Assembly (NCBI GenBank): GCA_004294495.1
Contig: REAS01000049.1
Location: 1 to 33,808, forward strand
Origin: Sphingobacteriales bacterium
Lineage (GTDB): Bacteria > Bacteroidota > Bacteroidia > Sphingobacteriales > Sphingobacteriaceae
Length of the DNA stretch: 33,808 bases
Direction: 5' to 3'
In this document: positions 1 to 33,808 of the stretch, in pieces
How the letters are laid out: the number at the start of each line of letters is the position of its first letter
How positions within the stretch are numbered: the first letter of the stretch is position 1
Program-made: the position numbers and the translations under genes
The notes under the pieces: model-generated
What the model was told of the DNA's origin: nothing
The model's database searches: none
What the model saw: the letters and a program-made list of their open reading frames with translations, nothing else

Positions 1-2
1 AA

Positions 3-182
3 TTAAACAACAGACCTAGAAAAAGATTTGGTTTTTTATCTCCAAATGAGATTTTTTCGCTAAAATTGGACTTGTTGCATTTATCACTTGAATCCGCCCC
101 CCGAAACGTTGGTCTCGTAGAAAAACTAGTAAATCGACTACATTATAAAGTTACTGATGATTGTATTATTATTCCTCAATGA
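3..182 (+). CDS. IS30-family transposase, C-terminal end (5' part lies outside the window)
   Basis: The open frame enters from the left edge and stops at TGA 180-182. Its first residues read LNNRPRKRFGFLSPNEIF, the conserved end of the DDE domain of IS30-type transposases (known pattern NxRPRKxLGxxTPxEvF). In the family the protein usually ends soon after this motif; here about 40 more residues follow, of unremarkable composition, so the C-terminus may be a read-through into flanking DNA or a diverged tail. I cannot see the 5' part, so intact IS versus remnant cannot be decided. No terminal inverted repeat could be identified with confidence between the stop and typA. Confidence 0.62.
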   Translation, partial: LNNRPRKRFGFLSPNEIFSLKLDLLHLSLESAPRNVGLVEKLVNRLHYKVTDDCIIIPQ

Positions 183-312
183 AAAACCATTATTGATCTA
201 AAACATTTTCTCCGTTTTTAGAATTTACATCTAAAATACCTTCACTATTAAAAAATTTTTTTAAGCGTACTAATTGTAATGCATTTAACCTTTTGTAAAA
301 AAACAATCAATC

Positions 313-347
313 AAAAAAAAGGGAATAAAGCTTAAGCCTTACTCCCT
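313..347 (-). terminator. Rho-independent terminator of typA
   Basis: An imperfect hairpin spans 320-347 (outer arms AGGGA and TCCCT, inner self-complementary GCTTAAGC). On the minus strand it is followed by eight T residues (plus-strand A-run 313-320), the expected layout for a terminator directly downstream of the typA stop at 368. Confidence 0.75.
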
Positions 348-367
348 ATATTTTTAATTTTAAAATC

Positions 368-2179
368 TTATTGATTCACAAACCTTTTGCCATTCACCTT
401 ACGTTCGTTTTCGGTAAGGTAAATTTTACGTAAACGAATACTTAAAGGCGTAACTTCAATATATTCATCGGCTTGTATATATTCCATACATTCTTCTAAC
501 GAAAACTTAATGGCTGGTGCAATACGTGTATTATCATCAGTTCCAGATGCTCGCATATTGGTTAATTGCTTGCCTTTGGTAATGTTAATTACTAAATCGT
601 TATCGCGTATGTGCTCGCCTAAAACCTGACCTTCGTAAATATCAACTCCTGGATCAATAAAGAATCTGCCTCTATCTTGTAATTTATCAATAGCGTAAGC
701 GGTAGTCATACCTTTGTCCATTGATATTAAAACTCCATTTAAACGACCAGGTATTGGGCCTTTCCAAGGTTCGTAATCCTTAAAACGGTGTGCCATAATT
801 GCTTCTCCCGCTGTAGCGGTTAAAACATTGTTACGTAAACCAATAATACCACGAGCAGGGATTTCAAATTCTAAATGTTGTAAATCTCCTTTAGGCTCCA
901 TAATTAATAGTTCGCCTTTACGTTGCGTAACCAATTCAATTACTTTACCCGATACTTCGCCTGGTACATCAACAATTAAGGTTTCAACAGGTTCGCATTT
1001 AACGCCATCAATCATTTTAACAATAACTTGTGGCTGGCCAACTTGCATTTCGTAACCTTCGCGACGCATAGTTTCGATAAGTACCGATAAATGCAAAATA
1101 CCTCGTCCGTAAACTAAATAAGAATCTGGCGATTCGGTTTCAACAACCTTTAAAGCCAAGTTTTTTTCCATTTCTTTAAACAAACGCTCGCGTAACCTTT
1201 GCGATGTTACAAATTTGCCTTCTTTGCCAAAAAATGGAGAGTTATTAATTGTGAACAACATATTCATGGTTGGCTCATCAATATGTATAACTTCTAATTG
1301 CTCGGGTTCGTTAAAATCGGCAATGGTATCGCCAATATCAAAACCATCAATACCTACTACAGCACAAATATCACCTGCCGAAACTTCGGTAGCTTTAATT
1401 TTACCTAAACCTTCGAAAGTATATAATTCTTTAATTCTTGATTTTACAATTTTACCATCGCGTTTTACTAACGATACGGGTTGGTTTTCTTTAACAGTAC
1501 CACGGGCAACACGGCCAACGGCAATCCTACCAACAAAACTCGAGTATTCTAATGAAGTAATTTGCATTTGCAAAGTTCCTTCAGATATTGGCGCCGGCGG
1601 AATGGTTGCCAAAATGGTATCCATCAATGGGAAAATATCTTCGGTTTTAACTTTCCAATCTGTACTCATCCAACCTTGTTTTGATGAACCGTAAATTACC
1701 GGGAAATCTAATTGGTCTTCGGTAGCATCTAAGTTAAAAAACAACTCAAAAATTTGCTCGTAAACTTCTTCGGGGCGACAGTTTTCTTTATCTACTTTGT
1801 TTACTACAACAATCGGCTTTAAGCCTAATGCTAATGCTTTTTGGGTAACAAAACGGGTTTGAGGCATGGCGCCTTCAAAGGCATCACACAAAATTAAAAC
1901 ACCATCGGCCATTTTTAAAACACGTTCAACCTCGCCACCAAAATCGGCGTGACCAGGAGTATCAATAATATTGATTTTAACGTCTTTGTACATTACCGAC
2001 ACGTTTTTAGAAACAATGGTTATACCACGTTCACGCTCTAAATCGTTGTTGTCTAATATCAATTCGCCAGTTTGTTCGTTATCTCTAAAAATAGAACAAC
2101 TGTGTAAAATTTTATCAACCAAAGTAGTTTTACCATGATCAACGTGAGCAATAATTGCTATGTTTCTTATCTTTTGCAT
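368..2179 (-). CDS. typA: Ribosome-associated GTPase TypA/BipA
   Basis: A 603-residue translational GTPase of the TypA/BipA family, of normal full length. The family binds the ribosome at the elongation-factor site and supports 50S assembly and stress or low-temperature growth. Visible GTPase motifs: G1 AHVDHGKTT (11-19), G2 RGITI (51-55), G3 DTPGH (73-77) and G4 NKVD (127-130), followed by the EF-G-like domains and the BipA-specific C-terminal domain (GMTTAYAIDKLQDRG region and the positively charged end). Start ATG at 2179 is preceded by a -7 element (2205-2212). It is monocistronic, with its own terminator and a divergent small gene upstream. Nothing unusual. Confidence 0.97.
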   Translation of the reverse strand: MQKIRNIAIIAHVDHGKTTLVDKILHSCSIFRDNEQTGELILDNNDLERERGITIVSKNVSVMYKDVKINIIDTPGHADFGGEVERVLKMADGVLILCDAFEGAMPQTRFVTQKALALGLKPIVVVNKVDKENCRPEEVYEQIFELFFNLDATEDQLDFPVIYGSSKQGWMSTDWKVKTEDIFPLMDTILATIPPAPISEGTLQMQITSLEYSSFVGRIAVGRVARGTVKENQPVSLVKRDGKIVKSRIKELYTFEGLGKIKATEVSAGDICAVVGIDGFDIGDTIADFNEPEQLEVIHIDEPTMNMLFTINNSPFFGKEGKFVTSQRLRERLFKEMEKNLALKVVETESPDSYLVYGRGILHLSVLIETMRREGYEMQVGQPQVIVKMIDGVKCEPVETLIVDVPGEVSGKVIELVTQRKGELLIMEPKGDLQHLEFEIPARGIIGLRNNVLTATAGEAIMAHRFKDYEPWKGPIPGRLNGVLISMDKGMTTAYAIDKLQDRGRFFIDPGVDIYEGQVLGEHIRDNDLVINITKGKQLTNMRASGTDDNTRIAPAIKFSLEECMEYIQADEYIEVTPLSIRLRKIYLTENERKVNGKRFVNQ

Positions 2180-2204
2180 TAAAATTATGCTTTTTATATT
2201 TTTG

Positions 2205-2212
2205 CAAAGTTA
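2205..2212 (-). promoter_or_regulatory. -7 promoter element for typA
   Basis: Minus-strand TAACTTTG matches the Bacteroidota consensus TAnnTTTG, about 25 nt before the typA ATG. No clear -33 TTTG was found at the usual distance, so the call rests on the -7 box alone. Confidence 0.5.
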
Positions 2213-2263
2213 AGATTTTAATGTTAAAAAACACTACCAATATGTAAAGTGAAACTTTAATGA

Positions 2264-2293
2264 CTTGATAAAGTAAACAATACCCTAATTTTG
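2264..2293 (+). promoter_or_regulatory. Promoter for the FeoB-associated small membrane peptide
   Basis: CTTG (2264-2267) and TAATTTTG (2286-2293) are separated by 18 nt, close to the TTTG-N19-TAnnTTTG arrangement of the Bacteroidota housekeeping sigma factor. The ATG lies 13 nt downstream. Confidence 0.5.
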
Positions 2294-2306
2294 TGTTAAT
2301 AAAAAT

Positions 2307-2462
2307 ATGCAAACCACACTCGTAATATTGCTGTTTATTGCTGCGTTAGGCTACGTAGCAAGGTTGTTGTACAAGTCGTTTACAACAACAAAAGGTTGTG
2401 CAAGCAATTGTGGAAAGTGTAAAGTCGATTTTGATATACCACAAACAAAAAAAGCAAAATAA
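2307..2462 (+). CDS. FeoB-associated Cys-rich membrane peptide
   Basis: A 51-residue peptide. Residues 4-22 form one transmembrane helix (TLVILLFIAALGYVARLLY), followed by a short cytosolic or periplasmic tail with three cysteines in GCASNCGKCK (C31, C35, C38) and a lysine-rich end. This matches the small FeoB-associated Cys-rich membrane protein family (virus attachment p12-like in Pfam naming), usually found beside the ferrous iron transporter FeoB. No feoB or feoA is in this window, so here it stands alone between typA and a deacetylase-like gene. It has its own promoter. The family assignment is by pattern; a role in iron transport is inferred from family context elsewhere. Confidence 0.72.
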   Translation: MQTTLVILLFIAALGYVARLLYKSFTTTKGCASNCGKCKVDFDIPQTKKAK

Positions 2463-2521
2463 TTAGTTAGACTCTTTTTACTACTTTGGCATTAAAAAAT
2501 TAATGAGCATTTTTACACCCA

Positions 2522-3811
2522 ATGCCATTATTAGTTTATACACCAACACTTAGCCCACGCAAAATCTATATTTTTAACCATATTTTGGTTAGCATATTAG
2601 GCATTGAATATAATTTTACCCATAACCAGCAAGTTTTTTTAGATTTTAAAGGTGCGAAATTAAACTATTCGGGTTTGCCTTGCGGCGATGAATTGTATAT
2701 AGAACAACATCCTTTTATAGATGAGAATACTATTAACCAACAACATTTTAATTTTGCAATAAAAGATGATTTCCAAGTGCCTTTTGCAGTAAAAACCGGG
2801 TTTTTTAGTTTCGATATGTTTTCGGCAGCATTTTATTTATTAAGCCGTTACGAAGAATATTTACCAAGCACAAAAGATACCCACGGCCGTTACCAAGCCG
2901 AAAACAGTGTTGCTTTTACGCACAATTTTTTACAAAAACCAGTTATAGATATTTGGGCTTATAATTTATTAGCGCAACTTAAACTGCGTTTTCCCGATTT
3001 AAAATCCGTTAAAAGAAAATTTACATTTACCCCAACAATTGATATTGATAACCCATATTATTTAAAAACCGAAACCACTAAAAACAAAAGCATTAAAATA
3101 ATTAAAGCACTTTTAAAAGGTAATTTTAGCATTTTAAAACACGACCCGTTTGATACTTACAAATACCTAAAAAACCTGCATCAACACTATAAATTAGAGC
3201 CAATATTTTTCTTTTTGGTGGGCAACAAACATATTTACGATAGCGCACCAAATTTATACGATTACCAAAGTTTGTATAAAAAGCTGATACAGTCAATTGC
3301 CACTTATGCGAATTTGGGTATTCATCCATCATACCAATCGAACCAAAATGTTGCTATTTTGACCGCCGAAATAGGTGTTTTAAAATCCGCATTAAGCGAT
3401 AAAAAAATTGAAATATCGAGACAACATTTTTTAAAATTAGATTTTCCAGAAACGTATAACAACCTAATTTTACAAAACATAAAACACGATTATACAATGG
3501 GTTATGCTACACACACGGGTTTTAGGGCGAGTACTTGTACGCCTTTTTATTGGTACAATTTACACACCGAAAGTGTTACCAATTTATATATACACCCTTT
3601 TGCAGTTATGGACCAAACCTTAAAAAAATATTTAGGATTAAATAAAACTGAAGCTATTGCGAATACCCAAAAACTAATTGATGAGGTAAAAAAAGTGAAC
3701 GGCAATTTTATAACTTTATGGCATAACGAAACTTTAAGTAATTTTGGCACTTGGAAGGGTTGGCAAAAGGTTTACCAACAAACGTTAGCATACGCAACAA
3801 AACAAATTTAA
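2522..3811 (+). CDS. DUF7033 / polysaccharide-deacetylase-like protein
   Basis: A 429-residue protein common in Bacteroidota. Residues about 1-150 form the DUF7033-type N-terminal domain (LVYTPTLSPRKIYIFNHIL, SAAFYLLSRYEEYLP). The remainder resembles a NodB-fold polysaccharide deacetylase: TIDID (172-176) sits where the metal-binding Asp pair would be, LGIHPSY (265-271) where a metal-binding His motif would be, and GFRASTCTPFYWY corresponds to the later conserved Arg/Pro region; a C-terminal LWHNE follows. No signal peptide is evident. The actual substrate is unknown; these genes are often near envelope or glycan genes. The ATG at 2522 is chosen because an upstream ATG at 2503 is out of frame. 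Likely transcribed alone or with the following gene. Confidence 0.7.
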   Translation: MPLLVYTPTLSPRKIYIFNHILVSILGIEYNFTHNQQVFLDFKGAKLNYSGLPCGDELYIEQHPFIDENTINQQHFNFAIKDDFQVPFAVKTGFFSFDMFSAAFYLLSRYEEYLPSTKDTHGRYQAENSVAFTHNFLQKPVIDIWAYNLLAQLKLRFPDLKSVKRKFTFTPTIDIDNPYYLKTETTKNKSIKIIKALLKGNFSILKHDPFDTYKYLKNLHQHYKLEPIFFFLVGNKHIYDSAPNLYDYQSLYKKLIQSIATYANLGIHPSYQSNQNVAILTAEIGVLKSALSDKKIEISRQHFLKLDFPETYNNLILQNIKHDYTMGYATHTGFRASTCTPFYWYNLHTESVTNLYIHPFAVMDQTLKKYLGLNKTEAIANTQKLIDEVKKVNGNFITLWHNETLSNFGTWKGWQKVYQQTLAYATKQI

Positions 3812-3886
3812 ATAGTGTTTTGCAGCAAAAAACGCCTAATTGCATTTTTTTTCTTACTATTACTTTAAATAAACCTCCGCATTGCA

Positions 3887-4888
3887 ATGATTGGGCAATT
3901 TAAATCTTCGCATCCTTTAAACATTTTTTGGCTGGTAATTATTACCGTTTTGCTACGCATTCCATTTGCATTAAATTTACAACAAGAGGCTAGTCAACCA
4001 TTTTTACAATTACTCCAAAATTTATTAATTCCGCATCAGTATTACAGTAATTTAACCTTTTTAGGTAATATAACCCTAACAGCTTTACTTATATTTTTAC
4101 AAGCTTTTTTGTTTAACTTAATTGTGAACAAACATAATTTATTAGGCAAGCAAACGTATTTACCCGCTTTGCTTTACGTAGTTTTTTGTAGCCTATTAGT
4201 ACCCTTTTTAACATTAAGTGTGCCTTTGGTATGCAATTTTTTTATACTTTATATTTTTAACAAATTATTACAAATTTATAAACAACCCGACGCCATTGCC
4301 CCACTGTTTGATATTGGCTTAGTTATAGGATTAGCAACTATCATCTATTATCCGCTTGCATTTTTGTTGTTTTTTTGTTGGGCTTGCGTAATTGTTTTAA
4401 GGCCGTTTTATTGGCGAGAGTGGTTAAGTAGTTTAATAGCTTTTACAACCATCCAATTTTTTTTAGCCGTTTACTATTACAACCACCAAAATTTAGGTGT
4501 TTTTATAAATATGTGGCAACTTTTTAAAACACCTATCAATTTTTATGATAACTTAAATTTAAATCAATTTTGGGTTTTGGCGCCAATAGCAATTGTCTTA
4601 TTGTTAGCACTTTTTAAGGTTGGTGCTAACTTTTTTAAAAGTTTTGTACTCGTTCGCAAAGGTTTTATTATATTGTTATTTATGACTTTTGCATTAATCG
4701 CATCGTTTTATTTAAGTCAAAACTTCTCTATTAACCATTTTATTCTTTTAGCAATACCAGTATCTTTTTTAATGGCGTACTATTTTTTGTATGCCAAAAG
4801 AAAATGGATATACGAAACTCTTTTTGTTGCTGTTTTAGCTACCATTATTTACTTTGAAGTAGCCACTCAGCTAAATTTTAATTTTTAA
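3887..4888 (+). CDS. DUF6427 family multi-pass membrane protein
   Basis: A 333-residue, very hydrophobic protein with roughly nine or ten predicted membrane helices (for instance IFWLVIITVLLRIPF near the start, IALLFD-type loops in the middle, and the final ETLFVAVLATIIYFEVA helix). The start motif MIGQFKSSHPLNIFW, with a polar segment before helix 1, and the WREWLSSL segment after a central helix pair fit the DUF6427 family of Bacteroidota. Function is not established. It is encoded 75 nt after the deacetylase-like gene and 70 nt before the purQ run, which has its own promoter. Confidence 0.7.
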   Translation: MIGQFKSSHPLNIFWLVIITVLLRIPFALNLQQEASQPFLQLLQNLLIPHQYYSNLTFLGNITLTALLIFLQAFLFNLIVNKHNLLGKQTYLPALLYVVFCSLLVPFLTLSVPLVCNFFILYIFNKLLQIYKQPDAIAPLFDIGLVIGLATIIYYPLAFLLFFCWACVIVLRPFYWREWLSSLIAFTTIQFFLAVYYYNHQNLGVFINMWQLFKTPINFYDNLNLNQFWVLAPIAIVLLLALFKVGANFFKSFVLVRKGFIILLFMTFALIASFYLSQNFSINHFILLAIPVSFLMAYYFLYAKRKWIYETLFVAVLATIIYFEVATQLNFNF

Positions 4889-4920
4889 CAGTAAATAACA
4901 GTATAGCACCTAAATTTTAA

Positions 4921-4928
4921 TAATTTTG
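4921..4928 (+). promoter_or_regulatory. -7 promoter element for the purQ-coaX run
   Basis: TAATTTTG fits TAnnTTTG and lies 30 nt before the purQ ATG. No good -33 element is visible. Confidence 0.45.
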
Positions 4929-4958
4929 TGTTTTTAAATCACAATAAAATAATTTTAA

Positions 4959-5651
4959 ATGAAAATTGGTGTAGTTGTTTTCCCTGGGTCTAATTGCGAC
5001 CAAGATTTGGTTGATGTTTTTTCAAAATTACCCGGCCAACAAGTAGTAAAACTTTGGCATAAAGACCACGATTTACAAGGTGTAGATTTTGTAGCATTAC
5101 CCGGCGGTTTTTCTTTTGGCGATTACCTTCGTTCTGGAGCAATCGCTCGTTTTTCGCCTATTATGCAACAAGTTATAACTTTTGCCAACAATGGCGGTTA
5201 TGTAATGGGTATTTGCAACGGATTCCAAATTTTAACCGAGGCTGGTTTATTGCCTGGAGCATTATTACACAACAACAACCGTAAATTTATTTGTAAAAAC
5301 ACTTTTATAAAAGCACAAACCAATAACAGTTTAGTTACTAATAAAAAAGATTTAAATACTGCTTTAAAAATACCCATTGCACACGGCGAGGGTAGGTTTT
5401 ACGCTGCGGCTGATGACTTAAAACGTTTAAATGATAACGACCAAGTTTTATTTAGGTATTGCGACGAGGCAGGGAACGTAACTTTAGAAGCAAACCCTAA
5501 TGGTTCGTTAGAAAATATTGCTGGAGTTTGTAATGTAAACCGTAATGTTTTTGGTATGATGCCACACCCCGAACGAGCTGCAAACGCCATTTTGGGCAAT
5601 CAAGATGGTTTGGCAATTTTTGAATCTATACTATCGTTTGTAAACGCATAA
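4959..5651 (+). CDS. purQ: Phosphoribosylformylglycinamidine synthase, glutaminase subunit PurQ
   Basis: A 230-residue class I glutamine amidotransferase, the usual length for the stand-alone PurQ subunit that supplies ammonia to PurL in step four of purine synthesis. It begins with the family signature [12 protein letters not shown], carries [12 protein letters not shown] (47-58), the nucleophile C86 in GICNGFQ, and the His/Glu pair in MMPHPERA near the C-terminus. It ends immediately before coaX (stop 5649-5651, next ATG 5652), so the two are probably translationally coupled. No purL or purS is in the window. Confidence 0.96.
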
Positions 5652-6395
5652 ATGAATAGTTTGGTTATCGATATTGGCAATTCGTTAATCAAAATTGCGG
5701 TTTTTAGTGCTCAAAAAATTGTTTTTTTAACCAAGGTTGATAATTTAAATAACATAGATATCAATGCAATTGTTGATAAGCACCAAACTCAAAAAATTAT
5801 AGTATCGAGTGTGCGTAAAACGGTTGAACACAGTTTATCGGCCTTAGCCAAAAAAAGAGAAATTTTATTTTTTGATAACGGAACAAAAACCCCCATTAAT
5901 AACTATTACCAAAGTCCAGAAACATTGGGTTTAGATAGGCTAGGGGCTGTTGTAGGAGCAAAAACATTATATGAAAATAATGCAGTATTGGTAATAGATG
6001 CTGGCACTTGTATTACCTACGATTTTGTTGATGAAAAAAGCAACTATTACGGAGGCAGTATTTCGCCCGGTATAAATATGCGTTTAAAAGCGTTAAACCA
6101 GCAAACCGGTAAATTGCCATTAGTGCATTTTGACGATAATTTTACCGCTAATTTTGGTGCAAATACACAACAAGCCATACTATCGGGCGTTATAAATGGC
6201 GTTTTGGCCGAAGTTAAGGGTTTTATAGAAAGCTATAATTTGCTTTACGCCGATTTAAAAATTATACTATGTGGTGGCGATGCCCCCTTTTTTGATACCC
6301 GATTTAAAAACAGCATATTTGCCCATCAAGTAATTAGCCAACCATATTTGGTGCTTATAGGTTTAAATACCATTGTAAATTTTAAGAATGATTAG
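5652..6395 (+). CDS. coaX: Type III pantothenate kinase
   Basis: A 247-residue ASKHA-fold kinase catalysing the first step of coenzyme A synthesis (pantothenate to 4'-phosphopantothenate). Seen: phosphate-1 motif DIGNS (7-11), GLDR (93-96) and DAGT (116-119) for ATP and pantothenate binding, followed by GGSISPG, the usual type III order. Starts on the base after the purQ stop and overlaps the next gene by 8 nt, indicating one transcript. Together with panB at 14.8 kb it gives two CoA-pathway genes in the window, not adjacent. Confidence 0.95.
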   Translation: MNSLVIDIGNSLIKIAVFSAQKIVFLTKVDNLNNIDINAIVDKHQTQKIIVSSVRKTVEHSLSALAKKREILFFDNGTKTPINNYYQSPETLGLDRLGAVVGAKTLYENNAVLVIDAGTCITYDFVDEKSNYYGGSISPGINMRLKALNQQTGKLPLVHFDDNFTANFGANTQQAILSGVINGVLAEVKGFIESYNLLYADLKIILCGGDAPFFDTRFKNSIFAHQVISQPYLVLIGLNTIVNFKND

Positions 6396-7677
6396 ATTAA
6401 AAAAACAGATAATAACGCTTGCATTTATAGGTTTAACTTCGATAAGTTGGGCACAAATAACCACCAATTCGCCTTACTCAAAATTTGGCGTAGGTACGGT
6501 AAAAGGTTCATTTTTACCACAAAATAAAGGAATGGGAAACTTGGCTTACGGCATAAGTAGTTATGGCGGATACCAAAACATAAACGTATCAAACCCCGCA
6601 TCGTACTCTCAAATACGCTTAACCACTTTTGATATTGGTGCAAGTGGCGAAATAAAAAGCCTTAATAAAGGAAACTTAACCGAAAGCGGTTTTAATGCAG
6701 CTTTAAGTCATCTTTTATTTGCGGTGCCAGTAACCCCAAAATCAGCGTTAAGCTTTGGTTTATTGCCTTATAGTAATTTAGGCTATCAATTTACCAATTT
6801 TGCAAAAGTTGATACTTTTAATGTTGAACACATTTACACCGGCGAGGGCGGCCTATCAAAAGCGTATTTAGGTTACGGCATACAGTTTGGCAAACATTTT
6901 AGCATTGGTGCAAATTTAACTTACCTGTTTGGTAATTTAAAACAAAACACCGCTACCGAGTTTTCTAAATACGTTGGCTTTCTAAATACCCGTAAACAAA
7001 CCGAAAATAGTATTGGTGGCGTTGTTGCCGAGTTTGGTGCTCAATATGTTGGGTTTTTAGATAAAAAAACAAAATTTACGTTAGGATATGCGGGTAATTT
7101 GAAAACGAACCTAAATACAACCAATAAAAACCTACATACAGTTTACCAAAAGGATTATTCAACCGACCGCGAATATGTTGGCGATACAACTTTTTTTACA
7201 CAAGACCAAGCTGGCAAATTGTTAATGCCTAGCAGTAATAATATTGGTTTTAGCATAGAAAAACTAAATAAATGGTTAATTGGGGTTGATTTTAGAAGTA
7301 CAGGATGGTCGGCTTTAACTAAAAATAATGTTAACCAAAATTTAAATAACAGTTATGGTATATCATTGGGTGGACAAATAACACCCAATATTAATGCCGT
7401 ATCAAACTATTTGGCATTAATTGATTACCGTTTAGGATTTAATTACGATAAAACTTACATAAACGTTAGTCAAACCGACATTAAAGCAACCAGCTTAAAT
7501 GTAGGTTTAGGTTTGCCGCTCCTTTCAGGTCGAACTACATTTTACAAAGTAAATATTGCTGCCGAAATTGGTAAACGTGGTACCACAGATAATAACTTAG
7601 TGAAAGAAAACTTTGTAAACCTACATGTTGGTTTTACTATAAACGATAGGTGGTTTCAAAAATATAAGTTTGATTAA
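6388..7677 (+). CDS. Putative outer membrane beta-barrel protein
   Basis: A 429-residue exported protein. A signal peptide is clear (KK followed by a hydrophobic core, predicted cleavage after SWA before QITTN). The mature part begins NSPYSKFGVGTV and alternates Gly/aromatic beta-hairpin-like segments typical of outer membrane barrels; the last stretch NLHVGFTINDRWFQKYKFD has the aromatic-rich strand character of a barrel end. Proteins of this sort commonly follow coaX and precede lptC in Bacteroidota, suggesting an envelope role, but the transported substrate, if any, is unknown. Translation overlaps coaX by 8 nt and lptC begins 10 nt downstream. Confidence 0.7.
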   Translation: MIRLKKQIITLAFIGLTSISWAQITTNSPYSKFGVGTVKGSFLPQNKGMGNLAYGISSYGGYQNINVSNPASYSQIRLTTFDIGASGEIKSLNKGNLTESGFNAALSHLLFAVPVTPKSALSFGLLPYSNLGYQFTNFAKVDTFNVEHIYTGEGGLSKAYLGYGIQFGKHFSIGANLTYLFGNLKQNTATEFSKYVGFLNTRKQTENSIGGVVAEFGAQYVGFLDKKTKFTLGYAGNLKTNLNTTNKNLHTVYQKDYSTDREYVGDTTFFTQDQAGKLLMPSSNNIGFSIEKLNKWLIGVDFRSTGWSALTKNNVNQNLNNSYGISLGGQITPNINAVSNYLALIDYRLGFNYDKTYINVSQTDIKATSLNVGLGLPLLSGRTTFYKVNIAAEIGKRGTTDNNLVKENFVNLHVGFTINDRWFQKYKFD

Positions 7678-7687
7678 ACCAGCCTAA

Positions 7688-8242
7688 ATGATTAGCCGCT
7701 TACTCTATATTTTTACTGCTATTTTGGTTTTGGTAGGAGGCTGTAAAAGCGATATAAGCAAGCTTAAAGCCATTAAGTTAAAAAAAGAAGCTTCGATAGA
7801 AACTACCATTGAAGCCGAAATGATTTATAGCGACTCGGCAAAAGTAAAAGCAAAATTAAACGCTCCGGTACTTTTAAACATAAAAACCGACACCCCGTAC
7901 TACGAAATGCCCAGAGGCATGCAGGTTATTTTTTACAACGATAGCCTACTACAATCAAGCAAAGTAACATCAGATTACGCCATTACCAAAGACAACCAAA
8001 AAGTATTAGAATTACGTAAAAACGTGGTTGCCGTAAATAATAAAGGCGAAACTTTTAAGTCGGAAGAGTTAATTTGGGACCAAAACAAACGCATATTTTT
8101 TTCGAATAAATTGGTTGATATCAGCACAGGTTCGGCTCAAATATCGGGCACAAAATTTTGGGCTAAAGAAGATTTTAGCTACTACGAAATTAAGCAAGGT
8201 GCTGGTCCACTAACTTTTAAGGATAATTTAACTGGGCAATAA
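7688..8242 (+). CDS. lptC: LPS export periplasmic protein LptC (lipoprotein form)
   Basis: A 184-residue protein with an N-terminal lipobox (LVGGC, Cys19), as in Bacteroidota LptC, rather than the transmembrane anchor of the E. coli protein. The rest fits the LptC/OstA-like beta-jellyroll: IYSDSAKVKAKLNAPVL, YYEMPRGMQVIFYNDS, VTSDYAITKDNQKVLELRKNVVAVN and LIWDQNKRIFFSNK. The family passes lipopolysaccharide from the LptB2FG extractor towards LptA and the outer membrane. It closes the purQ-coaX-OMP run; no other lpt genes are in the window. Confidence 0.88.
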   Translation: MISRLLYIFTAILVLVGGCKSDISKLKAIKLKKEASIETTIEAEMIYSDSAKVKAKLNAPVLLNIKTDTPYYEMPRGMQVIFYNDSLLQSSKVTSDYAITKDNQKVLELRKNVVAVNNKGETFKSEELIWDQNKRIFFSNKLVDISTGSAQISGTKFWAKEDFSYYEIKQGAGPLTFKDNLTGQ

Positions 8243-8284
8243 TGGGCTAATTTATTTGCTTTAGCATATCTTATTATAAAAGCA

Positions 8285-8905
8285 ATGAACGATAAATTTC
8301 GAAATAAATATAGAATATCATCTGCTAGGTTGCAAAACTGGGATTACGCAAGTGAGGGATCTTATTTTATTACCGTTTGTACCCAAAACAGAGATCATTT
8401 TTTTGGTGAAATCGAAAACCATAAAATGATATTATCAAATGTTGGCGTTATTGCCGATTTGATGTGGTACGAAATTAAAAACCATGCAAAAAATATTGAA
8501 TTGGGCGAATTTGTAGTAATGCCTAATCATATTCATGGGATTTTGATTTTAAATAATGAAAATGCTATAATTGAAATTAAAGAGGATTTTAACGGTGATA
8601 TTAACGGTGCCGTAGAGACAAGGCATGCCTTGTCTCTACAACCGGAACAACTGGAACAACCCGAATCCGAAAAATCAATTGGCCAAAAACGTTTTCAAAA
8701 CCAGGGAAAAAACACAATTTCATCAATATTAGGTTCATATAAATCTGCGGTAACAAAACACGCCAACCGTTTAGGTTTTGAATTTGGGTGGCAAGCGAGG
8801 TTTCACGATCATATTATTCGTGATGCAAAATCTTTTGAAAATATCCAAAATTATATTGCCAATAACGCTATGAATTGGAAAGACGATAAATTTTATGAAG
8901 GATAA
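8285..8905 (+). CDS. REP-associated tyrosine transposase (RAYT, IS200/TnpA_REP type)
   Basis: A 206-residue single-strand HUH transposase-like protein. Seen: GSYFITVCTQNRDHFFGEI near the N-terminus (Y1-type fold), the HUH pair H82 and H84 in VVMPNHIHGIL, the putative catalytic Y152 in ILGSYKSAVTKHANR, and the C-terminal FHDHIIRD. RAYTs of this group mobilise or maintain REP palindromes. Residues 110-119 (VETRHALSLQ) are translated from a perfect 28-bp palindrome of the REP family, sitting in a variable loop between the HUH motif and the catalytic helix; the array downstream (8946-9123) carries the same core. Frame is intact and key residues are kept, so it may be active. Confidence 0.92.
   Translation: MNDKFRNKYRISSARLQNWDYASEGSYFITVCTQNRDHFFGEIENHKMILSNVGVIADLMWYEIKNHAKNIELGEFVVMPNHIHGILILNNENAIIEIKEDFNGDINGAVETRHALSLQPEQLEQPESEKSIGQKRFQNQGKNTISSILGSYKSAVTKHANRLGFEFGWQARFHDHIIRDAKSFENIQNYIANNAMNWKDDKFYEG
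8612..8639 (+). repeat. REP-like perfect palindrome inside the RAYT coding sequence
   Basis: Fourteen bases GTAGAGACAAGGCA are followed directly by their exact reverse complement (28 bp, no loop). The core AGGCATGCCT is the same as in the array downstream of the gene. Confidence 0.9.
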
Positions 8906-8945
8906 TTGAATCGGGTTTTTTAAAACGTTGTTGCCAACGTTTACC

Positions 8946-9123
8946 GTAGAGACAAGGCATGCCTTGTCTCAGGTGAGATTAAATTAAAAAGCCAGGCATG
9001 CCTTGTCTCGGTTGAAATTAAATTAAAAAGCAAAGGAATGCCTTATCTCAGGTGAAATTAAATTAAAAAGCCAGGCATTGTTTGGCTCAACGGTTGAATA
9101 TAAAGCCAAGGCATGCCTTGGCT
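8946..9123. repeat. Five-unit REP-like palindrome array downstream of the RAYT gene
   Basis: Palindrome centres lie at about 8959/60, 8998/99, 9038/39, 9077/78 and 9113/14, a period of 39-40 bp, with the last interval 36. Unit 1 is a perfect 22-bp palindrome (8949-8970) and unit 5 a perfect 20-bp one (9104-9123); units 2-4 are progressively imperfect (for example AGGCATTGTTTGGCT in unit 4). Spacers are near-identical (GGTGAAATTAAATTAAAAAG). The array ends exactly at the stop codon of the convergent acyltransferase, so it probably also sits in both 3' untranslated regions and may end both transcripts. Confidence 0.9.
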
Positions 9124-9771
9124 CTACTCTACCGTAAACCTAAACCCGTTTTGCATTGCATTATTATGATGCTTATTGATTTTTTCTGTAAAATCTTCCA
9201 TTTCAAAATCATTAGCCGAACCACAATCTAACATATTAAAATAAACCGACGGCTTAAAACTTTCGAAATATTCTAAAAAATTACTGCTCCAAATTAATTG
9301 GCAGTTACCGGTAACACGACAAATAATTTCGCCAATACCCTCTTTTACAATAATTTTACGAACATATTGCGACTCGAGGTTGCCTTGTGGATACATTAAC
9401 AAAACATTGCCTGGGGTGTTTAATACTTGAGCGGCATAATCTAAACTTTCGCTAATACTTGCTTTGCCTGGGGCAATAGAAAAACAACCAAAATAACGCA
9501 AAAACATATTTTTTTGAAGTTGTTTTTCTAAAATCATCACATAAAACCCTTCAATGTTTTCACTTTCGTGGATGCTTTTTATCATTAAATAACAAGCCCA
9601 AAAGCCATCCCAAAAACTAAAATGATTGCTCATTAACATGTACGAATGGCTTTTGTAAATCGTTGCTTTTTTAATTATTAATTTATTAAACCTATGCTTA
9701 AACACCCAAGTTAAAAATTTTATCCCTTTTGTTAAAATATGAAAAGGAATGGGTTTGGCTTGTATTATCAT
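9124..9771 (-). CDS. PlsC-like lysophospholipid/glycerolipid acyltransferase
   Basis: A 215-residue acyltransferase. The HX4D catalytic motif is present as H50-FSFW-D55 in MSNHFSFWDGFW, and MYPQGNLES (about 140-148) corresponds to the FPEG-type glycerol-phosphate-binding motif. A hydrophobic N-terminal segment (FHILTKGIKFLTWVF) could attach it to the membrane. It is the last gene of the fatty-acid cluster, starting 6 nt after acpS, so it could move the cluster's acyl product from ACP or CoA to a lipid acceptor; that is inference. The acceptor is not predictable. The stop codon (TAG) adjoins the REP array. Confidence 0.8.
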   Translation of the reverse strand: MIIQAKPIPFHILTKGIKFLTWVFKHRFNKLIIKKATIYKSHSYMLMSNHFSFWDGFWACYLMIKSIHESENIEGFYVMILEKQLQKNMFLRYFGCFSIAPGKASISESLDYAAQVLNTPGNVLLMYPQGNLESQYVRKIIVKEGIGEIICRVTGNCQLIWSSNFLEYFESFKPSVYFNMLDCGSANDFEMEDFTEKINKHHNNAMQNGFRFTVE

Positions 9772-9777
9772 ATTTAA

Positions 9778-10182
9778 TTAGGCTTTAATGTTTACTAACG
9801 CTAAGGCCCAAACATAATCGCCATCGTGGCTAATACTTAAACTTATATTAAATTTATTTGGGAATTGGTGCAAAACCGTAGTAGGTTGGCCAGCAATTTT
9901 GTCTCTCAAAATTTCTATGTTTTGCCATCCCGCCACAGCGGAACCCAATTGTTTTAAGGCTTTATAAACCGCTTCTTTAGCAGCCCAAGTTGATGCATAA
10001 CGTAATAAAGGTTGGTTAAAAAGTTGGCAATAATCTAATTCGTTTTGGGTATAAACTTTTGCTTGAAATTCGGGTGTAAACGATGCTTCAAAATTGGACA
10101 TAAAAACAACATCGTTACCTATGGCAAAGTTTGTCTCAATATTTAAATCGCTAATCAGATTATTTACAGCATTATTCTCCAT
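9778..10182 (-). CDS. acpS: 4'-phosphopantetheinyl transferase AcpS-like (holo-ACP synthase)
   Basis: A 134-residue AcpS-type transferase. The magnesium-binding Asp is in NDVVFM (D24) and the second motif is WAAKEAVYKAL (66-76, with E70 and K74). FTPEFQAKVYTQNEL between them fits the family. It converts apo-ACP to holo-ACP with the CoA phosphopantetheine arm. The gene overlaps the end of fabI by 11 nt and lies in the same operon as an ACP gene, so that ACP is its likely partner. It could equally be the organism's only general AcpS; the rest of the genome is needed to tell. Confidence 0.88.
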   Translation of the reverse strand: MENNAVNNLISDLNIETNFAIGNDVVFMSNFEASFTPEFQAKVYTQNELDYCQLFNQPLLRYASTWAAKEAVYKALKQLGSAVAGWQNIEILRDKIAGQPTTVLHQFPNKFNISLSISHDGDYVWALALVNIKA

Positions 10183-10984
10183 TGCTACTTACACCCATAA
10201 TATTAAAGCCACCGTCAACAAAATGGGTGTTTCCTGTTACTTTTATTGATAAATCCGAAAAGTAATACAATGCTGTATTTGCCACATCGCTGGCATCTAC
10301 ATTGCCCAATGGTGCAGTAATTTTGCCAATTTTACGTAGTGTACGTACACCGTTTACACCGCCGGCCGAGGTTGTCATAACCAAACCTGCCGATATTGCA
10401 TTTACCCGTACTTTACTTTTTCTAAAATAATTGGCTAAGTATAGCATTATGTTTTCTAAAGCTGCTTTGTTTATGGCCATTCCGGCATAATTTGGGAAAA
10501 CCCTTTGCGATGCGTTGTAAGTTAAAGTTAATATAGATGCATCTTTAGCTAGAAATGGCTCGGCAACACGGCAAATACGTAAAAGCGAATAGGCACTTAT
10601 GTTAAACGAATCCATAAAATCTTCAAATGGGATGTTTATGTACGATGGAGCTTCTTCCGCAATCCCCGGAAGGGTATAACACATAACATTTTGGTTGCCA
10701 AAAGCTACCCCGTGTAAAATATAATGTATTGGCCCATGTTTCTCTGAAACACTTTTTATAAAATGTGTTAGCTCGGTTTCGTTGCGTACATCGGCAGGGT
10801 AAGCTAAAGTGCTATCAAAACCATGTTTATCTATTAAAAATAATACTTCTTCTTTGGTATCATCTACATAATTAAAGGCCACTTTACAACCCGATTGTTG
10901 CAGTTTTAAAGCTACATTAAATGCGATTGAGCTATCGTTACGAACCCCAAATATTATTGCCAGTTTGTTTGTATTATCTATCAT
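10172..10984 (-). CDS. fabI: Enoyl-[acyl-carrier-protein] reductase (NADH), FabI-type
   Basis: A 270-residue SDR-fold reductase. The nucleotide-binding start is the FabI variant (IIFGVRNDSSIAFNVALKL) rather than the classical TGxxxGIG. The catalytic Tyr-X6-Lys is Y166/K173 in YAGMAINKAA, with a further conserved Tyr at 156 (TYNASQR). It performs the last reduction of each fatty-acid elongation round. Start overlaps the ketosynthase end by 11 nt and its end overlaps acpS by 11 nt, indicating tight translational coupling. It may be the housekeeping FabI or a cluster-specific paralogue; the sequence alone does not say. Confidence 0.86.
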   Translation of the reverse strand: MIDNTNKLAIIFGVRNDSSIAFNVALKLQQSGCKVAFNYVDDTKEEVLFLIDKHGFDSTLAYPADVRNETELTHFIKSVSEKHGPIHYILHGVAFGNQNVMCYTLPGIAEEAPSYINIPFEDFMDSFNISAYSLLRICRVAEPFLAKDASILTLTYNASQRVFPNYAGMAINKAALENIMLYLANYFRKSKVRVNAISAGLVMTTSAGGVNGVRTLRKIGKITAPLGNVDASDVANTALYYFSDLSIKVTGNTHFVDGGFNIMGVSSNGE

Positions 10985-12398
10985 TTTTAGAATTACTTGC
11001 TTCGGGCTTTGGGCTTTGGGCTGATTGATTTAGAGTTCCAATTTCGGGCTTTGCACAATCTTTTGATATATATATAGCGCTATTTGTGCCTCCAAAACCA
11101 TAGTTTAAACATACTATGTTGTTTATTGGCTTGCTAATACTTTGCTGTGGCAACAAATGGCGGTAGTGAGAAAATGGTTTTTTAGGGCCTTGCCAATCGG
11201 GCTGTAACTGAAAAGGCTCTAACTCGGTATTTAAAATATCCGAATTTAAACAAGGCAAAACTTTTTGTTCTTGCAACATTAATAAAGCGGTTATAAACTC
11301 AACCGAACCTGCTGCGCCAAGCATGTGTCCGAATTGCGATTTAGGTGCCGATATATGGTAACCACTTTCGCCTAGCGTATCTACAACGCTTAATAATTCA
11401 ATTGCATCGCCAGCTGGGGTTGATGTGCCGTGTACTTTTACTACATCGGGTTTGGGTAAAGTATTGTTGTTTAACAAACCTTTCCATAACCTTTGTTGGC
11501 CTGCGAAGGATGGATAAAACATATCGCCATCGCCATCGCTATTGTTAAAATAATTATCAATAACGGCAATAATATTTGCACCGCGAGCTTTTGCCATTTC
11601 GTATTCTTCTAGTGCAACAATACCACTGCCAAAACCGCAAACAAAGCCGTTTCGGTTAATATCAAACGGCCTCGAGCTTTCGGCTGCACTAAAGTTTTTA
11701 CTTAAAACTTGCATAGCATCAAAACCTATAAAGGTTTCTAACGATGTGCCTTCTACTCCGCCAGCAATTACCCTATCTTGCAGGCCAAATTTAATTAATT
11801 GGTAAGCATGGCCTATATTGCCTAAACCTGTTGCACAGGCCGAGCCTATAGTTTCGGCCACACCACGGTTTTTTATGAGGCAAGATACGTTGGCAACTTC
11901 GCGATACGGCATCGACCTATCAACCGAATGCGAACCTGCTAAGCGAGTTTTTTTGCCCAGTACATAAAAGTTATGCCAAGCGTTTCGTAAAATAGTATTA
12001 CCGCCACCACCGCTACCTATTACCACACCTGTGGTTTCGGCTTGGGTTTCTTCGATACTCCAACCTGCCATTTTAATAGCATCTTGTGTGCCTAACATAG
12101 CCCAAATACTGCCAATATCGGCTGTAGCTAAATTAATGTTGGGTATGCGGTTTTTTTTATCAACGTAGGTTTCGGGGTAGTTTTCTAAAAGGGTGCTGTA
12201 AATAATTTCCAAATCCATTTCGGCTTCGGTAATAAAGCCAGCTACGGTAGAACGTATTTTTTTATCGTATGTAAGCGCTTCGGGCCAATCGCGAATTAGG
12301 CTTTGGTTCGAGAAAATTTTATCTCTAAAATCATCTAAACTTTTGCAGGTTGGAAAAGCTCCGCCCATACCTACTACTGCTACTTTTCTACCCGTCAT
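10974..12398 (-). CDS. Beta-ketoacyl-ACP synthase (KAS I/II-like)
   Basis: A 474-residue thiolase-fold condensing enzyme. The Cys-His-His set is complete: C188 in GSACATGLGN, H323 in VKVHGTSTPAGDA, and K353/H358 in APKSQFGHMLGAAGS. The start VAVVGMGGAFPTCKSLDDF resembles ketosynthase domains of modular systems, and the region 60-100 is longer than in housekeeping FabF, which is about 410-420 residues. The last 30 residues beyond the conserved GFGGTNSAIYIS are low in complexity and come from a heptamer repeat (11004-11022). It lies 4 nt after the ACP gene. Likely the elongating enzyme of the cluster; chain-length preference is unknown. Confidence 0.88.
   Translation of the reverse strand: MTGRKVAVVGMGGAFPTCKSLDDFRDKIFSNQSLIRDWPEALTYDKKIRSTVAGFITEAEMDLEIIYSTLLENYPETYVDKKNRIPNINLATADIGSIWAMLGTQDAIKMAGWSIEETQAETTGVVIGSGGGGNTILRNAWHNFYVLGKKTRLAGSHSVDRSMPYREVANVSCLIKNRGVAETIGSACATGLGNIGHAYQLIKFGLQDRVIAGGVEGTSLETFIGFDAMQVLSKNFSAAESSRPFDINRNGFVCGFGSGIVALEEYEMAKARGANIIAVIDNYFNNSDGDGDMFYPSFAGQQRLWKGLLNNNTLPKPDVVKVHGTSTPAGDAIELLSVVDTLGESGYHISAPKSQFGHMLGAAGSVEFITALLMLQEQKVLPCLNSDILNTELEPFQLQPDWQGPKKPFSHYRHLLPQQSISKPINNIVCLNYGFGGTNSAIYISKDCAKPEIGTLNQSAQSPKPEASNSKNDR
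11004..11022. repeat. GGGCTTT heptamer repeat in the 3' end of the ketosynthase gene
   Basis: The plus strand holds two full GGGCTTT units and a partial third, with a related CGGGCTTTG at 11045-11053. On the coding strand this gives a Pro/Lys/Ser-rich tail. A 7-bp unit is not a multiple of three, so gain or loss of one unit would shift the frame just before the fabI start. Confidence 0.7.
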
Positions 12399-12402
12399 AC
12401 GT

Positions 12403-12663
12403 TTAAGCTTCGGCTTGTTTTTTCAAAATTAAATCAACAATATCTTTTACTTTAGAGCCTAAACCATCAATTTCATCATCCTCAAATTCTATCCCAAATT
12501 TTTGTTCGGTTTTAGATGCAATGTTTATCATCTCGGTTGATGGTGTGTTTAAATCGGCAATAAAATCAGTTTCGTCGGTTACGCCAATTAGTTTTTCTTG
12601 ATTTATGGTGCGTACTGTTTGTAGTATTTCTACTAATCCATCAATTACTTCTTGTCGTGTCAT
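12403..12663 (-). CDS. Acyl carrier protein, atypical serine motif
   Basis: An 86-residue acidic protein with the ACP helix pattern. Aligned on the family, the phosphopantetheine-bearing serine is S42 in LNTPSTEMINI, where housekeeping ACPs have DSL. The following TEQKFGIEFEDDEIDGLGSKVKDIVDLI matches ACP helices II-IV. It is encoded 22 nt after the dehydratase gene and 4 nt before the ketosynthase, and acpS is three genes downstream. It is probably a dedicated carrier for this cluster; attachment of the arm at S42 is inferred from alignment. Confidence 0.85.
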   Translation of the reverse strand: MTRQEVIDGLVEILQTVRTINQEKLIGVTDETDFIADLNTPSTEMINIASKTEQKFGIEFEDDEIDGLGSKVKDIVDLILKKQAEA

Positions 12664-12685
12664 TGGTGTTTTTTAGGGTTTTAAA

Positions 12686-13219
12686 TTATTTTTTTATGGC
12701 TCGGCCAGTAATATCAAATAGCTCGGCTATTAAAATAAAATCGGCACTAAGGTCGTATTCTTTCAATTTATTTTCGTTAAAAGTATTAAAATATTTATCT
12801 AAATCTAAACCTTTTGGTGCTTTATAAATTCGGCCATCGGCAACCATTTGCCTAAATTTATGAAATTTTATAATTCCTAGGCTTACAAAAGTATCTCCTT
12901 CTTCTAAATAATTAGAAAAAAAAACCTGCCCAATGCTAATAAAAGCAGGTATATAATTTTCTTTAAGCTGGCTAGGTGTACAATTTTGTTTTACGCATTC
13001 TAAAAAAGGGTTAAGCGAACCAATGGTGCCTTGTGCAAAAGCTTCTATTTGGTCTACGCCTCTAAAAACCCCAAAATGGTCTTCAACATCTTTTGCATTA
13101 GGCGTATAACTTGCAACTATGCCTACTTTTGGCTGATGCCAATGGTAATTATGAACCAATAATTTTGTTGGCCCGTGTAGTAACATTTGGTTTGGTGGTA
13201 TACCTACTAGGTTGGTCAT
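12686..13219 (-). CDS. FabZ/FabA-like hotdog protein, probable 3-hydroxyacyl-ACP dehydratase
   Basis: A 177-residue protein. The segment DHFGVFRGVDQIEAFAQGT (47-65) matches the hotdog dehydratase signature HFPGxPVMPGVLxIEAMAQ, with H48 and E59 at the catalytic His and Glu positions. The canonical PGxPVMPG loop is shortened to GVFRGV, so the assignment is moderately sure and activity is not certain. A dehydratase is otherwise the missing step in the cluster, and the gene lies between the ketoreductase and the ACP, which supports the call. The 276-bp gap before it is filled by a mosaic repeat element, so its expression may depend on a promoter there. Confidence 0.66.
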   Translation of the reverse strand: MTNLVGIPPNQMLLHGPTKLLVHNYHWHQPKVGIVASYTPNAKDVEDHFGVFRGVDQIEAFAQGTIGSLNPFLECVKQNCTPSQLKENYIPAFISIGQVFFSNYLEEGDTFVSLGIIKFHKFRQMVADGRIYKAPKGLDLDKYFNTFNENKLKEYDLSADFILIAELFDITGRAIKK

Positions 13220-13224
13220 GTGTT

Positions 13225-13495
13225 TTAGTTGTAAGTTATTTTTAGTCGTAAGTCATTTGTATGGTGTAGATAGTCTTTTTTTTAGTCGTAAGTTATTTTA
13301 AGTCGTAAGTTGAATTAGTGGTAAGTCATTTGAATGGTGTAGATAGTTTTTTTTTAGTCGTAAGTTATTTTAAGTCGTAAGTTGAATTAGTGGTAAGTCA
13401 TTTGTATGGTGTAGATAGTTTTTTGTTCAACGAAGATAAAGACTAATTTGACTTATGACTATTTTGACTTACGACTAATTAACTTACGACTAATC
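13225..13495 (-). repeat. Mosaic GTCGTAAGT repeat element, copy 1
   Basis: Fills nearly the whole gap between the SDR stop (13496-13498) and the dehydratase ATG (13219). On the plus strand, five exact GTCGTAAGT copies (13245, 13285, 13302, 13357, 13374) and three one-base variants (13228, 13318, 13390) point one way; after a core (AACGAAGATAAAGACTA, 13429-13445) the reverse form ACTTACGAC follows (13467, 13482, variant at 13451). Within the first part ATGGTGTAGATAG recurs at 13261, 13334 and 13406, a 72-73 bp tandem period in three copies. It is the reverse-oriented counterpart of 19341-19609. Placed on the minus strand because that orientation matches copy 2 read on plus. Confidence 0.92.
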
Positions 13496-14218
13496 TCAAC
13501 ACAACCCTCCATTCACCTGTATATTTGCTCCGTTTATATATGCCGCTTTATCCGATAATAAAAACAGTATGGTTTCGGCAATTTCGCTGGCTTTCCCATA
13601 ACGGTTTGCCGGTATCATTTCTAAATACTTTTGGCGAAAGTTTTCGGGAATAGTATCGGTCATATTGGTTTCTATAAAACCAGGCGAAACGCATAAAACC
13701 CTAATTTGGTGCTCATTGTTTAACATTCCAACTTCTTTTGCTAAAGATTTAGAAAACGCAACTAAACCCGCCTTTGTAGCCGCATAAACAGATTGAAAAG
13801 CATTGCCAGTTTCGCCAACGCTAGAGCTAATATTTATAATTACGCCACGTTTTTTTAATCCAAAAATTTTCATAGCTACTTTGCTAATCATTATTGGGGC
13901 TTTTAAATTCACTGCTATCATTGCATCAATTTCTTTTTCTGGTTGAAAAACTATCGACTTATCTAATGCAACGCCAGCATTGTTTATTACACCATATAAA
14001 GTATCGCCATGTTCTGCTTTTAGTCGTTTGCAAAAAGTGGTAAGCTCTGCGTTATCAGAAAGGTTTGCGCATAAGTTGAAATTGCCGTCGGTGGCAGGTG
14101 GCAGGTTTTCTTCTTTTGATGCGTGTAAGATTAAGCGGTAATGCGGGGCTAATAACTCCGCCATAGCTAAACCTAAACCTTTGCTTGCGCCAGTAATTAA
14201 AACTTTAGGTTTTTCCAT
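13496..14218 (-). CDS. SDR-family reductase, probable 3-oxoacyl-ACP reductase (FabG-like)
   Basis: A 240-residue short-chain dehydrogenase. Seen: TGASKGLG (9-16, NADP-binding loop), NNAGV (79-83), and the catalytic S132/Y145/K149 in NISSSVGETGNAFQSVYAATKAG, with the C-terminal VNGGLC typical of FabG-type enzymes. First gene of the fatty-acid cluster in transcription order with its own -7 box (14261-14268). It supplies the ketoreduction step. Specificity is inferred from the cluster; by sequence alone it could also be another SDR. Confidence 0.8.
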   Translation of the reverse strand: MEKPKVLITGASKGLGLAMAELLAPHYRLILHASKEENLPPATDGNFNLCANLSDNAELTTFCKRLKAEHGDTLYGVINNAGVALDKSIVFQPEKEIDAMIAVNLKAPIMISKVAMKIFGLKKRGVIINISSSVGETGNAFQSVYAATKAGLVAFSKSLAKEVGMLNNEHQIRVLCVSPGFIETNMTDTIPENFRQKYLEMIPANRYGKASEIAETILFLLSDKAAYINGANIQVNGGLC

Positions 14219-14260
14219 TTAAATAATTGATGTGTATTTAAGGTAGTGGTTAACAATATT

Positions 14261-14268
14261 CAAAAGTA
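14261..14268 (-). promoter_or_regulatory. -7 promoter element for the fatty-acid cluster
   Basis: Minus-strand TACTTTTG fits TAnnTTTG, about 42 nt before the SDR ATG. No -33 box at standard distance was found. Confidence 0.4.
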
Positions 14269-14303
14269 AAAAAATTAATTTTAAAGTTTTACTGCAATAA
14301 ATA

Positions 14304-14327
14304 TCACACTTTAAGTTGTGTGATAGC
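14304..14327. other. 8-bp perfect hairpin between thioesterase and SDR genes
   Basis: Arms TATCACAC and GTGTGATA enclose an 8-nt loop. It lies 12 nt past the thioesterase stop and upstream of the SDR -7 box. Only a weak T-rich stretch follows on the minus strand, so it could be a poor terminator or an operator palindrome. Confidence 0.45.
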
Positions 14328-14339
14328 CACTCAAAAAAA

Positions 14340-14735
14340 TTAATCTTTAAACCTATCGGCCGAGTAGGTTATTTCTGTTTTAAAATGCTGCTTGGGTTTG
14401 CCGTCCTCGTTTAAATTTACAAATACCATTTTATCAATGGTGAGTATTTTTTCTCTACTAATTTTGTTTCTAACCTCACAGGTTAATGTGATAGATGTTG
14501 TACCAAAATGTGTGGCTATAATACCCATTTCAATTATATCGCCTTGTTTTGCCGAACTTAAAAAATTTATTTCGGACAGGTATTTGGTAACAATTCTTTT
14601 ATTATCTAACTGGCAAATGGCGTATATGGCAGCCTCTTCATCAACCCATTTTAATAAACTACCGCCAAATAAGGTTCCATTAGGGTTTAAGTCTTCGGGT
14701 TTTACCCATTTTCGGGTATGAAAATTCATGTTCAT
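14340..14735 (-). CDS. Acyl-CoA thioesterase, hotdog fold (YciA/BFIT type)
   Basis: A 131-residue hotdog thioesterase. The signature NPNGTLFGGSLLKWVDEEAA (18-36, with D32 as the likely catalytic Asp) is typical of acyl-CoA hydrolases of the YciA group, followed by INFLSSAKQGDIIEMG and the VFVNLNEDGKP end. It hydrolyses acyl-CoA thioesters. Same strand as the fatty-acid cluster and 121 nt upstream of it; functional linkage is possible but a hairpin and a separate -7 box suggest separate transcription. A second ATG two codons in would also serve as start. Confidence 0.85.
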   Translation of the reverse strand: MNMNFHTRKWVKPEDLNPNGTLFGGSLLKWVDEEAAIYAICQLDNKRIVTKYLSEINFLSSAKQGDIIEMGIIATHFGTTSITLTCEVRNKISREKILTIDKMVFVNLNEDGKPKQHFKTEITYSADRFKD

Positions 14736-14839
14736 ATTTTGTGTTTAACAGTTATTGTACAATAGCTATTGCGTATAAATTTAGTATCTGGTAAGTAATT
14801 ATATTTAAAAAATAGAAATTTATAATCCTTGCTCTCCAA

Positions 14840-15655
14840 TTAATATTGCTCTTTTTCGTTTGGAAAGCAGCCAGATTTAACATCCTTCACATAGCTCCCA
14901 ACTGCATTATTTATTTCATCAAAAAGATTGAGATATTGGCGTAAAAAGCGTGGTGTAAAACCTTTTGTTAGTCCAATCATATCATTAACTACTAAAACCT
15001 GGCCATCACAACCATTGCCGGCACCAATACCAATAGTTGGTATGTGAATGCTTAAAGTAACTTCGGCGGCTAAGGTGGCGGGTATTTTTTCTAACACAAC
15101 CGAGAAGCAACCCGCTGCTTCTAAAACTTTTATGTCGGTTTTTAATTTATCAGCTTCGGCTTGTTCTTTTGCCCTAACCGTATACGTTCCAAATTTATAT
15201 ATGGATTGTGGTGTTAAACCCAAATGCCCCATTACAGGGATACCCGCTGCAACAATACGCTGTACCGATTCGGCAATTTCTTCGCCTCCCTCTAGTTTTA
15301 CAGCGTGTGCGCCCGATTCTTTCATAATGCGAATGGCCGAGTTTAGTGCTTCTTTAGAGTTTCCTTGGTACGAGCCAAAAGGCAAATCAACAACTACTAA
15401 AGCCCTTTTTGTACCCCGCACTACTGATGTTGCGTGGTAAATCATTTGATCCAAGGTAATGGGCAAAGTAGTTTCGAAACCTGCCATAACCATTGATGCA
15501 GAGTCGCCCACTAAAATCACATCAACCCCCCCGCTATCTACTACGGTAGCCATAGAATAATCGTAAGCTGTTAGTATAGCAATTTTTTCGCCACGGTTTT
15601 TCATTTCTTGTAAAATGTGCGTGGTTATTCTTTTTATTTCTTTATGTACCGACAT
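14840..15655 (-). CDS. panB: 3-methyl-2-oxobutanoate hydroxymethyltransferase
   Basis: A 271-residue TIM-barrel enzyme of normal length making ketopantoate for pantothenate and CoA synthesis. Seen: [29 protein letters not shown] (the GDS metal/substrate motif around D51-S52), [16 protein letters not shown] and the family signature [14 protein letters not shown]. Stands alone with its own promoter; no panC is visible. Confidence 0.96.
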
Positions 15656-15677
15656 TGATTAGGTTAAAATATACTTG

Positions 15678-15685
15678 CAAAGCTA
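15678..15685 (-). promoter_or_regulatory. -7 promoter element for panB
   Basis: Minus-strand TAGCTTTG fits TAnnTTTG about 22 nt before the panB ATG. Confidence 0.45.
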
Positions 15686-15874
15686 TAAAAATGAATATGC
15701 TTTTTTATTAAAAATTGATGTGCGTTTTTTATTGAAAAATCATTCTAAAATTATAACTTCGCACCCCGAGATGGTTTATAAGATATTTTCTTTTTCGCCC
15801 TTCAATAAATCACGGAAACTAAGTTTCTGCCCAGCCCTTTTTTTTAAATTTAAACAGCCTAAATTTTTATAGCA

Positions 15875-16978
15875 ATGAGTATCCAATACACCACATTACC
15901 TGCCATTTTATTATTAAAAGATGGAACTGTTTTTTATGGTAAAGCAGCCGGAAAAATTGGCACAACTACTGGCGAAATATGTTTTAATACAGGTATGACG
16001 GGATACCAAGAGGTTTTTACCGACCCATCGTACTTTGGACAAATTATGGTAACTACCAATGCGCATATTGGTAATTATGGTATAAAACACGATGAGTCGG
16101 AATCGGATACGATAAAAATTGCTGGGTTGGTTTGCAAAAACTTTAGCATACCGTACAGCCGCAAAGAGGGCGACCAATCGGTTCAAAACTATTTTCAAGA
16201 TGAGCACATTGTTGGAATTTGTGATATTGATACAAGGCAATTGGTGCGACATATTAGAGATAAAGGTGCAATGAATGCAATTATATCGTCCGAAATTTTA
16301 GATATTGAAGAGCTTAAAGCGATGTTAGAGCTAGTACCAAGCATGGATGGTTTAGAACTATCAAGCAAGGTAAGCACACAACAACCTTATTATTATGGAA
16401 ACCCCGATGCTTCAGTAAAGTTAGCTGTTTTGGATTTAGGCATTAAAAAAAATATACTCCGTAATTTTGATAACAGAGAGGTTTACGCAAAAATTTTCCC
16501 AGCTAAAACCACTTTTGCCGAAATGGAAGAATGGCAACCAAATGGCTATTTTATATCAAACGGGCCCGGCGATCCATCGGCAATGCCTTATGCTGTGGAT
16601 ACTGTAAAACAAATTTTAGAAAAAGATAAACCATTATTTGGCATTTGTTTAGGACACCAATTATTAGCGTTGGCAAACGGTGTAGGTACGGTAAAAATGT
16701 TTAATGGCCACCGTGGTATGAACCATCCTGTAAAAAATATTATTAAAGACCATTGCGAAGTAACCTCACAAAACCACGGTTTTGGGGTAATTGCCCAAGA
16801 TATCGAAAACTCAGACAAAGTAGAAATTACCCACATAAACCTTAACGATAAATCTATTGAAGGTATAAGGGTTAAAGGTAAAAAAGCGTTTTCGGTACAG
16901 TATCACCCCGAAAGTTCGCCTGGTCCGCATGATAGTCGTTATTTATTTGATGATTTTGTTGCGGTTATGAGAGGGTAA
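15875..16978 (+). CDS. carA: Carbamoyl-phosphate synthase small (glutaminase) subunit
   Basis: A 367-residue protein with both expected parts: the CarA-specific N-terminal domain (FYGKAAGKIGTTTGEICFNTGMTGYQE) and a class I glutamine amidotransferase domain with C258 in GICLGHQLLALANG and H344/E346 in VQYHPESSPGPHDS. It releases ammonia from glutamine for the CarB subunit, feeding pyrimidine and arginine synthesis. carB is not adjacent here; the next gene is convergent with a 2-nt gap. Confidence 0.96.
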   Translation: MSIQYTTLPAILLLKDGTVFYGKAAGKIGTTTGEICFNTGMTGYQEVFTDPSYFGQIMVTTNAHIGNYGIKHDESESDTIKIAGLVCKNFSIPYSRKEGDQSVQNYFQDEHIVGICDIDTRQLVRHIRDKGAMNAIISSEILDIEELKAMLELVPSMDGLELSSKVSTQQPYYYGNPDASVKLAVLDLGIKKNILRNFDNREVYAKIFPAKTTFAEMEEWQPNGYFISNGPGDPSAMPYAVDTVKQILEKDKPLFGICLGHQLLALANGVGTVKMFNGHRGMNHPVKNIIKDHCEVTSQNHGFGVIAQDIENSDKVEITHINLNDKSIEGIRVKGKKAFSVQYHPESSPGPHDSRYLFDDFVAVMRG

Positions 16979-16980
16979 TT

Positions 16981-18552
16981 TTATTTTATCATACCCAAAA
17001 CATTGCGTAAATAGTTATCTAAAATTGTGGTATCAACTACATCGCTAATTAAGCTAATGTGCAAATCTGGGCGTATTACAATCATTTTTCTTTCGCCTGT
17101 TACAATTTCAAAAGCATCAAAAATATTTTTGTTTGCTGTTGTTGCTGGTAGGTAGTTAAAGGTTAAATTATAGTTTGTTTTTATCCATTTGGCTAGGCTA
17201 AATAAATTTGGAGGTGTAAGGTAACCCAAAATTAGCAACACAAAACTATTACCCGAACACCAATTGTGTAAATTGGTTTGCTGTTTTGTTTTTTCATCAA
17301 AAATGGGTAAATAAGGTACCCTATCGCCTGCTTTTATTTTGGTTGAGGTGCTTAAGTGTAAGTTTATTTTACTATTGCGGTAATTAATGCCCGTATAAGA
17401 AACGGTATTAAAAAGCTTAGCCGACAATTTTTTATTGATTGAAAACCAATTAATTAAGTGTTTTAATGCAAAGTATCTTAGTGCCATTATGAATACATTT
17501 TGCGATGCTAAAAAGGTAAAAGCCCTATCGGCGGTTTTTAGCATTTTTTTGGCTACGGGTATTCTTTCAATAGCGTACGATTTTAAAATTTTAGGATGTA
17601 ATTGTTGGTTTAAAACCCCCGCTAACTTCCAACCTAGGTTATAAGCGTTTTGTAAACTGGTATTTATACCTATGTTGCTTGTAGGTGAAAGGGTGTGTGC
17701 TGCATGGCCAATAAAAAAGCAATTATCAATACTATAATTTGAAGCTATTTTATGTTGCAATTGGTAGGTAAAAAACTCGGTACATTTTTCAATATCTAAA
17801 TTTTTATTTATTATAAGCTGAATATGCGGCTGCACATCCACGAAAGTGATATTTTTTTTAGCTGCTATTTGTTTAGGTATTTTACCTGTAACCCTAAAAG
17901 TGTTTTCGGTTTTTAGTGGAAAAATGGCAACAAAATCTTTTTTTGAAATGTAAAAATTAGCTCCTTTTTGGATATTAAAATTAGTTAATTTAAAATCGGC
18001 TATGTAATATTTTTTTGGAGAGGTTGCGCCATTAAATTCAATATTTAATAATCTACGTACGCTACTATCGCCATCAATTAAATAGGTGCAATACCAAGTT
18101 TTAATTTCGCCCCTGTGGTTTACAATTATTTTTACACCATCTGTATCTTTTTCGATGTTTACCAAATCGGTATCCCAGTAAATGGGGCAACAATGTGTAG
18201 TGAGGTAATTAATTAAAAGTTGATTGTTTGTGTTTTGATCTAAAATATGTATAAAAGGAAATTGGGTTTTGTCAACACCAAAATCGCCGAAAGGCAAATT
18301 TGCCAATGGTTTACCCTTTTGGTTTAGATTTAAAAAACTAATTTTTTTACCATTAGCCAATGCTTGTTCTGCTATTCGCATTTGTTGATAAACCTCTAAT
18401 GATTTAGAATTTAAGTACAATAATTTTGCTGTGTTATGGTTTGTTTTACCATCAATTATTAAAGGGTGTACACCAAAACGTAATAGTTGTGCAGCCAGCA
18501 TTAACCCCGCTGTGCAAGCACCAACTATAATTACTTTTGGGTTTGTTTCCAT
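16981..18552 (-). CDS. FAD-dependent monooxygenase-like protein with altered FAD motifs
   Basis: A 523-residue protein with the layout of class A aromatic hydroxylases (PheA/TfdB/MhpA group): N-terminal Rossmann start, a middle DG motif (LIDGDSSVRR, 158-167), the second FAD motif with PTSNIGINTSLQNAYNLGWKLA (290-311), and a thioredoxin-like C-terminal domain. Two positions deviate: the dinucleotide motif reads GACTAG (11-16), with Cys13 in place of the second Gly, and the GDAAH motif reads GHAAH (282-286), with His in place of the Asp that contacts FAD. The frame is intact. It may have reduced FAD affinity, a changed role, or be early in decay. Encoded 3 nt after the methyltransferase, likely one transcript. 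Confidence 0.75.
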   Translation of the reverse strand: METNPKVIIVGACTAGLMLAAQLLRFGVHPLIIDGKTNHNTAKLLYLNSKSLEVYQQMRIAEQALANGKKISFLNLNQKGKPLANLPFGDFGVDKTQFPFIHILDQNTNNQLLINYLTTHCCPIYWDTDLVNIEKDTDGVKIIVNHRGEIKTWYCTYLIDGDSSVRRLLNIEFNGATSPKKYYIADFKLTNFNIQKGANFYISKKDFVAIFPLKTENTFRVTGKIPKQIAAKKNITFVDVQPHIQLIINKNLDIEKCTEFFTYQLQHKIASNYSIDNCFFIGHAAHTLSPTSNIGINTSLQNAYNLGWKLAGVLNQQLHPKILKSYAIERIPVAKKMLKTADRAFTFLASQNVFIMALRYFALKHLINWFSINKKLSAKLFNTVSYTGINYRNSKINLHLSTSTKIKAGDRVPYLPIFDEKTKQQTNLHNWCSGNSFVLLILGYLTPPNLFSLAKWIKTNYNLTFNYLPATTANKNIFDAFEIVTGERKMIVIRPDLHISLISDVVDTTILDNYLRNVLGMIK

Positions 18553-18555
18553 TAT

Positions 18556-19269
18556 TTACCTATTCCTATACAACAAAAATATGGCTGGTTTTTTATGTAA
18601 ATCGGGTATTTCTTTCCGCCAGTCGGCAATAGATTTTGATTTTATAAACTCATCATCGGCAGTTATATTTGCGGCAATACAAAGGCGGGTATCTGGCTTA
18701 CAAGCTTTTAAAACAGTATCTAAAAATGGGTTGTTTCTAAAAGGGGTTTCAATAAATATTTGGGTTTGGCCTAATTTTTCTGATGTTAATTCTAAATCTT
18801 TAATTTTTCTGTCCCTATCGGCCTTATCAATAGGTAAGTAACCGTAAAAAGCAAAACTTTGGCCGTTAAAACCCGATGCCATTAGTGCTAATAAAATAGA
18901 ACTTGGGCCAACTAAAGGCACTACTTTTATGTTTCGGCGATGTGCTTCGGCAACAATATCGGCACCTGGGTCGGCAACGCCTGGGCAGCCAGCTTCGCTC
19001 ATAAAACCTAAATTATTGCCTGCTTCTAAGCCTTTTAAATAGGTTGATGTGCTTACGTTACGGTTGTGTTTACTATAATCGTGAATTATTAAGCTGCTTT
19101 GAGGGGTTGTAAGTCCGGCATTTTTTAGGCATTTTCTTGCCGTTTTTTCGTTCTCAACAATATATTCGTTTATGCTGTTTAGCGTATTTATTAAATAAGG
19201 TGTTAACGATTTGCTTTCGGCACCTTCGGCCAATACAACGGGTATTAAATATAATGTTCCTTTTTCCAT
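18556..19269 (-). CDS. RsmI-like tetrapyrrole-methylase-family methyltransferase
   Basis: A 237-residue SAM-dependent methyltransferase. SEAGCPGVADPGA (91-103) and VGPSS (120-124) are the hallmark motifs shared with RsmI (16S rRNA C1402 2'-O-methyltransferase), and FYGYLP follows as in that family. The usual RsmI start with PIGNLxD is replaced by LIPVVLAEG, so this looks like the variant paralogue found in Bacteroidota, and I do not assign the gene symbol. Its substrate could be rRNA or something else. Divergent from the metallophosphoesterase across the second mosaic repeat. Confidence 0.8.
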   Translation of the reverse strand: MEKGTLYLIPVVLAEGAESKSLTPYLINTLNSINEYIVENEKTARKCLKNAGLTTPQSSLIIHDYSKHNRNVSTSTYLKGLEAGNNLGFMSEAGCPGVADPGADIVAEAHRRNIKVVPLVGPSSILLALMASGFNGQSFAFYGYLPIDKADRDRKIKDLELTSEKLGQTQIFIETPFRNNPFLDTVLKACKPDTRLCIAANITADDEFIKSKSIADWRKEIPDLHKKPAIFLLYRNR

Positions 19270-19320
19270 AGGTGCAATTTAAGGGTTTTTTAGGTTTAAT
19301 TTTTGTGGAATATGAAATGG

Positions 19321-19328
19321 TATTTTTG
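19321..19328 (+). promoter_or_regulatory. -7 promoter element ahead of mosaic repeat copy 2
   Basis: TATTTTTG fits TAnnTTTG on the plus strand; TTTG at 19302-19305 is a possible -33 box though the 15-nt spacing is short. If used, the transcript would carry the whole repeat element as a 5' leader of about 300 nt before the metallophosphoesterase. Confidence 0.4.
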
Positions 19329-19340
19329 CGTTAAAAAAAA

Positions 19341-19609
19341 GTCGTAAGTTAATTAGTCGTAAGTTAAAATAGTTAAAATAGTCGTAAGTCAATTAGTCGT
19401 AAGTCAAAATAGTTAATTAGTCGTAAGTCAAATTAGTCGTAAGTCAAAATAGTCTTTATCTTCGTTAAAAAAAAGACTATCTACATCATAAAAATGACTT
19501 ACGACTAAAATAACTTACGACTAGATAAACTTACGACTATAAAAAAGACTATCTACATCATAAAAATGACTTACGACTAAAATAACTTACGACTAGATAA
19601 ACTTAAGAC
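19341..19609 (+). repeat. Mosaic GTCGTAAGT repeat element, copy 2
   Basis: Six exact GTCGTAAGT copies (19341, 19356, 19381, 19396, 19420, 19436), then the 17-bp core TAGTCTTTATCTTCGTT (19450-19466), then five exact ACTTACGAC copies (19497, 19513, 19529, 19569, 19585) and a variant (19601). The second half is a 72-bp tandem duplication, with GACTATCTACATCAT at 19475 and 19547. The core is the exact reverse complement of 13429-13445 in copy 1, and the order of parts is the same when copy 1 is read on the minus strand. Lies between divergent genes. Confidence 0.92.
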
Positions 19610-19636
19610 TATAAAAAGCTCTCGATAAAAAAACTG

Positions 19637-20887
19637 ATGAACCGGATTATACCTTTACTTATTATAGCTGGCATTTTGCTAGTTTTCGATTTATACATTT
19701 ACAACGCTATAATTGGCCTTTACCCAAAATGGGTTCAAAAAAAGCAACGAAATTTTACCTTGATTTGGTGGGGATATACTTTTTTGCTTATTGCCGGTAT
19801 TTTTGTAAGTATTTATACAAATATTAGGTTAGGTGTTAGAGCCATTTTGTTAGTGGCATTCTTTATGACATTTGTAAGCAAGTTTTTTTTTATTCCAATT
19901 CTTTTGATTGATGATTTTAGAAGATTAATAGTTTGGTTTAAGCGCAAGTTAAATCAAAAGAAAGAACCATTATTAGTAGAAAACGGTATTTCCAGATCGG
20001 ATTTTTTGGTTAAAAGCGGAATGGCGGTTGCTGTACTTCCGTTTGCTACGTTAAGTTATGGCATAATTTCGGGAGCTTACGATTACAGGGTTAAACGCCA
20101 AACATTATACCTACCCAATTTACCTAAAGCATTCGATGGTATTATACTAGGGCAAATATCCGACATACATTCAGGTTCTTTTTACAATAAAAAAGCAGTT
20201 GCTGGTGGTGTTAATTTATTGCTAAAAGAAAAACCCGATTTTATTTTTTTTACTGGCGATTTGGTTAACAACCGAGCCGATGAAATGAAAGATTATCAGG
20301 ATATTTTTTCGAAAATTAAAGCGCCTTTAGGTGTGTTTTCGGTTTTAGGTAATCATGATTATGGGATGTACGAAAAATGGTCGTCGGAGAAAGCCCGCTT
20401 AAAAAACCTAGATGATTTAAAGCAGACCCATAAATTAATGGGTTGGGATTTATTGATGAACCAGAATAGAAGTATAAAGGTTGATGGCCAAGAAATTGGG
20501 ATTTTAGGTATTGAAAATTGGGGTGGTGGCAGGTTTCCAAAATATGGTAGAATGAGTGAAGCTATTAAACACACAGAGAATTACCCGGTAAAACTTCTTC
20601 TATCTCACGACCCATCGCATTGGCAAGCGCAAATATTACCCAATTACCCACAAATAGATGTGGCTTTTGCTGGCCATACCCATGGTGCACAATTTGGCGT
20701 AGAAACTAAAGATTTTAAATGGAGCCCTGTACAATATCTTTACAAAGAATGGGATGGTTTATACCAACAAAACAACCAACAAATTTATGTTAATGTGGGT
20801 TTCGGGTTTTTAGGTTACCCGGGCAGGGTGGGTATTTTACCCGAAATTACAATTTTTGAACTTAAAGCGGGCAAACAGCCCATTTAG
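19637..20887 (+). CDS. Membrane-anchored metallophosphoesterase (YkuE/calcineurin-like)
   Basis: A 416-residue protein. The N-terminal 150 residues carry three hydrophobic helices (3-24, 42-60, 70-92) and a further one near 125-145. The phosphoesterase domain follows, with the metal ligands in ISDIHSG (D176, H178), FTGDLV (D208), LGNHD (N239, H240, D241), LLSHDP and AGHTHG. This is the architecture of YkuE-like enzymes, whose members act on lipid-linked or sugar phosphates at the membrane; the substrate here is unknown. Start ATG at 19637 follows the mosaic repeat. The UbiA-like gene starts 24 nt downstream. Confidence 0.9.
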   Translation: MNRIIPLLIIAGILLVFDLYIYNAIIGLYPKWVQKKQRNFTLIWWGYTFLLIAGIFVSIYTNIRLGVRAILLVAFFMTFVSKFFFIPILLIDDFRRLIVWFKRKLNQKKEPLLVENGISRSDFLVKSGMAVAVLPFATLSYGIISGAYDYRVKRQTLYLPNLPKAFDGIILGQISDIHSGSFYNKKAVAGGVNLLLKEKPDFIFFTGDLVNNRADEMKDYQDIFSKIKAPLGVFSVLGNHDYGMYEKWSSEKARLKNLDDLKQTHKLMGWDLLMNQNRSIKVDGQEIGILGIENWGGGRFPKYGRMSEAIKHTENYPVKLLLSHDPSHWQAQILPNYPQIDVAFAGHTHGAQFGVETKDFKWSPVQYLYKEWDGLYQQNNQQIYVNVGFGFLGYPGRVGILPEITIFELKAGKQPI

Positions 20888-20911
20888 TAAATTTAAAACC
20901 AGGTGTTTTAA

Positions 20912-21778
20912 ATGAAAAAAATAATTTACAAAAGCTTAGATTTTTTACTGTTTGGTAATGTTTTTGTTGCTGTTTGCGCTGTTGTACAAGCTTTGGTAAC
21001 GTATAGTTTTTTTGGTTTAAAACCAGATTCAAAGGTTTGCGGCTTTTTGTTTTTTTCAACGTTTGCTTATTACAATTTTTGCTTGCTTATAAACAAAACA
21101 AAAGCAAGTTTATATCCTCAACGTGATAGAAATAATTGGTTTTTTGCCCATCGTAACTTAAATTTAACGCTTACAATAATTGCTGGTTTTGCAACAGTTC
21201 CATTTTTTTTAGCTTTAAATTATTGGCCTAAAGTTTTGGTTCTTTTTTTGGGATTTCTATCGGCCACATACAATTTTCCCCAACATTGGATGTACAGTAG
21301 GTTTATTAATTTGCGAAATATAAAAGGACTAAAACTTTTTTTAATAGCTTTTGTGTGGGTATTAAGTGTGGTTTTACTTCCTGTTTTGCAGACAAGTATT
21401 TTTATCCCCCAAAGGGAAATTACACTTTTAATAATTAAACAATTTTTACTTTTTGTAGCGGTAACCATACCTTTTGATGTACGAGATTTTATGGAAGATA
21501 ATGCATCGAATTTAAAAACAGTACCTATAATTTGGGGCATTAAAAATGCTTATTGTTTTTCAATAACGTTATTACTAATTAATTTACTTCTTGTTTTTTG
21601 TTTTAAAAATTTAACATTTAATAGCAATTTTTTTGCATCGGTTTTTACCCCACTTTTAGCAGTTTTTGTAATTTTAAGCTCGGGCTTACGCAAAAGCAAA
21701 TACTACTATTTTTTATATTTAGATGGTATTTTAGTTGTACAATACTTATTATTGGTAGTTTTTAACATTTTAAAATGA
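20912..21778 (+). CDS. UbiA-like multi-pass membrane protein
   Basis: A 288-residue protein with about eight membrane helices. DVRDFMEDNASNLKTVP (189-205) matches the second Asp-rich motif of UbiA prenyltransferases (DxxxD followed by KTxP), and the helix spacing agrees. The first motif NxxxDxxxD cannot be found at its expected place around residues 55-65 (YNFCLLINKTK), so prenyl-diphosphate binding is doubtful. Overlaps the MOSC gene by 4 nt (ATGA). Confidence 0.6.
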   Translation: MKKIIYKSLDFLLFGNVFVAVCAVVQALVTYSFFGLKPDSKVCGFLFFSTFAYYNFCLLINKTKASLYPQRDRNNWFFAHRNLNLTLTIIAGFATVPFFLALNYWPKVLVLFLGFLSATYNFPQHWMYSRFINLRNIKGLKLFLIAFVWVLSVVLLPVLQTSIFIPQREITLLIIKQFLLFVAVTIPFDVRDFMEDNASNLKTVPIIWGIKNAYCFSITLLLINLLLVFCFKNLTFNSNFFASVFTPLLAVFVILSSGLRKSKYYYFLYLDGILVVQYLLLVVFNILK

Positions 21779-22437
21779 ATAAGAATATAAACATACAATC
21801 AATTAACCTTAAAGAAAAAGGGGAGTTAATGGTTGCTAAACACCAAACTGCGTTAACAGCTTATGATAAACAACCCACACAAAACAAACTGGTTTATTTA
21901 ACAAATACAGGTTTTGTTGGCGATACGGTTGTAAACACTAAATACCACGGCGGTAACGATAAAGCTATTTGCTGCTACAATGCCGATAAGTTTGCATATT
22001 GGAAAAACACACTAAATATTAATATGCAACCTGGAGCATTTGGCGAAAACTTAACCTTAATTGGCAATGCGGCTTTAGAAGAAAACGTTTTTATTGGCGA
22101 TAGGTATCAATTGGGTGAAAGTATTGTTGAAGTATCGGAACCTAGGGGACCATGTTATATGATTGGCATACGGTATAACTATAAAAAATTTCCGCAGCTT
22201 TGCCAACAAACAGGTTTTACGGGTTTTTATTTGCGAACTATAAAAGAGGGAAATGTTAGTGTTAACGATAGGTTAATTCACTTAAGTGCGCATCCGCAAA
22301 AAATATCGGTTATGAGCGTTAACTACACCCGTTACCACGATAACAAAAACAGAGAACGTTTAGAGATACTTGTAAATTTAACACAACTTACTTTAGAGTG
22401 GCGACAAAAATTTGAGACTTTATTAAATAAATTATGA
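21775..22437 (+). CDS. MOSC domain protein (YiiM-like)
   Basis: A 220-residue MOSC protein. KYHGGNDKAICCYN (56-69), PGAFGENLTL and the conserved cysteine C127 in EPRGPCYMI are the family marks; MOSC domains handle the molybdenum cofactor sulfur or reduce N-hydroxylated substrates. A C-terminal part (LVNLTQLTLEWRQKFE) resembles the 3-alpha tail of YiiM. Starts within the stop of the UbiA-like gene. It makes sense in a genome that also has the moaD-moaE-mobA genes at 29-30.7 kb, though the loci are separate. Convergent with the response regulator, 2-nt gap. Confidence 0.9.
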   Translation: MNKNINIQSINLKEKGELMVAKHQTALTAYDKQPTQNKLVYLTNTGFVGDTVVNTKYHGGNDKAICCYNADKFAYWKNTLNINMQPGAFGENLTLIGNAALEENVFIGDRYQLGESIVEVSEPRGPCYMIGIRYNYKKFPQLCQQTGFTGFYLRTIKEGNVSVNDRLIHLSAHPQKISVMSVNYTRYHDNKNRERLEILVNLTQLTLEWRQKFETLLNKL

Positions 22438-22439
22438 AC

Positions 22440-23126
22440 TTATGGTGTAAATTTATAACCTAACCCTCTAACCGTTTGTAAAAATTCCGATTCTTCAACA
22501 TCGCCATCTAATTTTTTTCGCAATCTAACAATATGCATATCTAAGGTTCGTGTGTTAACATTTGCTTCGTAACCCCAAATTTCCATCATTAAATCTTCTC
22601 TGCTAACAGTTTCGTTTATGTGGTTAAAAAAGTAAATAAGTATGCGGTTTTCTAAAATGGTTAGTTCTATTTTTTCATCGCCTTTATAAACAGTGTGCGT
22701 ATTTGGGTGGTGTACCATATTACCAAACTTAAGTGGCTCAATTTTTTCGGCACTATGAAAATATTTAATTTTATTATCTAACATAGCTATTAAAACATCC
22801 ATGCTAAAAGGCTTCGTTATATAATCTGAAACCCCAAAATTGTAGGCAATTATTTTATCCAAATCTTGAGCTTTCGCAGTCATCATTATCACAATGTTTT
22901 CGAAACCCTTGGCTCTTAATGCAGTGCAAATTTGCGAACCGTCTTTGCCAGGAAGCATCCAATCTAGTAAAACTAAATCGGGTTGTTCGTTTAATATTAA
23001 CTCTTCGGCTAAATTACCATCACTTGTTTGTATAACAGTAAAGCCTTCGTTATTTAAACGATGAGTAATTAAAAACCTAAGGTTTTCATCGTCTTCAATT
23101 ATTGCAATTTTAATTTTTTTTTTCAT
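22440..23126 (-). CDS. OmpR/PhoB-family response regulator
   Basis: A 228-residue two-domain regulator. Receiver: acidic pair D12/D13 (IIEDDENL), phosphoacceptor D55 in LVLLDWMLPG, Thr in MTAKAQD and the Lys in YITKPFS. C-terminal winged helix: SREDLMMEIWGYEANVNTRTLDMHIVRLRKKL and the RGLGYKF end. It starts 2 nt after the histidine kinase gene and is the third gene of the operon with the S9-like lipoprotein. Regulon unknown. Confidence 0.95.
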   Translation of the reverse strand: MKKKIKIAIIEDDENLRFLITHRLNNEGFTVIQTSDGNLAEELILNEQPDLVLLDWMLPGKDGSQICTALRAKGFENIVIMMTAKAQDLDKIIAYNFGVSDYITKPFSMDVLIAMLDNKIKYFHSAEKIEPLKFGNMVHHPNTHTVYKGDEKIELTILENRILIYFFNHINETVSREDLMMEIWGYEANVNTRTLDMHIVRLRKKLDGDVEESEFLQTVRGLGYKFTP

Positions 23127-23128
23127 TA

Positions 23129-24802
23129 TTATAATGGATTTTGAGGTAAAATAATTTCAAAAATAGAACCTTTATCAATTTTACTTGTAACATTTATGCT
23201 TCCGTTCATAAAAACCACCAGTTCTTTGCAAAAAGCTAAGCCTAAACCTACGCTACCTTGCTGATTATATTGGTTTTGTATTCTATAAAATTTCTTAAAT
23301 ATATTTGTAAGCTCGTTCGTTTTTATGCCTATTCCTTTGTCGGAAAAATAAAAATGAATGTTTTTACGCATACTAACTATTTTAATCGTTAAAAATTTAT
23401 TGCCGGGCGATGAGTATTTGTAAGCATTATCCATTAAATTTTGAAAAATACTATTTAAGAAAACAGGATCTGAATAAAATATAGGAATTTTTGAAATTTC
23501 TAATTCAATTTCATAATCAGCATATTTTAACTGAAATGAGTCTACAATATTTTGAGCAAATATTTCTAGGTTTATTTTCTCGTATTTAATTTTAATTGAT
23601 TTTGTTTCTAGTTGAGTAAACGAAAGTAACTTATTCATTAAATTATTTAGCTTATCGGCTTCTTCATCTAATATTTTTCCGTAATGATTTTTTTCGTAAG
23701 TGCTTAATTCTATTGCGCTTTTAATATTGTTACCTGCTATTTTAATTACCGCAACGGGTGTTTTAAATTCGTGAGTAAAATTATTTATAAAATCGTACTG
23801 CAATTTAAATAGCTTGTGGTTTGTGTTTAAGTTTCGGAATAATAAAAAAGTTATAAACGAGAGTATTAAATAAACAACGATAATTGAGATAGCAATAGGA
23901 AAAAAACGGTTGTTAACTTCTTTACTAATAAAATTTCGTTCGCTAGCGAAATATAATTTATAATCGGCAAAAGCACCCGACATGTTCAAATTTGTTGTGA
24001 GTAAATTAGACTGTTTGTAAACAGGGTCGTACGATATTCTTCTAAGACTAATAAATTGGTAAAGTTCGGGATGGGTGTTTATTATTGGGATATTAAAAGG
24101 GTTTAACTCAAATGATAACACATCTTGGTCGTATAATGGGGCTTTTATCTGTTTATTAATCATTAACTCTTTATATACTAATAAATCATCGGGACGTGGT
24201 ATTCCCATAAATGTTATGCGATTGTTTGATACGTTAAAAAAAGTTTTATAAATAACATCAGACGCCAGGCTTTTTACACTATCCGTTTTTTCTATTAAAT
24301 GGCAAAACCGTAACGCAATTTTATTAAAATCATCGCTTTTATCTAAAGTATAACCATCCTGCTCATTGTTTTTAAATATTAATTGAGATTCTTGATTAAC
24401 GTTTTTTCTAAATCTGTATAACTTTTTAATTCCTACAGATAAATTACCATATTTAAACCCGTTGTTAATTTGTTGGTTACTAATTTCAGAGTCGTAAAAC
24501 GTTATTTGGTTTACAAAAGCGTATTTATTTAAAATATTATTTGCGTAGGCAGATGCAGAAGAAGAATCTAAATATCCTTGATAGTAGGAGATTTGCGGAA
24601 TTTCATACTGAAATAAATTATTATATGGCTCAAAAGATTTTTCCATTACTTCAATTTTTAGAGACGAAAATTCGCTTTCTACATACTTGCGAGCTAAATT
24701 AAATCCCAAAAATAAAGCAAAAATTAATGAAATAGATATAAGCACCAAAAAACACACAATTAATATGAAATTTTTTTTATAGTTGCTAGGGGCTGATAAC
24801 AT
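23129..24802 (-). CDS. Sensor histidine kinase, two-transmembrane, large periplasmic domain
   Basis: A 557-residue kinase. Helix 1 is about 11-34, helix 2 about 301-322, leaving a periplasmic domain of roughly 265 residues with no recognisable Pfam-type motif. Then the phosphoacceptor H344 in FINNFTHEFKTPVAVIK, N-box FQNLMDNAYKYS (453-464), D488 in SDKGIGI, FKKFYR and GLGLAFCKELV. Translation starts 3 nt after the stop of the pseudo-peptidase gene, and the regulator follows 2 nt later. The periplasmic domain, beside a lipoprotein partner, suggests sensing of an envelope signal. Confidence 0.94.
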   Translation of the reverse strand: MLSAPSNYKKNFILIVCFLVLISISLIFALFLGFNLARKYVESEFSSLKIEVMEKSFEPYNNLFQYEIPQISYYQGYLDSSSASAYANNILNKYAFVNQITFYDSEISNQQINNGFKYGNLSVGIKKLYRFRKNVNQESQLIFKNNEQDGYTLDKSDDFNKIALRFCHLIEKTDSVKSLASDVIYKTFFNVSNNRITFMGIPRPDDLLVYKELMINKQIKAPLYDQDVLSFELNPFNIPIINTHPELYQFISLRRISYDPVYKQSNLLTTNLNMSGAFADYKLYFASERNFISKEVNNRFFPIAISIIVVYLILSFITFLLFRNLNTNHKLFKLQYDFINNFTHEFKTPVAVIKIAGNNIKSAIELSTYEKNHYGKILDEEADKLNNLMNKLLSFTQLETKSIKIKYEKINLEIFAQNIVDSFQLKYADYEIELEISKIPIFYSDPVFLNSIFQNLMDNAYKYSSPGNKFLTIKIVSMRKNIHFYFSDKGIGIKTNELTNIFKKFYRIQNQYNQQGSVGLGLAFCKELVVFMNGSINVTSKIDKGSIFEIILPQNPL

Positions 24803-24805
24803 GGA

Positions 24806-26656
24806 TTAATTCAAATTTTGTTTCAAAAATATATCAAGATTATTATACAATTCAATTATATTTTTATGATTGCTATAAGTGTGCCCTTCTGTATCTTTTA
24901 GTAAATAACGAACCTTTACGTTGTTTTTTCGCAAGTCTTTTACAAACTGATTGGTTTCGTTTACGCTAACTAATTTATCTTTTGCTCCCTGCACAATATA
25001 TAAAGGGTTTTTAAATTTATTAATGTTAAATATCGGCGAAATTTGTTGGAAACTTTTAGTATTTTTTTGAGGGTTACCAACGGTTTTAGTAAGCAGTTGT
25101 TGATATGGCTTTCTATAATGCGAAAAATCTTTTAAATAGGTAAATAAATTATTTATGCCCGAGTATGATGCAGCACAACAATACAATTGAGGATGGTTAA
25201 ATGCGCTATTTAACGCCAAAAATCCCCCAAAACCAAAACCATAAATGGCAGTTTTTTCAGGGTCGGCAATTCTATTTTCTATTAGCCATTTAGTGCCATC
25301 TTCTATATCGTTAAGTATGTATTTAGTGCCTTTATTTAACCCGGCTTGTTTAAATGCTTTGCCGTATCCTCCCGATCCACGATAATTAATTTGCAAAACG
25401 GCATACCCTCTATTTGCCAAAAACTGCACTTCTGGTACAAAAGCCCATACATCGTTATCAAATTGTTGGCTATGTGGCAAAACAACACACTCCATATTGT
25501 ATTTTTTGTTTTTTGGCAAAGTTAAATAACCATTAATGTTTAAACCATCACGGCTAATATATTTTATGGGTTTCATTTCACAAAAATCAGTTTCGGGTAT
25601 GCTATTGTTACCCGATATTTTTGTTATTGTTTTTGTTGTATTATTAAACACATAAAAAATATCGGGTTGCCTATCGCTACAATTTTTTACTAAAAAAGTA
25701 TTTCCCGAAATATCGTTTTGTAATATCTCTAAATTTATTAAACTAAACTTATTTTTAATTTGGTTGTATATTGTTTCAAATTGGGTATCTAAACAAATAA
25801 TTTTCTTTTTTTCGGCAGCTAAATTTACTGCGGTAGGGTAAGTATTATTAAAATTTACACTAACAATATCGGTATTGGTTTTTATAATTTTAGTTTTAAA
25901 CCCGCTTGCGCAGTTTACCATAATAAGGGCTGTTTTATCGGTATTTAAATTTGATAAGGCATAAAAACCATTATTGGCTTTATTAAAACTTAAAGGCACC
26001 ATAGTATTCAAAAAATCACTTTCGGCTACCAATTTAAAATGGGTTTTATAAGTGTCTCTAAACAAAATACTTTCTGTTACGCCATCGCTTGCAATAGCTA
26101 ATCTAACCCTACCCAAATTATCGGCCTTCCATTTAATAATATTACCAGGGTTTAAAGCAATAAGTTTTTGATGCCAATTGTTTATGTTTACTTGATAAGC
26201 GTTTTGATTTATTGATTTTGATTTTATCGCAAGCAATAAAAATTTATTATACCAAAGTTTACTAGATATAAAATCTATTTTTTTTGCTTGTATAGTTTTA
26301 ATGTTTCCTGTTCCATCGGTATTTACGTAAAACAGCCCTTCGCCAAATTGGTTACTTAACACATAAAAAATAGTCTGGTTATTTGCCCAAAAATACGCCT
26401 TAATTTGGCCTCCTTTAAACTTTGTTATTTGGCGGGTAGTTCCTTTATTTATTTCTATTAAGAAAATATTGGATACATTGTTTTGATTTTGTACATAGGA
26501 AGCATATAAACCATCGGGCGATATTTGGTAACTTAATTTTTGAGAGTTGCTAAAAAAATAGGAAGTTGGTATTAAGTTGTTATTTGCATTTTGGTTGCAA
26601 CCTATAAGAACAAAAAAAATACAACAAACTAAAATTTGTTTAATTATGCCCAACAT
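24806..26656 (-). CDS. S9-peptidase-like lipoprotein lacking the catalytic serine (pseudo-peptidase)
   Basis: 616 residues from the ATG at 26656. A longer frame begins with TTG at 26689, but that overlaps a -7-like box, and the ATG gives a clean lipoprotein signal with lipobox LIGC (Cys20). Residues about 40-360 look like a beta-propeller with TolB/DPP4-type repeats (YQISPDGLYASYVQ, WANNQTIFYVLSN). Residues 365-610 are an S9 alpha/beta-hydrolase domain (FLANRGYAVLQINYRGSGGYG). The nucleophile motif GxSxGG reads GFGFGG (473-478), Gly replacing Ser, and the PHGGP element reads PHSQQ. Asp560 (GAKDKLV) and His592 (EGHTYS) are kept. It heads an operon with a histidine kinase and response regulator. 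Confidence 0.85.
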   Translation of the reverse strand: MLGIIKQILVCCIFFVLIGCNQNANNNLIPTSYFFSNSQKLSYQISPDGLYASYVQNQNNVSNIFLIEINKGTTRQITKFKGGQIKAYFWANNQTIFYVLSNQFGEGLFYVNTDGTGNIKTIQAKKIDFISSKLWYNKFLLLAIKSKSINQNAYQVNINNWHQKLIALNPGNIIKWKADNLGRVRLAIASDGVTESILFRDTYKTHFKLVAESDFLNTMVPLSFNKANNGFYALSNLNTDKTALIMVNCASGFKTKIIKTNTDIVSVNFNNTYPTAVNLAAEKKKIICLDTQFETIYNQIKNKFSLINLEILQNDISGNTFLVKNCSDRQPDIFYVFNNTTKTITKISGNNSIPETDFCEMKPIKYISRDGLNINGYLTLPKNKKYNMECVVLPHSQQFDNDVWAFVPEVQFLANRGYAVLQINYRGSGGYGKAFKQAGLNKGTKYILNDIEDGTKWLIENRIADPEKTAIYGFGFGGFLALNSAFNHPQLYCCAASYSGINNLFTYLKDFSHYRKPYQQLLTKTVGNPQKNTKSFQQISPIFNINKFKNPLYIVQGAKDKLVSVNETNQFVKDLRKNNVKVRYLLKDTEGHTYSNHKNIIELYNNLDIFLKQNLN

Positions 26657-26686
26657 TTTTGCTTTATTATTAACTGATTTTTTGTA

Positions 26687-26694
26687 CAAATTAA
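26687..26694 (-). promoter_or_regulatory. -7-like element for the pseudo-peptidase/two-component operon
   Basis: Minus-strand TTAATTTG resembles TAnnTTTG with one mismatch and lies 30 nt before the chosen ATG. Weak. Confidence 0.3.
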
Positions 26695-26709
26695 ATTAAA
26701 TTTTTGTGT

Positions 26710-26738
26710 TTTGCGCTATAAACTACACAATATATTTG
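26710..26738 (+). promoter_or_regulatory. Promoter for the TPR protein
   Basis: TTTG (26710-26713) and TATATTTG (26731-26738), 17 nt apart, agree with the Bacteroidota consensus; the ATG is 70 nt downstream. Confidence 0.5.
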
Positions 26739-26808
26739 TTAACGATATTTACACTTTTATAATTATACTTTAAAAGCGGCGTATTATATAAATTAGCCAA
26801 TAAAAATT

Positions 26809-28611
26809 ATGTTAAAAAAAATCTCCTTTTTTATAGTTTTAAGTTTAATAACGCTATTGGCTAGCGGCCAGCAAAATGATATTGAACTTGCCGAGTCGTT
26901 ATCAAAAAACGGAGAATACAGCCAAGCTATAACTATTTATAAAAACCTAACTAACACAACTATTGATAAAACTTGGTATTATGCCGATTATTTAAACTGT
27001 TTACTAAAAACCAAAAACTACAACGAGGCCGAAAAACTGGTAAATAAAACTATTAAAGCCAATGCGAATCAAAATATATATTTTTTAGATTTAGGGTACG
27101 TGTACGAACAAAAAGGCGATAACGAAAAAGCAAACAAAATTTACGATAAAACAATTAATAACTTACCTGCCGATGATATTGCCGTAACAGATTTTTCTTC
27201 CCATTTTTATAATCTCCAAAACTACAATTATGCATTAAAAACATATTTGCAAGCCCGCAAAGTTTTTAAAAACAACGGTTTATATGCTTTAGAAATTTTA
27301 AATATTTTAAAGATTACAAAAAACAATCCTGCTTTAATATCCGAAATTTTAACTTTACTAAGCAGCAATAACGAATATTTAGGCTTTGCAAAAAATAGCC
27401 TTTCGCAAACCTTAGAAACCACAGCCGATTTTACTTTACTTAAATTAGAATTATTAAAGGCAATACAAAAACAACCAGATAATAACAGCTTTGCACAATT
27501 ACTTGCTTGGCATTACCTACAACAAAAAAATTTTACCGCCGCTCTTACGCAAACTATTGCCTTAGATAAACGTGAGAAACAAAACGGTGCCCAAGTGTTT
27601 GAGCTGGGCAATATTTTTACCCAAAATAAAGATTACGAAACCGCAAATTTGGCCTATCAATATATATTACAAAAAGGCGAAAGTAACCCGTATTACATTA
27701 ATGCATTAATTGAAAACCTTAGCAATAAAAAACAACTACTTACCGAAGGAAAATTTTTAATGCCCGATTTATTATTGCTTGAGCAAGATTACACATCGAT
27801 ATTAACCAAATATGGCAAAAACTATCAAACCTTATTTGCAATAACACAACTGGCAAACTTGCAAGCATTTTATTTAAATAAACCTAGCCAAGCTCAAGTA
27901 CTTTTAGAGAACGCCTTAAAATTAACCAATATTGGGCAAAAAAATTTAGGCGAGTTAAAATTGCAGTTAGCCAACATTTATTTAGTTAATAACCAAGTAT
28001 GGGATGCGGCTTTGCTGTACAGCCAAGTTGAAAAAACCTTTACTAACGAACCATTAGGGCAAGAAGCTAAACTAAGAAATGCAAAACTTTCGTTTTATAA
28101 TGGCGATTTTAAATGGGCAAAAAGCCAGTTAGATGTATTAAAAGCTTCTACATCGCAATTTATAGCAAACGATGCACTAGATTTAAGTTTATTAATTCAA
28201 AATAATTTAACAGCCGATAGCACTGGTAAGGCGCTAAAAATTTATGCTTCGGCAAGTTTGTTACTTTTAAAAAACGATTTAGAAGGGTCGCTATTAACGT
28301 TAGATAGCATAAATTTACTTTACCCAAAAAACGAACTAGAAAATGATATATCACTAACTAAAGCAAAAATATTTATACAACAAAGCAAATTTGCCGAAGC
28401 CGCCTTACAATACCAAAGTATAATAAACCAAACAGAAAGTATGTATGCAGATGATGCCTTGTTTTTATTAGCCCAATTACAAGAGCAAAAACTTAATTTA
28501 CCTAAACAAGCACTAGAAAATTACCAAAAGCTACTAAACAATTACCCCGGTAGCCCTTACATTACTGAAACTCGAGAAAGATTTAGAGCCTTGCGAGGCG
28601 ATGCTTTATAA
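26809..28611 (+). CDS. Exported TPR-repeat protein
   Basis: A 600-residue secreted or outer-membrane-associated protein. Signal peptide: KK, hydrophobic core to about residue 19, predicted cleavage after ASG before QQNDIE. Many tetratricopeptide units run from about residue 25 to the end (examples: SKNGEYSQAITIYKNL, YVYEQKGDNEKANKIYDKTI, LQEQKLNLPKQALENYQKLL), and the end NNYPGSPYITETRERFRALRG is common in Bacteroidota tetratricopeptide proteins, resembling the TPR gliding/BamD-like class. It likely acts as a periplasmic scaffold; partner unknown. Divergent from the pseudo-peptidase operon. Confidence 0.85.
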   Translation: MLKKISFFIVLSLITLLASGQQNDIELAESLSKNGEYSQAITIYKNLTNTTIDKTWYYADYLNCLLKTKNYNEAEKLVNKTIKANANQNIYFLDLGYVYEQKGDNEKANKIYDKTINNLPADDIAVTDFSSHFYNLQNYNYALKTYLQARKVFKNNGLYALEILNILKITKNNPALISEILTLLSSNNEYLGFAKNSLSQTLETTADFTLLKLELLKAIQKQPDNNSFAQLLAWHYLQQKNFTAALTQTIALDKREKQNGAQVFELGNIFTQNKDYETANLAYQYILQKGESNPYYINALIENLSNKKQLLTEGKFLMPDLLLLEQDYTSILTKYGKNYQTLFAITQLANLQAFYLNKPSQAQVLLENALKLTNIGQKNLGELKLQLANIYLVNNQVWDAALLYSQVEKTFTNEPLGQEAKLRNAKLSFYNGDFKWAKSQLDVLKASTSQFIANDALDLSLLIQNNLTADSTGKALKIYASASLLLLKNDLEGSLLTLDSINLLYPKNELENDISLTKAKIFIQQSKFAEAALQYQSIINQTESMYADDALFLLAQLQEQKLNLPKQALENYQKLLNNYPGSPYITETRERFRALRGDAL

Positions 28612-28642
28612 TTGCATTTATTTACCTTTAAACCTATATTTG
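28612..28642 (+). promoter_or_regulatory. Promoter placed for a leaderless DUF4286 transcript
   Basis: TTG (28612-28614) and TATATTTG (28635-28642) are 20 nt apart. The ATG begins at 28647, only 4 nt after the -7 box, so the transcript may begin at or beside the start codon. Confidence 0.55.
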
Positions 28643-28646
28643 CGGT

Positions 28647-28955
28647 ATGATTGTTTTTAACGTAACCACAATAATTGAAGAAAGCATACAAGCCGAGTAT
28701 TTAACTTTTATGCAACAAGAACACATGCCCCTAGTAATGGCAACGGGTGCTTTTACAAGCAGCAACCTTTTTTTATTAACCGAACCTGTTAACGAAGGCA
28801 TAACTTATTGCGCACAATATATAACCGATAGCGAAGAAAAACTTGAAAATTACCGCCTAAATCAATCGCCAAGTTTACAAGAACATTTTAAAAATAAATT
28901 CGACGGAAAATATGTGGCTTTTAGAAGTGTGTTGCATTTAATAGACCCCGTTTAA
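28647..28955 (+). CDS. DUF4286 family protein
   Basis: A 102-residue protein with the DUF4286 pattern: MIVFNVTTIIEESIQAEYLTFMQQEHMP, then a ferredoxin-like alternating fold, KFDGKYVAFRSVLHLI at the end. Function of the family is unknown. Preceded by a promoter that suggests a leaderless mRNA and followed by a bidirectional terminator shared with the tRNA. Confidence 0.8.
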   Translation: MIVFNVTTIIEESIQAEYLTFMQQEHMPLVMATGAFTSSNLFLLTEPVNEGITYCAQYITDSEEKLENYRLNQSPSLQEHFKNKFDGKYVAFRSVLHLIDPV

Positions 28956-29002
28956 AAGATAGATTAGACTTTTTTTTTAATCTAAATTTAGTTGGAGTTA
29001 AA

Positions 29003-29043
29003 AAAAAATCCAAAAACCTAAAAAATAAGCTTTTGGATTTTTT
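29003..29043. terminator. Bidirectional terminator between DUF4286 gene and tRNA-Ala
   Basis: CCAAAA (29010-29015) pairs with TTTTGG (29031-29036), extended outward by A-runs (29003-29008) and T-runs (29038-29043). It works in either direction, ending the plus-strand gene and the minus-strand tRNA. Confidence 0.8.
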
Positions 29044-29045
29044 GT

Positions 29046-29122
29046 TGGTGGAGAATATCGGATTCGAACCGATCACCTCTTCACTGCCAGCGAAGCGCTC
29101 TAGCCGAATGAGCTAATCCCCC
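29046..29122 (-). tRNA. tRNA-Ala (anticodon GGC)
   Basis: The minus strand folds as a cloverleaf: acceptor GGGGGAT pairs with ATTCTCC (two G-U pairs), D-arm TAGCTC, anticodon stem CTTCG/TGAAG enclosing CTGGCAG (anticodon GGC), T-arm with GGTTCGAATCC, discriminator A and an encoded CCA (plus-strand TGG at 29046-29048). Confidence 0.95.
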
Positions 29123-29189
29123 GTTTTTTATTGAGTGTGCAAATATCAAAAAAATAAATGGTTGCACAAAGCTATACAGCAAAATAAAT

Positions 29190-29765
29190 CTAAGGGTTAT
29201 TATAATTGTTAAAACTACCTTCATCCAAAATTATATTTTTTTGGCTTAGCCCCGATGATAAGATGTGTTGTAAACTAAAATCGGTTTGGTTTCCTAAAAC
29301 CAAACTATTTAAACCTTTTGCAGTATAAATGCCACAAAAAGGTTCCCAAAAATCGCCATTATGGTAAGCGTAAAAATTAAAATTTGGCTGTGTGGTATAA
29401 TTATTTATTAAAGTTTGAATGGTTTGTGGCTGCATGTCAATCATATCGCAAGCTAAAACCAATAAATTTTTTTGTGGGTATTGCTGGTGTACCGTTAACA
29501 ATCCCCGCAAAGGGCCGGGTATGGTTTGTGTATCAAGTATTAAAATTTCGGACTTAAAATATTTAACGTAAGTTGCCAATTGCGCATCATTTACCGAAAC
29601 AACATAAGGCATGTTTAAGGCATCAAACTTTTGAGCAACAATAGTTGCCCAGGGTTTATCTTCTTTAAGTAAAAGCCCTTTATCGGCGCCCATGCGCATA
29701 CTTTTACCGCCGCATAAAACTACACCCAGTAAATTTGTTAAATTATTTTCTATCGCTATGGCCAA
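29190..29765 (-). CDS. mobA: MobA-like molybdenum cofactor guanylyltransferase
   Basis: A 191-residue nucleotidyltransferase. LLGVVLCGGKSMRMGADKGLLL (12-33) is the signature loop (GGxSxRMGxDK) of MobA-type enzymes that attach GMP to molybdopterin. The central VLACDMIDM holds the metal-binding Asp (typical LPCDxP). Overlaps the preceding Rdx-family gene by 23 nt, at the end of a moaD-moaE-Rdx-mobA run. The specificity (GMP versus CMP) is not separable here. Confidence 0.85.
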   Translation of the reverse strand: MAIAIENNLTNLLGVVLCGGKSMRMGADKGLLLKEDKPWATIVAQKFDALNMPYVVSVNDAQLATYVKYFKSEILILDTQTIPGPLRGLLTVHQQYPQKNLLVLACDMIDMQPQTIQTLINNYTTQPNFNFYAYHNGDFWEPFCGIYTAKGLNSLVLGNQTDFSLQHILSSGLSQKNIILDEGSFNNYNNP

Positions 29766-30021
29766 GGCTTTTTTCAGGGTTTATGTAATCTCTTATTTTT
29801 TGTTTCAGTTCTTTAATTTCGGGGAAACCGCCTTCGGTTTTTCGGTCGTAAATTTCTTTATCGTTTACACGGATGCCAAATTTTCCACTTATTTGGCTAG
29901 GTTGTAAGGCTACACTAAACACATCATCGCTAAAAGTACTTAGTATTTCTTGGGCAAAATAAGCAGCTCGTAACATCCAATTACATTTAGGGCAATACTC
30001 AACAGTTATGGTTGGTTTCAT
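29743..30021 (-). CDS. SelT/SelW/SelH-like (Rdx family) redox protein
   Basis: A 92-residue thioredoxin-like protein with the redox motif C10-P-K-C13 near the start (VEYCPKCNW), FSVALQPSQISGKFGIRVND, and EGGFPEIKELKQKIRD, all as in the Rdx family. The selenocysteine position of eukaryotic SelW is Cys. Function in bacteria is not established. It overlaps moaE by 4 nt and mobA by 23 nt, so it is translated with molybdopterin genes. Confidence 0.88.
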   Translation of the reverse strand: MKPTITVEYCPKCNWMLRAAYFAQEILSTFSDDVFSVALQPSQISGKFGIRVNDKEIYDRKTEGGFPEIKELKQKIRDYINPEKSLGHSDRK

Positions 30022-30539
30022 TTCTCTGCATTTTGTGGGTCAAATTCGTAAATATGCTTATTGGCATCGCCGGTTTGTTTTTGGCAATTGCAATTGCCGC
30101 CCCATTCTTTGGTACCGTCGGTAAAATATTCGCACTTCCAAATTGGTGCTTCGTGTTTAATACGGTCAATAATGTAGCGGTTGGCGGCATAAGCCTCGGT
30201 TCGGTGTGCCGATGTTGTAATTACAACAACTGCACTTTCTCCACTTTTAACTATACCTGTACGGTGTTGGGCAATTGCAAATGTTAAACGCCAACGTATT
30301 ATTGCCTCATTTACAATTTCGTTTATCATTTTAGTAGCCATCGCTGGGTAGGCTTCATATTCTAAATAATCAACCTGTTTTCCTAAGCTATTGTCTCTAA
30401 CTTCGCCACTAAACAAAACCACCGCACCCGCTTTTGGGTGATGTGCAACACTAAGTAGCGCTACCAAATTTAAAGGTAGGGCTGTTAATGGTTGCGTATT
30501 AACCTCCACTACTGGGTGGGATAATGCAAATGGTGTCAT
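30018..30539 (-). CDS. moaE: Molybdopterin synthase catalytic subunit MoaE
   Basis: A 173-residue MoaE. Seen: GAVVLFSGEVRDNS (38-51), LEYEAYPAMA, QHRTG (91-95), and the catalytic Lys region IKHEAPIWKCEYFTDG (K128, K135). It is some 20-25 residues longer than the common form because of a C-terminal extension with two cysteines (C150, C152) and a His. It transfers sulfur from the MoaD C-terminus to cyclic pyranopterin. Overlaps moaD by 41 nt. An internal later start would shorten the overlap but not the domain. Confidence 0.93.
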   Translation of the reverse strand: MTPFALSHPVVEVNTQPLTALPLNLVALLSVAHHPKAGAVVLFSGEVRDNSLGKQVDYLEYEAYPAMATKMINEIVNEAIIRWRLTFAIAQHRTGIVKSGESAVVVITTSAHRTEAYAANRYIIDRIKHEAPIWKCEYFTDGTKEWGGNCNCQKQTGDANKHIYEFDPQNAEK

Positions 30540-30732
30540 TTTTTTTAATTTCGAAATCTAAATCTACAAAAGTATCGTTAACGGCAAACCTTGATAGGTT
30601 TAATATATTTTCCGCATCACTATTTTGTTGAATTAAATAAGTTTTTAAATCAGATATTAAACTTAAATTCTCTAACACCTCGTACGGGGTAGAAAAATAA
30701 TCTTTTAACGCTGCAAAAGTTTGAATGGTCAT
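30499..30732 (-). CDS. moaD: Molybdopterin synthase sulfur carrier MoaD
   Basis: A 77-residue ubiquitin-fold protein ending in PPSSGG; the C-terminal di-glycine is thiocarboxylated to deliver sulfur to MoaE. Start ATG 30732. It is the first gene of the run, about 14 nt downstream of a 10-bp palindrome. No moaA, moaC or moeA is in the window. Confidence 0.92.
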   Translation of the reverse strand: MTIQTFAALKDYFSTPYEVLENLSLISDLKTYLIQQNSDAENILNLSRFAVNDTFVDLDFEIKKNDTICIIPPSSGG

Positions 30733-30746
30733 TTATAATAATACTA

Positions 30747-30775
30747 AACTCTAATATAAAAAAATTATTAGAGTT
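30747..30775. promoter_or_regulatory. 10-bp palindrome upstream of moaD
   Basis: Perfect arms AACTCTAATA and TATTAGAGTT with a 9-nt AT-rich loop. Lies 14 nt before the moaD ATG. No T-run follows, so it looks like an operator or a leader hairpin rather than a terminator. Confidence 0.5.
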
Positions 30776-30836
30776 AGCGGTAAACCGTAGAAATTAATCT
30801 TACAAACTAAATTCGATTGATGTAATTTAAATTTTT

Positions 30837-30913
30837 GGGCGTTTTAACACGCTGTTCGCTATATCTTTTTGGCAGAAAAGCCAAAAAGGATACCGCTGCC
30901 ATCGTTAACGCTC
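30837..30913. repeat. Structured dispersed-repeat-like element between moaD and trmB
   Basis: Outer arms GGGCGTT (30837-30843) and AACGCTC (30907-30913) are nearly complementary and enclose a hairpin CTTTTTGGC / GCCAAAAAG (30865-30873 and 30880-30888, six-base loop). Its look, with a GGGCGTT start and TATATCTTTTTGG...GGATACCGCTGCCAT, is like dispersed repeats I recall from several Bacteroidota genomes; that recollection is not checked. The rest of the roughly 300-nt gap from 30733 to 31033 has only the palindrome and the trmB -7 box. Confidence 0.55.
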
Positions 30914-31020
30914 TTTCGGCTGTAAATATTAGTGGTTATTTACTATATTAAACAAAAAACACAGGGTTACACTTTAAATAATCTTAACAATTACCCTCAT
31001 TATCCACACCAAAAAAACAA

Positions 31021-31028
31021 TATATTTG
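31021..31028 (+). promoter_or_regulatory. -7 promoter element placing trmB start at 31034
   Basis: TATATTTG (perfect TAnnTTTG) ends 5 nt before the ATG at 31034, favouring that start over an in-frame GTG at 30932 and implying a leaderless mRNA. Confidence 0.6.
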
Positions 31029-31033
31029 CACAA

Positions 31034-31681
31034 ATGGCAAAAAGAAAATTAATACGATTTAAAGAAATTGGTGGTTTTGATAACGTGGTTGAGCTAGATG
31101 CTGGTTTGCCTTATAAAGGCAAATGGGCCAGTGAATTTTTTAAAAACAACAATCCCATAGTTTTAGAACTGGCCTGTGGTAAAGGCGAATACAGTGTAAA
31201 TTTGGCTAAAAAATTTCCTGATAAAAACTTTTTAGGGATTGATTATAAGGGCAACCGCCTATGGGTAGGTGCAAAAATGGCGATTGATGATGGCATTAAA
31301 AATGTAGGGTTTTTGCGCATACAAATTCAAAACTTGTTAGATTTTGTTGATGTAGGTGAGATTGATGAAATTTGGCTAACCTTCCCCGACCCGCAAGCGC
31401 AAAGCCCACTAGAACGTAAAAGACTAACCAACCCACAGTTTTTAGAAAAATACAAGACTGCCCTAAAACCCAGCGGTATAATGCACCTAAAAACAGACAA
31501 CGACGGTTTTTACGAATACACGCTTGAAAAAGTAAACGAGCTAAACCTCGAAATTTTGGTGCAAACCAACAATTTATACCGAGATTTTTATAAAGACGAA
31601 ATCTTATCAATAAAAACGCACTACGAAGCTTTGTATTTAAAGCAGGGCAAGCGTATAAACTATTTAAAGTTTAAATTTTAA
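31034..31681 (+). CDS. trmB: tRNA (guanine-N7-)-methyltransferase
   Basis: 215 residues from the ATG at 31034; a longer frame from GTG at 30932 adds 34 residues unlike the family and would cross the promoter. SAM-binding motif LELACGKGEY (44-53), IDYKGNRLWVGAK, and the TrmB signature WLTFPDPQ with KRL(T)NPQFLEKY are present. It makes m7G46 in tRNA. Stop and the next start overlap by one base (TAATG), so it leads a trmB-atl-tag run. Confidence 0.94.
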   Translation: MAKRKLIRFKEIGGFDNVVELDAGLPYKGKWASEFFKNNNPIVLELACGKGEYSVNLAKKFPDKNFLGIDYKGNRLWVGAKMAIDDGIKNVGFLRIQIQNLLDFVDVGEIDEIWLTFPDPQAQSPLERKRLTNPQFLEKYKTALKPSGIMHLKTDNDGFYEYTLEKVNELNLEILVQTNNLYRDFYKDEILSIKTHYEALYLKQGKRINYLKFKF

Positions 31682-32019
31682 TGCAACCCAGCACTTTTTA
31701 CCAAGATGTTTATGAGGTTGTAAAATTGATACCATTTGGTAGGGCAACTAGTTATGGCGCTATTGCAGCATATTTGGGTACAAAAGGTTCGTCGCGATTG
31801 GTGGGTTATGCCATGAATAACAGTATAAAAACCGAAACTGGCATACCAGCACACCGTGTGGTTAACCGTAATGGTTTGCTTACGGGCAAATTTCATTTTG
31901 GTACTGCTAACGAAATGCAACAACGGTTAGAAAACGAAGGGTTAACAATTATTGATAACCAAATACAAAACTTTAAAACTATTTTTTGGGATCCCACAAT
32001 TGAGTTAGATATATCATAA
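31681..32019 (+). CDS. Alkyltransferase-like protein (ATL, MGMT family without the catalytic Cys)
   Basis: A 112-residue protein with the O6-alkylguanine-DNA alkyltransferase DNA-binding domain (VVKLIPFGRATSYGAIAA, SSRLVGYAMNNS with the finger R39, IPAHRVVNRNG). The PCHR active site reads PAHR (56-59), with Ala57 in the Cys position, which is the mark of ATL proteins. ATLs bind alkylated guanine without transferring the group and pass it to nucleotide excision repair. Overlaps trmB by one base; tag starts 1 nt after its stop. Confidence 0.93.
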   Translation: MQPSTFYQDVYEVVKLIPFGRATSYGAIAAYLGTKGSSRLVGYAMNNSIKTETGIPAHRVVNRNGLLTGKFHFGTANEMQQRLENEGLTIIDNQIQNFKTIFWDPTIELDIS

Positions 32020-32020
32020 A

Positions 32021-32614
32021 ATGGAAAACACAAATCAAATTAAACGCTGCCCGTGGTGCGGTGCCGATGATTTATACACCCAATATCATGACAGCGAATG
32101 GGGAAAGCAAGTTACTGATGATGGTGTTTTATTTGAGTTTTTAATTTTAGAATCGGCGCAGGCGGGCTTAAGTTGGTTAACCATTTTGCGAAAACGAGAA
32201 AACTACCGAAGGCTTTTTGCAAATTTTAACGCCGAAAAAGTTGCCGCTTTTAACCAAACCGATGTTGACTATATTTTGCAAGACGCTGGCATTATACGTA
32301 ACCGTTTAAAAGTTAAATCTGCCATAAGCAACGCCCAATTATTTTTACAAATTCAGCAACAATATGGCTCGTTTTACAGGTATTTATATTCGTTTATGCC
32401 TAACGCACAGGCTATTATAAATAATTTTAAATCTATGCAAAATGTACCTGTAAAAACAGAAGTATCTGACGCAATAGCAAAAGATTTAAAAAAAAGAGGC
32501 TTTAAATTTTTTGGCTCGGTAATTTGTTACGCTTATATGCAAGCTGTTGGTATGGTAAACGATCATTTAACAGAATGCGATTTTAAAACAAACATCCCCG
32601 CAAAGGGTATATAA
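32021..32614 (+). CDS. tag: DNA-3-methyladenine glycosylase I
   Basis: A 197-residue Tag-type glycosylase. Zinc ligands C10, H23, H182 and C186 are all present (RCPWCGADDLY, QYHDSEWG, NDHLTECDF), with the catalytic region FEFLILESAQAGLSW (E44). It excises 3-methyladenine from DNA. Immediately downstream of the ATL gene, giving a small alkylation-repair unit. Confidence 0.95.
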   Translation: MENTNQIKRCPWCGADDLYTQYHDSEWGKQVTDDGVLFEFLILESAQAGLSWLTILRKRENYRRLFANFNAEKVAAFNQTDVDYILQDAGIIRNRLKVKSAISNAQLFLQIQQQYGSFYRYLYSFMPNAQAIINNFKSMQNVPVKTEVSDAIAKDLKKRGFKFFGSVICYAYMQAVGMVNDHLTECDFKTNIPAKGI

Positions 32615-32634
32615 ACCGCAATTAAAACTACAAG

Positions 32635-33030
32635 CTATTTCCACAAATTTGGTCCATCTGGTGTTAGGCGCATAGCATAAACCGAATCTACAACATATAC
32701 ACTAAACCCTCGCCAAGCTATAGTGTTATGGTATTCTTTGTAATGCAAGTCAAAATATTTGCCCGAATTTTTCATTAAACTATCGGCTATCTTAGGGTTA
32801 GCCACCGAAAACTCAAACTCGTACGATTGTACCGTACCCACACTTTTAGATTTAAAGCCACTTTGTATTAATTTACCTTCAAAAGTTTTAAATAAATTCC
32901 CTTTTTTTACTAAATAGTTTAACTCGCCCGATTTTACGCCTTCGCCAAAAACATAATAATATCGAAAATAAATAATGCCTGTAAATACTAAAAAAAGCGC
33001 AATTAAAAATAGTGGAATAATTTTTTTCAT
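32635..33030 (-). CDS. Unknown small single-pass membrane protein
   Basis: A 131-residue protein. Residues 2-22 form one uncleaved or signal-like helix; the rest (YYVFGEGVKSGELNYLVKKGNLFKTFEGKLIQSGF, then a beta-rich stretch) has the look of a small conserved Bacteroidota envelope protein. I recognise the family by appearance only and do not assign a function. Gene is convergent with tag, 20 nt away, and just downstream of clpS on the same strand. Confidence 0.6.
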   Translation of the reverse strand: MKKIIPLFLIALFLVFTGIIYFRYYYVFGEGVKSGELNYLVKKGNLFKTFEGKLIQSGFKSKSVGTVQSYEFEFSVANPKIADSLMKNSGKYFDLHYKEYHNTIAWRGFSVYVVDSVYAMRLTPDGPNLWK

Positions 33031-33069
33031 GTGATGTTATTTAAATTTTATAAATCAATAAATGTTTAA

Positions 33070-33366
33070 TTATTCTACCGATACCGTTAAACCCTCCTGT
33101 TGTAATATTTTACGGTAAACTTCCATCTCGGTTAACGACCCCTCTAAAACAGCACACTTGCCTTCATTATGTACTATATCGGCTATTTTTTGTGCCTGCC
33201 TACTGTTATAATCTAAATATTTAACCAGGCAATAAATTACGTGTTCGAAAGAGTTAACCTCATCATTCCATAGTATCAAACGGTGTACCGTTTTAATTGA
33301 GGTTAAAATTTCGTCGAGGGTAAATGTTTCTTCTTTAGTTTCGGTGTTTGCGTTTAAAATATTCAT
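33070..33366 (-). CDS. clpS: ATP-dependent Clp protease adaptor ClpS
   Basis: A 98-residue protein with the ClpS core: LILWNDEVNSFEHVIYCL (the N-degron-binding NDxxN..H..V stretch), then AQKIADIVHNEGKCAVLEGSLTEMEVYRKIL. It delivers N-degron substrates to ClpAP-type proteases. The -7 box ends 4 nt before the ATG, implying a leaderless mRNA. Confidence 0.93.
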   Translation of the reverse strand: MNILNANTETKEETFTLDEILTSIKTVHRLILWNDEVNSFEHVIYCLVKYLDYNSRQAQKIADIVHNEGKCAVLEGSLTEMEVYRKILQQEGLTVSVE

Positions 33367-33370
33367 TTCT

Positions 33371-33378
33371 CAAAATTA
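33371..33378 (-). promoter_or_regulatory. -7 promoter element for clpS (leaderless arrangement)
   Basis: Minus-strand TAATTTTG fits TAnnTTTG and is 4 nt from the clpS ATG. No -33 TTTG at consensus spacing. Confidence 0.5.
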
Positions 33379-33438
33379 ATCAATTGTAATCACTATTAAA
33401 TTTTGTTCGCAAATTTTTTTTATTTAATTTAAAACTTT

Positions 33439-33729
33439 ATGCAAATTCTATCAAATTTAATTAAAATAAAATATCCTATAATATTTGCCCCGTTTATGCA
33501 TGTAAGTGGTATGGCTTTATTTCCGTTTATTGTACTAAGCAAAAAAAAATTTATACATAACCCACAAATTATTCGACACGAAATTATCCATTTAAAACAA
33601 CAGCTTGAGTTATTAATCTTACCCTTTTATGCACTGTATTTATTAAACTATTTAGTTAACCTACTAAAATATAAAAATCATAACAAAGCATATTTAAACA
33701 TAGTTTTTGAGCAGGGCAACCGCTTTTAA
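33439..33729 (+). CDS. Small membrane protein with HEXXH motif
   Basis: A 96-residue protein with two hydrophobic segments (about 12-33 and 57-74) and HEIIH in IRHEIIHLKQQLELL (about residues 46-60), a zinc-protease-type motif. It resembles small Bacteroidota proteins with HExxHxxQQxELL and a later AYxNIxFE. Compared with those I recall, the C-terminal part after NIVFEQ seems short. No proteolytic function is established. No promoter could be assigned. From 33730 to the right edge only a short TGGACA/TGTCCA palindrome is seen. Confidence 0.6.
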   Translation: MQILSNLIKIKYPIIFAPFMHVSGMALFPFIVLSKKKFIHNPQIIRHEIIHLKQQLELLILPFYALYLLNYLVNLLKYKNHNKAYLNIVFEQGNRF

Positions 33730-33808
33730 AAAAAAGTGCTATATTAGCGTAAATAAAAAATCATTTTTTTGATGGACAAATTGTGTCCAATAAAAAAAAA
33801 TGACACCA

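Follow-up and report, generated by a model that had tools for sequence, protein, structure and literature searches.

A recurrent S9-fold pseudo-peptidase lipoprotein is encoded with a sensor histidine kinase and a response regulator in Sphingobacteriaceae

Accessory lipoproteins that are encoded together with a histidine kinase (HK) and a response regulator (RR) are already known. In QseEGF, the lipoprotein QseG, the kinase QseE and the regulator QseF are co-transcribed, and QseG binds and activates the HK, according to the cited part of PMC12691602. MtrAB-LpqB of Actinobacteria is described, in the cited section of PMC5487470, as an operon in which a two-component system (TCS) is accompanied by a lipoprotein that acts as a modulator of the HK. 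An S9 fold with a Ser to Gly change that acts as a non-catalytic partner is likewise already known in animals. DPP10 carries this change and modulates Kv4 channels, as described in the cited section of PMC4350108. Its motif is GKGYGG, the orthologues of the DPP family include active and inactive members, and fly DPP10 is both an active enzyme and an auxiliary protein (cited sections of PMC4350108 and PMC4873792). In humans, DPP10 and DPP6 are S9B proteins without activity that act as auxiliary subunits of Kv4 channels. Within the portion of the open-licence full-text literature that was covered, no account of an S9 protein beside a kinase was found.

Here we analyzed a stretch of 33,808 nucleotides from a Sphingobacteriales bacterium, hereafter the window, in which an S9-like lipoprotein gene precedes an HK gene and an RR gene. 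Its relevant features are as follows.

24806–26656, minus strand: gene for an S9-fold lipoprotein without the catalytic Ser (beta-propeller plus alpha/beta hydrolase), lipobox Cys20
25232–25234, minus strand: Gly475, codon GGT, where family alignments have the catalytic Ser
24977–24979, minus strand: Asp560 of the former triad, kept, from family alignments
24881–24883, minus strand: His592 of the former triad, kept, from family alignments
23129–24802, minus strand: sensor HK of 557 aa, with a transmembrane (TM) segment, a periplasmic part, a second TM segment, HisKA and HATPase_c (TM segments placed by eye)
23897–24697, minus strand: periplasmic domain of the HK, 267 aa (residues 36–302, bounds set by hand)
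22440–23126, minus strand: OmpR/PhoB-type RR
26657–26808, no strand: divergent intergenic region of 152 nt, where many relatives have a conserved 17–19 nt element that is unrecognisable in the window

The S9-like gene lies in an open reading frame at 24806–26689 on the minus strand, whose ATG form (24806–26656) encodes 616 aa. The protein has a signal peptide with the lipobox Cys20, followed by the beta-propeller and then the alpha/beta hydrolase. In a Pfam scan, hydrolase families were the sole families reported, with a Peptidase_S9 match (PF00326) of 143.1 bits (cut-off 22.6). An intact S9 fold was modelled with AF2 (pLDDT 89.4) and backed by Foldseek. The closest solved structure, by sequence and by fold, was 5l8s_A, a cold-adapted acylaminoacyl peptidase (phmmer E 1.7e-32; Foldseek E 9.6e-37, TM 0.77/0.79). 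By homology and fold, the window protein belongs to the S9 prolyl oligopeptidase family.

The initial annotation had described a lipoprotein without its nucleophile, in which Asp and His are kept, and alignment with S9 homologues bore this out. The expected GxSxGG reads GFGFGG and the HGGP element reads HSQQ. In phmmer comparisons, GFGFGG aligns with the motif that holds the nucleophile in PDB 5l8s and 8wt1; 5l8s has Ser there, whereas the window protein has Gly475. Of the residues of an active S9 peptidase, Asp560 and His592 are present and the Ser of GxSxGG is absent; as in DPP6/DPP10-type proteins, the nucleophile is lost with the fold conserved. The window genome (192 contigs, 92% complete) has a single gene of the GFGFGG S9 type. 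Beyond it, the genome has two S9 matches, L002 and L003, which are distantly related (identities of 24 and 27%, over partial length) and keep the motif Ser.

We also looked for an acidic export signal after the lipoprotein Cys, following the definition in the cited part of PMC5080379. Two adjacent acids were present in just 7 of 94 rows; the scan was crude and assigned the wrong Cys in several cases, the window row included. The lipobox and the lack of a consistent acidic export signal suggest that the S9-like lipoprotein probably faces the periplasm, where the kinase sensor sits.

The distances in the initial annotation agree with the coordinates: 3 nt separate the S9 stop from the HK start, and 2 nt the HK stop from the RR start. 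The kinase periplasmic domain, put there at about 265 residues, measures about 267 aa. For the window's copy of this domain, we found no Pfam family at E <= 0.1 and no related sequence in the PDB at E <= 1. Its model had no Foldseek match at E <= 0.001, with a faint double-CACHE resemblance at E 0.027 (TM 0.30). A PhoB/PhoR or RprY identity of the pair was rejected, as the NCBIfam equivalog cut-offs were not reached: the RR scored 192 versus 296.2 bits for PhoB and 126.3 versus 370 bits for RprY, and the HK 137.9 versus 334.2 bits for PhoR (TIGR02966).

The trio is a trait of the family, of which we searched 399 genomes. An S9 orthologue was found in 387 (window protein as query, E <= 1e-60), and the HK periplasmic domain in 394 (profile search). 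All 5 genomes that lack the HK also lack S9, which is missing from 12 in total, and no genome with S9 at this threshold lacks the HK. These 12 comprise 2 contig breaks (G175, G284), 5 genomes with the kinase alone, and 5 without both genes (G025, G026, G081, G103 and G115; completeness 76, 71, 76, 100 and 83%). G103, of genus g44, is thus scored as complete and has neither the kinase nor the S9 orthologue. Of 395 genomes drawn from the class, the HK periplasmic profile matched 15, all in the window's family, and the 20 listed among the 380 non-matches are all from other families. In a draw of 121 genomes from the order, all of the window's family, it was found in 120. The best 80 of 287 named S9 relatives are mostly Pedobacter, Daejeonella, Parapedobacter and Arcticibacter, which we take to be members of Sphingobacteriaceae, and unnamed Sphingobacteriaceae, with one Flavihumibacter.

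We then read the regions around 117 places, picked to cover genera rather than at random, of which 106 hold both S9 and HK. In all 106, the two genes share a strand and S9 immediately precedes HK. The gap, based on gene starts estimated from alignments, lies between −4 and 43 nt in 104 of them (the exceptions being 189 nt in L089 and 500 nt in the broken L115). The RR follows the HK in 105 loci, and L138 stops at the contig end. S9 also immediately precedes the kinase in each of the 80 named loci, many of which are from the same genomes as the 106. We infer that S9, HK and RR are co-transcribed, and they form one conserved cluster of a lipoprotein, an HK and an RR, of the QseEGF and MtrAB-LpqB type. 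Six S9 relatives in the regions read have no such kinase alongside: L063 and L072 are second copies in G021 and G030, and L068–L071 are outside the family (the contig of L070 is short). A divergent TPR protein and a DUF4286 protein (window 26809–28955) are conserved operon neighbours in many genera. In genus g11, HK-RR occurs with S9 absent (5 genomes; 4 regions read), and the TPR gene is just 80–96 nt from the kinase in the 3 regions with this gene in view. The four g11 regions (L100–L103), from genomes of about 2 Mb, represent a natural S9 knock-out with HK and RR retained.

Among 107 kinase-linked S9 proteins, including that of the window, the nucleophile column was readable in 106. It holds Ser in 25, Gly in 71, Arg in 7, Glu in 2 and Asn in 1. 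All 25 proteins with Ser have His and none has Ser without His; 12 Ser-less proteins, the window protein among them, keep His, and 69 have lost both. Asp is kept in 104. Of the 80 named loci, 21 have Ser, all with His, and His is kept in 12 of the 59 that are Ser-less; Pedobacter cryophilus, P. puniceum and Daejeonella lutea are in the Ser state, and P. arcticus, P. caeni and P. steynii in the Gly state. The S9 relatives not beside a kinase keep Ser, Asp and His in 6 of 6 cases. The three nearest tree relatives of the window have Glu (L033, L049) and Gly (L048), none having Ser, and Ser, Gly, Glu and Arg are all present in the window's own genus.

The association between Ser and His gave a Fisher p of 1.5e-15 with kinship ignored. 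Once kinship was counted, using well-supported branches, the coupling rests on 8 independent pairs, of which a mean of 4.9 went the same way, 0 the opposite way and 3.1 showed no difference (median p 0.0625). His592 was the most relaxed of 587 sites in the Ser-less proteins, with an entropy difference of 3.62 (next, 2.42), in a comparison of 79 Ser-less with 24 Ser-bearing proteins >580 aa in which the Ser-less set is broader and its entropies are higher overall.

On an HK+RR tree of 111 rows, obtained by a quick search and with a few long branches of unsure placement, the Ser state requires 12 undirected changes. If Ser was never regained, the tree requires 14 losses, or 12, 11, 8 and 7 after collapsing branches with support <80, 90, 95 and 99. 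This implies that the active-site Ser would have been lost 7 to 14 separate times, provided there was no regain. A path for regain exists, in that a single step leads from a Gly (GGY) to a Ser (AGY) codon, but revertants would need His retained throughout. The dN/dS values were 0.010–0.149 for close Ser-less pairs (18 pairs with a finite value) and 0.017–0.083 for close Ser-bearing pairs (12 pairs), many further pairs being saturated in dS. Dead S9 copies remain under purifying selection. Repeated Ser loss together with low dN/dS indicates that catalysis was given up and the protein mostly retained.

The window S9 is a real, recurrent, family-wide pseudo-peptidase within a three-gene sensory unit, and the data suggest that it has taken on a new role in assisting the sensor kinase. 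Our best reading, which we hold with somewhat more belief than doubt, is that the lipoprotein descends from an active S9 peptidase and would join HK and RR as the third component of a sensing unit in Sphingobacteriaceae, serving there as a non-catalytic kinase accessory. In the mechanism that appears likely from gene context and analogy, the propeller/pocket module would bind the HK periplasmic domain and modulate the HK, perhaps once a peptide or some other ligand from the envelope occupies the pocket. Ser-bearing orthologues would then be enzyme and partner, and Ser-less ones partner only. The tight trio, the fact that S9 was not found without HK, and the analogues QseG, LpqB and DPP10 all suggest that S9 may contact the kinase.

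How closely do these analogues correspond? QseEGF, as far as described above, has its lipoprotein, HK and RR in one gene set, as does S9-HK-RR. It differs in belonging to Pseudomonadota and in that lipoprotein-HK binding is direct there and putative for S9; to our knowledge, QseG is not an S9 protein. MtrAB-LpqB has the gene order mtrAB-lpqB instead of S9-HK-RR, and we know of no evidence that LpqB is a peptidase homologue. DPP10/DPP6, in the features covered by the sources above, share with the window protein the S9 propeller and hydrolase fold, the Ser to Gly change and the membrane tether. They differ in being animal type II membrane proteins that pair with an ion channel instead of a sensor kinase. 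The initial annotation had regarded inactive S9 co-sensors as a novel arrangement, a claim that we trimmed, as accessory TCS lipoproteins and DPP10 are known. The nucleophile loss and the TCS linkage in its interpretation stand, joined now by purifying selection, and the protein may be the peptide-binding or signal-presenting kinase partner that it proposed.

A bolder form, for which our credence falls a little short of even, would make this protein a bacterial counterpart of DPP10: a family-wide S9 co-receptor of the HK, converted 7 to 14 times independently to a pure co-receptor with the unit intact. If so, active and dead versions of one co-receptor could be compared side by side. The trio is a replicated natural experiment on the change from enzyme to signalling partner, with many separate nucleophile losses in one family, and it points to a kinase sensor domain that is near-universal in the family and has no close Pfam or PDB relative.

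The main rival, which we regard as unlikely, is that S9 is output and not input: a periplasmic effector that binds peptides, or degrades them in the species with Ser, co-expressed with and controlled by the TCS with no kinase contact. Genus g11 speaks for it, keeping the HK and a constrained periplasmic domain without S9. The g11 domain is not relaxed, with a stem peri/cyt branch ratio of 0.66 of the mean. Across 76 genomes, branch-rate covariation between the S9 propeller and the HK periplasmic domain, given the kinase core and RR, had a Spearman value of 0.46 versus 0.40 for the TPR neighbour, and the same-pair partial correlation with all partners in the model was 0.28 versus 0.14 for the TPR gene. 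This covariation is weak and does not discriminate from the neighbour control. The constrained sensor of g11 and the control-level covariation argue against an obligatory role of S9; both would be compatible with S9 as a modulator or as an output.

The promoter region also bears on this rival. AATGTTAC was found upstream of S9 in 41 of 111 regions (1.2 expected), and TGTATTTTAAATGTTAC, at >=14 of 17 positions, in 54 of 106 (1.2 expected). The distance of TGTATTTTAAATGTTAC to the S9 start is 65–240 nt, except for 396 nt in L047, where the gene is broken, and 34 nt in L048, where the match looks accidental. Clade variants, read from the same rows, lie 69–91 nt from the S9 start: GGGTAAAATTRTRGTGACA in 18 of 20 rows of g15 (L089 and L112 differ), TGTAAAAWTARRGTTGCA in 11 of 12 rows of g17 (L111 differs) and TGTAAAATTAAGGTTGCA in 6 of 6 rows of g4. 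The TGTA and TGTTAC of the element are 11 nt apart, a spacing that resembles PhoB-type direct repeats, and the RR may bind the element. No TPR gene was found in the g17 and g4 regions read, and the element is still there; therefore, it belongs to the S9 operon and not to TPR. In the window intergenic region, the best match to the operon element, 12 of 17, is at chance level. A scan for sigma-70-type promoters was also at chance level (27 found versus 26.8 expected).

In 30 genomes, TGTAYTYTAAWTGTTAC with one mismatch had 47 sites, versus 29 for the same pattern reversed as a control. Judged by position, the S9 promoter accounts for 26 of the 47, the region before a Pedobacter outer-membrane barrel for 10 and scattered places for 11 (10 inspected); barrel-side sites occur in 7 of 8 g14 genomes. 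There are 22 exact sites, 21 belonging to the S9 promoter (that of G092 judged from the kinase position) and 1 to the barrel. The barrels behind the element are 916–948 aa long, and the three scanned are CarboxypepD_reg plus OMP_b-brl_3, adjoining gcvH (Pfam in L274). Among Pedobacter L269–L275, three genomes have two tandem barrel copies, each with its own element site. In 38 genomes of other genera, GTAAAAWTRDRGTKRCA had 39 sites in 34 genomes, whereas the control had 5. Position assigns 33 of the 39 to the S9 promoter; the remaining 6 lie in other places, none of them at the barrel. So far, the barrel as a second target is confined to Pedobacter.

The near confinement of the element to the S9 operon hints at autoregulation in relatives, and this, like the barrel of OMP_b-brl_3 type behind the same element, favours an output role. 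However, no genome has S9 (E <= 1e-60) without HK, the S9-HK order holds in every locus read that has both genes, with gaps of at most 43 nt in 104 of 106, and a protein retained purely for peptide cutting should not outlast so many Ser losses.

It is improbable that the S9 gene is simply decaying, with catalysis dispensable and the protein being lost. S9 is cleanly absent from g11, and three linked S9 genes are damaged, two with broken frames (L047 in G013, L115 in G166) and one with an in-frame propeller deletion (L048 in G016); HK and RR are present beside all three. These damaged copies also count against the kinase-accessory reading, as does the modest Ser-His coupling once kinship is counted. 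Yet no internal stop codon occurs among the S9 matches listed, relaxation is greatest at the former active site, and the Ser-less dN/dS values are far below 1 and broadly within the Ser-bearing range, which disfavours pseudogene decay as the main account.

Still less probable is that catalysis persists by another route, making "pseudo-peptidase" the wrong term. The modelled fold is intact and Asp560 is nearly always kept, but GFGFGG in the window holds no Ser, Cys or Thr, and His is also lost in 69 of 81 Ser-less proteins. A sequence error or a strain-specific mutation, conceivable from the 192-contig assembly and from the 25 of 106 operon homologues that keep Ser, is ruled out by the other 81, which lack Ser in the same gene order and include proteins of single-contig genomes such as G002, G352 and G366, by the lack of Ser in the three nearest tree relatives, and by the recurrence of the loss.

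Elsewhere in the window, 2522–3811 encodes a protein distantly related to the VimE deacetylase model (190.5 bits, against a cut-off of 440) and carrying DUF7033.
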